Assembly: GCF_030127105.1 (NCBI RefSeq)
Contig: NZ_CP126161.1
Coordinates: forward strand, 2,852,001-2,916,000
Direction: 5' to 3'
Source: Haloarcula pelagica
GTDB taxonomy: Archaea; Halobacteriota; Halobacteria; Halobacteriales; Haloarculaceae
Length of the DNA: 64,000 nt
Shown here: positions 1 through 64,000 of the stretch, piece by piece
Layout of the letters: each line of letters opens with the position of its first letter
Numbering within the stretch: position 1 is the first letter of the stretch
Made by a program: the position numbers and the translations under genes
Notes under the pieces: generated by a model
Told to the model about the DNA's origin: nothing
Databases searched by the model: none
Seen by the model: the letters and a program-made list of their open reading frames with translations, nothing else

Positions 1-191
1 GTGTGGACCCGGGCGAACAGACCGACCTCTCCGAGGCCGACCACGACGGGGTCGACACCACAGCGGTCGCCGACCGGTTCTCCGAGATCGTCGCGGACCA
101 CGTCGGGGCGCTCGGCGACGATGTCGCCGCCGACGAGGCCGAGGAGAGCGACGAGATAGCGGCACGCTTACAAGCGTTGGGTTATAAATAG
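1..191 (+). CDS. C-terminal end of a sulfatase-like protein (truncated by window edge)
   Basis: The frame is open from the left edge and stops at 189-191, so only about 62 C-terminal residues are seen. The piece starts with DPGEQTDLS and ends with a short helix and the terminal LGYK. Many haloarchaeal arylsulfatase/alkaline-phosphatase-superfamily proteins end this way, with a 'DPGE..DLS' segment after the core followed by a terminal 'LGY'. None of the catalytic half is visible, so the family call rests on the tail alone. It lies 6 bp upstream of the GtrA-type gene on the same strand and may share its transcript. Alternative: any acidic haloarchaeal protein with a similar tail. Confidence 0.5.
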   Translation, partial: VDPGEQTDLSEADHDGVDTTAVADRFSEIVADHVGALGDDVAADEAEESDEIAARLQALGYK

Positions 192-197
192 TCGCCG

Positions 198-608
198 ATG
201 GCGTTTGCCGAACGGTCGTACGTCTGGAACCCGCGGCTGGTTCGGTTCTTCGTCGTCGGCGTGACCGCCGCGTCGATCCAGACGGTGTTGCTGTGGCTGT
301 TCCTGGAGTTCGCCGACCTGAACTACCTCGTCGGCGCGGTCATCGCGATCGAGGCGACGATCCTCCTCCAGTACGCGCTCAACAACGCCTGGACGTTCAG
401 CCAGACCAGACACACCTCCCGCTGGGAGTATCTCGTCGGGATGGGGAAGACGAACCTCGTCCGCGGCTCGGCAATTCCGATCCAGCTCGGGCTCCTGTAC
501 GCCTTCGTCAACTGGGGCGGCGCGGTCCCGCTCGTCGCGAACGGCGGGGCGATCGCGCTGACGGGGATCTACCGCTACGTCTTGGACGCGCGGTGGACCT
601 GGGGCTGA
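198..608 (+). CDS. GtrA-like family membrane protein
   Basis: 136 residues with about four hydrophobic helices. The arrangement is that of the GtrA/DPMS-like family: an N-terminal RFFVVGVTAAS helix, a second helix, a central 'NNAWTFS' segment, and a C-terminal 'YVLDARWTW'. These small integral membrane proteins are thought to help move polyprenyl-linked sugars across the membrane for surface glycan synthesis. The ATG at 198 follows the sulfatase-like stop by 6 bp, so the two may be one transcriptional unit. The family assignment is good. The substrate and the partner glycosyltransferase are not visible here. Confidence 0.8.
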   Translation: MAFAERSYVWNPRLVRFFVVGVTAASIQTVLLWLFLEFADLNYLVGAVIAIEATILLQYALNNAWTFSQTRHTSRWEYLVGMGKTNLVRGSAIPIQLGLLYAFVNWGGAVPLVANGGAIALTGIYRYVLDARWTWG

Positions 609-615
609 GCACGAC

Positions 616-625
616 CCTTTTATAC
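616..625 (+). promoter_or_regulatory. TATA box of the hyuAB operon
   Basis: The T/A-rich run CCTTTTATAC lies about 25 bp upstream of the ATG at 648, the spacing expected for a leaderless haloarchaeal transcript. There is no Shine-Dalgarno-like sequence before the ATG. Confidence 0.55.
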
Positions 626-647
626 GCCAGCGCCCCGGATCGCCGGT

Positions 648-2629
648 ATGCACGAGACGGTCCGGCTGGGCGTCGATGTCGGCGGGACCTTCACCGATGT
701 CGTCCTCGCCACGGGGCGCGATCTCACGACCGCGAAGGTCCCCTCGACCGTCCCGCAACACGAAGGGGTGCTCGACGGCATCGGCGTGGCGCTGTCGGCC
801 GCCGACATCGACCCGACTGCGGTCGACCAGTTCCGCCACGCGACGACGGTCGCGACGAACGCGTTGCTCGAAGGGACCGGCGCCGAGACGGCGCTGGTCA
901 CGACAGAGGGCTTTGCCGACGTGCTGGCGATCGGTCGTCAGGATCGGCCGTCGCTGTACGAGCAGTCTGTCGGGCGACCCGACCCGCTGGTCCCGGCAGA
1001 GCGGCGCTACGAGGTCGACGAGCGCGCGACCGTCGAGGGAATCGAGCGGGCGGTCGACACCGACGAAGTCCGGGCGCTGGCCGAGTCCATCGAGGCCGAT
1101 GCGGTCGCGGTCGCGTTCCTGCACGCCTACGCGCACCCGGAGAACGAGCGAGCGGCCGCGGAGACGCTGCGGGCGGAACTGGACGGTCCCGTCTCGGCGA
1201 GCCACGAGGTCCTGGGCGAGTTCCGCGAGTACGAGCGGACGGCGACGACCGTCGCCGACGCCGTCCTGACGCCGGTGATCGACGACTACGTGGGGCGGCT
1301 GGCCGCGGGCGCGGCCGAACGCGGCCTCCCGCTCCGCGGATCATGCAGTCCAACGGCGGCATCACGGACGCCGAGACCGTCCGGCACAACGCCGTGACGA
1401 CCGCGCTGTCGGGGCCGGCGGCGGGCGTCGTCGGCGCCAGCGCCTTCGAACCCGACGACGCCGACGGACTGATCACCTTCGACATGGGCGGGACTTCGAG
1501 CGATGTCTCGCTGGTCCGTGACGGCGCGGTCGAGCGGACGACCGAGGCCGACGTTGGCGGCCGACCGGTCCGCGTGCCGATGGTCGATGTCGAGACCGTC
1601 GGGGCCGGCGGCGGGTCGATCGCCTGGGTCGACGCCGGCGGCGCGCTCAGGGTCGGCCCGCGCTCGGCCGGCGCCGATCCCGGCCCGGCCTGCTACGGGA
1701 ACGGCGGGACCGACCCGACCGTGACCGACGCCGCGCTCGTGCTCGGGTATCTCGGGGCGGACACGACCTTGGGCGAGGACCTGACCCTGGATGTCGAGGC
1801 GGCGACCGACGCCCTCGCCGACCTGGCCGACGCGGCCGGACTCGACGGCCCCGTCGCGGCCGCGAGCGGGGTCTACGATGTCGCCAACGCGGCGATGACG
1901 CGCGCCGTCAGGAGCGTGACCGTCGAGCGGGGCCACGACCCACGCGAGTTCGCGCTGGCCGCCTTCGGCGGCGCGGGACCGATGCACGCCGCGGCGCTCG
2001 CCGACGGTCTCGACCTCTCGACGGTGGTCGTCCCGCGAGCCAGCGGCGTCCTCTCCGCCCGGGGCCTGCTGGCCGCCGACGAGCGCCACGACGCCGCTCG
2101 AACGTACCGGGCCGAACTGTCGACGGTCGAGCGGGACGCGGTCCGCGACGTGCTCGACGACCTCGAAGGGGCGGTGCTCGCGGACACGAGCGACCCGGAC
2201 GCCGCGACGGTCACGTTCCAGGCCGACTGCCGCTACGCCGGCCAGAGCTACGAACTCGGCGTCGATGTCGGCGAGTTCGACCGGGCGAGCGTGGCCGCAC
2301 GGTTCCACGCCGCGCACAACCAGGCCCGCGGGTACAAACTGCCCGAGGAACCGGTCGAACTGGTCACGCTCAGAGCGACCGCGACTGTCTCCCACGCGCT
2401 CCCGGCCACGGGACACGACGCGGCGGGCGACCCCGTCAGCGGCCGTCGACCGGTCCACTTCGAGTCCCGGCGGACGACGCCGGTGCTCGACTGGGACGCG
2501 CTCGGGTCCGGTTACCGCAGGGCGGGACCGGCGATCGTCGAGGGCGGCGAGAGTACCGTCGTCGTCCCGCCCGCCTGGACACTGACCGTCGACGACCGCG
2601 GGACGCTCTCCCTGGAGGCGAAGCGATGA
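648..2629 (+). pseudogene. hyuA: Hydantoinase/5-oxoprolinase subunit A, frameshifted
   Basis: The reading frame opens at ATG 648 with RLGVDVGGTFTDVV, the actin-like ATP-binding start of the HyuA/oxoprolinase A family. It runs about 229 residues and loses homology near 1329-1334. The family continues without a gap in another frame with RIMQSNGGI, SGPAAGVVG and FDMGGTSSDVSL, then a normal C-terminus ending at 2629. One missing base in the CCGCTC stretch explains the break. The restored protein is about 660 residues, the family's normal size. HyuA and HyuB together cleave cyclic amides such as hydantoins or 5-oxoproline using ATP. The next gene, hyuB, overlaps the stop (ATGA), so the operon structure is intact. 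A sequencing or assembly error is as likely as a true null allele. Confidence 0.8.
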
Positions 2630-4161
2630 CCGACCTCGACGCCGTGGAACTGGAGATCCTCCGGAACCAACTGGAGAGCGTCGCCGAGGAGATGGGGCAG
2701 GTGTTGATCCGCGGGGCCTTCTCGCCGAACATCACCGAGCGGCGGGACTGCTCGACGGCGCTGTTCGACGCCGACGGCGACCTCGTCGCACAGGCCGAAC
2801 ACATCCCGGTCCACCTGGGGGCGATGCCGGAAGCGGTCGATGCCGTGCTGGCCCACGACCCGCGGCCGGGCGACGTGTTCGTCCTGAACGACCCCTTCGA
2901 GGGCGGGACCCACCTCCCGGACGTGACACTGGTCTCGCCGATCCCCGCTGAGGGCGACATCGTCGGCTACACCGTCTCGCGCGCACACCACGCCGATGTC
3001 GGGGGGATGGCACCCGGGAGCATGCCGGCCGGTGCCCGTGAGATCCATCAGGAGGGCGTCCGCATCCCGCCGCTCCGGTTGGTCGACGGCGGGACGGAAC
3101 GGGCGGGCGTGCTCGACCTGTTGCTGGCGAACGTCCGGAACCCGGAACAGCGGCGGGCCGACCTGCGCGCCCAGCGGGGTGCCAACGAGCGGGGCGGAGA
3201 GCGGGTCGGGGAGCTACTAGCCGACCACGGGGACCGCCTGCTCGCGGCGTTCGACGCGGTGCAGGACTACTCCCGCCAGCGCGTCGAGGCGGAACTGGCG
3301 GCGATACCCGACGGTACCTACAGCGCCCGCGATGTCATGGAAGGCGATGGCGTCGCCGACACCGACATCCCGATCGAGGTCACCGTCACTGTCGACGGGA
3401 GCCGCCTCGACGTGGACTTCGCGGGCACGGCCCCACAGGTCGACGGCAACGTCAACGCGCCGCTGTCGGTCGCAAAGAGCGCCGTCTACTTCGTCGTCCG
3501 GTCGGTCACCGACCCCGACGTGCCGCCGAACGAGGGCTGTTACGACCCCGTGAGCGTCCACGCGCCGCCGGGGTCGCTCGTCAACCCCGAGCCACCCGCG
3601 GCGGTCGTCGGCGGGAACGTCGAGACGAGCCAGCGGGTCGCGGACGTGGTCTTCCGGGCGCTCGCAGAGGCGGTCCCCGACCGCGTCCCCGCGGCCGGCC
3701 AGGGGACGATGAACAACGTCGTCGTCGGCGCGACCGACTTCAGCTACTACGAAACCATCGGTGGCGGGATGGGTGCAAGCAGCGAGGGCGACGGGCCGTC
3801 GGGCGTCCAGGTCGGGATGACGAACACGCTGAACACGCCCGTCGAAGCCCTAGAGGCGGCCTACCCGATCACCGTCGACGAGTACGGACTGCGTACCGGC
3901 AGCGGCGGCGCCGGCCGACATCGCGGCGGTGACGGCCTGATCCGTGCGTTCACCGTCGAGACTGCCGCGACCGTCTCGCTGTTGACCGAGCGGCGCCGAC
4001 ACGCGCCGTGGGGACTCGACGGCGGTGCCGACGGCGCGCCGGGCCGCAACTACATCGACGGTGAGTCCGTCCCGGCGAAGGTCACACGCGAGGTCGCGGC
4101 GGGGACGACCGTCCGTATCGAGACCCCTGGGGGCGGCGGTCATGGCGACCCCGAGCGGTGA
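2626..4161 (+). CDS. hyuB: Hydantoinase/5-oxoprolinase subunit B
   Basis: 511 residues. Start ATG 2626 overlaps the hyuA stop as ATGA, typical of translational coupling. Family landmarks run in order: the N-terminal 'LEILRNQLESVAEEMGQVL', 'ERRDCSTALFDADG', the 'HIPVHLGAM' region, 'NDPFEGGTHLPD', 'RAHHADVGGMAPGSMP', and a glycine-rich C-terminus ending in 'ETPGGGGHGDP'. HyuB is the partner of the ATP-binding A subunit in ATP-dependent cyclic amide hydrolysis and is cytosolic. It looks intact, so activity depends on whether the hyuA frameshift is real. The exact substrate (hydantoin, N-methylhydantoin or 5-oxoproline) cannot be read from the sequence. Confidence 0.9.
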   Translation: MTDLDAVELEILRNQLESVAEEMGQVLIRGAFSPNITERRDCSTALFDADGDLVAQAEHIPVHLGAMPEAVDAVLAHDPRPGDVFVLNDPFEGGTHLPDVTLVSPIPAEGDIVGYTVSRAHHADVGGMAPGSMPAGAREIHQEGVRIPPLRLVDGGTERAGVLDLLLANVRNPEQRRADLRAQRGANERGGERVGELLADHGDRLLAAFDAVQDYSRQRVEAELAAIPDGTYSARDVMEGDGVADTDIPIEVTVTVDGSRLDVDFAGTAPQVDGNVNAPLSVAKSAVYFVVRSVTDPDVPPNEGCYDPVSVHAPPGSLVNPEPPAAVVGGNVETSQRVADVVFRALAEAVPDRVPAAGQGTMNNVVVGATDFSYYETIGGGMGASSEGDGPSGVQVGMTNTLNTPVEALEAAYPITVDEYGLRTGSGGAGRHRGGDGLIRAFTVETAATVSLLTERRRHAPWGLDGGADGAPGRNYIDGESVPAKVTREVAAGTTVRIETPGGGGHGDPER

Positions 4162-4261
4162 CCGAACCGCCGACGAACGCCGAGGGCTGTGGTATCATTC
4201 CTCACCTGACTGGTCCGAAATCTGAAATCGGGGTCCTGAACGGTCCGAGCCCAACGATAAC

Positions 4262-4271
4262 GATTTATATG
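4262..4271 (+). promoter_or_regulatory. Probable TATA box of the porAB transcript
   Basis: GATTTATATG sits about 85 bp before ATG 4353. If transcription starts about 26 bp downstream, the mRNA has a leader of roughly 60 nt, unlike most genes in the window. The rest of 4162-4352 holds no gene I can support. Confidence 0.45.
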
Positions 4272-4352
4272 GATTAATACAGTGGAAAATCTTTAGTCAC
4301 GGCCCCCCAATTGCCAGAGTACGGCACCACTGCTGGGGCCGAGGATTTCACT

Positions 4353-6251
4353 ATGACAGATAACGAACTAATCTGGCGGATCGCGGGGGGTTCCGGCGAC
4401 GGGATCGACTCGACGAGCCAGAACTTCGCGAAGGCCCTGATGCGATCGGGACTTCACGTGTTCACACATCGGCACTACCCGTCGCGCATCCGGGGCGGCC
4501 ACACCTACGTAGAGGTACGGGCAAAAGACGAACCGGTACAGTCACGCGGTGACGGCTACAACTTCCTGCTCGCGCTGGGGGACTCGTTCGCGCGGAACCC
4601 ACAGGAAGAGGCCTACTACGGCAAAGAAGAGCTGAAACCGCTGTACGAGAACTTCGACGACCTCCGGGAAGGCGGCGTCCTGCTGTACGACGAGGGACTG
4701 CTCGACGAGGAGGATGTCGAAGAGATCGAACTCGAAGAAGCCGCCGAGGAGAACGGCTGGCACGTCGTCCCGATGGACCTGCGCGGCATCGCCAAGGAAC
4801 ACGGCCGCGAGATCATGCGCAACACCGCGGGGATCGGCGCGACGGCCGCCATCCTCGACATCGGGACCGAGGAGTTCGAACAGCTGATCGAACAGAACAT
4901 GGCCGGGGACATGCAAGAGGCCAACCTCAACGTCCTGCAGGACGCCTACGATGCGGCCTCGGAACTGGACATCGACCACGACATCGAGGTCCCCGAGAAC
5001 TCCCACGAGGAGGAGCAGGTCATCCTCTCGGGCTCGAACGCGATCTCATACGGTGCGCTCGACGAGGGCTGTCGGTTCATCTCCGGGTACCCGATGACAC
5101 CCTGGACCGACGTGTTCACGATCATGTCCCAGCACCTCCCGGAGTTTGGCGGGATCTCCGAGCAGGTCGAGGACGAGATCGCCGCGGCGGCGCTGGCGCT
5201 CGGTGCGTCCCACGCCGGCGTGAAGTCCATGTCCGGGTCCTCCGGCGGTGGCTTCGCGCTGATGTCCGAGCCGCTGGGCCTGGCCGAGATGACCGAGACG
5301 CCGATCGTGCTGGTCGAAGCGATGCGGGCCGGCCCCTCGACCGGGATGCCGACCAAGCCCGAACAGGCCGACCTCGAACACGTCCTGTACACCTCACAGG
5401 GTGACTCGGCACGGGTCGTGTTCGCACCCGCGAACATCCGCGAGTGTTACACGCAGACCCGCGCAGCGTTCCGGATCGCCTACGAGTACCAGATCCCGGC
5501 GATCGTCGTCTACGACCAGAAGATCCAGGGCGAACTGCGGAACCTGCCGGCCAGCCACTTCGACGAGGAACCGAACGCCGATCCCGGTTCCGTGCTGACC
5601 GAAGACGAGATCCAGGACGCGGCGCACCACTCCTCGGGCAAGTTCCAGCGGTTCCTCCACGAACCGGAGGACGGCTCGAACGTCAGCCCGCGGTCGGTGC
5701 CCGGCCAGAAGGACGGTCGCTACCTCGCGACCGGGAACGAGCACAACCCCTCGGGTCACATCAGCGAGGACCCCGACAACCGGATCGCACAGATGGAGCG
5801 TCGGCTGAACAAGCTCGACGACATCCGCGCCGACCTCGACGAGAACGCCGGCCACCAGACCTACTACGGACCGGACGAGGCCGACTACGGCATCCTCGTC
5901 TGGGGGAGCCAGCAGGACACGGCCTTCGAGGCCGTCGATCGGCTCAACGAGAACGGGCACTCGGTGAAGGCCCTGGGCGTCTCCGATATGATGCCCTACC
6001 CCGTCGAGGAAGTCAGCGAGTGGCTCGACTCCGTCGACGAGGCGCTCGTCGTCGAGATGAACGCCACGGCACAGTTCCGCGGGCTGACACAGAAGGAGAT
6101 CGGCAAGTACGGGGACAAACTGTCGAGCCTCCTGAAGTACAACGGCAACCCCTTCGAACCCGCCGAGATCGTCGACGGGTTCGAATCGAGCATCAGCGGC
6201 GAGGACCTCGCCGCGTCGAACATGAAGTTCCTCCCCGCAGCAGGTGACTAA
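4353..6251 (+). CDS. porA: 2-oxoacid:ferredoxin oxidoreductase alpha subunit, probably pyruvate-specific
   Basis: 632 residues from ATG 4353. This start is preferred over the upstream TTG at 4311 because MTDNELIWRIAGGSGDG is the conserved N-terminus of haloarchaeal homologues. Residues 1-190 form the gamma-type domain (GGSGDGIDS, SRIRGGHTYVEV). From about 225 follows the alpha domain, with 'GYPMTPWTD', 'SSGGGFALMSEPLG' and 'RAGPSTGMPTKPEQADL'. With PorB it makes a two-subunit, thiamine-dependent enzyme converting a 2-oxoacid plus CoA to acyl-CoA with reduction of ferredoxin, as in Halobacterium. Haloarchaea have close pyruvate (Por) and 2-oxoglutarate (Kor) versions. I favour Por because the sizes (632/312) and the lrp gene just downstream match my memory of the Halobacterium porAB-lrpA1 locus. 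It could be korA. Confidence 0.8.
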   Translation: MTDNELIWRIAGGSGDGIDSTSQNFAKALMRSGLHVFTHRHYPSRIRGGHTYVEVRAKDEPVQSRGDGYNFLLALGDSFARNPQEEAYYGKEELKPLYENFDDLREGGVLLYDEGLLDEEDVEEIELEEAAEENGWHVVPMDLRGIAKEHGREIMRNTAGIGATAAILDIGTEEFEQLIEQNMAGDMQEANLNVLQDAYDAASELDIDHDIEVPENSHEEEQVILSGSNAISYGALDEGCRFISGYPMTPWTDVFTIMSQHLPEFGGISEQVEDEIAAAALALGASHAGVKSMSGSSGGGFALMSEPLGLAEMTETPIVLVEAMRAGPSTGMPTKPEQADLEHVLYTSQGDSARVVFAPANIRECYTQTRAAFRIAYEYQIPAIVVYDQKIQGELRNLPASHFDEEPNADPGSVLTEDEIQDAAHHSSGKFQRFLHEPEDGSNVSPRSVPGQKDGRYLATGNEHNPSGHISEDPDNRIAQMERRLNKLDDIRADLDENAGHQTYYGPDEADYGILVWGSQQDTAFEAVDRLNENGHSVKALGVSDMMPYPVEEVSEWLDSVDEALVVEMNATAQFRGLTQKEIGKYGDKLSSLLKYNGNPFEPAEIVDGFESSISGEDLAASNMKFLPAAGD

Positions 6252-6253
6252 CC

Positions 6254-7192
6254 ATGAGTGCATTCAGTGCAATCGGTGACGACCGCGAGATCGACCGAGA
6301 CGAGTTCACACCCGGGATCGAACCCCAGGCGACCTGGTGTCCCGGCTGTGGCGACTTCGGCGTCCTCAAGGCGCTGAAACAGGCCATGCCCGAGGTCGGG
6401 CGCAACCCCGACGAAGTCGCGCTGTTCACCGGGATCGGTTGTTCCGGCAAGCTGAACAGCTACTTCAACAGCTACGGCTTCCACACCATCCACGGCCGGT
6501 CGCTGCCCGTCGCGCGGGCCGCGAAACTGGCCAACCCCGAACTGGAGGTCATCGCCGCTGGCGGTGACGGTGACGGCTACGGGATCGGTGGGAACCACCT
6601 GATCCACACCGCTCGTGAGAACCACGACATGACGTACATCGTGTTCAACAACGAGATCTTCGGGCTGACGAAGGGCCAGACCTCGCCGACCTCGCCGAAG
6701 GGCCACAAGTCAAAGACCCAGCCCCACGGCTCGGCGAAGTCGCCGATCCGACCGCTCTCCCAGTCGCTCAACGCCGGCGCGACCTACATCGCCCGGACCG
6801 CGGCGGTCAACCCCAACCAGGCAAAGGAGATCATCGCCGAAGCCATCGAACACGACGGCTTCGCGCACATCGACTTCCTGACCCAGTGTCCGACCTGGAA
6901 CAAGGACGCGAAACACTACGTCCCCTACACGGACGTTCAGCAGTCCGACGACTACGACTTCGACCTCTCGGACCGGGCCGAAGCCGCCGAGATGATGCGC
7001 CAGACCGAGGAGAAGCTCTACGAGGGCGAGGTGCTCACCGGTCGCATGTACGTCGAGGACGCCCGTCCCTCCTACGGCGAGGAGAAGCGCCAGATCGGCG
7101 AGATGCCCGAGGAACCGCTCGCAGAGCGGTACTTCGACGAGGACGCCGAGTGGGAACGGACCTACGACAAGCTGCTCCAGCACCACAAGTAA
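6254..7192 (+). CDS. porB: 2-oxoacid:ferredoxin oxidoreductase beta subunit, probably pyruvate-specific
   Basis: 312 residues, starting 2 bp after the porA stop. It carries the thiamine-diphosphate motif GGDGDGYGIGGNH followed by FNNEIFGLTKGQ. Cysteines at 29, 32 (WCPGCGDFG), 63 (GIGCSGK) and 212 (TQCPTW) match the four ligands of the single [4Fe-4S] cluster of halophile-type oxidoreductases, which lack a separate ferredoxin-like delta subunit. It binds the thiamine cofactor and passes electrons to ferredoxin. Same pyruvate-versus-2-oxoglutarate uncertainty as for the alpha subunit. Confidence 0.85.
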   Translation: MSAFSAIGDDREIDRDEFTPGIEPQATWCPGCGDFGVLKALKQAMPEVGRNPDEVALFTGIGCSGKLNSYFNSYGFHTIHGRSLPVARAAKLANPELEVIAAGGDGDGYGIGGNHLIHTARENHDMTYIVFNNEIFGLTKGQTSPTSPKGHKSKTQPHGSAKSPIRPLSQSLNAGATYIARTAAVNPNQAKEIIAEAIEHDGFAHIDFLTQCPTWNKDAKHYVPYTDVQQSDDYDFDLSDRAEAAEMMRQTEEKLYEGEVLTGRMYVEDARPSYGEEKRQIGEMPEEPLAERYFDEDAEWERTYDKLLQHHK

Positions 7193-7232
7193 CCCCTGTC
7201 CGCCAGGGCGAACTCGGGTTTGTGGTTCGGAA

Positions 7233-7244
7233 GATATTTTTTTA
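7233..7244 (+). promoter_or_regulatory. TATA box of the lrp gene
   Basis: GATATTTTTTTA centres about 26 bp before the ATG at 7265. This supports a leaderless transcript separate from porAB and the ATG choice over the upstream in-frame GTG at 7220. Confidence 0.55.
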
Positions 7245-7264
7245 CGCACCCAAAAGAAACAGCT

Positions 7265-7693
7265 ATGAGCGCCGAGTCCACGGAGCGTCGGATCCTCTCG
7301 GTTCTGGAGGACGATGCACAGGCCTCCTACGCCGAGATCGCCGAACGAGCAGAAGTCTCGAAGCCCACCGTCCGAAAGTACATCAAGAAACTCGAAGAGG
7401 AGGGCGTCATCGTCGGCTACTCCGCCGATATCGACCCGAAGAAACTCGCCGGCCAGTCGATCGCGATGGTCGGGATCGATGTCGCCAGCGACTGTTACGT
7501 CGAGGCGACACGGCAACTCAAACAGATCCCCGGACTGGAAGAGCTGTACACGTCGAGTGGGGACCACATGCTGATGGCGGAACTCCGGGCGAGCGACGGG
7601 GACTCGCTGGCTGCCGCCATCGAGGACGAGATCCTCAGTATCGACGGGGTAACCGCCGCACACCCCTCGTTCCTTCAGGAACGACTGAAGTGA
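7265..7693 (+). CDS. lrpA1: Lrp/AsnC family transcription regulator
   Basis: 142 residues. Residues 1-55 are a winged helix-turn-helix (RRILSVLEDDAQASYAEIAE, KPTVRKYIKKLEEEGVIVGY). Residues 65-140 are the RAM/AsnC ligand-binding domain (GQSIAMVGIDV, SSGDHMLMAELRA). Proteins of this family bind DNA as oligomers and sense amino acids. The gene follows the ferredoxin oxidoreductase genes directly on the same strand, as I recall for Halobacterium lrpA1 next to porAB. The lrpA1 symbol rests on that context and is less certain than the family. It may regulate its neighbours or amino-acid genes elsewhere. Confidence 0.85.
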   Translation: MSAESTERRILSVLEDDAQASYAEIAERAEVSKPTVRKYIKKLEEEGVIVGYSADIDPKKLAGQSIAMVGIDVASDCYVEATRQLKQIPGLEELYTSSGDHMLMAELRASDGDSLAAAIEDEILSIDGVTAAHPSFLQERLK

Positions 7694-7737
7694 CTGACAT
7701 AGCGGGTTTTTAGACGCTCCGGCGTCGACTGGCTGGT

Positions 7738-9282
7738 ATGCGTTCTCGGTTGGTGCTCGGGTCGGGGTCGGTCGCCCTCACTCTGCTCGCGGAGATGCGA
7801 TCGGACGGCGACGAGCTTGTCGTGGTCACCGACGACGAGCACCAGGCATCGGCACTCCGGGAGGACGGCGTCGCCGTCGAGATGAAAGACCCGACCGACC
7901 CGACGGCCCTCGCCGAGCTAGAGATCGATCCCGACACCGTCGCGGTCGCCAGTGACGATCCGGACCGTAACCTCGCGGTGACGACCGTCGCGGTCGAGGC
8001 GTTCCCGGCCGCGTTCACGCTGGCGTACGCCGGCGCCGATCCGACGCGAACACAGCTTCGGGAGCTGTCGGCGCTCGCGGATCGGATCGTCGACCCGGCC
8101 ACCGCGATCACCGACCGACTCGGCCAGGTCGTCGGCGGCGAGAGCACGCGTGTTCGCCAGCTCCAGCGGGTCCTGCGTGACCTGGACACGATGGCGGTGG
8201 TCACCCACGACAACCCCGATCCGGACGCGATCGCCAGCGCCGTCGCCCTCGGGCTGCTCGCGGAACGGGCGGGGTGTGAGGCGACGCTGTGTTACTACGG
8301 CGCGATCTCTCACCAGGAGAACCGCGCGTTCGTGAACCTGCTGGAGTACGATCTGGTCGAACTCGATCCGGACGATCCCAGCGACCTCGACGGCTTCGAC
8401 GGGTTCGCACTCGTCGACCACTCCCGACCCGGCGTCAACGATCAGCTTCCGGACGAACTCGACATCGACATCGTGATCGACCACCACCCGCCACGGGCGC
8501 CCGTCGAGGGTCGTTTCGTCGACCTCCGGAGCGGGGTCGGCGCGACCAGTACGCTGCTGGTGGACTACCTCCGGCAGTTCGGAGTCGACATCCCGGAAGC
8601 AGTCGCCACCGGACTGCTCTTTGGCATCCGCGTCGACACCAAGGACTTCGAGCGGGAGGTCTCGGCCGCGGACTTCGAGGCGGCCGCCCACCTCGTCCCG
8701 CGGGCCGACATGGCCGTCCTCCAGCGGATCGAGGACCCAAGCGTCAGCGGCGAGACGCTGTCGGTGATCGCGCGGGCGATCACCAACCGCCAGATGGAGG
8801 GGTCGGTCCTGTTGAGCTGTGTCGGGGAACTCTCCGACCGTGACGCGCTGGCCCAGGCCGCCGACCGGCTGCTCGACATGGAGGACGTGCAGGCGACGCT
8901 GGTCTACGGGGTCCTCGACGGGACGATCTACGCCTCGGCGCGCGCTCGGGGCACCGACATCGACCTCGGCGAGGTCCTCCGGGACGCGTTCGGCCAGATC
9001 GGGTCGGCCGGCGGACACGCCGACATGGCCGGCGCACAGATCACGCTGGGCGTGCTGGACTCGATCGACGACCGCGAGGAGTCGCTCCACGAGATCGTCA
9101 CCTCGGTCGTCACGGATCGGTTCCTCGACGCCGTCGAGTCCCGTTCACACCGGCTGCTCGGGACGGTCTACGGCGACTCGGCGTACGGTCCGGAGGCGGT
9201 CGTCGGCCCCCCAGTCGACCCGTCCCCCGACGAGGAGCCGACCGACGAAGGCGGGTCCGGTTCCGACGCCGACTCGGCGTAG
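7738..9282 (+). CDS. TrkA-N / DHH-DHHA1 phosphoesterase fusion protein
   Basis: 514 residues from a leaderless ATG (TATA-like GGTTTTTAG about 26 bp upstream). Residues 1-130 resemble a TrkA-N Rossmann domain with a GSGSVAL nucleotide loop. From about 150 comes a DHH phosphoesterase with THDNPDPDAIAS (156-167), the signature DHH at 248-250, and a DHHA1 domain with GSAGGHADMAG (422-432). The family hydrolyses nano-RNA, 3'-phosphoadenosine phosphate or cyclic dinucleotides with Mn ions. The last 35 residues are an acidic, proline-rich tail. The pairing of an NAD-binding sensor with a DHH enzyme suggests a phosphodiesterase controlled by nucleotide or redox state. c-di-AMP is a candidate substrate in haloarchaea but is not proven here. 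Confidence 0.8.
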   Translation: MRSRLVLGSGSVALTLLAEMRSDGDELVVVTDDEHQASALREDGVAVEMKDPTDPTALAELEIDPDTVAVASDDPDRNLAVTTVAVEAFPAAFTLAYAGADPTRTQLRELSALADRIVDPATAITDRLGQVVGGESTRVRQLQRVLRDLDTMAVVTHDNPDPDAIASAVALGLLAERAGCEATLCYYGAISHQENRAFVNLLEYDLVELDPDDPSDLDGFDGFALVDHSRPGVNDQLPDELDIDIVIDHHPPRAPVEGRFVDLRSGVGATSTLLVDYLRQFGVDIPEAVATGLLFGIRVDTKDFEREVSAADFEAAAHLVPRADMAVLQRIEDPSVSGETLSVIARAITNRQMEGSVLLSCVGELSDRDALAQAADRLLDMEDVQATLVYGVLDGTIYASARARGTDIDLGEVLRDAFGQIGSAGGHADMAGAQITLGVLDSIDDREESLHEIVTSVVTDRFLDAVESRSHRLLGTVYGDSAYGPEAVVGPPVDPSPDEEPTDEGGSGSDADSA

Positions 9283-9320
9283 GCGAGAGTTTTAGTCTCC
9301 GCGTGGCGACTCTTCGAACA

Positions 9321-10115
9321 ATGGGAGACTCCGGCCAGCCAACCGTCCGGGAGTACATGACCCGCGACGTTTCGACCGTCGATCTGGACGACACTGTCGC
9401 CACCGTCGCCCGTCGGATCGCCGAGAGCGACGGGTTCAGCGGGTTCCCGGTCACGGACGGCCGCCGCGTCGAGGGCTTTGTCAGCGCCCGCGACCTCCTG
9501 CTCGCCGAGGAGTACGAGCCGATGTTTCGCGTGATGAGCGAGGACATCGTGGTCGCACACCCCGACATGGCGATCCAGGACGCCGCTCGGGTGATCCTCC
9601 GGTCGGGGCTCCAGAAGCTCCCCGTCGTCGACGACGCCGGCCACCTGGTCGGCATCATCTCCAACGCCGACGTGGTCCGGTCACAGATCGAACGGGCCAC
9701 GCCGGACAAGGTCGACAACCTCACGCAGACGCTCGAACGCATCCACGGTGTCGACGCCCACGAGGAGCGCCGCGAGGTCCTGCTCGCGGACCTGACTCCG
9801 ACCCAGACGACGGTGTACGCCGACGAACTCGAGGGCCGGAAGTACGAACTGGAGCGGGGACTCGCGGAACCGCTCGTCGTCATCGACAACGACGGCCAGC
9901 TTCTCCTGGCGGACGGACATCACCGCGTCAAAGCCGCCCAGCGGGCCGGGGTCGAGGAGATGGACGCCTACGTCATCGTCCTGGACGAGCCCGTCTCGCT
10001 GGGGATGGCGGAGACGGCCGCCGAGTCAGGGCTGGAGCAGATCGACGACATCGACGTGGTCGACTACGCCCATCACCCGCTGGTCGAGACGACTCGCCGC
10101 CTCCAGAACGAGTGA
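9321..10115 (+). CDS. CBS-domain protein with C-terminal ParB/Srx-like domain
   Basis: 264 residues from ATG 9321. A TTTTAG box at about 9291 gives leaderless spacing and favours this over the GTG at 9303. Residues 10-125 are a CBS pair (TVREYMTRDVSTVDLDDTV, then GLQKLPVVDDAGHLVGIIS), which normally binds adenosine nucleotides. From about 160 comes a ParB/Srx-fold domain with 'PLVVIDNDGQLLLADGHHR' and the motif DGHHRVKAA. This fold is found in ParB CTPases and also in free-serine kinases of the SerK/SbnI type, which carry a comparable DGH-R motif. A metabolic kinase under adenylate control is therefore as plausible as chromosome partition. The gene is alone, without a parA, which argues against partition. 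Confidence 0.75.
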   Translation: MGDSGQPTVREYMTRDVSTVDLDDTVATVARRIAESDGFSGFPVTDGRRVEGFVSARDLLLAEEYEPMFRVMSEDIVVAHPDMAIQDAARVILRSGLQKLPVVDDAGHLVGIISNADVVRSQIERATPDKVDNLTQTLERIHGVDAHEERREVLLADLTPTQTTVYADELEGRKYELERGLAEPLVVIDNDGQLLLADGHHRVKAAQRAGVEEMDAYVIVLDEPVSLGMAETAAESGLEQIDDIDVVDYAHHPLVETTRRLQNE

Positions 10116-10128
10116 GCCGACGGGTGTG

Positions 10129-10977
10129 TCAGGGTAGGTCGACCGACCGGAACAGCGAGTACCCCAGCCACGGCGCGACGACGAGCCAGCCGACCAGCGC
10201 AAGCACCGCGAACGGCGCCGTCGCCGTCGCGTAGCCCAGCGGTTCGCTGGGGGCCGCGAGCGGAATGACCGCGGTCCCGTCGAAGGTCCCGACCACCAAC
10301 CGCGTGTAGGCGACACCGGGGTTCAACTGTCCGAACGCGTAGTACCACGACGGCTTCGGGGGCTGGGGGTACTCCAGGTACTCCGTCGGGTGGACGATCA
10401 GCGCGAAGTGTTGCAGCAGCGGCCAGAGGACGCCAAAGAGTAGCATGCTCGCGGCGATACCGGCGACCGCGCGCGTCTCGGTCTTGACGCTCGCGGAGAT
10501 CGTCAGCCCGATGCCGACCGCGATGACCGTGTAGACCAGCGACCAGCCCAACACCGCGAGGAACCCGACGAGGGCCAGGCCGTCGAAGACGGCGACGGAG
10601 AACAGCCACGCGACTGTCAGACAGATAGTGAAGGGAGCCGCGACGAGCAGCGTCCGGCTGAGCAGTTTCCCGAGGTAGGCGTCGAACCGGGAGTTGGGCA
10701 ACCCCAGCAGGAACCGGACGCTCCCGGTCTTGCGCTCGGTGACGATGGCGCCGTAGCTCCCGACCAGCGCGACGAGCGGCAGCAGGACCACCTGGATCGC
10801 CGCGACGAACAGCAACACGAGCCTGACCTCGGGGACCGAGCCGCCACCCAGGGTCATCAGGAACGCCGTCACGGCGACGCCGACGGTCGACAGCAGCATG
10901 AGGCCAGCGACGGTCCAGCCCATCTTCGAACGCCGCAGGTGCAACAGGTCCCCGCGAGCCACGTCGCGCCAGGTCAC
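10129..10977 (-). CDS. ABC-2 type transporter permease
   Basis: 282 residues with six predicted membrane helices in the ABC-2/NosY-like arrangement. The N-terminal amphipathic 'ARGDLLHLRRSKMGW' precedes helix 1, and 'TERKTGSVRFLLGLPNSR' is the cytoplasmic coupling segment typical of haloarchaeal permeases of this class. It is translated with the upstream ATPase gene (overlap of 4 bp, 10974-10977). Together they make an exporter. The cargo is unknown; haloarchaeal relatives sit near copper or nitrous-oxide genes, and coxA lies 1.5 kb away. It converges with the CBS-ParB gene. Confidence 0.85.
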   Translation of the reverse strand: MTWRDVARGDLLHLRRSKMGWTVAGLMLLSTVGVAVTAFLMTLGGGSVPEVRLVLLFVAAIQVVLLPLVALVGSYGAIVTERKTGSVRFLLGLPNSRFDAYLGKLLSRTLLVAAPFTICLTVAWLFSVAVFDGLALVGFLAVLGWSLVYTVIAVGIGLTISASVKTETRAVAGIAASMLLFGVLWPLLQHFALIVHPTEYLEYPQPPKPSWYYAFGQLNPGVAYTRLVVGTFDGTAVIPLAAPSEPLGYATATAPFAVLALVGWLVVAPWLGYSLFRSVDLP

Positions 10978-11888
10978 GCCGACCCCTCCGTGGCCGCGGA
11001 GAACACGTCACCGAGCGAGGGCTCCCTGATTGCGAAGTCGTCGAAGCCGACGCCGCCACGGGCGACCCGATCCAGCACGGAGACTTTCGTCTGGCCCCCG
11101 CTACAGGTGACCGTGAGTTCGCCCTCGCCGGCGGCCACCGCCGAGACGCCGTCGATTCCCCGGAGGTCACCGATCAACTCCTCGGGCGTGGCCTCGACGT
11201 AGATACTCAGCGTGGTGTCCGCGTCGAGCTCCTGCCGGAGCTGTGAGACCGGCCCTTCCTGGACGAGTCGACCCTGCTGGAGGATGCCGACGCGGTCGGC
11301 GACGGCTTCGACCTGTGCCATGATGTGACTGGAGAACAGCACTGTCGCGCCGCGGTCGGCCTCCTCGCGGACGACTCGGCGGAGCATTCGGGCGCCGTTT
11401 GGATCGAGGCCAGTCGTCGGTTCGTCCAGGACGAGCAAGCGGGGGTCGCCGACCAGCGCCATCGCCAGCGCGAGGCGCTGTCGCAGCCCTTTCGAGAGGT
11501 CGCCCGCCGGGCGGTCGCGAGCGTCCGCTTCCAGTTCGACCCGGTCGAGCAGGCGTTCCGGGTCGTCCGTCGCTTCCTTCGTGTCGATCGCCTGTCCGAG
11601 GTGTTCGAGCGGGGTGAGCTGCTCGTAGACGCCGTACCCTTCCAGGAGGGTTCCGGTCTCCTGGCGGATCGCGACGCTGCGGTCCTGTACGTCCAGATCG
11701 AACACCGAGGCGCTCCCGCTGGTCGGCTGCATGAAGCCCAGGAGCATGTTGATCGTCGTGGACTTCCCCGCACCGTTGGGGCCGAGGAAGCCGTACACTT
11801 CGCCGTCGCCGACCGACAGGGTGAGGTCGTCGACGGCAGTCACGTCACCGAACTGCTTGGTCAGATTGTGTAGCTGTAGGAGGGTCAT
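10974..11888 (-). CDS. ABC transporter ATP-binding protein
   Basis: 304 residues. Walker A FLGPNGAGKSTT near residue 35, ABC signature LSKGLRQRLALA, Walker B LLVLDEPTTGLDPNG, and a switch histidine in 'VLFSSHIMAQVEAVADRVGI'. The C-terminal 80 residues form a small regulatory domain, as in CcmA/NatA-type exporters. It is the energising subunit for the overlapping ABC-2 permease gene. Substrate unknown. Confidence 0.9.
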   Translation of the reverse strand: MTLLQLHNLTKQFGDVTAVDDLTLSVGDGEVYGFLGPNGAGKSTTINMLLGFMQPTSGSASVFDLDVQDRSVAIRQETGTLLEGYGVYEQLTPLEHLGQAIDTKEATDDPERLLDRVELEADARDRPAGDLSKGLRQRLALAMALVGDPRLLVLDEPTTGLDPNGARMLRRVVREEADRGATVLFSSHIMAQVEAVADRVGILQQGRLVQEGPVSQLRQELDADTTLSIYVEATPEELIGDLRGIDGVSAVAAGEGELTVTCSGGQTKVSVLDRVARGGVGFDDFAIREPSLGDVFSAATEGSA

Positions 11889-11933
11889 ACCGACGGGGGA
11901 GTACGTCCAACTATCCTGTCCGTCGAATTAAAG

Positions 11934-12218
11934 CTACTGACGCGGGCCCGGATCTCTGGCCTCGGACCCCGTCCGCCGGGAGACGAACACGACCAGTCCC
12001 AGCAGGACACCGAGTCCGATCCCGATCGTCACGACGCCGTAGATGGCGACTCCAAGCGGCGTCGGCGGGAGCGCGACGACCCCGAACAGCTCCGGTTCGA
12101 GGTTCTCCGGGCGGATCGACCCCAGGACGAAGCCCATGACGCCGGCCAGGGCGACGATGACGACGTACAACCACACGACGACCCGTTCTCCGGACCGGCC
12201 GACCGGCTCCTCTGTCAT
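11934..12218 (-). CDS. Small two-helix membrane protein of the oxidase neighbourhood
   Basis: 94 residues from ATG 12218 (MTEEPVGRSGERV). The frame extends upstream to 12257, but the in-frame ATG at 12218 matches the start of the polar N-terminus. It has two hydrophobic helices, 'VVVWLYVVIVALAGVMGFVL' and the longer 'GVAIYGVVTIGIGLGVLLGL', then a short charged tail. I believe close relatives are labelled as a haloarchaeal DUF found beside cytochrome oxidase genes. It is divergent from the 30-residue ORF at 12278 and near coxA, so a role in oxidase assembly is possible but not shown. Confidence 0.65.
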   Translation of the reverse strand: MTEEPVGRSGERVVVWLYVVIVALAGVMGFVLGSIRPENLEPELFGVVALPPTPLGVAIYGVVTIGIGLGVLLGLVVFVSRRTGSEARDPGPRQ

Positions 12219-12277
12219 GGGCGTCGCTAAGGAACCAGGACGATTAGCCTTTTTCACTTCGGCCCCGTAGCTGTGGT

Positions 12278-12370
12278 ATGTCCCAGAAAGAGCTGTTGTT
12301 CGTCGTGCTCTCGGGCATCGCGGCGATGATGTTCCTGACTGCGATCGTCCTCGTCGCCGGCGCCGGATAG
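12278..12370 (+). CDS. 30-residue single-span membrane peptide next to coxA
   Basis: The small ORF begins ATGTCCCAGAAAGAG and encodes MSQKELLFVVLSGIAAMMFL followed by TAIVLVAGAG. It is a charged start and one membrane helix with nothing else. A T-rich box (GCCTTTTTCA, about 12248-12257) gives leaderless spacing to the ATG. Haloarchaeal oxidase clusters often contain tiny one-helix proteins, and bacterial oxidases have comparable small subunits (CtaJ, CcoM, CydX types). It is convergent with coxA and divergent from the 94-residue membrane protein gene. Real coding status is likely but not certain. Confidence 0.55.
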   Translation: MSQKELLFVVLSGIAAMMFLTAIVLVAGAG

Positions 12371-12431
12371 CCCGCCGCTATCGAGCGGTGACACGACACG
12401 CGAAGAATCGACAACCAAACCGCAGCCGGAC

Positions 12432-14225
12432 TCAGTTCTCGGACTCGTCGGCCGGTTCGCCGCCGTCGGTCCGCACTTCGTCCTGTTCCTGCCCGCCGTC
12501 CATGATCGCGGTTTCGAGCTGGTCGTCGAACCACTGGAACTCGCGGTCGAGCATCCCGTCACGTTCGAGGTTCCACGGGTCGCCGTCGGTGACGCGCGGC
12601 CCTTCGAGCCAGGATTGGACGATGTTCCAGACGAAGATGAGCTGGCCGACGAGCAAGATCACGGCGCCGACCGTCGCCAGCAGGTGGAACGTCTCGACCT
12701 GTGCCAGCGGCGCGATGGCACCGTTGAATTCGTACGTCGCGTACCGGCGGGGCATCCCGAGGTAGCCCAGCGCGAGCATCGCGAAGAAGGTCAGGTTCGT
12801 CCCGACCATCGAGAGCCAGAAGTGGGCTTTCCCGAGCGTGCGCTGGTACATCCGACCGGTGAAGATCGGGAACCAGTAGTAGATGCCGGCGAAGGCGGCG
12901 AAACCGATCGCCCCCATCACGACGTAGTGGAAGTGACCGACGACGTAGTAGGTGTCGTGGAGGATCAGGTCGACCGGCACCGCGGCGAGGAAGACGCCGG
13001 TGACGCCGCCGATGATGAAGTTCGAGACGAAACCGATACAGAACAGCATCGGCGAGGTCAGCCGCAGACGGCCGTTCCACATCGTCGTGATCCAGTTGAA
13101 GGTCTTGACCGCGCTTGGGATCGCGATGGCCAGCGAGACGGCCATGAACGAGGCCCGGAGCCGGGGGTCCATCCCGGTCGAGAACATGTGGTGGGCCCAG
13201 ACGCCAAAGGAGAGCACACCGATCGCCAGCGTCGAGTAGACGACGAACTTGAAGCCGAACAGCTTGCGGCCGGCGAACTTCGGCAGGATCAGGCTCACCA
13301 GTCCCATCGGCGGGAGCACGAGGATGTACACTTCGGGGTGGCCGAAGAACCAGAAGAGGTGTTGCCACAGCAGCGGGCCGCCGCCCTCGACGGCGAAGAA
13401 CGTCGTCGCGAGGTTCCGATCGAGCAGGAGCATCACCAGCGCGCTGCCCAGCAGCGGGAACGCGAACAGGATGAGCGCCGACTGGGTGAGGATCGTCCAG
13501 GAGAAGATGTCCAGGTTCGCCCAGGACACGTCCTCGGCGCGTTCGGTGAAGACGGTCGCGATGAAGTTGATCGCGCCCATCGTCGCGGCGACCCCCGAGA
13601 GGTGCAGACCGAGCAGCATCAGGTCCACGCCGGGGTTGGTCTGTTCGACCGACAGCGGCGTGTACATCGTCCAGGCCGTCTGTGCCGGCTCGATCATGTT
13701 CTCGGTGACCGGTGCGAGGAAGAAGCCGGCCCAGATGAGCAGGGCGGCCGGCGGGAGCAGCCAGAACGCGATGGCGTTGATCCGCGGGAACGCCATGTCG
13801 TCGGCGCCGATCAACAGCGGGATGAAGTAGTTCGCGAACGCCGCGATGATCGGCGTCCCGAACAGGAACAGCATCGTGATCCCGTGACTCGTCAGGATGG
13901 AGTTGTAGGCGCTCGGTCCGAGCAACGCTCCCGTCGGCGTCACGAGCTGGAGCCGAATGAGCATCGCCATGATGCCACCGACGGCGAAGGCGATGATCGC
14001 GTACAGCCCGTACAGCAGTCCGATGTCCTTGTGGTCGACTGTCGTCAGCCAGCGGATGACGCCAGTCGGTTTCTCTCGGCGAACGACACTGATGTCCTCC
14101 CCGGTGGCTGTCCCACCGGCCAGAGGAGTGTACGACCGCCAGTTTTCGATGCGCGTCAAGAGCGCGGCGATGCCGACGAGGAGGACGGCCATCAACCCCG
14201 TCAGCACTAGATCTCCTGCTGCCAT
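12432..14225 (-). CDS. coxA: Haem-copper (cytochrome c/quinol-type) oxidase subunit I
   Basis: 597 residues with about 13-14 helices. Landmarks: 'TSHGITMLFLFGTP' (haem a ligand His), 'FFGHPEVYILVLPPMG' (Cu_B His and the cross-linked His-Tyr), 'VWAHHMFSTGMDP' (two Cu_B His), and 'VVGHFHYVVMGAI' (both haem axial His). The HPEV motif with the preceding GHPE glutamate marks an A1-type oxidase with a D-channel. An extra N-terminal helix (MAAGDLVLTGLMAVLLVGIA) precedes the conserved core. Neighbours on the same strand upstream are two small membrane proteins. Subunit III is 42 kb away and no subunit II is seen in the window. Subunit I reduces O2 to water and pumps protons. Confidence 0.95.
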   Translation of the reverse strand: MAAGDLVLTGLMAVLLVGIAALLTRIENWRSYTPLAGGTATGEDISVVRREKPTGVIRWLTTVDHKDIGLLYGLYAIIAFAVGGIMAMLIRLQLVTPTGALLGPSAYNSILTSHGITMLFLFGTPIIAAFANYFIPLLIGADDMAFPRINAIAFWLLPPAALLIWAGFFLAPVTENMIEPAQTAWTMYTPLSVEQTNPGVDLMLLGLHLSGVAATMGAINFIATVFTERAEDVSWANLDIFSWTILTQSALILFAFPLLGSALVMLLLDRNLATTFFAVEGGGPLLWQHLFWFFGHPEVYILVLPPMGLVSLILPKFAGRKLFGFKFVVYSTLAIGVLSFGVWAHHMFSTGMDPRLRASFMAVSLAIAIPSAVKTFNWITTMWNGRLRLTSPMLFCIGFVSNFIIGGVTGVFLAAVPVDLILHDTYYVVGHFHYVVMGAIGFAAFAGIYYWFPIFTGRMYQRTLGKAHFWLSMVGTNLTFFAMLALGYLGMPRRYATYEFNGAIAPLAQVETFHLLATVGAVILLVGQLIFVWNIVQSWLEGPRVTDGDPWNLERDGMLDREFQWFDDQLETAIMDGGQEQDEVRTDGGEPADESEN

Positions 14226-14363
14226 GGTGACCCCTCAGGACTGGGTGCTAATGAAAGGGACGATTCGTTTCAAACGACACCCGAATATGTCGGGGACAGG
14301 ACGGCGCCGGGACACCGATCGCTCTCCGAATTTTCGTCCCGAACGCGAGCGGATAAGGGTGGC

Positions 14364-14609
14364 TTACGCGTCCGCTTCTTCCTCGGCTTGCTCCGCGCCC
14401 TCGACCGCCTTCCCGGCGTAGTAGGTAAGCACCGCCAGCAGGAAGAACATCGAGATCATCAGCGCGAACTGGAGCCCGGAGAACACCGGGTCGGTCCCGA
14501 ACGCCGGTACCACCGCGAAGGCGACGATGAAAAACGCGAGGATCCCAAGCGGGATGACGTTGACCGTGAGGTCGAGTAACGTGTCCTTTTCGAAGCCGAA
14601 CAGTGCCAT
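14364..14609 (-). CDS. Small two-helix membrane protein of the cox cluster
   Basis: 81 residues: an N-terminal 'MALFGFEKDTLLDLTVNVIP', two hydrophobic helices (residues about 18-36 and 45-65), and an acidic, alanine-rich tail. I recall a haloarchaeal family of this form (DUF6684-like) regularly encoded beside oxidase subunit I. It lies 138 bp upstream of coxA and 48 bp downstream of another membrane protein gene on the same strand. Possible assembly factor or accessory subunit; no motif gives a reaction. Confidence 0.75.
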   Translation of the reverse strand: MALFGFEKDTLLDLTVNVIPLGILAFFIVAFAVVPAFGTDPVFSGLQFALMISMFFLLAVLTYYAGKAVEGAEQAEEEADA

Positions 14610-14657
14610 ATCTGGATGAGAGTTAGCAAAGCCCGGTAAATAGACTGTTGGTTTCGT

Positions 14658-15053
14658 TCAGACGGCGCTCTGTTCCACGACCGAGCCGACCCCGCCCATC
14701 GCGGCCATCACGATCCCGGCGATGACGACGGCGACGAGTCGCGTGAAAAGCGGGCCCTTGCCGATGTTCGAGACGACGAGTTCCGCCGCCGGCAACTGGA
14801 ACACGGCGATGGCGGCTGCGATAGCCGCCAGCCCGACTCCGACGCCCACGAGCGTCGGCCACGGTCGCTCGACGTAGCCCGATTCGGTGAGGATGCCCGC
14901 GACGCTCCCGCCAAAGAGGATGAGGCCGAAGACGGCGACCGGGAACAGGCCGACGAACACACCGACCTCCGAGAGCGCCAGCCCGAGCGCGACGAACAGC
15001 GGCCACGGGCTCGCGGTCGGATACTGGTCACTCAACCCTGGTTCCTCGTCCAT
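14658..15053 (-). CDS. Four-helix 'cox cluster' membrane protein
   Basis: 131 residues with a short acidic N-terminus (MDEEPGLSDQYPTASPWP) and four hydrophobic helices. I recall haloarchaeal relatives annotated only as 'cox cluster protein' because of their constant position near haem-copper oxidase genes. It is first in the leftward run towards coxA. No catalytic or metal-binding motif is visible. A structural or assembly role with the oxidase is inference from context. Confidence 0.75.
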   Translation of the reverse strand: MDEEPGLSDQYPTASPWPLFVALGLALSEVGVFVGLFPVAVFGLILFGGSVAGILTESGYVERPWPTLVGVGVGLAAIAAAIAVFQLPAAELVVSNIGKGPLFTRLVAVVIAGIVMAAMGGVGSVVEQSAV

Positions 15054-15191
15054 ACCCCGAGTTACGGTTCACCGGACATATGTGCATCGGACCGCGCGTG
15101 TGGACGACACACAGACGGCGGGTCGGTCGCCACACCGGGAGGGCCCGACGGGGCACAAACTATTTGTCGGTAATGTGGCTTGGTAGGGGTA

Positions 15192-17933
15192 ATGAGTAGC
15201 CGTACGGTCGACCAGGTCGACGAGTGGGAGCCGGTTTCGTTCGGCGGGGGATACGCGGGGCTCCGGACACTCGCCGACCGGGAGTTCTCCGGCGCCGTCG
15301 TCGCCGGGCCGGCCCGCCTGTTCATGCTGAACGGGACGGTCGTCGGGATTCTCGGGGGCGACATCGAGCAGTTCGAGGACGCCGACGGGACGGCTCGCAC
15401 TGCCCCGCACGAGGCGCTCCCGCTGCTCGTCGTGATGCAGGCACAGGATCAAGAGCCACAGGGTCAGTACTACACGGAGGACACCTCCATCTCCGATGTC
15501 GACGCGACGCTGTCGGACGGGAACTTCACCGGCTACGTCGAACTCTCGGAGAACGTCCTCTCGGGGGACTACTACGTCGTCTATCACCAGGGCCGGTCGA
15601 TGAGCGTCGCCCGGGTCGGAGCGGCCGAGCGGCTGGTCACCGACGACGAGGCGTTCGAACAGGCCGACGACGAGGTCGGGATCTACGAGGTGTATCCCGC
15701 CGACATCGAGCCGATCGAGATTCCCGGTTCGGCGGCGAGCGAGTCCAGTCCGGCCGGGGGACCCACACCGGGTGGCGACACCACGCGGGACGCAGAGGAC
15801 CGGCGGACGCCGAGCGACACTGGCGGTGACGAGGCAGACGACGCGCCGGGCGGTACAGCGACTGACGCGCCGGGCGGTACAGCGACTGACGCGCCGGGCG
15901 GTACAGCGACTGACGCGCCGGGCGGTACAGCGACTGACGCGCCGGGCGGTACAGCGACTGACGCGCCGACCGATACTGCGACTGATGCGCCGACCGATAC
16001 TGCGACTGACGCGCCGACCGAGCAGGCTAGACAGGAACCGACGACGAGTCGAACGTCGTCCCCGACCGCCGACACGGAGTCGCCGGAGCGCTCACAGGCC
16101 ACGTCGGACCAATCCCCAGAGGAGTGGGCTCGGTCCAGCAGCGAGGAGCGAACACCGGGGACGGACGACCCGTCCCGTTCCGGCGAGGAGTCGTCCACCA
16201 CGGAGCAGCGTGACACCACTGCCGTGGGCGGTCCACCGGGATCGAAAAGCGTCGGCGGCCGAGACACGGCGTCGAGCGGTTCTGGGCCGGAACGGGCGGA
16301 CACGGAACAGGACACCCGGGAGACGGCCGACGAGCAGGCTGGTAGCGACGAGGAGACCGCCCGGACAGAGGACGTAGCGTCGTCGAACTCGTCGCCTGAC
16401 CCGACCGACGGCGAACCCGCCGATACCGGAGACGAACCCGACGACCCCGTCCCCGACCGACAGCACCGGGCCGACGAGACACACTCCCCGGCGTCGGAGT
16501 CGTCACAGGCCGACGAACCCGACCCCGTCTCGCTCGGAGCGGACCAGACAGCAGCGGAGTCGACCGAGACGGAGTCCGACGCCAGCGCGGCGATGCCCGA
16601 CTTCGAGACCCGTTCGATCCCGTCGCTCGACCCGGAGCGATCCACGCAGCTGTCAGGGGCGGCCTCCGGCGGTTCCGACTCCGGAGCCAGCGACGGCCGC
16701 GCCGAGACGACCGGACACTCGGGGACCCAGACCGAGACGGAACCGGCCAGTACGGAGTCGACACGACCGGAGCGGCACGAACAGTCCTCACAGCAACGGT
16801 CGGCGCCGACGCGGACAGGGGAAGACGACAGCGACCGAACCCGTGCTGTGGACTCGCCGGACCGGACCGAGACTGCAGAATCGGCCACGGAGTCGGCCCC
16901 GAACCGCGCCTCGGAACCGGCGGAGCGAACCGACGAGCGGGTCGCGGAACTGCGCGAGGAACTCGAGGACCGAACGACAGAAGTCGAGCGGCTATCGACG
17001 GAACTCGCCGATCTGGAAGCGACAAACCGAGAGCTGCGGGGAGAAAACGACGATCTCAGGGCGGAACGCGAGGAACTCAGGGACGAACGGGATCGGCTGG
17101 AGACACAGCTCCGCGAGGCGAACGAGGAGATCGCCAGGCTCGAAGACCGGGTGTCGTCGCTCCGGGACCAGCTTCCCGAGCAGGTGACCGGGGCCGACCC
17201 GAGCCAACAGCTCCGCCCGGAGGAGGCACTCGCCGGGACGAACCTCTTCGTGCGGTACAACTCGAAGAGCGACCCGACCCTCGCCGACGCCCGTGACGGT
17301 AGCGCAGAGCCGACGGAGGTCGACGCCAACCTCCGGATCCAGTACCACACCCAGTTCGAGGCGGAGTCGGCGACCGTCGACGGCCAGCCGTTCCACGACT
17401 TTCTCACCGGCTGTCTCCCGTACCGGTTCGTCAGCTGGCTCGTCACGAAACTGCTCTACGAGATCCGGGACACCGGCCACAGCACAGAGATGGAGGTGCT
17501 GTACGACGCGCTCCCGGAGATCGATCGCGTCGAACTCAACGGCCAGGTGTCGCTCACGTACGTCGAGGACGGCGACGAACACCGCGAACAGGAGCGATAC
17601 GACGTGGTCGTGCGCGACCGGATGGGCAACCCGCTCATCGTCGCGAACATCAACGACCGCAAGGAGCCCGCGACCCAAGAGCAGATGACCGAGTTGCTCA
17701 CGACGACCGAGCGCCTCGGCACCACCAGTTCCTCGCTGGCGGCGGCGTTTCTCGTGACCGAGAGCTTCTTCGATCCCGCGGCGCTCGAAACGGCCGAAGA
17801 AGCGACGGCGAGCGGGCTGTTCAGCCGGAACAAGCGCGCGAGTTTCGTCAACCTCTCCCGGTCGGACGGCTACCACCTCTGTCTGCTCGAAGCGCGGGAA
17901 GGCGAGTTCAACATGGCCGTCCCGGAACTCTGA
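15192..17933 (+). CDS. Large three-part haloarchaeal protein: conserved N-domain, low-complexity repeat linker, coiled coil and conserved C-domain
   Basis: 913 residues from ATG 15192 (upstream TTG 15180 rejected). Residues 1-180 are a folded, conserved-looking domain (SFGGGYAGLRTLADREFSG, LSENVLSGDYYVVYHQG). Residues 195-575 are acidic, Ser/Thr/Pro-rich low complexity with an exact repeat of DAPGGTAT (five copies) and DAPTDTAT. Residues about 580-660 are a heptad coiled coil. The last 240 residues are folded. They include 'YDVVVRDRMGNPLIVANIND' followed by RK, whose strand-turn-strand pattern recalls PD-(D/E)XK nucleases but with Asn where a catalytic acid is expected. No signal peptide or membrane helix, so cytosolic. 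I recall no assigned function. It could be a scaffold or filament-forming protein. Confidence 0.8.
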   Translation: MSSRTVDQVDEWEPVSFGGGYAGLRTLADREFSGAVVAGPARLFMLNGTVVGILGGDIEQFEDADGTARTAPHEALPLLVVMQAQDQEPQGQYYTEDTSISDVDATLSDGNFTGYVELSENVLSGDYYVVYHQGRSMSVARVGAAERLVTDDEAFEQADDEVGIYEVYPADIEPIEIPGSAASESSPAGGPTPGGDTTRDAEDRRTPSDTGGDEADDAPGGTATDAPGGTATDAPGGTATDAPGGTATDAPGGTATDAPTDTATDAPTDTATDAPTEQARQEPTTSRTSSPTADTESPERSQATSDQSPEEWARSSSEERTPGTDDPSRSGEESSTTEQRDTTAVGGPPGSKSVGGRDTASSGSGPERADTEQDTRETADEQAGSDEETARTEDVASSNSSPDPTDGEPADTGDEPDDPVPDRQHRADETHSPASESSQADEPDPVSLGADQTAAESTETESDASAAMPDFETRSIPSLDPERSTQLSGAASGGSDSGASDGRAETTGHSGTQTETEPASTESTRPERHEQSSQQRSAPTRTGEDDSDRTRAVDSPDRTETAESATESAPNRASEPAERTDERVAELREELEDRTTEVERLSTELADLEATNRELRGENDDLRAEREELRDERDRLETQLREANEEIARLEDRVSSLRDQLPEQVTGADPSQQLRPEEALAGTNLFVRYNSKSDPTLADARDGSAEPTEVDANLRIQYHTQFEAESATVDGQPFHDFLTGCLPYRFVSWLVTKLLYEIRDTGHSTEMEVLYDALPEIDRVELNGQVSLTYVEDGDEHREQERYDVVVRDRMGNPLIVANINDRKEPATQEQMTELLTTTERLGTTSSSLAAAFLVTESFFDPAALETAEEATASGLFSRNKRASFVNLSRSDGYHLCLLEAREGEFNMAVPEL
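15840..16022 (+). repeat. 24-bp tandem repeat inside the coding sequence
   Basis: Five perfect 24-bp copies (unit GACGCGCCGGGCGGTACAGC plus GACT) run from 15840 to 15959. Two copies of a variant unit with ACCGATACT in the middle follow, then a partial one. The length is a multiple of three, so copy-number change keeps the frame and adds or removes an eight-residue DAPGGTAT block. The perfect identity, including third positions, indicates recent slippage. Confidence 0.95.
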
Positions 17934-17961
17934 GAGCCGTGTAGAACGAGTCGGACCGCGA

Positions 17962-18267
17962 CTACCCTTCGATCTCGGCCGCGTCTTCGATTTTCATTCC
18001 TTCGAGCTTCTCGATGATCTCGTCGATCTTCTCGTCCAGGTCGTCGACGAACTCACCGGTCTGTTCGGTCGTGATCGCGCCCTGACTGGAGGGTTCGATG
18101 AGGTTCTCCTCTTCGAGGACCCGCAGCGAGTACCGGACCTTGTGGTGGGGGTAACCGGTCTCGTTGGACATCTTCACGATCCCGATAGGCTCGTTCTCGA
18201 TGACCATGCGGAGCACCTGCAGGTGGCGTTCCAGCATGTCGACTTCCTTCTCAAGCCTGTCTATCAT
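17962..18267 (-). CDS. Small winged-helix protein with N- and C-terminal coiled coils
   Basis: 101 residues. A helical start (MIDRLEKEVDMLERHLQVLR) leads into a winged helix ('VIENEPIGIVKMSNETGYP', 'HKVRYSLRVLEEENLIEPSS'), then a charged C-terminal helix. This is a common halophile-only predicted transcription regulator type. A TTTTAAAT box (18293-18301) about 27 bp from the ATG indicates a leaderless transcript divergent from purA. DNA targets unknown; autoregulation or control of purA across the shared 200-bp intergenic region is possible. Confidence 0.75.
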   Translation of the reverse strand: MIDRLEKEVDMLERHLQVLRMVIENEPIGIVKMSNETGYPHHKVRYSLRVLEEENLIEPSSQGAITTEQTGEFVDDLDEKIDEIIEKLEGMKIEDAAEIEG

Positions 18268-18377
18268 GGCAATTGTTAACTTGTGGTAGCAGGATTTAAA
18301 AGTTACCCTCGGACGGCCCGCTTTGCCGGGTTTTGTGGTTCACGCGGGACGTTCTTAAAAGCGTCGTAACGGTTCAC

Positions 18378-18422
18378 ATGGCAGACGACACCATTCCAGT
18401 GCCCGTCCGCTCGGACCGGTAG
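18378..18422 (+). other. Possible 14-codon leaderless ORF upstream of purA
   Basis: ATG at 18378 opens MADDTIPVPVRSDR and stops at 18420-18422. A CTTAAAA box lies 18-24 bp upstream, close to leaderless spacing. purA has its own box (TTTATCA, 18436-18442), 26 bp before its ATG. The ORF could be a regulatory leader peptide, a remnant of a longer gene, or chance. Confidence 0.25.
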
Positions 18423-18464
18423 GGACCGTAATCGGTTTATCACGGAGGCTAAAACGTCCGAGCG

Positions 18465-19843
18465 ATGACCGTAACCATCGTCGGCTCGCAACTCGGCGAC
18501 GAGGGAAAGGGCGGCATCGTCGACCTGTACGGCGACGACGCGGATGTCGTCGCGCGCTATCAGGGCGGCGACAACGCCGGCCACACCGTCGTCCACGAGG
18601 GCGAGGAGTACAAGCTCTCGCTCGTGCCGAGTGGAGCCATCCGCGGCAAGGTCGGCGTGCTCGGCAACGGGTGTGTCGTCAATCCGCGAACGCTGTTCGA
18701 CGAGATCGACACGCTACAGGAACGCGGCCTCGACCCCGATGTCCGCGTGGCAGAACGGGCGCACGTCATCCTCCCCTACCACCGCGTCCTCGACGGGATC
18801 GAGGAGGATGTCAAAAGCGAGACGGACCTCGAAGCCGCCACGACCGGCCGCGGGATCGGCCCGACCTACGAGGACAAAGCCGGCCGCCGGGGCGTTCGCG
18901 TCGGTGACCTGCTCGACGGAGCGGTCCTGCGCGAGCGACTCGAATACGTCGTCCCCCAGAAGCGCGCGCTCTTGGAGGATGTCTACGGGATCGCCGTCGA
19001 GGACCTCGACGACCCCGAAGCGTTCGACGTGGACGCGCTCTACGAGGAGTTCCGCGAGTTCGGCCACCGCCTCGACGCGGGCGACATGACGGTCAACGCC
19101 GGCCAGTTCCTCTCGGGAGCGATGGCCGACGGACAGAACGTCATGCTTGAAGGTGCACAGGGGACCTCTATCGACATCGACCACGGGATCTACCCCTACG
19201 TCACCTCTTCGAACCCGACCGCGGGCGGTGCCTGTACCGGCACCGGGGCTCGGCCCGACGGTCGTCGGCGACGGTGAGGTCGTCGGCATCGTCAAAGCCT
19301 ACCTCTCGCGCGTCGGTACCGGCCCGCTGCCGACCGAACTCGGCGGCGTCGAGGGACACACCCCCCGGATACGACCCGGACGATCCCGGGCCGGACGCCG
19401 ATCTGGCGGAGTACATCCGCGAGGAGGGCGGCGAGTACGGGACTGTCACCGGGCGGCCGCGTCGTGTCGGCTGGCTCGACATGCCGATGCTCCGCCACGC
19501 CGAGCAGGTGTCTGGCTTCACCGGACTCGCGATCAACCACCTGGACGTGCTGGCCGGCCTGGACGAGGTGAAGGTCGGGCACTCTTACACGCTCGACGGC
19601 GAGGAGACCCTCTCCATGCCTGCGACCACCGAACAGTGGGGCGAGTGTGAGGCGAACGTCCGAACCTTCGAGGGCTGGCCCGAGGTCGACTGGGCGAGCG
19701 TCGCCGAGGACGGCTACGACGCACTGCCCGAGAACGCCAAGACCTACGTCGAGTACGTCGAGAGCGAACTCGACACGCCGGTGTACGCCATCGGCGTCGG
19801 TCCGGGCCGCGGCGAGACGATCGTCCGCGAACGTCCCTTCTGA
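18465..19843 (+). pseudogene. purA: Adenylosuccinate synthase, broken by two +1 frameshifts
   Basis: ATG 18465 starts MTVTIVGSQLGDEGKGGIVD, the GDEGKG phosphate-binding loop of PurA, which makes adenylosuccinate from IMP, aspartate and GTP. The frame holds to about 19244 (SSNPTAGGACTGTG). There an extra G in the run GGGG (19245-19248) breaks it. The next segment (LGPTVVGDGEVVGIVKAY ... PTELGGVEGHTP) is in another frame. It breaks again at the C6 run 19361-19366. A third frame carries the end (GRPRRVGWLDMPMLRHAEQ, TGLAINHLDVLAGLDEVKVG) to 19843. Restored length is about 458 residues, normal for haloarchaea. Both lesions are +1 in homopolymers and everything else is conserved, so sequencing error is more likely than gene death. 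Confidence 0.85.
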
Positions 19844-19868
19844 CGGCCGCTGGCGGTTCGGTACGTCG

Positions 19869-20228
19869 TTAGCGGTTCAACACGTCGTCTTCGAGATCAG
19901 CGACCGCCGACAGCACCGCTTCCCTGTCGTCGTCGGCGACGCCCGCCGCCGCCAGCGCGTCGTCGAGGTGGCCGGCCACGGCCGCGAAATCCGCCCCGTC
20001 GAGGTCGAGGTGGGCGTGTGCGGTCCGCATGTCCGCGCCGTCGTACTCGGTCGGCCCACCGGTCACCATCGTGATGAACTCCCGCTGGTGCTCGCGGAGG
20101 TCGGCCATGTCCGTGTCCTCGAAGTACCCGACGAGCGACTCGTCGTCGAGCACCCGGTCGTAGAAGTCCTCGACGACGGCGTCGACCCCCTCGGCACCAC
20201 CCAGCCGCTCGTAGCACGTCTCGCTCAT
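19869..20228 (-). CDS. Group 1 truncated haemoglobin
   Basis: 119 residues matching the trHbN fold. 'SETCYERLGGAEGVDAVVED' is followed by FYDRVL with the B10 tyrosine (Y23), then 'FITMVTGGPTEYDGADM' and the proximal haem histidine H71 in MRTAHAHLDL. Residues and spacing fit O2/NO-binding two-over-two globins, used in NO detoxification or oxygen handling in the cytosol. It converges with purA and is divergent from the Trm112-like gene. It is not in a visible operon. Confidence 0.9.
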   Translation of the reverse strand: MSETCYERLGGAEGVDAVVEDFYDRVLDDESLVGYFEDTDMADLREHQREFITMVTGGPTEYDGADMRTAHAHLDLDGADFAAVAGHLDDALAAAGVADDDREAVLSAVADLEDDVLNR

Positions 20229-20314
20229 ACCCTGTGGGACCGCGCCGGCGACAAAAAGCCCGGGGTCGTCGGGGTAGCGGCACGCTTTTGGGGCCGCCGG
20301 ACCGACTCGGAGTC

Positions 20315-20509
20315 ATGAAAGAGGACCTGATGGAGATCATCTGCTGTCCCCTCGACAAGCACGACCTCGAACTCGATGTCGACGAGCGCGACGGCGAGGA
20401 GATCCTGAGCGGGACGCTGGTCTGTACCGAGTGTGGCGAACGCTTCCCGATCGAGGATGGTATCCCGAACCTGCTGCCGCCGGATATGCGCGACGAAGCA
20501 CCGGCCTGA
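20315..20509 (+). CDS. Trm112-like zinc protein (methyltransferase activator)
   Basis: 64 residues from ATG 20315; a CTTTTG box about 26 bp upstream supports leaderless expression. 'MEIICCPLDKHDLEL' and 'GTLVCTECGERFPIEDGIPN', followed by LLPPD, match the Trm112/YcaR family. Cysteines at 10, 11, 37 and 40 are the likely zinc ligands. In Haloferax, Trm112 is a partner that activates several RNA and protein methyltransferases. Short family, full length here. Confidence 0.85.
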   Translation: MKEDLMEIICCPLDKHDLELDVDERDGEEILSGTLVCTECGERFPIEDGIPNLLPPDMRDEAPA

Positions 20510-20542
20510 ACCTTTTTCTTCCGTCCGCGCGCAGTCGTAACT

Positions 20543-21100
20543 GTGCCCGACCCGCTGCCGATCCACATCAACCGCGAGGAGATCCACGGGCTGGAGGTCC
20601 CGACGGCGTACGAATCGACAGGGGGGTTCGACATCCGACTGATCAACCACGGCGAACCCACCCACGTCCACCTCCACCTCGATAGCGACCTCTCGTCGGT
20701 GGCCTCCCTGGCCGCGACGAACCACTACGTCGAGCGCGAGGCCGACCGCCTCGTTCGCGTCGAGGTGACCGGCGACGGGACGGTGCGTGGCAACCTCAAA
20801 GTCGTCAGCGGCTACGGCGCCCAGACCCGGCTCGTCGATATCTCCCTGGTCGAACCCCGCGAGACGGAGGAGACGGTCCAGGTCGGTGAGGACCTCTCGA
20901 CGCCCTCGCCGAGGCCGGAACCCCAGTCGAGAGGGCTTCCGGACGCGGTGGGCACGCTTCCGGTGATGGTCCTGGCGACACTCGCGTTGCTCACCGCTCT
21001 CGGCGCCGTCGCGCTGTTCCAGACCACCGCTGTCCTCCTCGGTGCCGCGGTCGTCGTCGTCGGCGTGTCGGTCGCGCTGTACAGCCTGCTGGCTGCCTGA
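20543..21100 (+). CDS. Haloarchaeal protein with soluble N-domain and two C-terminal membrane helices
   Basis: 185 residues from GTG 20543; a CTTTTTCTT box about 30 bp upstream fits. Residues 1-110 form a beta-rich domain ('PIHINREEIHGLEVPTAY', HVHLHLDSDL). A Pro/Ser linker follows, then two hydrophobic helices (about 140-160 and 163-183). The family appears halophile-specific (DUF7524-like, from memory). No catalytic motif. The C-terminal hairpin suggests membrane anchoring with the domain on one side. Function unknown. Confidence 0.7.
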   Translation: MPDPLPIHINREEIHGLEVPTAYESTGGFDIRLINHGEPTHVHLHLDSDLSSVASLAATNHYVEREADRLVRVEVTGDGTVRGNLKVVSGYGAQTRLVDISLVEPRETEETVQVGEDLSTPSPRPEPQSRGLPDAVGTLPVMVLATLALLTALGAVALFQTTAVLLGAAVVVVGVSVALYSLLAA

Positions 21101-22189
21101 TCACTCCTCGCTCTCGGTCGGGACTCCGTCGAGGTCGCCGTCGTCGTCGAACAGTTTCGCACGGAGGAACCGGGCGCGGTAGCGGTTCGCGCCGTCGTAG
21201 ATGTCGGCCTCGCGGATGTCGTCGACCCGCCCCTCGGCGACGGCGTCGACGATCTCCTCGACCTGTTCTTTCTCGCTCGGCGTCAACTCGAACTCGTAGG
21301 TCCGGGACTGCTCGGACTCCATCTTCGTCCACTGGCGCGCGGCCGTGATGACGACCGAACAGGGTTCTCGGCAGGGGAACTCGCCGTCGCCGCCGTCGAC
21401 ATCGAGGTCGGTCTCCTCGTCGTACTCCCACTCGCGGCGCTTGAGACACTGCGAGTCGTCACAGCAGGCCTCGGCCACCCAGTTGACGTGTTCGTACCCC
21501 TCGCCGCGGTCCCAGGTCTTGACGACACCGTAGATCCCGGTCTGGCGCTGGGTCGTCTCGTGCCAGTGGGTCACGTCCAGTTCCCCCGTCCGCTCGCGGT
21601 GCCAGTTCTGGACGGTCGCCGGGTAGAAACTGTGGACAGCCTCGACGAGTTCGCCGGCGTCCAGTGCCGGGAACACCCACCCAGACCGGAGCGTCGGCGC
21701 CGTCTTGAGCGGCCGATACCGGTCGCGGTCGTCGTGTTTCGCCAGGTCGCGGGCGGCGACCGGATCGTCGGAGCGGTCCAGGTCGGCGGGGTCGACACCG
21801 GTGTCGGACTCGTGGCGGAGGTCGTACACTCGCTCGCCGTCCGCGCTCAGTTCGGCGGTGATCGCGAGTTCCCCCCAAGTGGTCGTCACCCCGTCGTCCA
21901 GGCGGTCGTACCGCTCGGGGACCGACAGTTCGTCGGCGCCTTCGAGCCACCGGAGGAAGGCCCACCGCGGTTCGGCCTGCGGCGCCGTCGCGTGCCAGAA
22001 GTACCAGTTCGTCACGTAGCGTTCGACGGCGGCGTCCACGTCCGCGAGGTCCGCGACCGCCCCCTCGGCGGTGGTCCCGTCGGCCGTCGAGAGCGTGTAG
22101 CTGTCTCCCTCGACCTGCGCCTCGATGCCGTCGAAGTCGACGCCGTCGGCGGCGGCGTCGGCGAACGCCGCGACGCGGGTGTCGTCCAT
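21101..22189 (-). CDS. DR2241-like iron-sulfur protein linked to CbiX
   Basis: 362 residues. A cysteine cluster C242, C243, C248 (ACCDDSQC) and C273, C277 (CREPC) could hold a [4Fe-4S] centre. Aromatic- and His-rich segments surround it ('NWYFWHATAPQAEPRWAF', 'VQNWHRERTG'). The protein matches what I know as the DR2241 family, whose members are fused or adjacent to CbiX chelatases. Here the cbiX gene lies 63 bp upstream on the same strand, so they are likely co-transcribed. A role in siroheme or cobalamin metal insertion, or in donating or sensing metal for CbiX, is inference. No reaction is established. Confidence 0.75.
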   Translation of the reverse strand: MDDTRVAAFADAAADGVDFDGIEAQVEGDSYTLSTADGTTAEGAVADLADVDAAVERYVTNWYFWHATAPQAEPRWAFLRWLEGADELSVPERYDRLDDGVTTTWGELAITAELSADGERVYDLRHESDTGVDPADLDRSDDPVAARDLAKHDDRDRYRPLKTAPTLRSGWVFPALDAGELVEAVHSFYPATVQNWHRERTGELDVTHWHETTQRQTGIYGVVKTWDRGEGYEHVNWVAEACCDDSQCLKRREWEYDEETDLDVDGGDGEFPCREPCSVVITAARQWTKMESEQSRTYEFELTPSEKEQVEEIVDAVAEGRVDDIREADIYDGANRYRARFLRAKLFDDDGDLDGVPTESEE

Positions 22190-22252
22190 GCCAGCGGGTA
22201 GGGAGTCGACCGCAAAAAGCCGCCCGTTCCCGCCCGCCGGCGGTCGACGGGT

Positions 22253-23134
22253 TCAGTCCCCGGTGGCGGGGTCCACGCCGCGGGTCCGGTCGCGGACCTG
22301 ATCGATCGCGCCCGACACGTCCGCGCCGGCGTCGGCGGCCCGCTCCAGCACCACGTCGGCCATCAGCGGTTCGGTGCCGACGGCGCCGGCGTACCAGATG
22401 TCGTGGCCGTCCACGGCGGTCGGTACGTCGTAGCCGTCGCGGTAGTCCTCACAGAGGCCCATGTCCTCGGGGATGTCCTCCTGGGTGTGGTAGCCGTCGG
22501 CGATAAACAGCGGGACCACGACGATGTCCTCGACCTCGAAGAAGTCGGTCACGTCGTCGACCTCGGGGTCCTCGTCCATGAACAGCGCCTGGACCTCGTC
22601 GAAGCGACCCATCTCGCGGATGCGGTCGGCGTGGTACTCGATGGCCTTCGCGGAGTTCTCGTTGCGCTCGGTGCCGTGGCCCACGACCGCGAGGCCAAAG
22701 TCCTCGCCCACGTCGGCGTCGCCGGTGACGGACTTGGCGCGCTGGACGATCACGTCGCTCATCGAGTCGTGCGTCCCGACCGGGCCACAGTAGTGGACCG
22801 TCTGGTCAGTGTCGGTGGCCGTCAGCGTCGCGTGGGTCGCACTGGTCCCGTCTGAGTCCCACAGTTCGGGGTCCCACCCGTCCAGGCGGAACTCCCGGGG
22901 GATCACCTGCTCGGTGAAGTAGCCCTCCGAGACGAACAGCGGGACCAGATACACCTCGTCGGCGTCGACGGTCCGCAGTCCCTCGCGGAAGGCCGGTTCC
23001 TCCTTCCAGAACGACTCCCGGACCTCGCTGAACGCGCCGGTCGCGCGGATGGTGTCGGCGTGGGTGAACGTCGGGGTGCTCGACTCGGCGTTGAGATGCG
23101 ACCCGTGAGCCGCGATGACGAGCGCTGGCTTCAT
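22253..23134 (-). CDS. cbiX: Sirohydrochlorin chelatase with two CbiX domains
   Basis: 293 residues from ATG 23134 (MKPALVIAAHGSH); the frame extends to 23188 but this start fits the family. It contains two tandem CbiX domains. Each has a metal-binding His near its start (H10 in IAAHGSHLN, H153 in VVGHGTERN) and a second motif (LVPLFVSEGYFTEQVIP; VVPLFIADGYHTQEDIP). Tandem forms resemble the long class II chelatases that insert Co2+ or Fe2+ into sirohydrochlorin for B12 or siroheme. The DR2241-like gene follows. Confidence 0.9.
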   Translation of the reverse strand: MKPALVIAAHGSHLNAESSTPTFTHADTIRATGAFSEVRESFWKEEPAFREGLRTVDADEVYLVPLFVSEGYFTEQVIPREFRLDGWDPELWDSDGTSATHATLTATDTDQTVHYCGPVGTHDSMSDVIVQRAKSVTGDADVGEDFGLAVVGHGTERNENSAKAIEYHADRIREMGRFDEVQALFMDEDPEVDDVTDFFEVEDIVVVPLFIADGYHTQEDIPEDMGLCEDYRDGYDVPTAVDGHDIWYAGAVGTEPLMADVVLERAADAGADVSGAIDQVRDRTRGVDPATGD

Positions 23135-23219
23135 ACCACGGCGTTGGGACGAACCGGTCTTAGGGGCTTCGCCACGGCGGCGAGACACGCTTTTGGTGGC
23201 TCGGGACAGCGGGACAGGT

Positions 23220-23690
23220 ATGTCACTCGCAGCCCAGACCCGCGAGGCGGTCCGGACGCGCCCGTTCCTCTACGACGCGCTCCGGGCTGGCGTGGTCAAC
23301 TACACGGCCGCCGCGCGCACGCTCGATGTCGACGGCGACACGGAGGCCGTCGCGACGGCGCTCCGTCGGTTCGCCGAGGAACTGGACGACTACGACCCGC
23401 CGGCCGGCGACGCCCGCGTCTCGATGCGGAGCGGACTGGGGCCGGCCGACGGGGCGGACCCGCTGGTCACGGTCGGGGACCGCTCGCTCGCTCCGGGCGA
23501 GGGATCGCTCACCGGCATCGTCGCGACCGGCGCGGTGTCCCCGTGGGTGCTGGGCGACGCGCTCGGCCGACTCAGGGCCGCCGATATCGCCGTCGAGGTG
23601 GCGGCCGCCGACGACACGTCGTTGCTCGTGGCGGTCGAGCGACGGGACGGCCCGGACGCACTCAGGATCGTCGAAGCGGTCGTCGGCTAG
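23220..23690 (+). CDS. Halophile-specific protein with N-terminal helical domain and ACT-like C-domain
   Basis: 156 residues from ATG 23220. The N-terminus (SLAAQTREAVRTRPFLYDAL, then RAGVVNYTAAARTLDV) resembles a small helical DNA-binding-like domain. The C-terminal half 'GIVATGAVSPWVLGDALGRL' with a final strand 'LLVAVERRDGPDALRIVEAV' has the alternating helix-strand pattern of an ACT-like regulatory fold. I recall this as a conserved halobacterial family (DUF7523-like) of unknown function. Its stop overlaps that of the convergent pilin gene (shared CTAG). Confidence 0.65.
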   Translation: MSLAAQTREAVRTRPFLYDALRAGVVNYTAAARTLDVDGDTEAVATALRRFAEELDDYDPPAGDARVSMRSGLGPADGADPLVTVGDRSLAPGEGSLTGIVATGAVSPWVLGDALGRLRAADIAVEVAAADDTSLLVAVERRDGPDALRIVEAVVG

Positions 23691-24127
23691 GGCCACGCTG
23701 CTAGCGTGACGTTCGTCTCGGCCCGCCGCCACTGGAGCCTGACCGAGTCACCGTCCAGCGCCGCGACGGTGAACGACTCTCCCGCCCCCAGTCGGCTCCC
23801 GAGGCTCGTACACCGGTCGGCCAGCGGGAGCGTCCCCCCGGTCGGTGTCGCACCGACCACCCGGAGTTCGTCGGTCGGGATCGCGGTACCGGCTTCGTGA
23901 TGGATCCGGAGCAGCGTCGTCTCCATCGTCGGGTGACAGTCCGCGCCCGCGCTGGCGTCGGCCGCCGCCGTGATAGTCACCGACGCCGCCGGCTCGCTGC
24001 CGCCGACGGTCTCGCCGATGTCGAAGACGAACACCGAGAGCCCGGCCGCGAAGACGACCACGACCGTGACGAGCAAAAGGCTCCCAAGCACGGCCGAGGA
24101 CGCTCGCCCGGTTCCCCCACGATTCAC
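23687..24127 (-). CDS. Archaeal type IV pilin-like protein
   Basis: 146 residues. A short charged start (MNRGGTGRASS) precedes one long hydrophobic helix (AVLGSLLLVTVVVVFAAGLS), the class III signal of archaeal pilins cut by PibD. The rest is a small beta-rich Ala/Thr domain with two cysteines (C59, C106 by my count) that could pair outside the cell. It is alone, without pilus assembly genes, and convergent with the preceding gene. A minor pilin or pseudopilin is the likely role. Confidence 0.7.
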   Translation of the reverse strand: MNRGGTGRASSAVLGSLLLVTVVVVFAAGLSVFVFDIGETVGGSEPAASVTITAAADASAGADCHPTMETTLLRIHHEAGTAIPTDELRVVGATPTGGTLPLADRCTSLGSRLGAGESFTVAALDGDSVRLQWRRAETNVTLAAWP

Positions 24128-24217
24128 GGCCGGACGTTCGGCGATAGCCTACATATCGGTTGTGGCTACCGAGTCGTTCCGACGGGTTGAAACGAGCGGA
24201 CAGAGTGGACACGGGTA

Positions 24218-25696
24218 ATGACGCTCCGCGTGACGAACACGCTGACCGGCGAGAAAGAACGCTTCGAGCCGTCCGACCCGGACTCTGTCTTGCTCTACTA
24301 CTGTGGTCTGACGACTTCGGACCCGCCCCACCTGGGCCACGCCCGCGGGTGGGTCCACGTCGACGTGATGTGTCGCTGGCTGGCCCACCTGGGCTACGAT
24401 GTCCGCCACGTCGAGAACTTCACCGATGTCAACGAGAAGATCGTCGCCCGGGTCGGCGAGGACGGCGACAGCGAGGCCGCCGTCGCACGCCACTACGTCC
24501 AGCAGGTGATCCGGGACATGCGGTCGCTGAACCTCGACCGCGCGGATGTCTACCCCCGCGTCTCCGAGCACATCCCGGAGATCGTCGACCTGGTCGAACG
24601 CCTCGTCGAGGGCGGCTACGCCTACGAAGCCGACGGGTCGGTGTACTTCGACGTGACCAGTTTCGAGGCGTACGGCGCCCTCTCGAACCAGACCGTCGAG
24701 GACATCGAGTCACAGGGGACCGACGCGGCGTCCGAGAAGCGCCATCCGGCCGACTTCGCGCTCTGGAAGGCCGACGGCGTCGACCCCGACGACATCGCCG
24801 ACCACCAACATCCCGACGCGGCGCCGGCAGAGGAGGCCTGTCAGACCGCACAGACCTGGGACTCTCCCTGGGGAGAGGGCCGTCCCGGCTGGCACATCGA
24901 GTGTTCGGCGATGTCGATGACCCACCTCGACGAGACCATCGACATCCACGTCGGGGGCCAGGACCTCGTCTTCCCCCACCACGAGAACGAGGTCGCACAG
25001 AGCGAGGCCGCGACCGGCGAGCGGTTCGCCAACTACTGGCTCCACGTCCGCCTGCTGGAGACCGACGACGAGAAGATGTCGTCCTCGCTGGGGAACTACT
25101 TCACCGTCAGCGACGCCGTTGCGGAGTTCGGGCCCGACGTGCTCCGGACGTTCCTGCTGTCGACGGCCTACACCTCCCGAGCCACCTACAGCGACGACAC
25201 CATCGCGGAGGCCCGGGAACGCTGGGACCGACTCGAACGGGGGTACGAGCGGGCGGTCGAGGCCTGTGACAGCGTCGACGCCTACGCGAAAACGACCGAC
25301 GAGACGCTCCGGTCGGCCGTCGAGGCGGCCACCGACGAGTTCGCGGCGGCGATGAACGACGACTTCAACACCCGGGAGGCGATCACGGCCCTGCTGGAGC
25401 TGACTGCCGCGGTCCACACCCACGTCGACGAACACGACGCCTACGACTACCGGGGGCTCCGGCAAGCCGTCGCCGCCTTCGAGACCTTCGGTGGTGACGT
25501 GCTTGGACTCGGCTTCGGAGCCGCGCAGGACAGCGATGTCACGCTCGCCGAGGACCTCGTGGAACTCGTCCTGGATGTCCGCGAGCAGGAACGGGACGCC
25601 GGCAACTACGAGCGCGCCGACGACCTGCGGGACGAACTCGAAGCGCTGGGCGTGGAGGTTCAGGACACCGACGACGGACCGACCTACCGGCTGTGA
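24218..25696 (+). CDS. cysS: Cysteinyl-tRNA synthetase
   Basis: 492 residues. Class I signatures: the HIGH equivalent PHLGHARG after [10 protein letters not shown], and [10 protein letters not shown]. Zinc ligands are recognisable in 'YYCGL', 'HIECSAMS' and '[11 protein letters not shown]'. The C-terminal 150 residues are the DALR/anticodon-binding helical region. It charges tRNA-Cys with cysteine in the cytosol. Length is normal. Haloarchaea use this direct route instead of the SepRS pathway. Confidence 0.95.
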
Positions 25697-25779
25697 GCCG
25701 GGTGTGGCGTGTCACCTCTTGTCGTGGCGCCCCCCTGTGACAGTAGCGCTTTATATCCTCATCCGTCGAATACAGCGGT

Positions 25780-26277
25780 ATGATCGGATTACCGACGACC
25801 ACCCGGATCGCGGCGCTCGTCTTCGCTGGACTACTCGTCGTCGCCGGCGGCACTGGGACGACGGTCGCACAGTCCGGCCAGGCCGAGTGGGCCGGTGACC
25901 TCTACGACGAGTTCGACGCGATGGTGCCCGCCTACAACGACGCGGTCGATCCGGAGGACTACGGCCCGCTGGCCGGGCAACTGCGTGGCGAGCGCGTGAA
26001 CATGGTGGTGACCGACGGTGACGGGTCACAGGCGACCGCCTCCTTCCGGCTCGACGACGAGTTACGGATCCAGGACCAGCGCCCCGAACACAGGAGCGAC
26101 GCGACGCTGAAACTGTCGACCGACCGGGAGACGATGACCGACATCCTCGATTCGGAGACGCCGGCGACGGCGTTCCAGACGGCCGTCGCCGACGGTGACA
26201 TCAGCATCGACGGGGTCGGCCCGGTCAACGCCGTGAAGTGGTTCCTCATCAACGTCGTCGCCGACCTCCTCCGCTGA
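25780..26277 (+). CDS. Exported SCP-2-like lipid-binding-type protein
   Basis: 165 residues; TATA box GCTTTATATCC about 26 bp before ATG 25780, so leaderless. Residues 1-30 are a Sec-type signal (AALVFAGLLVVAGGTGTTVA) ending near AQSG. The mature part resembles an SCP-2 sterol-carrier fold: 'SFRLDDELRIQDQRPEH', 'DATLKLSTDRETMTDILDSE', then 'AFQTAVADGDISIDGVGPV'. It ends in a hydrophobic helix (AVKWFLINVVADLL). The export signal with this fold suggests binding of a hydrophobic ligand at the cell surface; that is inference. Confidence 0.6.
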   Translation: MIGLPTTTRIAALVFAGLLVVAGGTGTTVAQSGQAEWAGDLYDEFDAMVPAYNDAVDPEDYGPLAGQLRGERVNMVVTDGDGSQATASFRLDDELRIQDQRPEHRSDATLKLSTDRETMTDILDSETPATAFQTAVADGDISIDGVGPVNAVKWFLINVVADLLR

Positions 26278-26323
26278 CCGAGACGGGAGTACGCTTTTTT
26301 ACGGCCGGCGCAATCTGTCGGGC

Positions 26324-26491
26324 ATGCATCCCGCCGCTATCGCCGGCGCGATCCTGACACTCGTCGGCGTCGCCGGCTACGTCGTCGGCGTGGCTGTCCC
26401 CTATCCCGGTCGCGCGTTCTCCCTGACAGCGGTCATGGTCGGGCTGAGCGTCCTCTCGGTCGGACGGGTCGCCGACCAGGAGGCAGCGTGA
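26324..26491 (+). CDS. 55-residue two-helix membrane protein
   Basis: ATG 26324 with a T-rich box (GCTTTTTTACG, 26293-26303) giving leaderless spacing. The peptide begins MHPAAIAGAILTLVG, with two hydrophobic helices separated by the turn PYPGRA. Its TGA overlaps the GTG start of corA (GTGA at 26488-26491), so the two are translationally coupled. It may accompany CorA in the membrane. Family unknown to me. Confidence 0.65.
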   Translation: MHPAAIAGAILTLVGVAGYVVGVAVPYPGRAFSLTAVMVGLSVLSVGRVADQEAA

Positions 26492-27465
26492 TCTCCGCGC
26501 TCGTCTACGCGGAGGGCCAGCCCGTCGAATACGACGACCTCACGGCGGCGCGGCGGGCCAGTGGCACCACCTGGGTCCACGCCGCCGAGGCGACGACGGC
26601 GGAACTCGACAGCGTCCGGGCCGCGTTCGACCTCCACCCGCTCACCATCGACGATGTCCAGAGCCAGGTCCGGGCGAAGACCGAGGAGTTCCCGACCTAC
26701 ACCTTCGTGTTACTGAAGACCGCGACGCTCACGCCCGGCGAGACGACCTTCGAGAAGGAGGTCGCGACCAGCCCCGTCGGGGTGTTCGTCGGGACGGATT
26801 GGGTCGTCACCGTCGCGACGGGGCCGGCCCACCCCGTCCAGCGGGTCCTCGACGCCGTGGCACGGGGTGACGAGCGCCTCCTGCAGCGGGGACCGGACTT
26901 CACCGCCTACCGGGTCGTCGATGTAATCGTCGACGGCTACTTCGACCTGCTCGACGGCATCGAGACCGACATCGAGGAGATCGAGGAGGAGGTGACCGTC
27001 TCGACCGACATCGAGACGTTAGAGAAGATCAACGATGTCCGCCGGGACCTGCTCTCCTTCCGGAAGGTGGCCTGGCCGACCCGGGAGGCCGTCGGGCTCC
27101 TCGCCCGCGGCGATCCGGATCAGATCCAGCCCGAGACGGAGAAGTACTTCCGGGATGTCTACGATCACCTCGTCCAGATCGTCGATCTCACCGAGACGTA
27201 CCGCGACCTGGTCGCCGGCGCCCGTGACATCTACCTCAACACGCTCTCGCAGTCGACCAACGAGGTGATGAAGGTCCTGACGGTGGTCGCCACGATCTTC
27301 ATTCCGCTGACGTTCGTCGTCGGCGTCTACGGGATGAACTTCTCCGGGGGGCCGTACAACATGCCGGAACTGGGCTGGACGTTCGGCTATCCGGCGACGA
27401 TGCTCGGGATGGTGCTCATCGTCGTCGTCCTGCTCGCTCACTTCCGCCAGCGGGGGTACCTATAG
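26488..27465 (+). CDS. corA: CorA-family magnesium/divalent cation channel
   Basis: 325 residues from GTG 26488. A large cytosolic N-domain (GTTWVHAAEATTAELD, 'HPLTIDDVQSQVRAKTEEFP') leads into a long helix and two C-terminal membrane helices. The pore motif GMN is in YGMNFSGGPYNMPE, and positive charges close the C-terminus (HFRQRGYL). It forms a homopentameric channel for Mg2+ (some relatives Co2+/Ni2+/Zn2+). Its stop shares CTATAG with the convergent permease gene. Confidence 0.93.
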   Translation: MISALVYAEGQPVEYDDLTAARRASGTTWVHAAEATTAELDSVRAAFDLHPLTIDDVQSQVRAKTEEFPTYTFVLLKTATLTPGETTFEKEVATSPVGVFVGTDWVVTVATGPAHPVQRVLDAVARGDERLLQRGPDFTAYRVVDVIVDGYFDLLDGIETDIEEIEEEVTVSTDIETLEKINDVRRDLLSFRKVAWPTREAVGLLARGDPDQIQPETEKYFRDVYDHLVQIVDLTETYRDLVAGARDIYLNTLSQSTNEVMKVLTVVATIFIPLTFVVGVYGMNFSGGPYNMPELGWTFGYPATMLGMVLIVVVLLAHFRQRGYL

Positions 27466-28683
27466 CGCCAGCGGGACGAGCAACACCCCCATGAGCGCCG
27501 CCCGACGATTCCCGAAGTACGGCGGCAGGTGGCCGACAGCCGTCGCCAGCCCGAACGCACCGACGCCGATCCCCCCGGCGAAGACGTACGACAGACCCAG
27601 CAGGCCGGCCAGCACCGACAGCGAGAGCACCGTCGGGTCGAGCCGGCCGACGGTCCGCAGATAGCGGTCACCGACCAGCGGCACGAGGACGGCGCCGGCG
27701 AGCGCGGCGACGGCGACGGCCGCGAGCAACCAGGGTAACGCCAGCGGTGGCCCGACCCGATCGAGCGCGACCAGGACGCCGGTCCGTGGCGTCCCGAGTG
27801 CGACGAGCGCGAACAGCGCGAACACCGCGGTCGCCGTGTTGACGCCGCTGGTCGTCACGGTGAACGCCCGCGGACCCCGACCGCTCGTCACTCCGAGCGC
27901 GAGCGTCGCCGCGACGGCACTGGAGACGCCGGGCAGGTAGCCGACGGCGGCGCCACAGAGCGTCCCGACGACCGCCAACCGAGCCACTGCCGTCCGCGGG
28001 ACGGTCACCGTCGTCCCGGACTGTGGCGGAACGCCGTCGCCGTCGGCAGCGGCGAGCAACACCGGCGCGCCGAACAGCCCGGCAAACAGCGGGACGAGCA
28101 CGTCGGCGACCGGGAGCATCGCGGAGACGGACGCATCGAGCAGCCAGACACCCAGCGCACCGCTCGCGGCGAGCGAACAGCAGGCTCCGACGGCCGCCCG
28201 GTGGTCCCGTTCGGTGACGACGAGCAGTGCTGCGATCGCGCCGAGAAACAGCGGGAGGTGGGCCGCGACCGTCGGATAGGCGCGCTCCATCACGGCCGTC
28301 ACGGGGACGGCCAGCGGCACCGCAAACACCACGGCCAGTCCGCTGCCGAGCGCGGAGAGGCGAAGCGCCTCCCGCCCGCGCCCCTGGATCACCAGCCGAT
28401 GACCGGGGAGTGCGTTGGCCGCCATCGCCGGGTCCGGGACGCCAAGCGCGAGGGCCGGGACGATATCGAGAAAGGTGTGTGTCACCCCGGCGGCCAGCAT
28501 CGCGGCGCCGACGGCGACTGCCGAACCCGGTATCTCTCCCGCGACGGCCGCCAGCAACAGGGCGAACGTGTTGGCGTGTAACCCCGGGACGAGGCCGCTG
28601 ACGGTCCCGAGGCCGACGCCCGCTCCGATAGCGGCCAGCAGTGACAGCGTCGGGATCGACAGCCCGGTCGAGAGCCAGAACAC
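27460..28683 (-). CDS. TctA/DUF112-type membrane permease, haloarchaeal form
   Basis: 407 residues from GTG 28683. A TTCAAATA box at about 28707-28714 gives leaderless spacing, and no ATG lies near. About ten helices. Near the N-terminus 'GTVSGLVPGLHANTFALLLA' is the TctA family signature, and the second half repeats it in reduced form ('GAAVGYLPGVSSAVAATLAL'). TctA proteins are the large subunit of tripartite tricarboxylate carriers, normally with TctB and a binding protein. Neither is present, and the protein is about 100 residues shorter than bacterial TctA. Substrate unknown. Confidence 0.75.
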   Translation of the reverse strand: MFWLSTGLSIPTLSLLAAIGAGVGLGTVSGLVPGLHANTFALLLAAVAGEIPGSAVAVGAAMLAAGVTHTFLDIVPALALGVPDPAMAANALPGHRLVIQGRGREALRLSALGSGLAVVFAVPLAVPVTAVMERAYPTVAAHLPLFLGAIAALLVVTERDHRAAVGACCSLAASGALGVWLLDASVSAMLPVADVLVPLFAGLFGAPVLLAAADGDGVPPQSGTTVTVPRTAVARLAVVGTLCGAAVGYLPGVSSAVAATLALGVTSGRGPRAFTVTTSGVNTATAVFALFALVALGTPRTGVLVALDRVGPPLALPWLLAAVAVAALAGAVLVPLVGDRYLRTVGRLDPTVLSLSVLAGLLGLSYVFAGGIGVGAFGLATAVGHLPPYFGNRRAALMGVLLVPLAL

Positions 28684-28759
28684 GCCCGGGGGTGGCCCCC
28701 TGTTCGTATTTGAACCTCGGGGCCGGGGCCAGATACGGCGCTGTCGCTGACCGGTCACA

Positions 28760-28775
28760 GCGCGCAAAGAAAGGT
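28760..28775 (-). terminator. Probable poly-U terminator after the L1-P0-L12 operon
   Basis: Reading leftward after the L12 stop at 28790, the RNA has a pyrimidine/U-rich run CCUUUCUUUGCGCGC. Archaeal termination often needs only a short U-rich tract. No strong hairpin precedes it. Confidence 0.35.
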
Positions 28776-28789
28776 GTGTGCTCGCCGAG

Positions 28790-29134
28790 TTAGCCGAAGA
28801 GTTCGCCGAGACCCTCGCCGCTGGCCTCGTCGTCCTCGTCGTCCTCGTCGTCGCCGCCCTCGTCGGCGGCTTCCTCGGCCTCGTCGTCACCGTCGTCGTC
28901 GGACTCGTCGTCGTCGCTGGCAGGTGCCGCGGCGCCCCCGCTTGCCGGGACCGGTGCGGCCGAGGCCTGCTCGACGGCCTCCTCGATGTCGACATCTTCC
29001 AGCGCCGCGATGAGCGCCTTGACGCGGGACTCCTCGACATCGACACCGGCGGCTTCGAGCACGTCGGTGAGGTTGCTCTGGTTGATCTCTTCGCCCGATT
29101 CGTTCAGGATGAGTGCAGCGTAAACGTATTCCAT
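28790..29134 (-). CDS. rpl12: Ribosomal stalk protein P1/L12
   Basis: 114 residues. N-terminal dimerisation domain [20 protein letters not shown], Ala-rich hinge, long Asp/Glu run and a C-terminal EGLGELFG that contacts translation factors. This is the archaeal P1/P2 type, unrelated to bacterial L12. Last gene of the leftward L1-P0-L12 operon. It has no evident Shine-Dalgarno 15 bp after P0. Confidence 0.97.
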
Positions 29135-29149
29135 TGTTGTTGGTGTGAG

Positions 29150-30193
29150 TTAGAACATCGCTCCGAGCGCGTCGCCGGCGTCTTCGTCGTCGTCATCGTC
29201 ATCTTCGGCCTCCTCGGCCGCGGCGTCCTCGTCGGCGGACTCGTCGGATGCGGTGTCGTCTTGGTCGTCAGCCGATTCCTCTGTGGCTGCCGCGGCCTCC
29301 ACGTTCTGGAGTTCCTCGGGCAGCGCTTCGGGATCCTCGATCTGTGCGGCGAGCGACCGGACCTGTGCGTCGGCCTTGCTCACGAGGTCGGGGACGACCT
29401 CGGGGTCCTCGATGGCTGCCTGGAGCGCGAGGCTCTTGGCGTCGGCGCGGGCCGACTGCAGCAGCGTCGGGGCCGTCGTCGCGGTCGGGTACTCGGCGTT
29501 GACCGAGAGGTTGAACGCCTGCCCGGCGGCCGCCTTGATATCGCTCTCGTAGGCCTCCACGTCCAGTTCGAGTTCCTCGGGTTCGAACAGGACGCCGTCG
29601 GCGAACACCGCTCGGAGGTCGAGCCCGACTTCCTTGGGCTCGATACCGAGTTCGTTCAGCACGTTCGCCAGATCCTGGGAGACCTCCTCGCCGGCGTCGA
29701 GGACGGCCGAGTCCGAGAGGACCTGGATCGAACCGTCCTGGATGCGTGCGTCGGCACCGATACTCTGGAGTTCACCGACGAACGGACCCGGGTCGACACC
29801 GGTGTCGCCCTCGGGGATCACGATCTCGTTGGGCGCGATCTCGCCGGCACCGATCGGTGCGGGCGTCTTCGACGCTTCCAGGGACTTGAACAGCGAGAAC
29901 GGGTTGTCGTTGGTCCCGATGAGGCCGACCTGTCCGGCCACGTAGTCGGTGAGCGCTTCGAGGCCGTCGTCGACCTCCTCGAGCGCACGCGAGAGGAGCG
30001 TGTTCCGGGCGACTCGAAGCTCCGCGGTACCGTGCAGGTCACGGCGCATGTCCTGGAGCTGACGGGACGGGATCCCGGCGATGTTGACGACGCCGACGCT
30101 CTCGTAGGACTCGATCATCCCGACGATGTCGTCGACCTCGTCCTGTTTCCACTGCGGGATCGTCTCGGTCTTGCGCTCGCCTTCGGCGCTCAT
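29150..30193 (-). CDS. rpl10: Ribosomal protein L10/P0 (stalk base)
   Basis: 347 residues. L10 domain at the N-terminus ('[20 protein letters not shown]', '[20 protein letters not shown]'), an archaeal insertion domain in the middle, then helices that carry L12 dimers. An acidic tail ends [10 protein letters not shown], like the L12 tail. An SD-like GGAGGUGG lies just before the start inside the end of rpl1, so translation is coupled within the operon. Confidence 0.97.
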
Positions 30194-30194
30194 C

Positions 30195-30833
30195 TCAGGC
30201 CACCTCCACGGCGGGGCCCATCGTGGTCTTGACGAACACCGTATCGATGTTCATCGGCCCCTTCTCTAAGTCCGCGTGCAGGCGGCGCAGGATCACGTCG
30301 ATGTTGTCGGCGATCTCCTCGGCGGACATGTCCTGTGCACCGACGCGCGTGTGGAAGGTTCGTCGCTCCCCGCTGCGCAGTTGGACAGTGTTTTTCATGC
30401 GGTTGATGACCTCGACGACATCGTCGTCGGGGTCGAGCGGTTCCGGCATCTTCCCGCGCGGGCCCAGGACGGTCCCGAGGTAGCGGCCGATGTCCTGCAT
30501 GAGTCCCTTCTCCGCGATGAAGAAGTCGGTGTCATCGGCGAGGTCCTTGGCGGCGTCGTCGTCGTCGCCAAGCTCCTCGAGGTCGTCGTGGTCGAGTACG
30601 TCGTCGGCTGCCTCCTCGGCACGAAGGGCTGTCTCACCCTCGGCGAAGACCACGATCGTGGTCTCCTGACCGGTGCCGGAAGGCAGAACGACGGACTCGT
30701 CGACGCGGTTCGACGGGTCGTTAAGATCTAGGTCGCGCAGGTTGATCGCGAGGTCGACCGTCTCGCGGAAATTCCGCTGCGGTGCGTCCTCGAGTGCGCG
30801 AGAGACTGCTTGCTCTATTTCTTGATCTGCCAT
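30195..30833 (-). CDS. rpl1: Ribosomal protein L1
   Basis: 212 residues: '[20 protein letters not shown]', '[20 protein letters not shown]', '[20 protein letters not shown]', all L1 landmarks. It binds 23S rRNA at the L1 stalk and, in archaea, represses its own mRNA. First gene of the L1-P0-L12 operon, with a strong SD (GGAGGUGA, 6 nt before the ATG) and an untranslated leader. The neighbour upstream is a sensor kinase instead of rpl11. Confidence 0.97.
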
Positions 30834-30932
30834 TGTTCACCTCCGTAGTACGCCAAGTGGCTTCTACGGGTCAGTGAAACAGGCGGATGCCTGTCTCGTC
30901 CGAGTAGATGCCAATGCGACACTTAAAAGCGT
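30834..30932 (-). promoter_or_regulatory. Promoter and leader of the L1 operon, candidate L1 autoregulatory RNA
   Basis: On the minus strand, TATA box GCTTTTAAGT (30930-30921) implies a start near 30900 and a leader of about 65 nt, ending in SD GGAGGTGA. The leader holds a perfect six-pair hairpin (ACAGGC/GCCUGU, 30879-30894). A second stem pairs CCGUAG with CUACGG around an asymmetric loop (30843-30869). Archaeal L1 is known to repress translation by binding a leader structure that mimics its rRNA site. Which stem would bind is not decided here. Confidence 0.55.
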
Positions 30933-30983
30933 CGAACCGCCCCTCCCGGTCAATTTATGCCGCGATAGTGTGACTACCCGGCA

Positions 30984-32621
30984 ATGCACCTGCGGACGAC
31001 GTTCCTCGTGACGCTCGCCGCAGTCGCGCTCGTTCTGTCCGGGATCGTCTTCGCGGGCTTTTCGCTGCACAAACAGGAGATCACGAGCCAGGAGCGTGCC
31101 ACACTCGACGCGTCTACGACGACGGTCGCTCACGACCTCGACACCAGACTTGCCGAAAAGCAGTCGACCGTCGCACTGTGGGCCAGCAACGACGCGACCG
31201 CGGCCCACGGGACGCGGGCCCAGCGGGACGCGCTCGCCACGTTCCGCGCCGAGACGGCCTTCGAGGGGGTGTCTGTCGTCGCCGCCAACGGGACTATGGT
31301 CGCGATCAACGCGTCCGGACTCCCCGCCGATCGGCGCGAGGCGCTGACCGGAGCGGACTTCAGCACCCGGCCGTACGTCCAGGCAGCACTCGACGGTGAG
31401 CGCTACGTCAGCGCTCCCTTCGAGGCCGAAAGCGGGAACTTCATCGTCACCATCTCGGCCCCGATCAGGCGCGACGGGACCGTCGTCGGCACGCTCAACA
31501 GTGCGTTTCACCTCACTGCGACGAACTTCTTCGAGTCGTCGACGACGCTGCTCCACCCGGAACAGTCGTTGATCGTTCGGTCGACGGACGGGACACAGCT
31601 GTACGCCGACCCGCTCCCGGACGGTGATCGACTCACTGCGACGGACACTGTCGGAGAGACGGGCTGGACGGTCACTGTCGCCGTCGACAGGGCGGCGGTC
31701 GCACAGCCGGTCAGACAGGCGACCACCTACCAGTTCGGTGCGCTCGGCCTGACGCTGCTCGCCGTTGCTGTCCTGGGTATCTGGGCCTCGCGGCTCACGA
31801 TCCGACAGATCGACGAACTCGTCGCCGGCTTCGACGCTCTCGAGTCGGGGAACTACGGGACGACCGTCGAGTTGGGGGGGACGACGGAGTGGCAGCGGAT
31901 CTCGCGTCGGTTCGCCGAACTGGCCGCGACGCTGGAGCGCCGGACCTCCCAGATGCTCGTGTTCAACCGCGTGTTCCGCCACAACCTCCGGAACGACATG
32001 TCGGTCATCCTGCTGTCGGTCGAGCGGATCCTCGACACCGACGACACACCCGCCCCGGTCGAGCGCTCGGCCGAGCGCATCCAGACCAGAGCCGAGTCGT
32101 TCATGGAGATGAGCGAGCACGCGCGGACGATCCAGAACGAACTCCTGAGCGGGAACACTGCCGGCGTCGGCCAGGTCGACGCGACGACGGTCGTCACCGA
32201 AGCCGCCGACACGCTCCGGGAGGAGTACCCCGACGCAGCGGTCGAGACCGATCTCTCCGAAGCGGTGCCGGTCTACGCCGCCAGGGTCCTCTCACCGCTG
32301 GTGACGGAACTCGGGCGGAATGCGCTCGCACACAACGACCTCCCCGAACCGGACCGGAGCGTCGCGTTCCGCGCCTCCCACGGACCCGATACCGCGACGA
32401 TCACTGTCGCGGACAACGGCCCGGGAATGCCGGACCTCGAAGCGGAACTGCTCACCGGAACCCGCGACGAGACACCCACCTCACACGGGAACGGGCTGGG
32501 GCTCTGGCTCGTCAAGTGGGCCGTCGACTCACTCGGGGGCGACATCGCCGTCGCGACTGGAACCGAGCGCGGGACATCGATCACCGTCACGTTACCCAGC
32601 GCCGACGCTGACGGGGAGTAG
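30984..32621 (+). CDS. Membrane sensor histidine kinase with extracellular Cache-like domain
   Basis: 545 residues. A helix at about 7-27 and a second at about 250-272 (GALGLTLLAVAVLGIWASRL) enclose an outside domain of Cache type ('RPYVQAALDGERYVSAPFEA', 'GNFIVTISAPIRRDGTVVGT'). A short HAMP-like linker precedes the haloarchaeal H-box FRHNLRNDM with H333. The ATPase domain has N-box ELGRNALAHND, DNGPGMPD and GNGLGLWLVKW. It autophosphorylates in response to an extracellular signal. No response regulator is adjacent. It sits between rpl1 and rpl11, on the opposite strand. Confidence 0.92.
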   Translation: MHLRTTFLVTLAAVALVLSGIVFAGFSLHKQEITSQERATLDASTTTVAHDLDTRLAEKQSTVALWASNDATAAHGTRAQRDALATFRAETAFEGVSVVAANGTMVAINASGLPADRREALTGADFSTRPYVQAALDGERYVSAPFEAESGNFIVTISAPIRRDGTVVGTLNSAFHLTATNFFESSTTLLHPEQSLIVRSTDGTQLYADPLPDGDRLTATDTVGETGWTVTVAVDRAAVAQPVRQATTYQFGALGLTLLAVAVLGIWASRLTIRQIDELVAGFDALESGNYGTTVELGGTTEWQRISRRFAELAATLERRTSQMLVFNRVFRHNLRNDMSVILLSVERILDTDDTPAPVERSAERIQTRAESFMEMSEHARTIQNELLSGNTAGVGQVDATTVVTEAADTLREEYPDAAVETDLSEAVPVYAARVLSPLVTELGRNALAHNDLPEPDRSVAFRASHGPDTATITVADNGPGMPDLEAELLTGTRDETPTSHGNGLGLWLVKWAVDSLGGDIAVATGTERGTSITVTLPSADADGE

Positions 32622-32649
32622 GCACCGGGCGAAAACTGGCTGCAGAAAA

Positions 32650-33138
32650 TTACGCCGACGCTTCGGCCGCGAACACGTCGTCGTACTCGCCAGCGTCGAT
32701 CTTCTCTTTGAACGCCCGCGGGTTCTCGCCCTCGATCGTGACGCCCAGGGAGGTACAGGTCCCGACGACCTCCTTGGCCGCGTTCTTCAGGTCGTACGCC
32801 AGCAGGTCCGGGTGTTTCTGCTCGGCGATCTGTTTGATCTGTTCGACCGAGAGGTCGGCGACGAACTCCTCGTGGGGTTCGCCGCTGCCGGTGTCGAACC
32901 CGGCCTCGTCCTTGACGAGTTCGGCGGTCGGCGGGACACCGACCTCGATACTGAACGAGCCGTCGTCCTCGTATTCGATCGTGACCGGCACTTCGGTCCC
33001 GTCGAACGCTTCCGTCTGGTCGTTGATCTCCTGGACGACTGCCTGCACGTCCACGGGTGTCGGGCCGAGTTCCGGACCGAGCGGCGGGCCGGGGTTGGCC
33101 TGCCCACCGGGAACGAGCACTTCGATAGTTCCAGCCAT
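32650..33138 (-). CDS. rpl11: Ribosomal protein L11
   Basis: 162 residues: 'AGTIEVLVPGGQANPGPPLG', 'VPVTIEYEDDGSFSIEV', 'CTSLGVTIEGENPRAFKE'. It binds the GTPase centre of 23S rRNA. TATA box CTTTAAG (about 33165-33171) 28 bp before the ATG implies a leaderless single-gene transcript, separate from L1-P0-L12. The sensor kinase converges on it with a 28-bp gap. Confidence 0.97.
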   Translation of the reverse strand: MAGTIEVLVPGGQANPGPPLGPELGPTPVDVQAVVQEINDQTEAFDGTEVPVTIEYEDDGSFSIEVGVPPTAELVKDEAGFDTGSGEPHEEFVADLSVEQIKQIAEQKHPDLLAYDLKNAAKEVVGTCTSLGVTIEGENPRAFKEKIDAGEYDDVFAAEASA

Positions 33139-33272
33139 GTATGGGGCATTTTTCCCGGCGGCTTAAAGGATTGCGTTTCACCGACCGCCGCGTGACCGCT
33201 CCACATGGCTGTCCGCACCGACCCTGGCTCCCAGTACAACTGTTGATTCTCGGCGCGACACGGCGACGACGA

Positions 33273-33473
33273 TCAGGCGAAGCTCACGCCGTTCATCGCG
33301 AGGAAGTCCCCGGCGTCTTTGATCTCGACTGGCGAACCGATAATCCGGACCTGATTCCCCTCTTCGCGGACAGTGAGGGTGAACTGTGTTTCGAGTTCCT
33401 CGCGGACCCCGTTCAGCGCACCCGCCGGTAACAGGATCTGCGTGCTGTCGCGGAACCGGTTCGCGTCTGCCAT
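33273..33473 (-). CDS. Small conserved haloarchaeal protein (VNG_1110C-like)
   Basis: 66 residues: MADANRFRDSTQILLPAGAL, then 'VREELETQFTLTVREEGNQV' and IGSPVEIKDAGDFLAMNGV. It looks like a compact beta-alpha domain, possibly KH-like RNA-binding. I recall a family named after Halobacterium VNG_1110C in the same position, between rpl11 and a DRG-type GTPase gene. The conserved place beside translation genes hints at a ribosome-linked role; no function is known to me. Confidence 0.75.
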   Translation of the reverse strand: MADANRFRDSTQILLPAGALNGVREELETQFTLTVREEGNQVRIIGSPVEIKDAGDFLAMNGVSFA

Positions 33474-33609
33474 TATCGTTTCTGACGGTGGGCGCCGTAT
33501 AGGTGTAACGAATTACATGTGGAAACGTTCGGGATAGTTTCCGGGCTGGGGCCGGATGCCCGGCCAGGGAAGAAAGCCTTATTCGGTGTGAGGGGCCGAC
33601 GTACACACG

Positions 33610-34722
33610 ATGGGGCTCGAAGAGGAGATCCAGGAACTGGAAGACGAAATCGTCAGTACGCCCTACAACAAGTCCACAGAGGCTCATATCGGCCGTTTGA
33701 AGTCGAAACTCGCCGAGAAGAAAGAGAAGCTCGAACAACAGCAGTCCTCGTCCGGCGGCGGTGGCGGCTACGGCGTCGAGAAACACGGCGACGCGACCGT
33801 CGCGCTCGTGGGCTTTCCCAGCGTCGGAAAGTCCACGCTGTTGAACGCGCTGACGAACGCCGACTCCGAGACGGGCGCCTACGAGTTTACCACCCTCGAC
33901 GTGTATCCGGGGATGCTCAAGCACAAGGGTGCAAACATCCAGATCCTCGACGTGCCGGGGTTGATCGAGGGCGCCGCGGGCGGCCGCGGTGGCGGGCAGG
34001 AAGTCCTCTCCGTGGTCCGGACCGCTGATCTCATCGTCTTCATGGTCTCTGTCTTCGAGATCGACCAGTACGACCGACTCTCCGAGGAGCTCTACAAGAA
34101 CAAGATCCGCCTCGACCAGGACCCACCGCGGGTCAACATCCGCAAGAAGGCCAAAGACGGGCTCAGCGTCAACAGCTCGGCGGACCTGGGTCTCGACGAG
34201 GAGACGATCAAGTCCGTCCTGCGCGAACACGGCTACGTCAACGCCGACGTGACGATCGGCGAGCAGGTCGACCTCGACCGACTGATCGACGGCGTGATGG
34301 ACAACCGCGTCTACCTCCCCTCGATCGTCGTCGTGAACAAGGCCGATCTCATCGAGCCCGACTACCTACCGACCGTCGAGGGCGAGCTGGAAGAACGTGA
34401 CATCGATCCCGACGACGCGATCTTCATCAGCGCCGAGGAGGAACGCGGCCTCGACGGTCTCACCGAACGAATCTGGAACGAGCTCGGACTGATCCGGATC
34501 TACATGGACAAACCCGGCCGGGGCGTCGACTACGACGAGCCGCTCATCCTCCGGGAGGGCGACACCGTCGGTGCGGCCTGTGAGAAACTCGGCGGGAGCT
34601 TCGACGAGCGGTTCCGGTTCGCCCGCGTCACCGGGCCAAGCGCGAAACACGACGAACAGCAGGTCGGGCGGGATCACGAACTCGCCGACGAAGACGTGCT
34701 CCGGATCGTCGCGCGGAAGTAA
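33610..34722 (+). CDS. DRG/Obg-type GTPase
   Basis: 370 residues. N-terminal helical hairpin (EEEIQELEDEIVSTPYNKST), G1 GFPSVGKST (68-76), switch region TTLDVYPGM, G3 LDVPGLIEGAAGG, G4 NKAD, and a C-terminal TGS domain ('DEPLILREGDTVGAACEKL' to the end). This layout is the eukaryote/archaeal DRG family, which works with translating ribosomes. The neighbouring rpl11 and VNG_1110C-like genes agree. Confidence 0.93.
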   Translation: MGLEEEIQELEDEIVSTPYNKSTEAHIGRLKSKLAEKKEKLEQQQSSSGGGGGYGVEKHGDATVALVGFPSVGKSTLLNALTNADSETGAYEFTTLDVYPGMLKHKGANIQILDVPGLIEGAAGGRGGGQEVLSVVRTADLIVFMVSVFEIDQYDRLSEELYKNKIRLDQDPPRVNIRKKAKDGLSVNSSADLGLDEETIKSVLREHGYVNADVTIGEQVDLDRLIDGVMDNRVYLPSIVVVNKADLIEPDYLPTVEGELEERDIDPDDAIFISAEEERGLDGLTERIWNELGLIRIYMDKPGRGVDYDEPLILREGDTVGAACEKLGGSFDERFRFARVTGPSAKHDEQQVGRDHELADEDVLRIVARK

Positions 34723-34859
34723 TTCGGCCCGATGTCCGGCGCCGTCGGTCGATCTTGTGTCCACGACCGCCGTTCTCGTGGCTTCCTTTCGAATCGACCC
34801 GCGTGCCCGCGAACGCGCGCGGTCGTGAGTTGTATACCGCTCCACCACTGGCTACCGGT

Positions 34860-35309
34860 ATGAGACGGGATCCGCGCCGACGCCTGGCCGCCGTGCTCGC
34901 AGTGGGACTGCTCCCGTGGACGGTCCTCGTCATCGGCGGCGAACTGACGATGCTGTTCAGCTTCGGGCTGTTCAACACCGATCCTCCGGCCGTCGTCTCG
35001 ATCTACGACTACTTCTATCGGTTCACGGACGGACTGCCCGGGTTCATCGAGGCCTGGCGCAGCGGTGTGGTCCTGTATCTGCTCGGACTGGCGAGCGCGG
35101 TGTCCGGGGTCGTCTGGCGGGAGGACGAGCGGATCACTGCGCTCGCACTGGCCGGCGCCGCGCTCACACAGATCAGCGTCTTCCTCGGGTTCAACCGCCG
35201 GATCGGCTACGTCGCACTCCCGGTGGGGACCGTCCTGCTGTTGACCGTCGTCTGGTGGTACTACTGGCCGCTCGTCGCCCCAGCGGACGAGTCTCACACG
35301 TCCCGGTAG
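34860..35309 (+). CDS. Four-helix haloarchaeal membrane protein (TIGR04206-like)
   Basis: 149 residues from ATG 34860. Four helices with short loops. A central 'GLFNTDPPAVVSIYDYFYRF' loop and terminal 'VVWWYYWPLVAP' fit a halophile-only membrane family that I recall as TIGR04206. No motif suggests transport or catalysis. Spaced 137 bp after the GTPase gene with its own possible promoter. Confidence 0.65.
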   Translation: MRRDPRRRLAAVLAVGLLPWTVLVIGGELTMLFSFGLFNTDPPAVVSIYDYFYRFTDGLPGFIEAWRSGVVLYLLGLASAVSGVVWREDERITALALAGAALTQISVFLGFNRRIGYVALPVGTVLLLTVVWWYYWPLVAPADESHTSR

Positions 35310-35340
35310 CCTTTTCGCCCCGCCGACCCTCGGTCCGCAC

Positions 35341-36093
35341 ATGCTGACACTGGACCACACGATGATGCGTGTCGAGGACCTGGACGCCGCGCTCGACTGG
35401 TACCAGACGTACCTCGACTACGAGGAGAAGGGCCGCTGGGAGGCGGAGACGTTCACGAACGTCTTCCTCGGCCCCGAGGACGCCCACGACCAGGGCGCGT
35501 TGCTCGAACTCACGTACAACCACGACGGGCGCACGTACACGATGGGTGACGCCTGGGGGCACATCGCGGTCCGCTGTGAGGATGTCTACGAGGCCTACGA
35601 GGAACTGATGGACGCCGGCGTCGAGGACTACCGCGACCCTGACTCCTGTGGCGGTTCCTACGCGTTCGTGACAGACCCGGACGGTCACGAGATCGAGATC
35701 GTCGAGCGCGACCACGGTGCGAAGTGGTCGCTGGATCATACGATGCTGCGCGTCGCGGACGCCGACGAGGCGATCGGCTGGTACGTCCGGAAACTGGACT
35801 ACGATCTCACTCGGCGCGCGGAGTTCGACGACTTCGCGCTGTACTTCGTCGAACCCGACGACGCACCGCCCGAGGCCATGTCGGTCGAGTTGACCTACAA
35901 CTACGACGGCCGGTCCTACGAGATGGGCGACGCCTGGGGCCATCTCGCGGTTCGGACCGACGACCTCCACGAGACGTGGGACGACCTCATGGGGCGCCAC
36001 GCACAGGACTACCGCGATCCGGAGAGCTGTGACGACCGGTACGCGTTCACCAAAGACGCGGACGGGCACGAGATCGAGATCGTCACCAACTGA
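35341..36093 (+). CDS. Tandem VOC (glyoxalase I-like) protein
   Basis: 250 residues made of two similar halves (about 1-118 and 127-250). They begin LDHTMMRVEDLDAALDWYQ and LDHTMLRVADADEAIGWYV, and each contains 'ELTYNxDGR.Y.MGDAWGH' and 'GHEIEIV'. The H, E, H/E metal ligands expected for glyoxalase I are present in both halves, so one chain could form a complete two-site unit. Lactoylglutathione-lyase annotation is common for such genes. Haloarchaea use gamma-glutamylcysteine, so the real thiol substrate may differ. Confidence 0.8.
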   Translation: MLTLDHTMMRVEDLDAALDWYQTYLDYEEKGRWEAETFTNVFLGPEDAHDQGALLELTYNHDGRTYTMGDAWGHIAVRCEDVYEAYEELMDAGVEDYRDPDSCGGSYAFVTDPDGHEIEIVERDHGAKWSLDHTMLRVADADEAIGWYVRKLDYDLTRRAEFDDFALYFVEPDDAPPEAMSVELTYNYDGRSYEMGDAWGHLAVRTDDLHETWDDLMGRHAQDYRDPESCDDRYAFTKDADGHEIEIVTN

Positions 36094-36280
36094 ATCGCCG
36101 ACTGGGCCGTTCCGCGTCGGTTCCAACCGTGTTCTTTATGTCTGAACTAGATATGTCTGACGTACCGATGACACGCTCCTGATACGAGGACAGCCCGACG
36201 CTGAAACCCCCCGTATCGCCTCTACCGCCCGTTTTCGCGCGTGTGAAACCTTCTCATCCCGGTTTACTGACCACAAAGCA
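36094..36280 (+). other. Gene-free upstream region of the surface-protein operon
   Basis: No supportable gene. Two direct copies of ATGTCTGA (36138-36145 and 36153-36160) are 15 bp apart behind a CTTTATG box. They could be an activator site or a weak distal promoter. The rest is unremarkable up to the TATA box at 36281. Confidence 0.4.
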
Positions 36281-36420
36281 TTTATAACATCCAACGTTGG
36301 TTTAGACCGTACCCCTACCCATGGTGATGGGAGTGAGTACGATCGTTCAGACCGGTACGCGGGTCGCGTCTGCGATCGAGGAAAGCTACCGTCGCCGACC
36401 CAGATAGCAAATAACCAAAC
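36281..36420 (+). promoter_or_regulatory. Promoter and structured ~110-nt leader of the surface-protein operon
   Basis: TATA box TTTATAACAT (36281-36290) predicts transcription from about 36308 and a leader of about 110 nt, similar to the long leader I recall for S-layer mRNAs of other haloarchaea. The first bases can fold: CGUAC (36308-36312) pairs with GUACG (36337-36341), and inside it CCCAU (36318-36322) pairs with AUGGG (36327-36331) over the loop GGUG. Such a 5' hairpin may stabilise an abundant message. The region before the ATG has no SD. Confidence 0.6.
36321..36407 (+). other. 28-codon upstream ORF in the leader
   Basis: ATG 36321 opens MVMGVSTIVQTGTRVASAIE and stops at 36405-36407, 13 nt before the surface-protein ATG. 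Its start codon lies in the predicted leader hairpin. No homology or membrane segment is evident, so coding is doubtful. If translated it could modulate the operon. Confidence 0.25.
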
Positions 36421-39400
36421 ATGACAACAACAAACGAAAAGCTCCGCAGTCTATTCCTTGCGGCGCTGATGGTATTCTCCGTATTCGGAGGGACCGTCGC
36501 GCTCTCAGGGAACGCTGCTGCGCTGTCAGCGGGCAACGCTGCTGCTGGTAATACAGCGGCAGGTGCCGACACGACGCTGACAACGTCAGCAACGATAGAT
36601 TCGAGCGATCCGACCAGTATAGACGGCCTCCGTCTGGCCTTCGACCAGGCGAGCGCCGATGATGGTCTTCCGACCACGAGTAGCGCCTATTCCGTCAACA
36701 TCTACGACGAGAATGGCGACCTTACCAACCAGGGTAGTCTGAACGATGGAAACGGCATTTCCTACAGTGAAGGCTCTGCCATCCTGACGTTCAGCACTCA
36801 GGACGTTCAGACTGACTACGAGGTCGAGGTAGTCGTTGACGGATACACGAACCCGTCGACTGACGGCTCCTACTCGGGCGAGTACCAGCTGAACCCTGAC
36901 TCCAACGGACCGACCACCGGCATCTCGCTGCAGGTCGGTGACGGCACCGGCGTCGAAGTCACGGACCTGAGCGCGCCCGCAGTCGCGGCGCACGATCAGG
37001 ACATCATCGTGACCGCGAACGTCACCAACACTGGTGGCTCCACGGAAGACTTCGATGTCTCGTACTCGGCAACCGGCCCGTCCACGAGTGGCGCCGCTGG
37101 GACATCCACCCAGACGGTGAACCTCGGCGCGGGCGAGACCACGGAAGTCAGCTTCACGGTCAACACGACCGACCTGCCTGACTCCGACGCCAGCGCGGTC
37201 GTGGACTACACCCACGGCATCACGGCGACCGGTCAGAACACTGGCGACTCTGACAGTCAGACCGCCAGCCTCTCGGTCGGTACGGACTCTTCTGGTACGA
37301 TCAACATCGACGTGATCGACCAGCAGAGTAACACCGTTACCGGGACCAACGTCTCACTGTACCGCGCAGGCGACTGGGGCGGAAGCGTCGACAACACCGC
37401 CGCAGACCCGATCCGAGTGCTCCAGACCGACAACAACGGCTTCGTTAACTTCGAAAACCTTGCTGTCGGGGCTGGTCCGACCCAGTCTGACAGCGTCTCC
37501 TACGTCGCTGTGGCTGGCTACCAGGACGATGACTTCGACTCGAAGAGTACGCAGCTTGACCTCTTCGAAAACACGCAGCGGACCGACTCCGCGACGCTGC
37601 GTCTCGAACGGGTCATCGACCCGGCCAGCATCACGGTCGACACCATCAAAGGTGAAGCGACCGCCAACGGCCAGGATCAGGTTCAGTACGAGGTCACCGT
37701 CCGCGGTGATGTCAACAATGATCCGTTCCAGGGTGCAGAAGTGACGATCAGCGCCACCGGTCCGAACACCGCGGCGCTGACCTACGAGGACGGCGACCAG
37801 ACTGAGATCACGGACGAGAACGGTACCGTCCGGTTCAACGTCTCGTCGACCGACGAACAGGAAGTCACCTTCACCTTCGAGGAGACCTCGGAGAGCCTCA
37901 CGACCACCGCAACCGGTCTCTTCACCCCGCAGTCGGGTGAGGGTAACCTGTACGGTTCGGTCGTCAGCCAGGCCTCCACCAACGGAATCGAGAACGGCTC
38001 GGTCCACGTTGTCTCGGAGACTGACTACACCACCAACGAGGTCACCACCACGATCGACCTCGACAGCATCGATCAGGGCGACGCTGACGACAACACGGTC
38101 TTCCTGCGTCTGAACGACTCCGAAGGCAGCGTCATCTCGCCGGACGAGTACGACATCCGTGTCGCAGAAGGGCCTGTCGAACCAGGTGCCGAGCTCCCGC
38201 CGGGCGTCAACCCCGGTACGGGCGTCACTCTCATCGACGAGCTGAACTCCACTGATGCTGCAGTCGGTGGCGGCTACGCGCTCGTCGACACCGACGGTGA
38301 CGGCGAAATCGTCTTCAGCCACACGCGTCTCGAAGCCCGTGACTACTACGCACAGGTCTCGTTCGACGCGAACAACGCCAGCGACTACGACAACGATGTC
38401 TCGCGCGTTCTCCAGCCGGACGAGAACCCCGAGGCGTTCGTCAACGTCACTGGCACCACGAGCGGCGTCGTCAGCAGCGACGACCTCGGTACCGGCGATG
38501 CTGCCGTGTTCGAGCCGTCCGCCAACCTGACGGTTGAGCAGGCGGTCGCGGACTCGCGCGCATCCGGTGCCAACCTCGCCGACGCACCTGGCTTCACCAA
38601 CTCCTTCGGCGTCCCGACGGAAGGGACCAACCAGGACGGTGACTACGTGCTCAGCGAGATCCCGACCAACTACCAGGCAGGCGTCCAGTACGTCGCGATC
38701 GCTCAGGCGAGCGGCTACTCGACGGACTTCCAGGATGTCTACCTGCAGGAAGACGGGCAGCTGACCTTCACCGAGACCCAGGGGTCGAACGACTTCTTCC
38801 TCGAGCCGGTGCTGGTCCAGCCCGACGCAGTCAACATCACGCAGATCGGTCTGCGCGACAACGCGTCCGCGACTGCAACGGACGAGTTCAGCAACAAGTC
38901 TGACGAGTTCGTCCAGCAGGTCCCGCGTAACGGACGCACTGTCGACGCGTTCCTGATCGAAACCTCCGCCGAGGGCACGCCCGCGAACGCCACGGTCGAG
39001 GTCTCGATCGACGATACCTCGGTGAAGGGCAACTTCACCGGTGTCGAAAGCGGCACCAACGTCTCGGTCGACGAGGCGAACAACAACATCACGATCACGA
39101 CCGGTCCGGACGGCGCGGCGACCGTGCTGTACCAGGCCGACTCGAACACGCAGTCCGTCGTCACGAACAAGACGGCTGTCCTCTCGAACGACGAGTCCGC
39201 GACTGACAACTCCACCGTGGAGTTCGTCGGTCAGCTGACCGTCCAAGAGGCAGAGGTCTCCGGTATCGTTACCAACGAGAACAACGATCCGGTCCCGGCC
39301 AACGTCTACCTCAACGAGATCAACCTGGAAGGGGAGATCTTCACGCTGACGCCGGTCGAGTTCGGACAGACGGCCTCCGGTGAGGACGTTATCCGGACCT

Positions 39401-41178
39401 TCCGTATCGACCGTCTCAACAACTCCGGCGGCGTCATCGCCTCCGACACCTTCAACGCCTCGTACGACTCCACGCCCGGTGACTACGACTTCTCCGGGTT
39501 CACTGGCGTCTCGCTCGGCGCGAACGTCGGCAACCTGACGCTCGCCACCCTGTCGACCGACGGTGTGCAGGAGTCGTCGTCCTACACGCTCCCGCGCATC
39601 CCGTCCGTCGACCAGGACCCGAACGTCGACTCGCGAGTCGTCGTCCGTGGCTCCTCTGACACGTCCATCGCGGACGCCGTCAGTGACGGCACCGGCTTCA
39701 GCTCGCTCCAGAACGGTACGTCCGTGAGCACGCTCACCGAGCCGCAGCGGACCTCGACGGCCAACGTCGAGATCACCGGCGCGGCCGGCGGACCGTTCCA
39801 GGTCAACAACGTCGTCGTCACCCCGAACTCCACGAGCGCGGGGACGGCCGTCGACGTTTCGGCTGACGTTACCAACAGTGGTGCTGTCACCGACTCGACC
39901 GACGTGACCCTGAGTGTCGAAGACACCTCGGGCACGCAGGTCAGCGGCTCCAGCACCACCCAGACGATCGCTGCCGGTCAGACCGAATCGGTCAACTTCA
40001 CGGTTGACACGACCGGTCTCTCCGACGGCAACTACACGGTCTTCGTGGACACGCCGACCTCGGCTGCACCCGCGACGGCCAACCTCGAGATCGAGGCAGG
40101 AACGCCTTCGAACCCGCCGAACTACACGGTCAACAGCGTCACCGCGACGCCGTCGACCATCAACCAGTCCGAGAACCTCACCGTGGACACCAACGTGACG
40201 AACGTCGGCGGCCCCGGCGCGGGCTCGGTCTCGGTTGAGATCAACGGGACGAACGTGTCGACTGGCACGGGCCAGCTCGACATCATCTTCCTGCTGGACG
40301 ACTCCTCGAGCATGGATCCGTTCATCCAGGATCTGACGGACGCAACGCAGGACTTCGCTGCCCGCGTTGACCAGTCCGCAGACGCCCAGTACGCTGTCGT
40401 CACGTACGGCGACGGCTCGGTCCAGATCCAGCAGACCCTCAGCGACAACGTCACCCAGACGCAGAACACCCTCGGGAACGTCTGTCCCGGTGGCTTCTGT
40501 TCCGGTGGCACTGAGGTCAACTACGACGCGATCAACGAGTCCCTGACCGGTGGTCAGCTGGGCCTGCGTGCGAACGCACGTCCGGTCATCATCGACCTCA
40601 CCGACGAAGGGAACAACAACCAGACCAACAGCGATGGCGACATCACCACGCCGACCCAGAGTGAGATTTCCACGCTGCTGGAAGACGAGAACGCGAAGTA
40701 CATCGCAGTCACTGAACCCGATGTCAAAGGCGGGTTCCAGTACCCGGCCGCCGACGACAAGCGCGTGCTTGTCAACGAGACGGCTGACGCACAGTACTTC
40801 AACATCAACTCGCAGAACCTCAGCGACCAGTTCGCCAACGAGATCGCCGGTGACGTTGCGAACGCGAGCGGCGGCCAGTCGATCACGCTGAACACCAGCG
40901 AGAGCGGCACGGTCACGTTCGACTTCGACAGCTCCACCACCGGTACGCTCGCGCCCGGCGACTACACGGTCACTGCGAGCACCGACAACAGTAGCGCATC
41001 GACGAACCTGACTGTCCAGGCCGGCAGCAGCCCGCCGTCCTCGATCGTTGACCAGTACGATACGAACGGGACGCCCGGCATCCAGACCGGCGAAGTCCTC
41101 GACGCTATCGTCGACTTCAACAACGGACAGATCACCCAGGGCGACATCCTGGACATCATCGTCGCGTTCAACAGCTAA
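36421..41178 (+). CDS. Giant secreted surface protein: CARDB-like and von Willebrand A domains, dockerin-like C-terminus
   Basis: 1585 residues. Residues 1-36 are an S-layer-type Sec signal (LRSLFLAALMVFSVFGGTVA). Ig-like/CARDB-like domains follow: about 178-290, many Asn-Thr-rich repeats in the middle, and about 1118-1225 ('GTAVDVSADVTNSGAVTDS'). A vWA domain (about 1285-1483) has a MIDAS DxSxS at D1293, S1295, S1297 (LLDDSSSM), then GGTEVNYDAI and VIIDLTD. It interrupts a third CARDB-like unit that begins before it and resumes with GTLAPGDYTVTAS. Residues 1541-1585 are dockerin-like: YDTNGTPGIQTGEVLDAIV followed by ITQGDILDIIVAFN. Many N-glycosylation sequons. There is no membrane anchor or PGF-CTERM. 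The S-layer glycoprotein gene follows after 16 bp, so this is probably its envelope partner. Confidence 0.85.
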   Translation: MTTTNEKLRSLFLAALMVFSVFGGTVALSGNAAALSAGNAAAGNTAAGADTTLTTSATIDSSDPTSIDGLRLAFDQASADDGLPTTSSAYSVNIYDENGDLTNQGSLNDGNGISYSEGSAILTFSTQDVQTDYEVEVVVDGYTNPSTDGSYSGEYQLNPDSNGPTTGISLQVGDGTGVEVTDLSAPAVAAHDQDIIVTANVTNTGGSTEDFDVSYSATGPSTSGAAGTSTQTVNLGAGETTEVSFTVNTTDLPDSDASAVVDYTHGITATGQNTGDSDSQTASLSVGTDSSGTINIDVIDQQSNTVTGTNVSLYRAGDWGGSVDNTAADPIRVLQTDNNGFVNFENLAVGAGPTQSDSVSYVAVAGYQDDDFDSKSTQLDLFENTQRTDSATLRLERVIDPASITVDTIKGEATANGQDQVQYEVTVRGDVNNDPFQGAEVTISATGPNTAALTYEDGDQTEITDENGTVRFNVSSTDEQEVTFTFEETSESLTTTATGLFTPQSGEGNLYGSVVSQASTNGIENGSVHVVSETDYTTNEVTTTIDLDSIDQGDADDNTVFLRLNDSEGSVISPDEYDIRVAEGPVEPGAELPPGVNPGTGVTLIDELNSTDAAVGGGYALVDTDGDGEIVFSHTRLEARDYYAQVSFDANNASDYDNDVSRVLQPDENPEAFVNVTGTTSGVVSSDDLGTGDAAVFEPSANLTVEQAVADSRASGANLADAPGFTNSFGVPTEGTNQDGDYVLSEIPTNYQAGVQYVAIAQASGYSTDFQDVYLQEDGQLTFTETQGSNDFFLEPVLVQPDAVNITQIGLRDNASATATDEFSNKSDEFVQQVPRNGRTVDAFLIETSAEGTPANATVEVSIDDTSVKGNFTGVESGTNVSVDEANNNITITTGPDGAATVLYQADSNTQSVVTNKTAVLSNDESATDNSTVEFVGQLTVQEAEVSGIVTNENNDPVPANVYLNEINLEGEIFTLTPVEFGQTASGEDVIRTFRIDRLNNSGGVIASDTFNASYDSTPGDYDFSGFTGVSLGANVGNLTLATLSTDGVQESSSYTLPRIPSVDQDPNVDSRVVVRGSSDTSIADAVSDGTGFSSLQNGTSVSTLTEPQRTSTANVEITGAAGGPFQVNNVVVTPNSTSAGTAVDVSADVTNSGAVTDSTDVTLSVEDTSGTQVSGSSTTQTIAAGQTESVNFTVDTTGLSDGNYTVFVDTPTSAAPATANLEIEAGTPSNPPNYTVNSVTATPSTINQSENLTVDTNVTNVGGPGAGSVSVEINGTNVSTGTGQLDIIFLLDDSSSMDPFIQDLTDATQDFAARVDQSADAQYAVVTYGDGSVQIQQTLSDNVTQTQNTLGNVCPGGFCSGGTEVNYDAINESLTGGQLGLRANARPVIIDLTDEGNNNQTNSDGDITTPTQSEISTLLEDENAKYIAVTEPDVKGGFQYPAADDKRVLVNETADAQYFNINSQNLSDQFANEIAGDVANASGGQSITLNTSESGTVTFDFDSSTTGTLAPGDYTVTASTDNSSASTNLTVQAGSSPPSSIVDQYDTNGTPGIQTGEVLDAIVDFNNGQITQGDILDIIVAFNS

Positions 41179-41194
41179 CGAGGTAAATCAACAC

Positions 41195-44100
41195 ATGACA
41201 AACACAATGAAGACGGTACAGGCGGTCGCGATGACAGCCCTGATGGTGCTGTCAGTCGTTGCGATCTCCGCGCCCGCAGCTGCGGCTCCCGCGGCAGATC
41301 TCTCCGCCTCTACCAACGCTGGTTCCCTCCAGCCTGGCGATACGTTCGAAGTGACGTACACACTCGAAAACACCGGGGCTGACCCCGGCCTTGCAGGCAG
41401 TCTCGAGTTCGACACCCCGTCGGAAGTCAGCGTGGTTTCCGCGAGCGGTGACGGACAGCTGAACTCGGGGACGGTCCTGTACGGAGTCACGGGCAACACG
41501 ATCGCGTCCGGTGACTCGGTCCAGACGACCGTCACCTTCGAAGTTGACAGTGGTGCCGCCGACGGTGACTACGATGTCACCGCCGACGGTACGCTGCAGG
41601 ACTCGTCGACTTCCTCGACCGACTCGACGACCTCGACGGTCACCGTCTCGTCGAGCACCAGCCCGCCGCCGAGCGACTCCCAGCCCGGCGCACCCGACCT
41701 GCGTAAGGCGACTCACTACGAGGACGCGCAGGAAGGCGTCATCCTCGAGCTGGCGTTCACCGAGGACGTCACCGAGGACAACCCGGAAGTCACCGTCCAC
41801 CTCAGCAACGACACGGACGTTTCCGTCCCTGACTCGTGGATCCAGGCACCCGACGGCGGGCGCGTGGTCGTGGACACGCAGGGCAACGTCTACAACCGCA
41901 TCGAGGAAGTCACTGTCTCCGGCTACGAGGACAGTGACGGTAACAGCCTCGGTGAAGTCACGATCGACGCGAAGTTCGCACCGGAAACCGTCAACACGCT
42001 CACGAACGACAACGTTGAGGCCTTCCAGGGCTCCAACGTCACGTTCGAGGGTAACGTCGGCGACGAGTTCGACGTTAACACGCGAACCGACGACGACCTG
42101 GACTTCTCGACCACGCGTGGTACGGGAGCGAACAGCCAGGTCTACGTCTGGAACACCGACAACCGCGATGTGGGCGACTACCGCATCGAGAACGACGCAG
42201 CGGGTACCAACAGCTCGCTGGCGCTCGAAGACCTCGGCCTCACGGTCGAGGCTGACGAGGACACGTTCGAGGACGACGAGAACGTGACCGCGACGATCGA
42301 ATCCAACGACATCAACCGCGAGGTCGATGTCGACCTGCTCGACTCCTCTGGAGACGAGGAGGAAGAGACGACCGTGACCGTTGACTCCGATGGTGAGGCC
42401 GAGGTCGACTTCGGTGAAGTCGACACCGGTAACTACACGATCGAAGCAACGGACGTTAACACGCAGGTCACCGCAGAGAGCGACGAGTTCGAAGTCGTCG
42501 AAGCCGGTGACATGGAAGCCAGCTTCGCGGACGACGGTGTCTTCGTCGAGGAGAGTGGTGACGTGGCGAACGTCACGATCAACCTCGAGAACACCGACAC
42601 CGCGCTGCTGAACATCGGTGACGAGTCCGACGACAACTACAACCTGCTGCTGAACCTGACGGACGACAGCGACAACGGTCAGGTCACTGTCCAGTTCAAC
42701 AGCTACTCCGCGGGCGCGGTCCCGATGGACCAGATCGAACCCGCCGTCGTCACCGTCGCTGACGATGACGACGAACTCGAAGTGATCGAACGCAACGGTA
42801 ACTTCGTCGACACCAACCGTGAGGTCGGGGAGAACCTCCTCGACGCCACGGACTACGAGATGAACGTTACCGGTGAGAACGACAACGATGTCACGGCCGA
42901 CAACGAGCAGGATGTCGGGACGATCTCCCTCCAGGAGCGCTCGACCGAGGATCTGCAGACGTGGGTCGCTCCGGAAGAGGAGTTCAGTGACATCGAGGAT
43001 CTCGACAACGACGAGGTCGGCGATGTCTACCAGCTGATCGAGGACGGCTCGCTGACCCAGTCGGACACCCTCGCCACGCAGGACACGCTGGTCCTGCAGG
43101 TTCAGGCCTCCGGTCTCGAAGGCCTGTTCAAGTACCACTCGGAAGTTGACGGCCTCTCGGAGGCCGCTGCGCTGCAGGCCCACACGGGTAACTTCCAGAA
43201 CACCGACACCGGCCACATCTCGGCCGTGCTCGAAGACGAGAACCCAGGCGCGAACGTTGAGGACGACGACATCGGCGTCGACGACCTCAACAGCGGCGAC
43301 CTGCACGTTCTCGTCGACGAGGAGAACAACTCGCACTTCGTCGCAATCGACAGCCAGGGCCTCGTCGCCATGGATGTCGAGGACGACGACGAGTACACCG
43401 CCAACTTCAGTGTTGCCAACGAGGACTACACTGAGCTCAACGACGACGACGAGGTTCAGGACGTTAACATGACGTTCAACGTCCAGGACCGCGACGACGA
43501 AACCAGCCTGAACAACGACAACGATGTCGTTGTCCGCGCCGCTGAGGGCCAGAACATCAGCGGTACCACCGTCGCCGCCCCCGGCACCGAACTCACCGTT
43601 CGGATCCGGAGCGACGACTCCAGCGCGCCGTTCCTGAAGCAGCCGACCGCTGTCGTCCAGCCGGACGGTTCCTTCACGGCCACGGCTGACTTCAGCGAGG
43701 AGCAGCCCGGCGCGAACTTCACCGCACAGGTCCGCCTGAGCGGTCAGAACCTGGGCGAAGAGATTGACGGACAGGTCTCCGCCGCACCGGTGGCCTCCGT
43801 CAGTATCAGCGACCAGGAATCCGACGGCGAGACCGTCACCGTTGACAGCGCGTCGCTGTCCGACGGTGGCTTTGTCGTCATCCACGATGGCACGCTCCTC
43901 GACGGCGAAGTCGAGGATAGCGTCATCGGGAACTCCGACTACCTCGAGTCCGGTAGCCACGAGGACATCGAGATCACCGTGGACGCCCAGGAAGAGGACT
44001 TCACGGCGATCGCGATGCCGCACCTCGACACGAACGGCAACGAGGAGTACGACTTCCCGAGTGCTGACGGTCCCTACACCGAGAACGGCTCGGCAGTGAC

Positions 44101-44332
44101 CGACGCAGCGAACGTGACGGTCGTCACCTCGACGCCGACGCCGACGCCGACGCCGACGGACGAGCCGACGGCAACGCCGACGCCGACGCCGACCGAGGAG
44201 CCGACCACGGACATGAGCACGCCGACCGACGAACCGACCACCACGTCCCAGGACGGTCCCGGCTTCACCGCTGTGATCGCTCTGGTCGCGCTGGTCGCCG
44301 CGGCACTGCTCGCAGTCCGCCGTAACAACTAA
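41195..44332 (+). CDS. S-layer-type surface glycoprotein with cohesin-like N-domain and PGF-CTERM
   Basis: 1045 residues from ATG 41195; an SD-like GAGGT sits 10 nt before it and the spacer to the previous gene is 16 bp, so it is read from the same mRNA. Signal peptide about 1-33. Residues about 35-150 look like a cohesin: 'LQPGDTFEVTYTLENTGA', then LAGSLEFDTPSEVSVVSA, then SGDSVQTTVTFEV. Very acidic S-layer-type domains follow. A late domain (SISDQESDGETVTVDSASLS, VVIHDGTLLDGEV, AMPHLDTNGNEEYDF) is common in haloarchaeal surface glycoproteins. Then a Thr/Pro stretch suited to O-glycosylation, and a PGF-CTERM tail (DGPGFTAVIALVALVAAALL, AVRRNN), the archaeosortase A signal. A likely main S-layer protein. 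Confidence 0.88.
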   Translation: MTNTMKTVQAVAMTALMVLSVVAISAPAAAAPAADLSASTNAGSLQPGDTFEVTYTLENTGADPGLAGSLEFDTPSEVSVVSASGDGQLNSGTVLYGVTGNTIASGDSVQTTVTFEVDSGAADGDYDVTADGTLQDSSTSSTDSTTSTVTVSSSTSPPPSDSQPGAPDLRKATHYEDAQEGVILELAFTEDVTEDNPEVTVHLSNDTDVSVPDSWIQAPDGGRVVVDTQGNVYNRIEEVTVSGYEDSDGNSLGEVTIDAKFAPETVNTLTNDNVEAFQGSNVTFEGNVGDEFDVNTRTDDDLDFSTTRGTGANSQVYVWNTDNRDVGDYRIENDAAGTNSSLALEDLGLTVEADEDTFEDDENVTATIESNDINREVDVDLLDSSGDEEEETTVTVDSDGEAEVDFGEVDTGNYTIEATDVNTQVTAESDEFEVVEAGDMEASFADDGVFVEESGDVANVTINLENTDTALLNIGDESDDNYNLLLNLTDDSDNGQVTVQFNSYSAGAVPMDQIEPAVVTVADDDDELEVIERNGNFVDTNREVGENLLDATDYEMNVTGENDNDVTADNEQDVGTISLQERSTEDLQTWVAPEEEFSDIEDLDNDEVGDVYQLIEDGSLTQSDTLATQDTLVLQVQASGLEGLFKYHSEVDGLSEAAALQAHTGNFQNTDTGHISAVLEDENPGANVEDDDIGVDDLNSGDLHVLVDEENNSHFVAIDSQGLVAMDVEDDDEYTANFSVANEDYTELNDDDEVQDVNMTFNVQDRDDETSLNNDNDVVVRAAEGQNISGTTVAAPGTELTVRIRSDDSSAPFLKQPTAVVQPDGSFTATADFSEEQPGANFTAQVRLSGQNLGEEIDGQVSAAPVASVSISDQESDGETVTVDSASLSDGGFVVIHDGTLLDGEVEDSVIGNSDYLESGSHEDIEITVDAQEEDFTAIAMPHLDTNGNEEYDFPSADGPYTENGSAVTDAANVTVVTSTPTPTPTPTDEPTATPTPTPTEEPTTDMSTPTDEPTTTSQDGPGFTAVIALVALVAAALLAVRRNN
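44128..44200 (+). repeat. ACGCCG-rich repeat coding the Thr-Pro stalk
   Basis: Runs of ACGCCG encode alternating Thr-Pro (TPTPTPTPTDEP, TPTPTPTEEP) just before the PGF-CTERM tail. Such Thr-rich stalks are O-glycosylated in haloarchaeal S-layer proteins and span from the membrane to the lattice. Confidence 0.8.
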
Positions 44333-44371
44333 CGGGATCACCTCCCGTCTCTGAACATCGCCTTTTCTTTC
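44332..44371 (+). terminator. Hairpin/U-rich terminator after the S-layer gene
   Basis: ACGGGA (44332-44337) pairs with TCCCGT (44343-44348), followed by the T-rich CCTTTTCTTT at 44361-44370. It begins at the stop codon and separates the surface operon from artA. Confidence 0.55.
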
Positions 44372-44440
44372 GCGCGCTGATCCGGTAGCGACAGCTCCGT
44401 TCGGTATCGTCTTGGAGCCACACGCGGGCGTAACGACAAA

Positions 44441-44450
44441 GCATATAGGC
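44441..44450 (+). promoter_or_regulatory. TATA box of artA
   Basis: AGCATATAGG lies about 26 bp before ATG 44473, implying a leaderless artA transcript independent of the S-layer mRNA. Confidence 0.55.
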
Positions 44451-44472
44451 CGGATTTGCCAACATACGCGCA

Positions 44473-45471
44473 ATGATACCGACAGTCCTGCAGTCACGCG
44501 TCACGCTCGGTGGACTGTCGTTCGATCCGCTCGTGCTCTCGGAGCCGCTGATGTGGCTCGTCCTCGCGGCGTTTCTCGGGAGTGCCGTCCTCCACCGAAC
44601 CGACGAACGATGGGCACGGATCACGGCGGTCACCGGCTGGGGACTGTTCGGCGCGTTCTGGTTCGTGTTGATCCCGCATTTCGTCCTGACACAGAAGAGC
44701 TTCGTCGAGGGGATCGGCAGCGTCGCCGCGGTCCCGCTCTCGCTGTACACGGGGTATCTGCTGTGGAACGGACGTGATTCGCTGTTCGTACTGACACGGG
44801 CGATCGGGGCGATGGGGATCGTCTACGTTCCGTTCCTCACGATCGAGCCGCTACGGCAGTTCCTCGTCGAGGTAGTGACCGACCAGACCGCCTTTCTGAT
44901 GTCACTGCTGGGTGTCGATCCCGTCGTCGTCGACGGCTTCTCGCACAACGGGATCGAGATCGTCACCAAGCAGTACCCCTACGAGAGCACGTTCTGGTTC
45001 GACCACGAGGAGGGACCGATCACGTACAACATCCTCCTCGCCTGTACCGGGATCGGGAGCATCTCGATCTTCGCCGGCGCCATCCTGGCGGTGTCGGCAC
45101 CCTGGCGGCGAAAACTCCGGGCGCTGGCGGCGACGGCGGCGGTCATCTACGTCCTGAACCTGTTCCGGAACGTGTTCATCGGCCTCTCCTTTGGCCTCCA
45201 GCGGATGCAGGTCTTCGAGGGCGCCATCATGTCACTCTTTGGCGTCTCGGACCCGCGGCTGGTGTCGTACTACCTCGCGGATCGGATCCTCGCACAGGTC
45301 GGGTCCGTCGTCGTCCTCGTGGGGATCACCTGGATCCTCGTGCGTGAACTCCCGGAGATGACCGTTCTCGTCGAGGATCTGCTGTTCATGCTGACCGGGA
45401 CCGAGTACGATCTAGAAGCGGCGTTTCACGCGACCGACGGGGACGCGAACGCGACCCCCGGTGACGACTAG
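44473..45471 (+). CDS. artA: Archaeosortase A
   Basis: 332 residues with about eight helices. Catalytic Cys191 is in LLACTGIGS, with Arg232 in NLFRNVFIGL and Arg271 in YYLADRIL. The spacings (41 and 39 residues) equal those of the experimentally defined C173, R214 and R253 of Haloferax ArtA as I remember them. ArtA removes the C-terminal helix of PGF-CTERM proteins and links the new end to an archaetidyl lipid. The preceding gene encodes a PGF-CTERM protein, so enzyme and substrate are neighbours. A ~50-residue acidic tail follows the last helix. Its stop overlaps that of convergent dphB. Confidence 0.95.
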   Translation: MIPTVLQSRVTLGGLSFDPLVLSEPLMWLVLAAFLGSAVLHRTDERWARITAVTGWGLFGAFWFVLIPHFVLTQKSFVEGIGSVAAVPLSLYTGYLLWNGRDSLFVLTRAIGAMGIVYVPFLTIEPLRQFLVEVVTDQTAFLMSLLGVDPVVVDGFSHNGIEIVTKQYPYESTFWFDHEEGPITYNILLACTGIGSISIFAGAILAVSAPWRRKLRALAATAAVIYVLNLFRNVFIGLSFGLQRMQVFEGAIMSLFGVSDPRLVSYYLADRILAQVGSVVVLVGITWILVRELPEMTVLVEDLLFMLTGTEYDLEAAFHATDGDANATPGDD

Positions 45472-46250
45472 CGGTCCGCGGGAAGCCCGGCGAGTTCCGT
45501 CAGCGCGTCCGCTTCCATCGGGTGGAGGTCGGCGGGGAGCACGAGCAGATGCAGCGGACCGCCGAAGTCCCGTTCCGAGAGCGTCGTGAGTGTGTCGGCC
45601 ACGACTGTCGGGTCCGAACTCCCGGCACGCGCGACGACGACACCGAGTTGCTCGGGGAATGGATCGGCCAGGAGGCCGGCGGCGTGGTCTGCCGTCATGT
45701 ACGTCTCGTCGCTGTCGTCCCAGTGAGGATCGTCGACCTTGATATCTAAGTACACGAGTGTGTGCAGGTCACGGGCCAGGTTGGCCTCGATGGTCGAGAC
45801 GACGCTGTCGGGGACGCCGTCGGCGCCGTGAGCGCCCTCGAACGGGAGGGTCGTGGCCTTTCCGAAACGGTAGTTCTGGAGGCCGGTCAGTGATCCGGCG
45901 GCGGTCTGGGCGGTCGTCCCGTGGATCACGCGCGTCTCGATCCCGCGCTCGTGGGCGCGCAGCCGGAGGTCTGTGTGTGTCGTCGAGACCATCGTATCGC
46001 CCGCGGTCAGGAAGACCACGTCCGCGGTTTCGGCGGCGTCGAGCACGGGGTCGGGGTCCTGCTCGACGCCAGCGCGGTCACGGACCTCGATGTCGGTGTC
46101 GTGGAACGCTTCGAGCGATTCGATGTCGGTCCCGACCAGGCGGCTGGTGTAGAACTCCGCGAACACGCGGTCGGCGGCGGCGATCGCATCCCGACCGGCG
46201 AGCGTGACCGATCGTTCGTCGTAGAGTCCGAGGCCGACGAAGGTGAGCAT
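45468..46250 (-). CDS. dphB: Diphthine synthase
   Basis: 260 residues from ATG 46250 (MLTFVGLGLYDERSVTLAGR); the frame opens two codons earlier. Tetrapyrrole-methylase-type fold with 'VVFLTAGDTMVSTTHTDLRL', 'VIHGTTAQTAAGSLTGLQ' and 'NYRFGKATTLPFEG'. It methylates the modified histidine of elongation factor 2 with S-adenosylmethionine during diphthamide formation. Divergent from trm5. Confidence 0.93.
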   Translation of the reverse strand: MLTFVGLGLYDERSVTLAGRDAIAAADRVFAEFYTSRLVGTDIESLEAFHDTDIEVRDRAGVEQDPDPVLDAAETADVVFLTAGDTMVSTTHTDLRLRAHERGIETRVIHGTTAQTAAGSLTGLQNYRFGKATTLPFEGAHGADGVPDSVVSTIEANLARDLHTLVYLDIKVDDPHWDDSDETYMTADHAAGLLADPFPEQLGVVVARAGSSDPTVVADTLTTLSERDFGGPLHLLVLPADLHPMEADALTELAGLPADR

Positions 46251-46325
46251 ACCCACAGTCGGTCACCGGCGTGGATAAAGGGCCCGAAGCGTCAGGCTTA
46301 CCGCCGACCGCAGGGGAGAGGAGAT

Positions 46326-47306
46326 ATGGGCGTTCCCTGCGTTCGTGTCGCACGCGAGGACGGCGAGGCCACTCGCGGTCGGCTGGCCGAGGCCGGTCTC
46401 GTCGACGACGGCCACGATATCACGGTCGCCGACGGGTCGCTGTACATCCCGGTCACCGACCCGGCAGCGGTCCCCGAAGAGTTCGTCGTCGTCGAGTTCG
46501 ACGCACCGGTCCGCGAGGGGCAGACGATGCCGGCGGACCTGTTGTCGTTCGATCCCAGCTACGAGCGGATCGGGGAGACCGTCATCGTCGACGAAGACGA
46601 CCCGGACCGAGCGCGGGAACTCGCGGACGCGATTCTCGAATCGGACCTGCCCGTGACGACCGTCCTCGACCGCGCGTCGAAGATCAAGGGGACCGAGCGG
46701 GTCAGAGACTGGGACCTCCTGGCCGGCGACGATACGGAAGTGCTCCACCGGGAGTACGGGTCGGAGTTCCTGCTGGATCTGGCCGAGGTGTACTTCTCGC
46801 CGCGGCTGGCGACCGAGCGCCACCGAGTCGTCGAGAAGGTTCGACCGGGCGAACACGCGTTCGACATGTTCGCCGGGGTCGGCCCGTTCGTGATCCCGTT
46901 CGCCCGCCGGGGGGCGGTCTGTGTGGGGACGGACATCAACGAGACGGCCATCGACTATCTCCGGGAGAACGCGCGCCGGAACGGCGTCGCCGACAGGGTG
47001 ACCGCTATCTGTGGGGATGTCCGCGAGGTCGCCGGCGACTACGAGGGGTGGGCGGACCGGGTCGTGATGAACCTCCCCCACAGTGCCGACGAGTTCCTGG
47101 AGACCGCGGTCGCGCTGGCCGGCGACGACTGCTGGCTGCACTATTACGACATCCAACACGAGGACGACCCCTACGGACCGGGCGAGCGAGCGATCAGGGC
47201 GGCAGCGGAACCGGCCTACGACGTGTGCGTCGAGACGCGTCACACCGTCCGCTCGTACGCGCCACACGAGCACAACGTCGTCTTAGACGTTCACCTGACG
47301 AGGTGA
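46326..47306 (+). CDS. trm5: tRNA (guanine37-N1)-methyltransferase Trm5
   Basis: 326 residues from ATG 46326. The N-terminal D1-type domain leads into an RNA-binding part with 'DRASKIKGTERVRDWDLL'. The Rossmann domain has FDMFAGVGPFVIPFA and the NLPHSADEF catalytic motif (NLP). It methylates G37 next to the anticodon and prevents frameshifting. Length matches archaeal Trm5b. A Tyw2-type aminocarboxypropyl transferase is the main alternative, but the NLPH motif supports Trm5. Confidence 0.88.
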   Translation: MGVPCVRVAREDGEATRGRLAEAGLVDDGHDITVADGSLYIPVTDPAAVPEEFVVVEFDAPVREGQTMPADLLSFDPSYERIGETVIVDEDDPDRARELADAILESDLPVTTVLDRASKIKGTERVRDWDLLAGDDTEVLHREYGSEFLLDLAEVYFSPRLATERHRVVEKVRPGEHAFDMFAGVGPFVIPFARRGAVCVGTDINETAIDYLRENARRNGVADRVTAICGDVREVAGDYEGWADRVVMNLPHSADEFLETAVALAGDDCWLHYYDIQHEDDPYGPGERAIRAAAEPAYDVCVETRHTVRSYAPHEHNVVLDVHLTR

Positions 47307-47352
47307 GGCGAACAATTATGATGACCCGCGTGATGGTGCCAAACACCGACGG

Positions 47353-47604
47353 ATGGGTGTGAGCGTGGCCGACGACGTAGACGTACGTGACATCACGCCG
47401 ACCGCGTGGCGGTTGTTGCGTGTCGCGGCCGGGTTCGGACAGCGGGAGGTCGAGTCGGAGGTCGACGACATCATGCAAGCGCACATCTCGATGCTGGAAA
47501 GCGACACACGGAGTCTCTCGGAGGCGCGACTGGCGGAACTGTTTGCCCTCTATCGAGGCGAACTGGACGACGAACAGGTCTGTGTCCTGGTCGAACACTT
47601 CTAA
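47353..47604 (+). CDS. Small XRE-like helix-turn-helix protein
   Basis: 83 residues from ATG 47353. 'TAWRLLRVAAGFGQREVESE' and 'QAHISMLESDTRSLSEARL' form an XRE-type HTH whose second helix (QAHISMLES) reads like the recognition helix. A short acidic end (LDDEQVCVLVEHF) follows. It lies 34 bp before the DASS transporter gene on the same strand, so it may regulate it. No antitoxin partner is seen. Confidence 0.7.
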   Translation: MGVSVADDVDVRDITPTAWRLLRVAAGFGQREVESEVDDIMQAHISMLESDTRSLSEARLAELFALYRGELDDEQVCVLVEHF

Positions 47605-47638
47605 CGATGGCACCGAACTACCACCGGGAGACACGGCG

Positions 47639-49186
47639 ATGACCTGGCGTGGCCTCCAGACACCGCGTCGGACTGCCGGTGCCCTCGCCGTCGCGCTCGC
47701 GCTGACGGCAGGTGTCGCCGGTGCGCCGACGCCGCCGGGGCTCGGCCTGGCCGCACAGTACGCGCTGGCGACGATGGTGCTGGCGGCGACGCTGTGGGTC
47801 ACGACGGCGCTCCCGCTCCCGGTGACGGCGCTGTTGATACCGGTCGCGCTGACGGTCTTTGGCGTCTACGGGGAGATGGAGGCCGCACTCTCGGGCTTTG
47901 CCGATCCGCTGATCTTCCTCTTTATCGCGGGGTTCATGCTGGCCGAGACGCTCCAGACCCACAACATCGACCGCCGGATCGCGCTGTATCTCATCAACCG
48001 ACTCGGCCGGTCGCCCCGGATGCTCATTCTGGCGATCATGATCGCGACGGCGGGGCTGTCGATGTGGGTCTCGAACACGGCGACGACGGCGATGATGACG
48101 CCGGTCGCACTGGGTGTCCTGGCGGAGGTCGTCGGCCGGGAAGCGACCGAGGACGGCGTCTCGAACATGCGTGTGGCGACGCTTCTGGGAACGGCCTACG
48201 CGGCGAGCGTCGGCGGTGTCGGGACGCTGATCGGGACCCCGCCGAACGTCGTCGCCGTGGCCTTCCTCGACCAGTTGGTCGGGGTGGAGATCTCGTTCGC
48301 CCAGTGGCTCGCGGTCGGACTCCCGATCGTCGTGATCACGCTCCCGCTGACCTGGTACGTGCTGACGTTCTGGCTGTACCCACCGGAGATCGACGACGTG
48401 ACCGACGCACAGGCCCAGGCGGGCCAGTACCTCCAGGAGGAAGGCCCGCTGTCGCCGGCCGGCCGCCGCGCGGCGTACATCTTCGCTGCGACGGCCGGCC
48501 TGTGGATTCTCGGAGGGCTCGGTGTGCTGTTCCAGGGGCTGGTCCCCGAGCCGTGGTTCGTGACGCTGTTTGGCGGCTCGGGCGAGACGATATTCGGGCT
48601 GTCCGGCCACCGCGGGATCCTCTATTTCGTCGTCGTCGGGCTGTTCGCCATCCCTGCGCTGGTCCTCTCGGGGGCCGACGAGTGGGAGAACCTCGTCGAG
48701 ATCGACTGGGGGACGATCATCCTCTTTGGCGGAGGGATCTCGCTGGCCGACGCGCTCGCGGAGACGAACGCGACGGAGTGGCTCGCCCGCTCGGTGTTCG
48801 ACGCGGTCGTCGGCGCGCCGCTCGTGCTCGTGGTACTGGCGGTCGTGGTCTTCACCGTTCTGGTGACCGAACTCTCCTCGAACACGGCGACGACGACGAT
48901 CGTCGCGCCGGTACTCATCGGAGTCGGGAGTGTGTTGTCGGGTACGCTGGGTGTCGATCCTGTTCCTGCGGCGATCTTCCTCACCGTCACCGGCGCCATC
49001 GCGGCGAGTTTCGCCTTCGCTTTGCCCGTGGCGACGCCGCCAAACGCCATCGTCTTCGGCAGCGGACACCTCCGGCAGCGGGACATGATCCGCGCAGGTG
49101 TCGTGTTGAACGTGTTGATGACGCTCGTGCTCACCGCGCTGGTCGTCGTCTTCTTCGCGACGATCTGGCCAACGATTCTTTGGTGA
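47639..49186 (+). CDS. SLC13/DASS-family anion:sodium symporter
   Basis: 515 residues and about 12 helices in two related halves. The SNT motifs of the family occur twice: 'GLSMWVSNTATTAMMTPVAL' and 'TELSSNTATTTIVAP'. 'IGTPPNVVAVAF' and PVATPPNAIVFGSG form the matching hairpins. These proteins import dicarboxylates, citrate or sulfate with Na+. The presence of TPPN in both halves favours the dicarboxylate/phosphate-sulfate type. The upstream HTH gene may be its regulator. Confidence 0.88.
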   Translation: MTWRGLQTPRRTAGALAVALALTAGVAGAPTPPGLGLAAQYALATMVLAATLWVTTALPLPVTALLIPVALTVFGVYGEMEAALSGFADPLIFLFIAGFMLAETLQTHNIDRRIALYLINRLGRSPRMLILAIMIATAGLSMWVSNTATTAMMTPVALGVLAEVVGREATEDGVSNMRVATLLGTAYAASVGGVGTLIGTPPNVVAVAFLDQLVGVEISFAQWLAVGLPIVVITLPLTWYVLTFWLYPPEIDDVTDAQAQAGQYLQEEGPLSPAGRRAAYIFAATAGLWILGGLGVLFQGLVPEPWFVTLFGGSGETIFGLSGHRGILYFVVVGLFAIPALVLSGADEWENLVEIDWGTIILFGGGISLADALAETNATEWLARSVFDAVVGAPLVLVVLAVVVFTVLVTELSSNTATTTIVAPVLIGVGSVLSGTLGVDPVPAAIFLTVTGAIAASFAFALPVATPPNAIVFGSGHLRQRDMIRAGVVLNVLMTLVLTALVVVFFATIWPTILW

Positions 49187-49247
49187 CCGAGTTAACTCCT
49201 GTCAGTATTCTTGTTTTTACCTGCTTGTTGCGGAATAATCCTCAATG

Positions 49248-49301
49248 TTTATTAATGCGGATCACAACGGCCTGTATAGGGCGTGTATCACTGATACACG
49301 C
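49248..49301 (+). promoter_or_regulatory. Promoter and perfect palindromic operator of the liv operon
   Basis: A TTTATTAAT box (49248-49256) predicts transcription from about 49280. Directly there lies GCGTGTATCA-C-TGATACACGC (49281-49301), a perfect 10-bp inverted repeat around one base, ending 13 bp before the ATG at 49315. Position over the start site is typical for a repressor. As RNA it would form a tight hairpin near the 5' end. Confidence 0.75.
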
Positions 49302-49314
49302 ACGTACCGAAGCT

Positions 49315-50661
49315 ATGACCCGAAAACACGACCGAAGACAGTTCCTCAAGATTGCAGGGAGTACAGGCGTGATTGGGCTGACGGGCCTCTCCGGTTGCTC
49401 CGGAGACGGCGGCAGCGGCGGTGGTGGCGACGGCGGAAGTGGCGACGGCGGCAGTGGTGACGGCGGAAGCGGCGACGGCGGCAGCGGTGACGGCGGTTCG
49501 ACAGGCGAGAGCGGCGGCGGGTCGAACGTGCTCACACTCGGCGGTTCGATGAGCCTGTCGGGCGACAACGCCGACCTCGGGCAGCTGTATCGGGACGCCT
49601 ACGAACTCACGATCCAGCGAATCAACGAGAGCGGCGGTGTCGAGGCGGGTGACGGCAACACCTACGAACTGGAGATGATCCTCCGGGACGACGGGACCGA
49701 CGCCTCGACCTCGAAGTCGATCTACCAGGAGCTGATCGACCGCGAAAATGTCGACTATCTCTTGGGACCGTACTCCAGTACGGTGACGCTGCCGGCCAGT
49801 GCGGTCGCCGCACAGAACCAGAAGCCGATGGTCGAGGGCGGTGGCGCGAGCCCCGAGATCTTCGCGCAGGGCAACGAGTGGATCTTCGGCCTCCTGCCGA
49901 CGGCCAACAAGTACGCCGGGTCGTTCATCGACATGTGTCTCGCACAGGAGGAGACGCCCGAATCCATCGCGATTCTCGCGGAGGACGGCACGTTCAGCCA
50001 GTCCACCGCAGAGGGTGCCAGACAGAAGATCGAGCAGACCGACCTCGAACTGGTCGTCGACCAGACGTTCCCGTCGAGCACCTCCGACCTCTCGACGAAC
50101 CTCGGCCGAGTCCGAGACAACGACGCCGACATCCTGCTGTTGTGTGCCCACCAGAAGCACAACATCATCCTGGCCAACCAGATGGAGAGCCAGAACGTCA
50201 ACGTCGACGCGGCGATGGGGACCGTCGGCAGCCTCAACGACTCGTTCAAAAACGAGGTCGGCGCTAACGGCGACTACATGTACGGTCCCTCCTCGTGGGC
50301 GGTCAACGCGAACTTCGACGACCCGGTGTACGGCCAGACCGGCGACTTCGTCTCGGCGATCGAGGAGAACTACGGGTACACGCCGGACTACCACAGCGCG
50401 GCCGGCGAGGCCGTCATCTTGACGTTCATGAACGCGTTCCAGAACGTCGACGAGGTCGCGCCGACGCCCGTGCGCAACGAGATCCGGAACTCGGACTTCT
50501 CGTCGGTGTACGGCACCGTCGCCTTCGACGACTCCGGTGTCATCAACAAGAACATGCTGGTCTACCAGTGGCAACCTGACCCCGGCCTCCAGATCACCTA
50601 CCCCGACAACGTCGCTCAGTCCGAACCCATCTACCCGATGCCGGACTGGAGTGAACGCTAA
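49315..50661 (+). CDS. livJ: Branched-chain amino acid (or related) ABC transporter binding protein
   Basis: 448 residues. Twin-arginine lipoprotein signal: RRQFLKIAGS with lipobox LTGLSGC, so it is exported folded and lipid-anchored. A Gly/Ser/Asp linker of about 40 residues follows. The periplasmic-binding type I fold runs to the end ('TLGGSMSLSGDNADLGQLYR', 'AEDGTFSQSTAEGARQKIEQ'). First gene of livJ-H-M-G-F-usp. Ligand could be branched-chain amino acids, urea, amides or another small amine. Confidence 0.88.
   Translation: MTRKHDRRQFLKIAGSTGVIGLTGLSGCSGDGGSGGGGDGGSGDGGSGDGGSGDGGSGDGGSTGESGGGSNVLTLGGSMSLSGDNADLGQLYRDAYELTIQRINESGGVEAGDGNTYELEMILRDDGTDASTSKSIYQELIDRENVDYLLGPYSSTVTLPASAVAAQNQKPMVEGGGASPEIFAQGNEWIFGLLPTANKYAGSFIDMCLAQEETPESIAILAEDGTFSQSTAEGARQKIEQTDLELVVDQTFPSSTSDLSTNLGRVRDNDADILLLCAHQKHNIILANQMESQNVNVDAAMGTVGSLNDSFKNEVGANGDYMYGPSSWAVNANFDDPVYGQTGDFVSAIEENYGYTPDYHSAAGEAVILTFMNAFQNVDEVAPTPVRNEIRNSDFSSVYGTVAFDDSGVINKNMLVYQWQPDPGLQITYPDNVAQSEPIYPMPDWSER
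49402..49500 (+). repeat. Gly/Ser/Asp-coding repeat in the binding-protein linker
   Basis: Repeats of GGCGACGGCGGAAGT type encode GSGDGG units directly after the lipobox cysteine. It forms a flexible, acidic tether between lipid anchor and ligand-binding domain, prone to copy-number change without loss of frame. Confidence 0.8.
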
Positions 50662-50665
50662 GACG

Positions 50666-51553
50666 ATGGCGGCGACACAGTTCGTCGTCAACGGCCTGCT
50701 CGTCGGAGCGCTGTTCGCGGCGGTCGCTGTCGGCTTCGCACTCATCTGGGGCGTCGTCGACATCATCAACCTCGCACACGGCGAGATGGTGATGCTGGGC
50801 GGCTACACGTCCTACTGGGTGCTGTCGTTAGTGACGGGCAACGCGGAGGGGTCGCCGCTGCTGTTCCTGGCGACCGTCCCGGTCGCTATCGGCGTGCTGT
50901 TCGTCGTCGGCTACGCGCTCCAGCGGACGCTCGTCTCACGGGTCATCGGGACGGACATCTTCCTGACGCTGCTCGTGACCTTCGGGGCGAGTATCGCCAT
51001 CCAGCAACTGGCCCTGCAGGCCTGGTCGGCCAATCCACGGTCGATCCGGGTCGCCTTCGCCGACCCGTCGCTGACGGTCGCGGGCGTCGTCGTTCCGAAG
51101 ATGAAACTCGTCGCGTTCGTCGGGGCACTGGTCCTGACCGCACTGTTGTTCGTCTTCCTGAAACAGACCCGGACCGGACGGGCGATCCGCGCGGTCGCAC
51201 AGAACCCCGAGGCAGCTGCCCTCGTGGGTATCGACGTGGAACACACCCGGGCGATGACCTTCGGGCTCTCGTCGGCGATCGCCGGCGGCGTGGGTTCGTT
51301 CATCGCGGTCATCCTCAACATCCAGCCACAGATGGGACTGATCTACACGCTCAAGAGCTTCGTCATCGTCGTCTTCGGCGGCGTGGGTTCGATCCCCGGC
51401 GCGCTCGTCGGCGGCCTCCTGCTCGGGTCGGTCGAGGAACTGGTCGCCGGGTTCGTCTCCTCACAGTGGACGCTCGCGGTCAGTTTCTCGCTGCTGATCG
51501 TCCTGCTCGTGGTCAAACCCAAGGGCCTGTTCGGTGAGGGGGTGAACGAATGA
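50666..51553 (+). CDS. livH: Liv-type ABC permease LivH
   Basis: 295 residues from ATG 50666. Eight helices. 'IWGVVDIINLAHGEMVMLGG' and 'AVAQNPEAAALVGIDVEHTR' are the LivH signatures (the latter is the coupling helix), and 'VFGGVGSIPGALVGGLLLG' is the C-terminal conserved loop. It pairs with LivM in the membrane. Start 4 bp after livJ; stop overlaps livM (ATGA). Confidence 0.93.
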   Translation: MAATQFVVNGLLVGALFAAVAVGFALIWGVVDIINLAHGEMVMLGGYTSYWVLSLVTGNAEGSPLLFLATVPVAIGVLFVVGYALQRTLVSRVIGTDIFLTLLVTFGASIAIQQLALQAWSANPRSIRVAFADPSLTVAGVVVPKMKLVAFVGALVLTALLFVFLKQTRTGRAIRAVAQNPEAAALVGIDVEHTRAMTFGLSSAIAGGVGSFIAVILNIQPQMGLIYTLKSFVIVVFGGVGSIPGALVGGLLLGSVEELVAGFVSSQWTLAVSFSLLIVLLVVKPKGLFGEGVNE

Positions 51554-52623
51554 GCACCGAGACCGACGACTCCGGACTCCTCAGGTCGGTCTTCCCGCCC
51601 GACCAGATCGACCGGCTGTTCCGGATCTGTGACGCCCACGGCTGGAAGCTCATCCTTGCCGGTGCGGTCTTCGGTGCGCTCCCGCCTGTCCTTGGCCTCC
51701 AGTCGGGGTACTACATGACCGTCCTCTCGGAGATGTACCTCTTTGCGATCCTGGCGCTGTCGTGGGACATCGTCGGCGGGCAGACCGGCTACCCGAGTTT
51801 CGGGAACATGGCCTTCTTCGGGATCGGCGCGTACACGACGGCGATCCTGGTCAAGGACTTCGCGGTCGCGTTCCCGGCGGCGTTCGTCGTCGCCGGCCTG
51901 GTCGCGACCGCCTTCGCCCTGGTCATCGGGATCATCGTCCTGCGGCTACGGGGCCACTACTTCGCGATCGCGACGCTCGGAGTGTTGCTCGCGGCCCAGC
52001 AGGTCTCCCGGAATCTCGACATCACCGGCGGCGCAAGCGGAAAGATCCTGCTGGAGACGCCTTCGGGGACGGAGTTCTACTACCTGTTCCTGGGCGTCCT
52101 GGTCGCCGAAGCGGCGGTGATCTACTACCTCTCGGGCACCCGGTTCGGGTTCGTGCTCAACGCCATCCGGGACGACGAGGGCAAGGCCACCGCCATGGGA
52201 TTCAACACGACCTACTACAAGACCGCCGCGTGGATGCTGGCGGCGATGTTCACCGGCTTCGCCGGCGGCGCCTACAGTCTGTTCAACACGTTCATCGACC
52301 CACAGACCGCCTACAACGGCGCCTGGAACGTGGAACTGATCGCGATGGCGTTGCTGGGCGGATCCGGGACCGTCGCCGGTCCGATCATCGGTGCCTTCGG
52401 CCTGCATACGGTCATCGAGGTCGTCGAGACCTACGCCGTGGGCTGGCAACTCGTCCTGTTGGGCCTTGCGGTCATCGTGACCGTGATCGTCATCCCGAAG
52501 GGGCTGGTGGGCTCGCTACGGGAGTACGCCAGCCAGATGGAGTACTACAAACACGGCGGGATGGCTGCCGCCGACGACAGCGCCGACACGGACGACTCGG
52601 CCGCGGGAGGTGACTCCCCGTGA
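51550..52623 (+). CDS. livM: Liv-type ABC permease LivM
   Basis: 357 residues, about nine helices. 'LSWDIVGGQTGYPSFGNMAF' is the LivM opening motif, 'NAIRDDEGKATAMGFNTTYY' the coupling helix, and 'LLGGSGTVAGPIIGAF' the conserved loop. Second membrane subunit. Its C-terminal 25 residues are an acidic tail outside the usual family length. It overlaps livH and livG by 4 bp each. Confidence 0.93.
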   Translation: MSTETDDSGLLRSVFPPDQIDRLFRICDAHGWKLILAGAVFGALPPVLGLQSGYYMTVLSEMYLFAILALSWDIVGGQTGYPSFGNMAFFGIGAYTTAILVKDFAVAFPAAFVVAGLVATAFALVIGIIVLRLRGHYFAIATLGVLLAAQQVSRNLDITGGASGKILLETPSGTEFYYLFLGVLVAEAAVIYYLSGTRFGFVLNAIRDDEGKATAMGFNTTYYKTAAWMLAAMFTGFAGGAYSLFNTFIDPQTAYNGAWNVELIAMALLGGSGTVAGPIIGAFGLHTVIEVVETYAVGWQLVLLGLAVIVTVIVIPKGLVGSLREYASQMEYYKHGGMAAADDSADTDDSAAGGDSP

Positions 52624-53405
52624 GCCAGGCCACCGACGCGCCGGTGACCGACCCACAGGGTGACCGTGCCGTCCTCCGGACCGACGGCGTTACCAAACGT
52701 TTCGGTGGGTTGACCGCCGTCGACGATGTCGACATCCAGGTCGACGAAGGCGAGATCGTCGGACTCATCGGGCCCAACGGTGCCGGAAAGTCGACGCTGT
52801 TCAACTGCATCACCGGCACGCTCGACGCCGACGAGGGCAGCGTCTACCTCCAGGGAGAAGACGTGACCGACTGGCCCGAGTACAAGATCGCCCGGGCGGG
52901 ACTCGGACGGATGTTCCAGGAGACCCGGATCTTCGGGGACATGACCGTCCGGAAGAACCTCCTGATCGCGGCTCAAGAGGCCGGTGCCGGCGCGGGGAAC
53001 CTCCTGCGCCGGCCCGACGACTCGCTGCTGGGCCGTGCCGACGAACTACTGGAGTACGTCGACCTGGGCGGGCTGGCGGACGTACGGGCCGGCCGACTGA
53101 GCTTCGGCCAGCAGAAGCTCATCGAGTTCGCGATGGCGCTGATGTCCGACCCGGAGATCATGCTGATGGACGAACCCGCCGGGGGGATCAACCCCTCGAT
53201 GGTCGAGAAGCTCATCGAGTACATCCGCACCGCGAACACCGACGAGGAGGCGACGATCTTCCTGATCGAACACAACATGGACTTCGTCATGGAGATCGCC
53301 GACCGGATCTACGTGCTGGCCCACGGCGAGCGCATCGCCGAGGGCACGCCCGAACAGATCCAGAACGACCAGCGCGTCCTCGACGCGTATCTGGGGAGGG
53401 AATGA
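52620..53405 (+). CDS. livG: Liv-type ABC ATPase LivG
   Basis: 261 residues from GTG 52620, overlapping the livM stop (GTGA). Walker A GLIGPNGAGKSTLFNC, signature LSFGQQKLIEFAMALM, Walker B IMLMDEPAGGINPSMVEK, and the LivG-type extended tail 'GERIAEGTPEQIQNDQRVLD'. One of two energising subunits of the transporter. Confidence 0.93.
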   Translation: MSQATDAPVTDPQGDRAVLRTDGVTKRFGGLTAVDDVDIQVDEGEIVGLIGPNGAGKSTLFNCITGTLDADEGSVYLQGEDVTDWPEYKIARAGLGRMFQETRIFGDMTVRKNLLIAAQEAGAGAGNLLRRPDDSLLGRADELLEYVDLGGLADVRAGRLSFGQQKLIEFAMALMSDPEIMLMDEPAGGINPSMVEKLIEYIRTANTDEEATIFLIEHNMDFVMEIADRIYVLAHGERIAEGTPEQIQNDQRVLDAYLGRE

Positions 53406-53406
53406 G

Positions 53407-54150
53407 ATGGCGACCACAGACACATCCACCACGACCGACGACACGCTGTTGTCGATGCGCAACGTCACCTCGGGCTACGGCAACACGACCGTCCTGCACG
53501 ACGTGAGCATCGGCGTCGAACAGGGAGAGATCGGCTGTCTCATCGGCCCGAACGGGTCGGGGAAGTCGACGCTGATGAAGAGCATCTACGGCTTCGCCGA
53601 TGTCCAGGCGGGGACGGTCAGCTTCCGCGACCAGGAGATCACCGGGCGCTCGCCCCAGGAGAACCTCGCCGGCGGGATGAGCTACGTCCTCCAGGACGCC
53701 AGCGTCTTCCCCCGGATGAGCGTCCACGAGAACATGCTGATGGGCGGGTACGTCTTCGACGACGACGACGAGGCCGCCGAGCGCGCCGAAGAACTGTACG
53801 ACGAGTTCCCGATCCTGGGCGACATCCGTGGCCAGAAGGCCGGCACGCTCTCGGGCGGTCAGCGCCGCCTGCTCGAACTGGCCCGCGCGCTGATGGTCGA
53901 TCCCGACCTGATGATGCTCGACGAGCCTTCGATCGGCCTCGAACCGCGCTTCATCGACGACGTGTTCGAGCGCATCGAACAGCTCAACGACCTCGGGACG
54001 ACGATCCTGCTGGTCGAACAGAACGCCGAGAAGGGACTGTCCGTCGCCGACCGCGGGTTCGTCCTTGCCAGCGGCGAGATCAAGTTCACCGGCTCCGGCA
54101 CCGAACTCCTCAACAACGAGGAGGTCGGCCGGCTCTACCTCGGGGGCTAA
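53407..54150 (+). CDS. livF: Liv-type ABC ATPase LivF
   Basis: 247 residues starting 1 bp after livG. Walker A CLIGPNGSGKSTLMKS, 'MSYVLQDASVFPRMSVHENM', signature LSGGQRRLLELARALM, Walker B LMMLDEPSIGLEPRFID, and the end 'SGTELLNNEEVGRLYLGG' typical of LivF. Second ATPase of the system. Confidence 0.93.
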   Translation: MATTDTSTTTDDTLLSMRNVTSGYGNTTVLHDVSIGVEQGEIGCLIGPNGSGKSTLMKSIYGFADVQAGTVSFRDQEITGRSPQENLAGGMSYVLQDASVFPRMSVHENMLMGGYVFDDDDEAAERAEELYDEFPILGDIRGQKAGTLSGGQRRLLELARALMVDPDLMMLDEPSIGLEPRFIDDVFERIEQLNDLGTTILLVEQNAEKGLSVADRGFVLASGEIKFTGSGTELLNNEEVGRLYLGG

Positions 54151-54151
54151 C

Positions 54152-54565
54152 ATGTACCGTGTACTCGTTCCCGTCGACGACGACCCGGACCGCGCCCGCG
54201 GCCAGGCCGCCTTCGTCGCGGAACTGCCCGACGGCACCGACACGGTCGAAGCGATCGTCACGCACGCGCTGACGCCCGAGCAGGCCGAGGCGCCCGACGA
54301 CCTCAAGTCGGTCGACCGCGTGGAGACGGTTCGGCTGGTCCAGGACTACCTCGACGAGCACGACATCGACCACCAACTCGCCGAGGCGCGGACACCGCCG
54401 GCTGACGGCATCCTCGATCTGGCTGCCGAGTTCGGCGTCGACCAGATCGTCATGGGGTCGCGCAAGCGCTCCCCGACCGGGAAGGTCGTCTTCGGCAGCG
54501 TCGCCCAGCAGGTACTGCTGGAAGGCGACGTGCCGGTGACGGTCGTCGGTGCCCGCGAGGCGTGA
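54152..54565 (+). CDS. Universal stress protein, last gene of the liv operon
   Basis: 137 residues starting 1 bp after livF. UspA fold: 'MYRVLVPVDDDPDRARGQAA' at the start and the nucleotide-binding end 'VMGSRKRSPTGKVVFGSVAQ' with QQVLLEGDVPVTVV, so it probably binds ATP. Tight spacing shows it belongs to the transporter operon. Haloarchaeal transporters often carry a Usp gene, which may sense ATP or regulate uptake. Confidence 0.9.
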   Translation: MYRVLVPVDDDPDRARGQAAFVAELPDGTDTVEAIVTHALTPEQAEAPDDLKSVDRVETVRLVQDYLDEHDIDHQLAEARTPPADGILDLAAEFGVDQIVMGSRKRSPTGKVVFGSVAQQVLLEGDVPVTVVGAREA

Positions 54566-54647
54566 GAACCTCCCGCGGGCCGGCACCGATTCGCAATCCT
54601 TATTGCGGTTATCGGCACAACACAGAGTGTACACAGACGGCCTGTGT

Positions 54648-54721
54648 GCCGGTGTAGCTCAGACTGGCAGAGCGAATCCTTCGTAAGGATTAGGCCGAGG
54701 GTTCAAATCCCTCCACCGGCT
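54648..54721 (+). tRNA. tRNA-Thr (anticodon CGT)
   Basis: Cloverleaf of 74 nt. Acceptor GCCGGTG pairs with CACCGGC and the discriminator base is T. D-arm AGCTC...GAGC. Anticodon stem AATCC/GGATT holds the loop TTCGTAA, so anticodon CGT reads ACG (Thr). T-arm GAGGGTTCAAATCCCTC. CCA is not encoded. No intron. Confidence 0.95.
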
Positions 54722-54758
54722 CTTTCTGTTCGAACGGACGTGAGAACGAAAGCGAGGC

Positions 54759-54827
54759 GTGGAGGGATTTGAATCAGGGAGGAGCTTCGCTCCGACCGTG
54801 GTTCACACTCCCGCCACCGGCTTTCTG
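54759..54827 (+). repeat. Decayed copies of the tRNA-Thr 3' end (att-like remnant)
   Basis: An inverted copy, GTGGAGGGATTTGAAT (54759-54774), is the exact reverse complement of the tRNA T-arm/acceptor region apart from one base. Then comes a direct, imperfect copy: GTTCACACTCCCGCCACCGG (54801-54820) against GTTCAAATCCCTCCACCGGC of the tRNA (54701-54720). Both are followed by a CTTTCTG-type tail. The direct copies are exactly 100 bp apart. Haloarchaeal integrases often insert at tRNA 3' ends and leave such duplicates. Confidence 0.6.
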
Positions 54828-54836
54828 CTTTGAACA

Positions 54837-55166
54837 CTATTCCCGGAGCACACGCAACCGGTACCCCTCGACTGCGTCCGGATTCCTGACCCGGCCTTGC
54901 TCCTGAGCGGTGTCCAGCAACTCCCGAACGAACGCCTTCGGCACTTCGAGACTGATGAAGTCGGTGTCGCCGGGGACGGTCAGTCGGGCCATCGTCCGAG
55001 CGGTGCCGTCGTCGTTGTAGACGCTGCCGATCTTTTCGTCGTCGCGGTAGAAGCGAAGCGTCACGTCGGTCACCGCTACCTCGTCGACGGTCGCCTCGAA
55101 GACGCCGTGGCTGTCCTCGAAGCGAACCAGCAGGCCGCTGTCAACTTCTTCGATGACTGTGGGCAT
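54837..55166 (-). CDS. Haloarchaeal protein of unknown function
   Basis: 109 residues from ATG 55166 (MPTVIEEVDSGLLVRFEDSH); the frame extends upstream to 55268 but the codons there do not look coding. Beta-rich first half ('VTLRFYRDDEKIGSVYNDDG') and a C-terminal helix ('VPKAFVRELLDTAQEQGRV'). No recognised motif. The mix of short strands and a terminal helix could be a small nucleic-acid- or ligand-binding fold. Confidence 0.6.
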   Translation of the reverse strand: MPTVIEEVDSGLLVRFEDSHGVFEATVDEVAVTDVTLRFYRDDEKIGSVYNDDGTARTMARLTVPGDTDFISLEVPKAFVRELLDTAQEQGRVRNPDAVEGYRLRVLRE

Positions 55167-55264
55167 CACGCAAGAGTAGGGGCTACGAAGAGATAGACCC
55201 CTGGCTGTCGAGCGCGATGGGAGTGGGGCAAAACGACGGAGCAGCGGCTCCCGGATCGACGACC

Positions 55265-55747
55265 TCACTCGCTGTCGCCGTCGGACGCGCCGGCGACCGT
55301 CTCCAGCAGCGTCTCGCGCTCCTCGAAGTACGCCGGCGCGTCGCGGTCGCGCTCGAACTCGACGACGCGGGTGAGCGCGGCCCGTGTGTCCGCTGTGTCG
55401 GCGAGGTCGTCGGCGAGTTCGACGTAGGCCGTCGCCAGGTCGTCGAAGGCGTCACGCCGGGCCTGTTTGGCCTCCGCGACGGCCTGTTTCTCCTCGATGT
55501 CACGTTCCCGGGCTTCGAGATCGTCGACGGCCTGCTCGGGGGCCGTCGGCGAGGGCGTGTCGGGGGACTCGCCGGCGGGGCGTTCGTGCGCGGCGACGCT
55601 GTCCTGGAGGTCGGTGAGATCGTCGGCGATCTCGTCAAGCAGCGCCTCGGTCTCGTCGGTGAGTGTCTCGACGCGGCCCCAGAGGAACCGTGCCTGTGTC
55701 CGACAGTAGTCGGCCAGGTCCGCAGCAGCGAGGGCGTCTTCGCTCAT
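55265..55747 (-). CDS. Acidic coiled-coil protein of unknown function
   Basis: 160 residues, predicted almost entirely helical: 'LADYCRTQARFLWGRVETLT', then 'EQAVDDLEARERDIEEKQAV' with heptads, then 'TRVVEFERDRDAPAYFEERE'. No signal peptide or membrane helix. It stands between two small genes on the same strand; the upstream neighbour is a winged-helix protein 43 bp away, so they may be one transcript. Function not recognised. Confidence 0.65.
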   Translation of the reverse strand: MSEDALAAADLADYCRTQARFLWGRVETLTDETEALLDEIADDLTDLQDSVAAHERPAGESPDTPSPTAPEQAVDDLEARERDIEEKQAVAEAKQARRDAFDDLATAYVELADDLADTADTRAALTRVVEFERDRDAPAYFEERETLLETVAGASDGDSE

Positions 55748-55790
55748 GGGATATCCTCGGTCCGCCGGCAGAAGACAGTTGTCACCCCGA

Positions 55791-56126
55791 TCAGTGGGTC
55801 GTCAACGCTTGGGCCTGCTCGATCAGTTCGGACTGGGCGGCGTCGCCGCGGTCGGTGATCGCCACGTGGTCCTGTGCCTGGTCGTACTCGACGAGATCGG
55901 CCGCGACCAGACAGGGGACGTGGCTGTGATAGAGGTCGAAGTACAGTTCGGTCACCGACTCGGGATCGATCTCGGTGAGCGGGCGCCCGTGCTCGATCTC
56001 CGCGAGTTCGTCCGCGAGATCCGGTAGCGTCAGGTCCTGGTGTGTCGAGAGTCGGGAGAGCGCGACACGCCGGCGACTGTCCGCCAGTGCGCGGAACAGT
56101 TCGTCGACTTCGCCCGGATCGACCAT
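55791..56126 (-). CDS. Winged-helix regulator (DUF7344 type)
   Basis: 111 residues. 'DELFRALADSRRRVALSRLS' followed by 'LTLPDLADELAEIEHGRPL' forms an ArsR-like HTH. 'YFDLYHSHVPCLVAADLVEY' is the wing region typical of the DUF7344/HTH family abundant in haloarchaea. No metal-binding cysteine cluster, so not a metal sensor. Targets unknown. Confidence 0.8.
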   Translation of the reverse strand: MVDPGEVDELFRALADSRRRVALSRLSTHQDLTLPDLADELAEIEHGRPLTEIDPESVTELYFDLYHSHVPCLVAADLVEYDQAQDHVAITDRGDAAQSELIEQAQALTTH

Positions 56127-56172
56127 ACACGCGGGAAGTGGAGGCTGCGGTATAGAACCTTCCGATACGGGC

Positions 56173-56415
56173 TCAGTGTGTCAACAGGAGCAGTTCGTCG
56201 TCGGTCCGGACGAGACAGAAACGGCGTCCGGGGTCACCGAAGGTGTTGGTCCGGCGTTCGCTGACGAACAGGCGTTCGAAGGGGTCGCCACAGGCCGGAC
56301 AGCTGAACCCCTCGCGGTTCTCGAGCGTCATCGTCCCCCGGTCCTGTTTGAGCAGTTTCAGCCCGTGGCGGTAGTCGTGGACATCGAAGCCGTCGCTGAT
56401 GTCGAGTCGGTCCAT
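56173..56415 (-). CDS. Small zinc-finger-like protein ('flagella cluster' family)
   Basis: 80 residues from ATG 56415 (MDRLDISDGFDVHDYRHGLK). One CxxC pair (SCPACGDPFERL) and a further Cys (RFCLVRTDDELLLLTH) suggest partial zinc binding. It resembles small proteins called 'flagella cluster protein' in haloarchaea (DUF7385-like, from memory), though no archaellum gene is near. Located 32 bp downstream of coxC on the same strand, so possibly read through from it. Confidence 0.65.
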   Translation of the reverse strand: MDRLDISDGFDVHDYRHGLKLLKQDRGTMTLENREGFSCPACGDPFERLFVSERRTNTFGDPGRRFCLVRTDDELLLLTH

Positions 56416-56446
56416 ACGGGACAAGCGGCGGGCGAGGAGAAAAGCG

Positions 56447-57316
56447 TTAGACCAGGTTCGCGCCGATGTACAGCACGACGACGAGGAACACCCAGACCAC
56501 GTCGACGAAGTGCCAGTACATCGAGGCCGTCGAGACGGAGGTGTGGCGTTCGGCGGAGTACTGGCCGTAGTAGCCACGGACGAAGACGATGCCCAGCAGG
56601 ACCGCACCGAGCGTGACGTGCAGGCCGTGGAGCCCGGTCAGGCCGTAGAACGCCGAGGCGTAGGCGCCGCCGGTGATGGTGAACCCTTTGTGGATGATGA
56701 ACTCGTAGTACTCGTACACCTGGCCGCCGATGAAGATCACGCCCAGCAGGAGCGTCACGGCGAGCCACTGGAGGAACCGCTCGTGGTTCCCCTTCCGGAG
56801 CGCGACGTGAGACAGGTGGAGTGTCCCGGAGCTGATCAGCAGGATGACGGTGTTGACGATGACCAGCGAACCGAACACCTCGGGAATCGCGGTCGAGGCC
56901 CACACGTCGGTCCCGCGGACGATGAAGTAGTAGACGAAGCCGGCACCGAACGTCGCGACTTCGGAGCCGAGGAACAACAGCATCGCGAACTTCAGCGTCC
57001 GGCCGGAGTGGTGGTTCGTCCCCCGGTCCCAGAAGTCCGAGACGAACGCGTGGTACAGCCAGCCGTAGATCCCGGCCAGGAAGAGACCGACGCTGCCGAC
57101 CGTCGTGGCGGCGCCGATCGTCGTGCTGATGAGCGGTTCCTCGCCGAGCGAGAGGACGAACAGCGCCGCGCCGACGTAGATGCCGGCGGCACCGATCGCC
57201 GTGACAAAGGGCCACCAGCTGGCCTCGCCGAAGCCGCGGGGCCAGTCCTCCGTCGCCGGGAGGTGGTGGTCCCCGTGCCCGTGGCCGCCGTCCGTCTGTT
57301 CATCGGATAGGCTCAT
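56447..57316 (-). CDS. coxC: Haem-copper oxidase subunit III
   Basis: 289 residues. A polar N-terminus with a His-rich stretch (GGHGHGDHHLP), then seven helices. Family signs: 'ATFGAGFVYYFIVRGTDVWA' and 'EYYEFIIHKGFTITGGAYAS', then FYGLTGLHGLHVTLGAVLLG with the conserved GLHGLHV and 'MYWHFVDVVWVFLVVVLY'. Stabilises subunit I. It is 42 kb from coxA, so the oxidase genes are split. A subunit II gene is not in the window. Confidence 0.93.
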   Translation of the reverse strand: MSLSDEQTDGGHGHGDHHLPATEDWPRGFGEASWWPFVTAIGAAGIYVGAALFVLSLGEEPLISTTIGAATTVGSVGLFLAGIYGWLYHAFVSDFWDRGTNHHSGRTLKFAMLLFLGSEVATFGAGFVYYFIVRGTDVWASTAIPEVFGSLVIVNTVILLISSGTLHLSHVALRKGNHERFLQWLAVTLLLGVIFIGGQVYEYYEFIIHKGFTITGGAYASAFYGLTGLHGLHVTLGAVLLGIVFVRGYYGQYSAERHTSVSTASMYWHFVDVVWVFLVVVLYIGANLV

Positions 57317-57366
57317 ACTGGGCCTTTACGAGTCGATTACTAAAAGCCCATCCACTTCGCCGTGCG

Positions 57367-57408
57367 ATGTCGGAACCCATAGGGGGCACAATCACCAACT
57401 GCCGGTGA
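57367..57408 (+). other. Possible 13-codon upstream ORF
   Basis: ATG 57367 lies about 26 bp after an ACTAAAAG box, so it would be the first codon of a leaderless transcript (MSEPIGGTITNCR). Its TGA shares a base with the next gene's ATG (TGATG), the geometry of translational reinitiation. No homology evident. Confidence 0.25.
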
Positions 57409-58787
57409 TGAGTGTGTCCCGGACCCGGGCACTCGCCGTCCTCACGACAGTCCTGGCTGCCCTCTCGTTGGCCGGCACCGCGAGCGCACACGGGGGGAGT
57501 CTGGCTGCCGGCGGCCGCGAGTCCCTGACGATCCCGACCTGGCTGTTCCTCTCGACCGGCGGCGCGGCTGTCGGCGCCTCCTTTCTGCTGGCGTCGTTCG
57601 TCACCGACCGGGCCTTCGTCGAACGGCTCCACGGGTGGGAAGCCGGCCTCTTCGACGGCGGCGAACGGCTCCTCCTGACGCTCGGTCGCCTGCTCGGCCT
57701 CGGCGGTCTGGTGGCGGTTCTGGTGACCGGCTTTCTCGGCCCGGAGACGCCGCGGACGAACCTCGCGATCTTGCTCGTGTGGGCCGGCTGGTGGGCCGGT
57801 CTGGTCATCGTGACCTATCTCCTGGGCAACGCCTGGAGCGCGCTGAACCCGTTCAAGACACTGGCGATGCTGTTGCCCTCGCTCGACTACGGCTACCCCG
57901 AGCGGTTCGGGGCCTGGCCCAGCGTCGTCGGCCTGCTGGTGTTGATCTGGGTCGAGGTGGTGAGCCCGCTCGCCGACCAGCCACGGCTGCTGGCGACGGT
58001 CGTCGCCGCCTACGGCGCCGTCACGCTGGCCGGCGCAGCCATCTTCGGGCCGACGACGTGGTTCCAGCGCGTCGACCCCGTCGAGCGCGTGTTTCGGTAC
58101 TACGGTCGGTTCGCGCCGATCACGCGTGGTACGGACGGGTTCCGGCTCCGGCTTCCCGCGATGGACCTCTCGACGCCCCGACTCGTCGACGGTGCCGACG
58201 AGGTCGCCTTCGTCGTCGCCCTGCTGTGGGGGACGACCTACGACGGGTTCGTGACGACGGCGCTGTGGCGGGACCTCTCGACACCGGTAGTCGCTGCGGG
58301 CGTCCCGCCCCACGTGCTCTACCCAGTCGTCCTCGCCATCGGGTTCGGCCTCTTCCTTGGGGCGTACCGACTCGCTGCTCGCTTCGCCCGCCGGAGCGCC
58401 GACACGTACCTCGCCACCGAGGCGCTCGCGGTGCGGTTCGCGCCGCCGCTGCTCGCGATCGCCGTCGGCTACCACTTCGCGCACTACCTGGGTTACTTCC
58501 TGTTTCTCGCTCCGGCGCTGGCGCTCGCCGCCGTCTCGCCGCTTTCCTCGCCGGCGGCGGTGCCGGTGTACCAGCTTCCGGCCTGGTTCGGCGCGGTCGG
58601 GATCGTCTCGGTCGTCGTCGGCCACCTGCTCGCGATCTGGGTGGCCCACGCCGCGGCCTACGAACTGTTTCCGAGCCGGCTCCAGGCCATCCGCTCGCAG
58701 TACCCCTTCATCGCCGTCATGGTCCTCTACACGATGATCAGCCTCTGGATCGTCTCCCGCCCGGAGGTGGCCCTGCCACACCTATGA
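57408..58787 (+). CDS. Multi-span haloarchaeal membrane protein, function unknown
   Basis: 459 residues from ATG 57408. A signal-like start (ALAVLTTVLAALSLAGTASA followed by HGG) and about eleven helices. Conserved-looking segments are 'LGNAWSALNPFKTLAMLLP', 'ADEVAFVVALLWGTTYDGFV' and 'VGYHFAHYLGYFLFLAPALA', with membrane histidines that could bind haem or metal. I recall distant actinobacterial relatives labelled fenitrothion hydrolase, but that label says little here. It is divergent from coxC and overlaps (ATGA) the small zinc-finger membrane gene, so it may serve the oxidase. Confidence 0.7.
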   Translation: MSVSRTRALAVLTTVLAALSLAGTASAHGGSLAAGGRESLTIPTWLFLSTGGAAVGASFLLASFVTDRAFVERLHGWEAGLFDGGERLLLTLGRLLGLGGLVAVLVTGFLGPETPRTNLAILLVWAGWWAGLVIVTYLLGNAWSALNPFKTLAMLLPSLDYGYPERFGAWPSVVGLLVLIWVEVVSPLADQPRLLATVVAAYGAVTLAGAAIFGPTTWFQRVDPVERVFRYYGRFAPITRGTDGFRLRLPAMDLSTPRLVDGADEVAFVVALLWGTTYDGFVTTALWRDLSTPVVAAGVPPHVLYPVVLAIGFGLFLGAYRLAARFARRSADTYLATEALAVRFAPPLLAIAVGYHFAHYLGYFLFLAPALALAAVSPLSSPAAVPVYQLPAWFGAVGIVSVVVGHLLAIWVAHAAAYELFPSRLQAIRSQYPFIAVMVLYTMISLWIVSRPEVALPHL

Positions 58788-59074
58788 CCGACGAGACACA
58801 CACACGGAGCGACGGACAGTCCGTCTCCTACGACGTACCGGACGACGAGACGCCAGTGACCTGCGCGTACTGCGGGCAGCCCTACGCCCGCGAGGAGTGG
58901 CTGGCCATCCACCACGGCTGGGCGCATCCGGGCGACCTCTCCGACGAGGAGGCCGACGCGTTCCGCGCGGCCCACGACGCCGAGGAGACGGAGATCCGCG
59001 AGTTCCGACTGCGCGCACTGGGTGCGCTCGTCGCCATCTACTTCGTCCTCCTGATGATCTACGCGCTGGTGTGA
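58784..59074 (+). CDS. Small C2H2-like zinc-finger protein with C-terminal membrane helix
   Basis: 96 residues; ATG overlaps the preceding stop. [20 protein letters not shown] with a further H in AHPGD gives a CxxC...H...H zinc finger. A 20-residue helix ([19 protein letters not shown]) closes the chain. A zinc domain held to the membrane next to the multi-span protein suggests a shared complex. Function unknown (DUF7410-like, from memory). Confidence 0.75.
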
Positions 59075-59120
59075 GGCGGGAAGCGACACGTTGATGGGTC
59101 ACAACGGCCCACCAGTGGAT

Positions 59121-59402
59121 ATGGACCTCCGCGTCATCGACAAGTCCGACACGGAACTCTCTATCGAGATCGCCGGCGAGGATCACACGTTCATGAACGT
59201 CCTCAAGGGGGCGCTGCTGGAGACAGCGGGCGTCACCGCCGCGACCTACGACATGAATCCCGAACAGTCCGGTGGCCAGACCGATCCGGTGCTGACGATC
59301 AAGTCCGAGGAGGGCGTCGACGCGCTGGACGTGCTCGAAGACGGGACCGACCGGGTCGTCGAGAAGGCCGACGCCTTCACCGAGGCGTTCGAAGCAGCCT
59401 GA
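59121..59402 (+). CDS. rpoL: RNA polymerase subunit Rpo11 (RpoL)
   Basis: 93 residues from ATG 59121, chosen over the upstream in-frame starts because [20 protein letters not shown] is the family start. '[14 protein letters not shown]' is the RpoL/Rpb11 dimerisation signature. It pairs with Rpo3 in the assembly platform of archaeal RNA polymerase. Confidence 0.95.
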
Positions 59403-59422
59403 CGCCCGCCGTCCACGCTCTG

Positions 59423-60286
59423 TTAACAGAGCACGTGCGTGACGAACACCCGGCCGTCCGGCGCGACGTGGATGTCGACGCCGAAGGTTCCGCGCTCGGC
59501 GCTTCTGAACGGTGCGCCACGCTCGACGTAGCTATCGGCCAGTGCCGACCCGAGTGCAGTCTCGTCCTCGAAACCCGATAGCGGCGTCCCCGTCCGGTCG
59601 TACGCGACCTGATAGCCGACGACCGTCGGGCGCTCACAGGCCAGCGGGAACCGGTCGAACGCCTCCCTGCTCGGGGGCTCGCCGTCGCCGTACCGCGCCG
59701 CGACGGTCGCCTTGTTGTAGTACGCGGCGGCTTCGTCGACGGCGCTCGAACGGGTCAACTCGGCCGCACCGGCGCCCGTTCGACGGTCGTTCAGCGTGTC
59801 GAGGTAGGCGCCCTCGACGGCTGTGATGTCCAGGCCCTCGACACTGTCGGCCGCCCCGGGTGCCGCCGGGACGGCCGGTGGCGGGCCCTCGGCGGCCCCA
59901 CCGCCGAACCCGGGCAGCGGGACGATCCCCAGAAAGCCGAGGACGAGGACGCCGACGAGCACCGCCACGACGGCGTAGCCGACGACGTACTTCGGTTCGA
60001 CGACATCCCGCCAACTCGTCCCGATCTCGTCCAGGGGGTCGGTGTCGGCGACGGCCTCGCGCTCGAAGTTCGCGCCGCCACAGCGCCGGCAGGGCGGGGA
60101 GTTGCGCTGGTGCTGGCGGCCACAGTCCTGACAGACCCAGACCGAACCGCCGGGCGTCGACTCCTCGTCGGTCCGTTCGGGTCCTATCGGCTGGACGGCC
60201 TTCTCGAAGGTCCCGTGCCCGCAGTTGTCACAGGGCGGATCGTTCTCCTCGTGGGGTTTGCCACACCACTCACACCGCCATTTCAT
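59423..60286 (-). CDS. Double zinc-ribbon membrane protein with extracellular CAP-like domain
   Basis: 287 residues. Two zinc ribbons at the N-terminus: CEWCG with CDNCG (residues about 4-23) and CQDCG with CRRCG (about 52-69). One helix (YVVGYAVVAVLVGVLVLGFL). A Gly/Pro/Ala linker and a C-terminal CAP/SCP-like domain (EGAYLDTLNDRRTGAGAAEL, VDEAAAYYNKATVAARYGDG, GVDIHVAPDGRVFVTHVL). The ribbons would be cytosolic and the CAP domain outside. This suggests communication across the membrane, or assembly of an envelope component. It converges with rpoL. Confidence 0.75.
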   Translation of the reverse strand: MKWRCEWCGKPHEENDPPCDNCGHGTFEKAVQPIGPERTDEESTPGGSVWVCQDCGRQHQRNSPPCRRCGGANFEREAVADTDPLDEIGTSWRDVVEPKYVVGYAVVAVLVGVLVLGFLGIVPLPGFGGGAAEGPPPAVPAAPGAADSVEGLDITAVEGAYLDTLNDRRTGAGAAELTRSSAVDEAAAYYNKATVAARYGDGEPPSREAFDRFPLACERPTVVGYQVAYDRTGTPLSGFEDETALGSALADSYVERGAPFRSAERGTFGVDIHVAPDGRVFVTHVLC

Positions 60287-60372
60287 CGTTCCTGCTAGGC
60301 GACCGAGCTACAAAGGCTGCGCGGAACCGGAGGCGGCTAGCCGTCTGGCGGTCCCAAACGGGGCTACTCGGC

Positions 60373-61188
60373 CTACAGCCGGACCGGGATCCCCTTGCTG
60401 TCGAGGTACTCCTTCGTCTCCTCGATGGAGTACTCCCCGAAGTGGAAGATCGAGGCCGCCAGCCCGGCGTCGGCGCCGGCCTCGACGAACACCTCCTCCA
60501 TGTCGGCGGGGCTGCCACAGCCCGAGGAGGCGATCACCGGCGTCGAGACGCTGTCACAGACGGCCTTCATCAGCGGGATGTCGTAGCCATCCTTGGTGCC
60601 GTCGGCGTCGATGGAGTTGACGAATATCTCTCCCGATCCCCGGTCTTCGGCCTCCATGGCCCACTCGACGGCGTCCAGGCCGGTCCCCTCGCGCCCGCCC
60701 TTGACGGTACACTCGAACCAGCAGGACTCCCCGTCGACCTGGGCGTACTGTTCCCCGCCCTCGTCGAACCGGCGCCGGGCGTCAAGCGAGATGACGATAC
60801 ACTGGCTGCCGAAGGCCGCCGCGCCCTCTTCGATCAGCGAGGGCTCGGCGATGGCGCCGGAGTTGATCGAGACCTTGTCGGCGCCGGCCCGCAGCGTCTC
60901 TTTGATGTCCGCCCGGGTCCGGATGCCACCGCCGACCGTCAGTGGGATGAAGACCTCGTCGGCGACCGACGAGACGGTTTCGAGCATCGTCTCGCGGCCC
61001 TCGGCGGAGGCGGTGATGTCCAGGAAGACGAACTCGTCGGCCCCGGACTCGTTGTAGGCTTTGGCCATCTCGACGGGGTCGCCGGTGTACTCCAGATCCT
61101 CGAAGTTGACACCGGTGTAGACGGCGGCGTCCCCGTTCTCGTCGACATCTACGTCGATACAGGGGATGATGCGCTTCGTGAGTGTCAT
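60373..61188 (-). CDS. hisF: Imidazole glycerol phosphate synthase cyclase subunit
   Basis: 271 residues. TIM barrel of HisF: '[20 protein letters not shown]' with the catalytic Asp, '[20 protein letters not shown]', '[13 protein letters not shown]', '[20 protein letters not shown]', and '[17 protein letters not shown]'. With HisH it makes imidazole glycerol phosphate and AICAR in histidine synthesis. A ~20-residue insertion around '[14 protein letters not shown]' lengthens it slightly compared with bacterial HisF. Confidence 0.93.
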
Positions 61189-61245
61189 TCGGTACCCGAC
61201 GGTTCGCCACAGGGCCGTTTGACCGTTTCGGCTGGCGCAATCGGG

Positions 61246-62250
61246 TCAGCCCATCGCGGCCGAGACGACCCGGACTTCCTCCTCGCCGAAGGCCGTGTAG
61301 TAGAGCCTGATCTCGTATATATCGCCGTCGAGGAAATCCCCCGAACGCTCTGCGTCACGACCGACGAAGAGGTCGCCCATACTGATCTTCGACGAGAACG
61401 ATCCGCTCTTCTCGCGCTGGCCGTCGACGTATACGGTGTACTCGCTGCCGTCGTAGGTCCCGACAGCGACCCGTCGTTCGCCCTCGCTGTACGGCCCCAC
61501 TCGCAACTGCCCGCTCTGTGAGCCGCTGGCTTTGTCGACACTGTACGCGATATCGTACTCGTCCGGGTCACCGCGCTGTTTCAGTTCGAACAGCCAGTTG
61601 CTCCCGTCGTTGTCGATGTGCTCGACGAGTTCCTGCTTTCGGGCACCAGTGTCGGTCCGGTAGGCGACAGCGACGGTGAACTCCGAGACATCGATGGGCG
61701 CGCTGAGTCCCGTCACCTCGACGAAGTCACCGCTCCCGTCGAAGCGCAGGCTGTCGCCCGTCCATCGGGGGTTGCCTCGGACTGTCCCGTCGTTGCCGTT
61801 GCCCGACCGATCGACGAGCGTCGACCCGCTCGTCGACTCGAAGGTGTAGTAGGCGATGAAGTCACCGACCTCGGATCGGTCGTCGATCGCCTTGTCGACC
61901 AGCACGGTCTGCTCGCCGTCCCGGGAGACGACGGTGATCCGGTCGCCGGGTGCCGTCGGGAGCAACACCGTCCGGCCGGCGGCGTCCTCGCCGAACGTCG
62001 TGACTCGCTTCCCGTTGAGCTGTACGTCGACGGTCGTCGAGAGTGCCTCTGGCGTCATCTCCAGGCCTGCCGGCGTCTGCTCGTAGGTGAACTCCGCGTT
62101 CGCCGTCGGCGCGCCCAGCCCGTCGAGATAGGCGAACGAGCCGATCGCCAGCACTGCCCCGAGGAACACGACCGTCGCTACCAGCAGGAGATTGCCGACG
62201 ACTCCTGTCATCCCCCGCTCGTCCGAACCGATACCGGATTCCCCACGCAT
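61246..62250 (-). CDS. Pilin-type secreted protein with LamG/concanavalin-like domain
   Basis: 334 residues. An archaeal pilin-type N-terminus (GMTGVVGNLLLVATVVFLGA, then VLAIGSFAYLDGLG) is followed by a beta domain. A LamG-like jelly roll starts near residue 130 ('FIAYYTFESTSGSTLVDRSG', 'DGTVRGNPRWTGDSLRFDGS', 'VGTYDGSEYTVYVDGQREKS', 'LFVGRDAERSGDFLDGDIYE'). LamG domains bind sugars or proteins. So this could be a pilus-linked or membrane-held adhesin. No pilus machinery is adjacent. Start M1 at 62250 or M14. Confidence 0.75.
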   Translation of the reverse strand: MRGESGIGSDERGMTGVVGNLLLVATVVFLGAVLAIGSFAYLDGLGAPTANAEFTYEQTPAGLEMTPEALSTTVDVQLNGKRVTTFGEDAAGRTVLLPTAPGDRITVVSRDGEQTVLVDKAIDDRSEVGDFIAYYTFESTSGSTLVDRSGNGNDGTVRGNPRWTGDSLRFDGSGDFVEVTGLSAPIDVSEFTVAVAYRTDTGARKQELVEHIDNDGSNWLFELKQRGDPDEYDIAYSVDKASGSQSGQLRVGPYSEGERRVAVGTYDGSEYTVYVDGQREKSGSFSSKISMGDLFVGRDAERSGDFLDGDIYEIRLYYTAFGEEEVRVVSAAMG

Positions 62251-62412
62251 ACGCCCGGGTTCGAGCTACGCCGGCAAAACGATGCCGTCGGTATCGACAA
62301 CTGACCGCCCCGGTATCGAACCGCGACACCTCCTGCTCGCACGCTCTCTCCGAAGACGATGGGACCGGCCGAATCCGACAGCTACAGGTAGCCCCTGGCA
62401 GAACGCTGTCGT

Positions 62413-62604
62413 ATGTCCGACGACCACCACGAGGAGGAGCGTCCGGAGTTCGACCCACAGCACGTCGACCTCCCGTCGAAGGAACCGCCGCTGCGCTCGA
62501 CGGCGCCACAGAGCGACTTCACGATGTCGCAGGTCTCGACCGGTGCGGCCGTGGCGCTCGTCGGGCTCCTGTTGACGTTCGGCGTCGCGTTCGTTCTGGT
62601 CTGA
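62413..62604 (+). CDS. Small acidic protein with C-terminal membrane helix
   Basis: 63 residues: MSDDHHEEERPEFDPQHVDL, a Pro/Ser section, then one helix (GAAVALVGLLLTFGVAFVLV) at the very end, so it is tail-anchored. Resembles a haloarchaeal DUF7550-like family, from memory. Divergent from the pilin-LamG gene and convergent with the flavoprotein gene. Function unknown. Confidence 0.7.
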   Translation: MSDDHHEEERPEFDPQHVDLPSKEPPLRSTAPQSDFTMSQVSTGAAVALVGLLLTFGVAFVLV

Positions 62605-62617
62605 GCCGCGCCGCCGC

Positions 62618-63823
62618 TCAGATGTGCCGTGCCAGCGCCGGAGCCTTCCAGAGGTCCGAGAACTGGAACGGGTACAGTTCGAGCAGGTCCGGGATCGTCA
62701 GCTCGTAGCGCTGGAGGCGGTCGAGCTGTCTCGGTGACATCCCGCCGGCAGCGCGGACGAACCGATCCTGCTGGACGGGAGCGAAGTCGTAGAGGAGTTC
62801 GCCGACGGCGCGCTGGAGCTTCCAGGCGCCCCCTTTCTCGTCGTTCCACCGCCGTTCGTAGGGCGCGAGCCCCGACCGGGACGTGTCGCCGGCCCGCAAC
62901 GCCGCCAGAGCCACGTCGGCGGCCATCTCGGCGGATTCCATCCCCGGCCGGATCCCCTCGCCAAAGAGCGGGTTGATGCTGGAGACGGCGTCGCCGACCG
63001 CGAGCAGGCCGTCGACCGCCCGCGTGTTGATCGAGTTGTTCGAGTACACCTGTCCGGCGTGAACCTCCCGGACCGAGTCGACTTCCCAGCGGTCGTCGCT
63101 GTCGGCCCAGCGCCGGACGTAGTCGTCGATCCGCCGGCCCGCGTCGGTGTTGTGGCGCTCGTAGAAGTCGTCGATCCAGCAGACGCCGACCTTGAACACG
63201 CCGTCGCCGGCCGGGAACGCCCAGGCGTACCCGCCCGGGGCGTCGAAGTGGTCGAACCGGAACAGCATCTCGTCGAGTTCGAACGTCCCGACGGCCTCGT
63301 ACTCCTTGCCGATGCCCCGCTGTGCGCTGTCGCGGTCGAACATCCCGAGTTGGTCGGTCAGTACGGCCGAGTCGCCGGTCGCGTCGACCACGAGGTCGGC
63401 CGATACCGTCCGCTCTGTCCCGTCGGCGCGACAGCGGACGCCGGCGATGCTCCCCCGTTCGTACACCGGTTCGGTGACTCGGACGCCGGTGTGGACCTCG
63501 CCGCCCGCGTCCTCGACCTCCGTGCCGAGGAACTCCAGAAAGTTCGGGAAGTCCAGCACGTAGCCGGGGATCTCGAGGTGTTCGGCGGTGCTCGGTCCCT
63601 CGAAGACCACGCCGCTACTCTCGGCCATCACGACCGAGTCGGGGATGTCGTACCCCTCGACGACCTGGTCGAAGGTCCCACCCGTCGACTTGTCGTTGTC
63701 CGACAGTTCGTCGTGGGCTTCCAGTACCGCGACCGAGAACGCCGAGCGCCGTGTCAGTTCGCGCGCGAACTGGAGGCCGGAGGGGCCGCCGCCGGCGACG
63801 ACCGCGTCGTACGTCTCCTGCAT
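62618..63823 (-). CDS. Geranylgeranyl-reductase family flavoprotein
   Basis: 401 residues. FAD-binding start VVAGGGPSGLQFARELTRR. Then the GGR-type motif 'ADLVVDATGDSAVLTDQLG', a central substrate domain (GGYAWAFPAGDGVFKVGV) and the second FAD motif 'LLAVGDAVSSINPLFGEGIR'. Members saturate isoprenoid chains of archaeal lipids or act on related polyprenyls. Haloarchaea have several paralogues, so this need not be the main lipid reductase. It is a membrane-associated or cytosolic enzyme. Confidence 0.85.
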   Translation of the reverse strand: MQETYDAVVAGGGPSGLQFARELTRRSAFSVAVLEAHDELSDNDKSTGGTFDQVVEGYDIPDSVVMAESSGVVFEGPSTAEHLEIPGYVLDFPNFLEFLGTEVEDAGGEVHTGVRVTEPVYERGSIAGVRCRADGTERTVSADLVVDATGDSAVLTDQLGMFDRDSAQRGIGKEYEAVGTFELDEMLFRFDHFDAPGGYAWAFPAGDGVFKVGVCWIDDFYERHNTDAGRRIDDYVRRWADSDDRWEVDSVREVHAGQVYSNNSINTRAVDGLLAVGDAVSSINPLFGEGIRPGMESAEMAADVALAALRAGDTSRSGLAPYERRWNDEKGGAWKLQRAVGELLYDFAPVQQDRFVRAAGGMSPRQLDRLQRYELTIPDLLELYPFQFSDLWKAPALARHI

Positions 63824-63862
63824 GGATTCCCGTCCGGGCGGGACGGAGAAAACCGTTCTGTG

Positions 63863-64000
63863 CTAGGCCAGTTCGTCCTCGATCGTCGACCGGAGGTCGG
63901 CGATCTCGCTCGCGTCGTACTGGAGTCGGTCGTCGTTGACAGTCAGGTCGAGGTGGTTCGAGCCGTTGGCCTCGCCCAGTTCCGTCACCGGGGCGACCCC
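63863..64000 (-). CDS. C-terminal end of an unidentified protein (truncated by window edge)
   Basis: 45 residues before the stop (63863-63865): ELGEANGSNHLDLTVNDD, then RLQYDASEIADLRSTIEDEL. Acidic, with a strand-like segment and a closing helix. Its beginning lies outside the window, and I do not recognise the family. Confidence 0.6.
   Translation of the reverse strand, partial: GVAPVTELGEANGSNHLDLTVNDDRLQYDASEIADLRSTIEDELA

Follow-up and report, generated by a model that had tools for sequence, protein, structure and literature searches.

Secreted proteins of haloarchaea are held at the cell by ArtA/PGF-CTERM or lipobox anchors. Among the closest described counterparts of the system reported here is the type I cohesin-dockerin pair of cellulosomes (Clostridium thermocellum, PDB 1ohz), with which it shares a small C-terminal two-helix tail with an EF-type loop, the same recognition residues in both halves of that tail (10, 11, 17, 18), lineage-specific pairing, tandem-receptor scaffoldins and a membrane- or wall-anchored receptor. 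For ANME archaea and Archaeoglobus, PMC9012536 describes surface proteins that carry cohesin and dockerin modules as well as multi-cohesin scaffoldin-like proteins, and for ANME-2c proteins that combine S-layer and dockerin domains. Dockerin-type domains have also been reported from haloarchaea, e.g. in glycoside hydrolases, in a paper that mentions no cohesin (PMC10963439), and von Kuegelgen et al. described additional Ig-like domains at the N-terminus of haloarchaeal S-layer proteins (PMC8640222).

We analysed a stretch of 64,000 nucleotides of the Haloarcula pelagica genome, hereafter the window, and we interpret the system that it encodes as an S-layer display system of a divergent, cohesin-dockerin-like kind. 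Cellulosomal dockerins have two calcium-type loops, whereas the haloarchaeal tail has a single one and is shorter by some 15-20 residues; unlike cellulosomal cohesins, the receptor domain is NEW3/DUF11-like by sequence and sits on the S-layer subunit itself. The tail-bearing cargo consists of adhesin-like proteins, proteases, a nucleotidase and a multicopper oxidase, not of cellulases. In contrast to the ANME and Archaeoglobus modules, those described here do not reach the Pfam thresholds of Cohesin and Dockerin_1. Moreover, ANME carry the dockerin on the S-layer-domain protein, whereas in our case the S-layer glycoprotein bears the receptor and the cargo bears the tail. As in two-component archaeal S-layers (Sulfolobus SlaA/SlaB), envelope proteins are encoded by neighbouring genes and one product is membrane-anchored; unlike in SlaA/SlaB, attachment is proposed to occur via a small swappable tail-receptor pair, and gene 1 would encode a displayed protein rather than a lattice subunit.

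Organisation of the locus

Genes 1, 2 and artA were found on the + strand of the window at the positions given in an earlier note made from the sequence alone (Table 1). That note had described gene 1 as devoid of a membrane anchor, and indeed its sole membrane-spanning segment is the signal peptide, while the tail runs to the last residue. Gene 2 is, as had been claimed, an S-layer-type glycoprotein ending in PGF-CTERM: its C-terminus, with the PGF motif, a hydrophobic helix and a basic end, scores above the TIGR04126 cut-off, and a BGTF domain is present. Its best overall match is the ArtA-dependent S-layer glycoprotein NF041335 (331.8 bits, under the equivalog cut-off of 1100). The third gene was correctly recognised as archaeosortase A, and from family membership we infer, in agreement with the earlier note, that the neighbouring ArtA would process the PGF-CTERM of gene 2 and lipid-anchor the protein.

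Table 1. Features of the tail-receptor-artA locus; coordinates are those of the window.
Feature	Coordinates	Strand	Evidence
Gene 1, 1585-aa secreted multi-domain protein, C-terminal dockerin-like tail	36421..41178	+	no membrane segment except the signal
Gene 1 haloarchaeal surface-glycoprotein signal, residues 7-34	36439..36522	+	TIGR04207, 40.2 bits
Gene 1 Big_1 Ig-like domain, residues 404-495	37630..37905	+	PF02369, 38.4 bits
Gene 1 von Willebrand A domain, residues 1288-1395	40282..40605	+	PF13519, 27.3 bits, cut-off 27.0
Gene 1 dockerin-like tail, residues 1541-1585	41041..41175	+	tail family, AF2 model, repeat symmetry
Tail repeat 1, EF-hand-type loop DTNGTPGIQTGE, residues 1547-1558	41059..41094	+	EF-hand profile match, D/N/E ligands
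Tail repeat 2 ITQGDILDIIVAFNS, helix kept, first half of loop lost	41131..41175	+	
Gene 2, 1045-aa S-layer-type glycoprotein with N-terminal receptor domain	41195..44332	+	
Gene 2 receptor domain (cohesin-like / NEW3-like), residues 35-150	41297..41644	+	PF10633, PF00963, AF2, structure matches
Gene 2 DUF7827 in S-layer body, residues 434-559	42494..42871	+	PF25162, 102.8 bits
Gene 2 BGTF surface domain, residues 776-861	43520..43777	+	NF045517, 91.5 bits
Gene 2 DUF7282, residues 867-975	43793..44119	+	PF23951, 125.3 bits
Gene 2 PGF-CTERM sorting signal, residues 1017-1044	44243..44326	+	TIGR04126, 47.1 bits, cut-off 24.5
artA, archaeosortase A	44473..45471	+	TIGR04125, 339.7 bits, cut-off 75

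Gene 1 as query returned no related loci in the genome-contig collection, and the receptor alignment returned there only two loci, of Haloarchaeobius sp. FL176 and Natrinema ejinorense. Searches of viral-contig and phage collections gave no matches, so a viral origin of the system was dropped.

Tail and receptor domain

The tail of gene 1 comprises 45 residues and contains a single EF-hand-type loop as well as two helices, which are paired in the AF2 model (pLDDT 88). The earlier note had proposed a pair of dockerin-like loops. The first of them stands: the tail-family profile matches EF-hand proteins at repeat 1, where the loop DTNGTPGIQTGE has D/N/E at positions 1, 3, 5 and 12. The second does not, since the ITQGDILD half has retained its helix but misses the calcium-ligand half of the loop; the tail therefore holds one EF-type site and lacks the two F-hand calcium-binding repeats of type I dockerins. 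Comparison with the dockerin profile PF00404 went against the proposal as well, the window tail giving no match at E<=1, under the cut-off; in the tail family, 2 of 27 members are matched (best E 0.021). When the tails were compared profile against profile with two classical dockerins, the match was confined to the EF loop of 15 residues. A 49-residue tail model, a very small query, gave no significant structural match with Foldseek and VIA; the insignificant ones were mostly EF-hand proteins and unrelated helix pairs.

The two halves of the tail are related in a dockerin-like manner. Each resembles the other repeat of its own tail (similarity 42.0) far more than the repeats of other tails (11.4), a difference reached in 0 of 100,000 permutations. 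The halves covary at positions 10, 11, 13, 14, 17, 18, 20 and 21. Recognition by dockerins involves positions 10, 11, 17, 18 and 22 (PMC6780208), and all of these but 22 belong to the covarying set. Recognition residues are duplicated in both repeats, the dual-binding symmetry of type I dockerins, and lineage-specific residues are common to both halves as in dual-mode dockerins.

For the N-terminal domain of gene 2, cohesin features had been claimed. Scanned alone, it scores 22.6 bits against Cohesin (PF00963; E=1.3e-4, profile 10-133 of 139), narrowly missing the cut-off of 24.1, and 34.8 bits against NEW3/NPCBM_assoc (PF10633), above the cut-off of 24.4. NEW3 matches all eight type A receptor members (8/8), and Cohesin gives any match in 3/8; the window domain is the best cohesin match within its own genome. 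With the receptor profile, the best hit among PDB sequences was a Ruminococcus flavefaciens cohesin, the alignment extending across almost the entire domain (E=0.047). The AF2 model (pLDDT 90.3, pTM 0.82) has nine strands. Cohesins 2vo8, 2jh2 and 5lxv are among its top structural matches (2vo8: Z 12.0, 118 residues, 2.9 A), as are integrin Ig-like domains (Z 13.6, 123 residues, 2.3 A), and matches to NEW3, DUF11, CARDB and integrin domains equal or beat those to cohesins. The predicted fold is not specific to cohesins but as close to Ig-like NEW3/integrin domains. Under the Pfam threshold the domain does not qualify as a cohesin, and in its original wording this claim lacks support.

The receptor has been added to an S-layer glycoprotein that is complete without it, and lies between signal peptide and S-layer body. 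Several receptor proteins (the paralogue of gene 2 on contig C3, another replicon of the same genome, those of genomes G233, G098 and G222, and others) hold a whole HVO_2072-type csg protein (TIGR04216, PMC8640222) including PGF-CTERM. In these four, the TIGR04216 match begins at residue 187-205 at model position 2-4 and scores 748-1016 bits (976 for the C3 paralogue; cut-off 400). Unlike in HVO_2072-type csg, the receptor is inserted between the signal peptide and the canonical mature N-terminus, and a tail-protein gene stands before its gene or in the same cluster.

Co-occurrence and covariation across Halobacteria

The tail family is present in 64 of 391 genomes. Over 291 genomes, the source genome being left out, type A receptors occur in 27 and tails in 17, with 14 shared (1.6 expected, p=5e-14). 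This association is weak without the genomes that seeded the tail profile (5/15, p=0.03), and ten type A genomes lack tails; these probably include generic NEW3 domains. Type B receptors are found in 20/292 genomes, 17 of which have tails (3.4 expected, p=5e-12), and without the profile-seeding genomes tails are still present in 12/15 (p=6e-10).

A tail gene directly precedes the receptor-bearing S-layer gene in the window, on contig C3 and in G233, G214, G074, G140, G005, G203, G368, G042, G053, G079 and G222, an operon that spans several families of Halobacteria. The side-by-side recurrence of both modules in many genomes makes the observation more than chance. All canonical csg proteins with an A, B or C receptor (7/7) adjoin a tail gene, whereas 40 other csg proteins have neither receptor nor tail (p=1.6e-8). 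Many of the tail-less csg proteins bear extra N-terminal domains of other sequence types, and the notion that any extra N-terminal domain means docking was rejected on this ground.

Receptor and tail distances covary when housekeeping GTPase and S-layer body are taken into account (partial Mantel r=0.33, p=0.0016, 18 loci), and also at strictly adjacent loci only (r=0.38, p=0.003, 12 loci). The GTPase marker does not follow the tail (r=-0.03), nor, where the operons are strictly adjacent, does the S-layer body (r=0.05, p=0.36), in contrast to the receptor. Pairs of loci illustrate this: distances for S-layer body, receptor and tail are 0.16, 0.87 and 0.80 in the congeners G042/G074, 0.17, 0.63 and 0.78 between the window and G368, and 0.33, 0.61 and 0.94 in G233/G080. 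Tails at unlinked loci and on different contigs match the dialect of their genome in G080, G213 and G268, and in G000 they split into several sub-dialects. G079 has a type B receptor beside a type A-like tail. A type C receptor had been predicted in advance for the 'DWR'-tail genomes G213 and G268; in its strict form this prediction failed, type-B-like domains being found there. Together, co-occurrence, operon adjacency, matched types and within-genome dialects support the specific relation between tail and N-terminal domain put forward in the earlier note.

The system is wider than that note had it, with scaffoldin-like and further tail-bearing proteins elsewhere in the same genome. Small scaffoldin-like proteins, made of one or two receptors and a tail and nothing else, occur in at least seven genomes (G000, G010, G080, G091, G235, G249, G275), and those that are unlinked have the receptor type of the S-layer protein. 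In one genus, an ArtA-type protein carries 4-5 receptor domains in tandem and mostly stands beside a tail-bearing multicopper oxidase.

A proposed display unit and its alternatives

Genes 1 and 2 probably form a lock-and-key display unit in which the tail docks into the receptor domain. Gene 1 would be secreted without an anchor of its own, ending in a compact tail whose helices are related by a pseudo-twofold, and the extra beta-sandwich domain of the ArtA-anchored gene 2 would serve as receptor. The tail would dock there in either of two orientations, probably calcium-dependently. If so, the S-layer lattice would play the part of an anchoring scaffoldin and display gene 1, with its VWA and Ig-like domains, at the cell surface. 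Other tail proteins and the small receptor-receptor-tail proteins may plug into the same surface, and lineages would swap lock and key as a matched pair, the S-layer body staying unchanged. What the sequences show directly is how the genes are built, that the pair is conserved, that its members covary and that the tail is symmetric; we infer binding, calcium dependence, ArtA processing and surface location.

Covariation could also arise without any binding, if both modules travelled with a mobile S-layer locus swapped as a block. Tail and receptor are about 250 bp apart, so linked co-transfer could produce part of the signal, and S-layer loci do turn over, as the artA locus of genus-mates shows, where two S-layer genes stand in tandem with neither tail nor receptor. 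Against it speak the dialect-matched tails on other contigs, the receptor type of unlinked scaffoldin-like proteins and the S-layer body immediately downstream, which in strictly adjacent operons does not track the tail as the receptor does; nor does linkage account for the symmetry within the tail, and we consider this explanation unlikely. Somewhat less probable still is that the tail serves as a signal for sorting or for oligomerisation, acting through two-helix dimerisation or recognition by a secretion/assembly factor, and that the N-terminal domain is one more Ig-like domain of the lattice. NEW3/CARDB-type domains are very common, extra N-terminal domains are frequent in csg proteins without tails, and those of haloarchaeal S-layer proteins were reported with no function assigned (PMC8640222). 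The extra domains of csg proteins without tails are, however, of other sequence types, A, B and C receptors occur in csg only beside tails and covary with tail dialect, and receptor and tail also come together on small proteins free of other modules.

A further alternative deals with ancestry rather than mechanism and does not conflict with the display unit. The modules could be a very divergent true branch of the classical cohesin-dockerin family, descended from a common stock with those of cellulosomes, Archaeoglobus and ANME, which is quite conceivable although we would put it short of even. The Ruminococcus cohesin match, the cohesin score across nearly the full profile, the cohesins among the top structural matches, the EF-hand loop of repeat 1 and the duplicated recognition positions point in this direction. 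Against it stand the scores under both Pfam cut-offs, the fact that NEW3, DUF11, CARDB and integrin domains match as well or better, the restriction of the tail-dockerin alignment to the EF loop, and a tail without second calcium site, 45 residues long instead of about 60-70. More tentatively, the display unit may have originated separately from the cellulosomal system, a single-calcium EF-hand tail being recognised by a NEW3/DUF11-type Ig domain grafted on an S-layer subunit, the lattice itself becoming the anchoring scaffoldin, and lock and key outpacing the remaining wall in diversification and being exchanged as a pair between lineages.

If the display unit holds true, the S-layer receptor would provide a partner for haloarchaeal dockerin-type domains, and the extra N-terminal Ig-like domain of some S-layer proteins would be explained, with a defined pair for testing. 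It would likewise lend itself, as a natural module, to protein display on halophilic cells, and would exemplify fast lock-and-key co-diversification on a slowly changing wall. Since this two-part plug, whose binding is putative, recurs with matching lineage-specific versions in many relatives, it appears to be a general means, open to testing, by which archaeal cell walls are decorated.

The three-gene locus and other tail proteins of the genome

The window lies within chromosome C1 of a haloarchaeal genome of four contigs. The succession of a tail protein, a PGF-CTERM S-layer-type glycoprotein and artA proposed in the earlier note was confirmed, all three genes being on the same strand. Sixteen bases separate the gene 1 stop from the gene 2 start. 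The VWA domain of gene 1 scored barely above cut-off and its C-terminal tail reads SSIVDQYDTNGTPGIQTGEVLDAIVDFNNGQITQGDILDIIVAFNS. When scanned for membrane segments, gene 1 showed none beyond the signal, which bears out the claim that this secreted protein lacks a membrane anchor. Gene 2 scored 332 bits against the S-layer glycoprotein model NF041335, below the equivalog cut-off of 1100.

Features of the tail and receptor system
Feature	Position	Strand	Description
gene 1	36421-41178	+	1585 aa; haloarchaeal surface-glycoprotein signal, Big_1, VWA, C-terminal tail
gene 2	41195-44332	+	1045 aa; PGF-CTERM, BGTF, DUF7827, DUF7282 domains
artA	44473-45471	+	3' of gene 2
receptor-receptor-tail protein	C1:119-127 kb		326 aa
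carboxypeptidase-regulatory x2-receptor-tail protein	C1:119-127 kb		413 aa
PPC-domain protein with tail	C1:119-127 kb		435 aa
tandem-receptor protein (G112)	L233:8491-12908		PGF-CTERM, 4-5 tandem type B receptor domains
tandem-receptor protein (G189)	L234:8145-12544		as above
tandem-receptor protein (G267)	L235:6421-10446		as above
tandem-receptor protein (G244)	L232:17115-19640		as above

A second pair was found on contig C3, where the gene for an 848-aa tail protein comes directly before that for a 961-aa S-layer protein whose N-terminal domain is of the same kind. From residue 187 onward, the latter is a full canonical haloarchaeal S-layer glycoprotein (csg; TIGR04216, 976 bits). Some 2.7 Mb away from the window pair, three tail proteins lie together on C1, and further tails are carried by PQQ/CARDB, 5'-nucleotidase-type, subtilisin-type (read from sequence) and DUF7282 proteins. 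Several sub-dialects occur among these unlinked tails. Two C3 open frames of 201 and 353 aa (G000:C3:2873 and G000:C3:217689) have identical dockerin-like tails, which match Dockerin_1 better than anything else in the genome (18 bits, under cut-off).

Structure of the tail and of the receptor domain

A confident model of the tail (pLDDT 88) consists of one short helix, an EF-type loop and a pair of longer helices. A profile built from 27 tails matched EF-hand proteins at repeat 1 (E 2e-8), and loop positions 1, 3, 5 and 12 are D, N or E in most family members. The dockerin-like pair of loops described earlier stands for repeat 1, but repeat 2 keeps only its helix, the calcium-ligand half of the loop being gone, and the tail was not classed as Dockerin_1 by the Pfam criterion.

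With the register between repeats set manually, repeat 1 of 24 tails scored 42.0 (BLOSUM) against its own repeat 2 and 11.4 against those of other tails (0 of 100,000 permutations), the own repeat being the top-ranked partner in 22 of the 24. This symmetry is carried by loop positions 10, 11, 13, 14, 17, 18, 20 and 21 and is absent at positions 8, 9, 16, 19 and 22. Position 16 differs systematically, being mostly A in repeat 1 and V, L or I in repeat 2, which rules out a recent duplication as the source of the likeness. The recognition positions of dockerins are 10, 11, 17, 18 and 22 (PMC6780208), and duplication of recognition residues supports their dual-mode binding (PMC8063739). Four of these five positions also covary between the haloarchaeal repeats, an overlap with dockerins that is suggestive but that alone is not rare, because 8 of 15 positions covary.

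In residues 35-150 of gene 2, NEW3 scored above the Pfam cut-off and Cohesin slightly below. Among eight relatives, NEW3 matched in all eight, DUF11 and CARDB in six each and Cohesin in three. When the family profile was compared with PDB sequences, cohesin 5n5p ranked first, with a weak alignment (E=0.047) over nearly the whole domain. AlphaFold2 gave a confident nine-stranded sandwich (pLDDT 90.3, pTM 0.82) from a three-row alignment, though only two of five models were confident. In structure comparison, this model matched cohesin 2vo8 with Z 12.0 (118 residues, 2.9 A) and, comparably, integrin Ig-like domains with Z 13.6 (123 residues, 2.3 A). The cohesin features noted earlier for this domain retain a near-miss Pfam score and a cohesin-like model, but NEW3 is the family that passes. 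Strictly, neither the name cohesin nor the name dockerin is justified; we call the receptor domain cohesin-like in its predicted role, family membership aside. Its sequence types A, B and C are related (A-B 81% and B-C 94% probability in profile-profile comparison).

Occurrence of tails and receptors in Halobacteria

A tail gene followed by a receptor-bearing S-layer gene was observed in G233, G214, G074, G140, G005, G203, G368, G042, G053, G079 and G222. Type A receptors and tails are shared by 14 genomes (1.6 expected) and type B receptors and tails by 17 (3.4 expected). Once all seed genomes were removed, type B still occurred with tails in 12 of 15, and the type A association gave only p=0.03 without any tail-profile seed genomes. 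In four genus-mates that are tail-free at artA (G083, G055, G185, G169), this locus holds two tandem S-layer genes without receptor, in whose place the window genome and G368 have the tail/receptor pair; G083 has a single tail at another site.

Canonical csg genes were listed irrespective of tails, and the control counts cover 7 + 40 examined. All seven with type A, B or C receptors (C3 of the window genome, G233 C2, G098, G222, G080, G249, G091) adjoin tail genes, and the 40 others have neither such a receptor nor an upstream tail (Fisher p 1.6e-8). The remaining csg copies of G233 and G222 likewise lack both. Many csg proteins (L256, L261-L277; G035, G135, G233, G290, G173, G281 and others) carry other, highly variable N-terminal extra domains; no tail gene lies directly upstream at L256 and L261-L277.

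Small scaffoldin-like proteins, with one or two receptors and a tail, occur in G000, G010, G080, G091, G235, G249 and G275. In genus g31 (G112, G189, G267), the tandem-receptor protein directly adjoins a 591-aa tail protein, which in G112, the one scanned, is a multicopper oxidase. The tandem-receptor protein looks like an ArtA-anchored scaffoldin with enzyme cargo.

In G188, G031, G301 and G050 (L100:5060-9844, L101:9584-11083, L156:4814-6310, L163:6674-8047), a tail gene precedes a receptor-first protein without PGF-CTERM; these are PKD/CARDB-like, a membrane protein with a C-terminal zinc-ribbon-like motif, and a PQQ-like propeller. A Haloplanus sp. GDY1 plasmid (L246; NZ_CP098515.1, 94916-107320) carries a cassette with a gene for an STT3-type oligosaccharyltransferase, one for a tail protein and one for a csg protein that bears a receptor; at 122900 it also has a tail-bearing NEW3 protein. 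Small haloarchaeal proteins, mostly of 247-340 aa, score well above the Pfam cohesin cut-off (G214:C30, G203:C1:1110246, G260:C8, G005:C1:14411, G213:C1:923691, G091:C1:3045635) and could be alternative tail receptors.

Covariation of receptor and tail

Receptor and tail distances were correlated after control for the S-layer body and a housekeeping GTPase (partial Mantel 0.33, p=0.0016, 18 loci), as they were at 12 strictly adjacent loci (0.38, p=0.003). Tail distances were predicted neither by the housekeeping marker (r=-0.03) nor, in the adjacent set, by the S-layer body (r=0.05). In three congeneric pairs receptor and tail diverge strongly while the S-layer body is conserved. The main caveat is that matched types may reflect physical linkage, because the two modules lie about 250 bp apart. 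However, unlinked tails of G080, G213 and G268 match their own genome's dialect, and in receptor type scaffoldin-like proteins agree with the S-layer protein. An advance prediction of type C receptors in the remaining genomes with 'DWR' tails failed as strictly stated, type-B-like domains being found there, and in G079 receptor and tail are mismatched in type.

No account of tail docking on haloarchaeal S-layer proteins came up in the open-access papers searched; its novelty is provisional because the search was largely limited to such papers. The proposed docking of the tail on the receptor domain is well supported by comparative evidence. The pair would act in a cohesin-dockerin manner, with the S-layer subunit as the receptor.

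Follow-up and report, generated by a model that had tools for sequence, protein, structure and literature searches.

A perfect 21-bp palindrome in front of a liv-type uptake operon of Haloarcula pelagica is very probably the operator of c1, a small protein encoded at 47353–47604, which would act as a local repressor of the uptake operon; comparison of genomes suggests that the same pair of protein and site is used across haloarchaea. The window, the whole stretch of DNA analysed, is 64,000 nucleotides long. The features discussed below are as follows.

47353–47604, + strand: c1, an 83-residue small protein, predicted lambda-repressor-like helix-turn-helix (HTH), proposed regulator (profile, structure model, co-occurrence)
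47639–49186, + strand: SLC13/DASS sodium-coupled anion symporter (TIGR00785, PF00939), with its own start lacking the palindrome
49248–49255, + strand: putative TATA-like box TTTATTAA of the liv promoter (11 of 13 livK promoters have an AT-rich hexamer at −43, counted from the centre of the palindrome)
49281–49301, no strand: perfect 21-bp palindrome, proposed operator, conserved core TGTATCACTGATACA at 49284–49298 (sequence and comparison)
49315–50661, + strand: livK-like substrate-binding protein (PF13458)
50666–51553, + strand: livH-like permease (PF02653)
51550–52623, + strand: livM-like permease (named from gene order)
52620–53405, + strand: livG-like ATPase (named from gene order and sequence)
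53407–54150, + strand: livF-like ATPase (named from gene order and sequence)
54152–54565, + strand: universal stress protein, usp, the last gene of the operon (PF00582)

The palindrome and the liv operon

The inverted repeat GCGTGTATCA-C-TGATACACGC has exact arms of 10 + 1 + 10, as the sequence-only reading had described it. It ends 13 bp before livK, and its centre lies 24 bp from the livK ATG at 49315. Its length, taken alone, is within chance expectation: a perfect palindrome (loop of 0 or 1) with arms of at least 10 bp turned up in 15 of 40 sequences simulated with a first-order Markov model at the size of the window, and the window has one other 10-bp arm pair. In the 4.46-Mb genome of the organism, the palindrome is the sole site at up to two mismatches, and the three additional sites found at three mismatches resemble background. 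A multi-site regulon in this genome, sought with both the half-site and the palindrome, was rejected on account of this single site. As far as the motif tells, the regulon in H. pelagica is one operon. Since neither the length of the palindrome nor its uniqueness in its own genome is remarkable, the case rests on the comparison between genomes.

The c1 gene stands directly before the SLC13 gene, which precedes the liv operon; all are on the same strand, and c1 lies 1.7 kb upstream of the palindrome and the operon. The genes livK, livH, livM, livG, livF, and usp are tightly packed, in agreement with the six-gene uptake operon proposed earlier. Genes were called with a home-made codon-usage caller, whose start codons may be off (it put livK at 49369, not 49315). 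A scan for sigma-70 promoters and terminators, which is ill-suited to archaea, returned nothing. The named relatives of the locus belong to Haloarcula and Halomicroarcula.

The SLC13 symporter scores 339.5 bits against a cut-off of 198.6 bits for TIGR00785, and 235.1 bits against 27 bits for PF00939. The LivK-like protein passes the threshold of PF13458 but reaches 75 of the 477 bits required for NF011933, the high-affinity branched-chain amino-acid binding protein, and is therefore classed from its sequence as a HAAT-type binding protein. LivH likewise falls far under its curated cut-off.

Conservation of the site and its target genes

Fourteen genomes of the genus have a close livK orthologue, and in 13 of these GTGTATCANTGATACAC is present at the same distance from livK; the exception is G010. 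This conservation upstream of orthologous liv operons supports the earlier proposal that a regulator has its operator at the liv promoter. The further proposal, that the sequence is specific enough to be a probe for a regulon, holds for related genomes; in the genome of H. pelagica itself, the site is unique. Class-wide, the core TGTATCANTGATACA was found in 61 of 391 haloarchaeal genomes, against 2 genomes for a reversed control pattern. The near-invariant part of the operator core reads GTATCA-N-TGATAC.

We classified 67 exact sites, which are the site in the window and those on 66 loci (L094–L159). Every one is at a gene start, and none is unassigned. The class-wide total is 71 exact sites; ten livK sites of the genus lie outside the classification and are covered by the livK comparison above. 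At 52 of the 67 sites, the gene is a DASS/SLC13 permease with its ATG at the palindrome centre. The remainder belong to genes of the universal-stress-protein (Usp) family (9 sites, ATG at +7), to livK (4 sites, ATG at +24 or +25), and to a CitMHS-type citrate permease (2 sites, ATG at +13). In the SLC13 genes with the start codon in the operator, the second codon is ATA, which accounts for 3.4% of the Ile codons in the genes called around the sites. A start codon within an operator means that the first codons of the protein are constrained at the level of DNA.

What might these transporters carry? The nearest solved relatives of the DASS permeases are the NadC-family transporters with VcINDY, and a malic enzyme gene is in the same cluster in two genomes (G009 and, by clustering, its counterpart in G016). 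The targets (DASS and CitMHS) and the malic enzyme neighbour suggest carboxylate uptake. The nitrogen or branched-chain amino-acid direction taken by the sequence-only reading is not borne out by the other targets, which are DASS dicarboxylate-type permeases, the CitMHS citrate permease, and Usp. The window operon shares with the Liv/HAAT branched-chain amino-acid ABC operons the gene order of substrate-binding protein, permease, and ATPase. It differs from them in standing behind an SLC13 gene, in having usp as the last gene, and in an operator common to carboxylate-type permeases. Because of this common operator, the substrate of the liv-type ABC transporter need not be a branched-chain amino acid, and the carboxylate-type targets, together with the malic enzyme neighbour, hint that it may be a carboxylate.

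Several other arrangements were seen in the same comparison. On a plasmid of Halomicrococcus gelatinilyticus (L209), two operator-like sites, possibly tandem operators, are found 22 bp apart, at 11026 and 11048, before livK. Both ends of contig C1 of G011 (14–3238 and 3263717–3267051) hold the palindrome, c1, and livK, with the low-end copy fragmented; the copies reflect either a duplication or an assembly overlap. A distinct, incompletely palindromic element, GTGTATCAGGGATAGAC, occurs at G001:C15:557470–557486, and similar sites are present in G003, G007, G008, G014, G019, G023, G024, G027, G029, G030, and G031. This element is conserved across many genomes of the genus, some of them without c1 (G001, G008, and G023), and in several genomes it lies a few kb from a distant LivK-like gene.

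Co-occurrence and predicted fold of c1

The c1 gene is present in 86 of the 391 genomes of the class. All 61 genomes with the exact core have it, and none of the 305 genomes without c1 has the exact core (Fisher, 1.6e-51, with genomes treated as independent, which kinship violates). Of the 32 genomes of the genus, 17 have c1, and the core is present in these same 17. The other 25 c1 genomes of the class all have a variant with one or two mismatches at the start of SLC13 or livK, G114 (as L199), G211, G336, and G358 among them. When the named c1 loci were searched individually, 68 of 69 held the site at up to two mismatches (43 exact, 19 with one, and 6 with two). Over the same 1.22 Mb, two of four scrambled palindromes matched one locus each, and the other two matched none. 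The one locus with c1 and no site on its fragment is L195, from Haloferax profundi; in G358, apparently the same genome, an SLC13 copy on another contig has the site.

The co-occurrence is partly inherited, and part of it is linkage, since most genomes have c1 next to SLC13. At every classified SLC13 locus, c1 neighbours the SLC13 start on the same strand, at a distance of about 5 kb in L139. All 8 close SLC13 orthologues (64–71% identity) in genomes without c1 lack the site, with 4–6 mismatches at best, whereas all 3 SLC13 genes with c1 elsewhere in the genome have kept it, with 1, 1, and 2 mismatches. The site is thus kept where c1 is distant and missing where c1 is absent, which argues for a factor that acts in trans. 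Of nine more distant SLC13 homologues, seven come from genomes that lack c1, and two are the second copies in the c1 genomes G017 and G114; none of the nine has a site (5–8 mismatches). G010, the exception among the livK orthologues, has livK but lacks c1 and any close SLC13 match; the site before its livK has decayed and now shows three mismatches. In L187, c1 is followed by the operator and livK, with no SLC13 gene between. With a co-occurring c1 gene 1.7 kb upstream, the earlier reading was probably mistaken in placing the gene for the factor elsewhere.

The c1 family has no match above cut-off in Pfam or NCBIfam. Weak matches to HTH_3 (PF01381) were obtained for 14 of 18 members, with a best E of 0.001, and to HTH_31 for 11 of 18; c1 of the window itself scores 15.4 bits against the HTH_3 gathering cut-off of 23 bits. 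A profile search against PDB sequences gave a weak lambda-repressor-like match only (E 0.18). An AlphaFold2 model based on 47 members has a pLDDT of 92.5, a pTM of 0.82, and five main helices, and its top structural matches are mostly Cro/CI-type regulators, including C.Kpn2I, ImmR, and P22 c2. The VIA-align Z values of 8.1 to C.Kpn2I and 7.0 to P22 c2 are middling, and the best Foldseek E, 0.13, is modest. Thus, c1 is predicted to be a lambda-repressor-like helix-turn-helix protein, the model having the five-helix fold of that class at a modest Z. Helix three of the fold bears an invariant QAHxSMLE, which parallels the near invariance of the operator core. There is no room in c1 for a separate ligand domain.

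Phage Cro is a Cro/CI-type (XRE) single-domain repressor, and c1 is like such repressors (P22 c2 and the restriction-modification C protein C.Kpn2I) in its length of about 80 residues and its predicted five-helix lambda-repressor-like fold, in which the third helix is conserved. The c1 system also resembles theirs in its short palindromic operator over the probable transcription start and in a local target beside the regulator gene. However, c1 is archaeal, its proposed role is the control of nutrient uptake, and its sequence falls under the Pfam thresholds. Furthermore, the examined c1 loci have no operator upstream of the c1 gene itself, and a gene that is probably leaderless can have its start codon within the operator. 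Literature searches found no report of the motif or of c1. The operator reading is strongly supported, with c1 as the putative regulator, an unnamed small local helix-turn-helix protein of a Cro/CI-like kind.

Promoter geometry and the proposed mechanism

In each of the four target classes, TATA-like AT-rich boxes precede the operator. Their most frequent position, from the operator centre, is about −34 for SLC13 (scattered), −43 for livK, −23 for Usp, and −17 for CitMHS. For the liv operon, transcription would start about 25 bp past the TATA-like box TTTATTAA. This puts the start at the left edge of the palindrome or immediately upstream of it, which agrees with the earlier placement of the palindrome at the predicted transcription start. 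With this spacing, the operator would cover or abut the start. A protein bound downstream of TATA is reported to inhibit RNA polymerase recruitment in archaea (PMC10817205). Since the operator lies downstream of the TATA-like box, c1 is most likely a repressor.

In the mechanism that we propose, the 15–17-bp dyad TGTATCANTGATACA would be bound by a c1 dimer. This dyad either separates the TATA box from the start codon or includes that codon, and it would cover or abut the transcription start. The bound protein would block initiation and so repress the uptake operon locally. Across the haloarchaea, the pair of c1 and operator would control a DASS/SLC13 permease, joined in some genomes by a Usp gene or a CitMHS permease. 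Its target would be the liv-type ABC operon next to SLC13 in the Haloarcula group, in Halobellus, and in some further haloarchaea.

Single-domain helix-turn-helix proteins can activate as well as repress. It is conceivable, if unlikely, that c1 binds the palindrome and activates, or that it acts as a switch with another factor; the co-regulated genes are uptake genes, which might need induction, and we infer the direction of regulation. However, a protein bound at the site would stand in the way of initiation, since in all four target classes the site follows a TATA-like box or is at the start codon; archaeal activators usually bind upstream of BRE/TATA (PMC10817205). Repression by c1 is the reading that we prefer.

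That the binder is a different regulator, encoded elsewhere, with c1 merely linked to the permease, seems to us improbable. One candidate would be a TrmB-type protein: in two genomes, the Usp gene that the palindrome leads is immediately followed by a second full-length TrmB gene (NF047392, 609 bits), at L094, 10381–11907, and L096, 10071–11597 (G009 and its counterpart in G016). However, TrmB matches occur in all 32 genomes of the genus, 31 of them over the cut-off, and the palindrome occurs in 17, so TrmB is not present and absent together with the site and was rejected as the binder. Moreover, c1 tracks the palindrome also when it is not adjacent and, in L187, when SLC13 is missing. TrmB of Haloarcula hispanica resembles the putative regulator c1 in that it, too, comes from haloarchaea and has a palindromic motif close to metabolic genes (PMC10817205). 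It differs in being a large winged-helix sugar sensor of another fold, with TrmB and Regulator_TrmB domains, in a 19-bp motif at many genes (PMC10817205), and in a family that, unlike the c1 site, is present throughout the genus. Separately, PadR-like small winged-helix genes (cluster 7, 17 loci: L107, L108, L110–L113, and eleven more) lie a few kb from some SLC13 sites; they were dropped as candidates because they are absent from most sites.

It is very improbable that the palindrome works at the RNA level, by folding into a 5′-terminal hairpin that governs the translation or the stability of the message. In the liv operon the palindrome may sit within the leader, and a perfect stem would form there. 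However, the SLC13 genes have the start codon inside the palindrome, and the Usp genes have the ATG at +7 and the TATA-like box at −23, so a hairpin does not fit those genes; if the messages are leaderless, transcription would leave out half of the palindrome or the whole of it. In addition, the exact palindrome is restricted to genomes with c1. A functionless palindrome could arise by chance at this length, as the simulated windows show, and its own genome has no second site, but its conservation effectively excludes chance: 13 of the 14 livK orthologues of the genus have it at the same position, and it is found in 61 of 391 genomes, the reversed control in 2.

With c1 retained as the putative repressor, we think it rather likely that c1 and its operator form a portable haloarchaeal module. 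Its protein would belong to a family of one-domain Cro-like repressors that is unannotated in the libraries searched, and its operator would stand before at least four unrelated kinds of genes (DASS permease, CitMHS permease, ABC operon, and Usp). In the commonest form, the start codon of a leaderless gene would be built into the palindrome, and in the lineages with the liv-type transporter, it is the ABC operon that has the operator in front of it, and the permease next to c1 lacks one. In this way, a protein family unnamed in both Pfam and NCBIfam is assigned a likely job and a likely DNA target, and one palindrome leads to a prediction of regulator, operator, and targets across many haloarchaeal genera.
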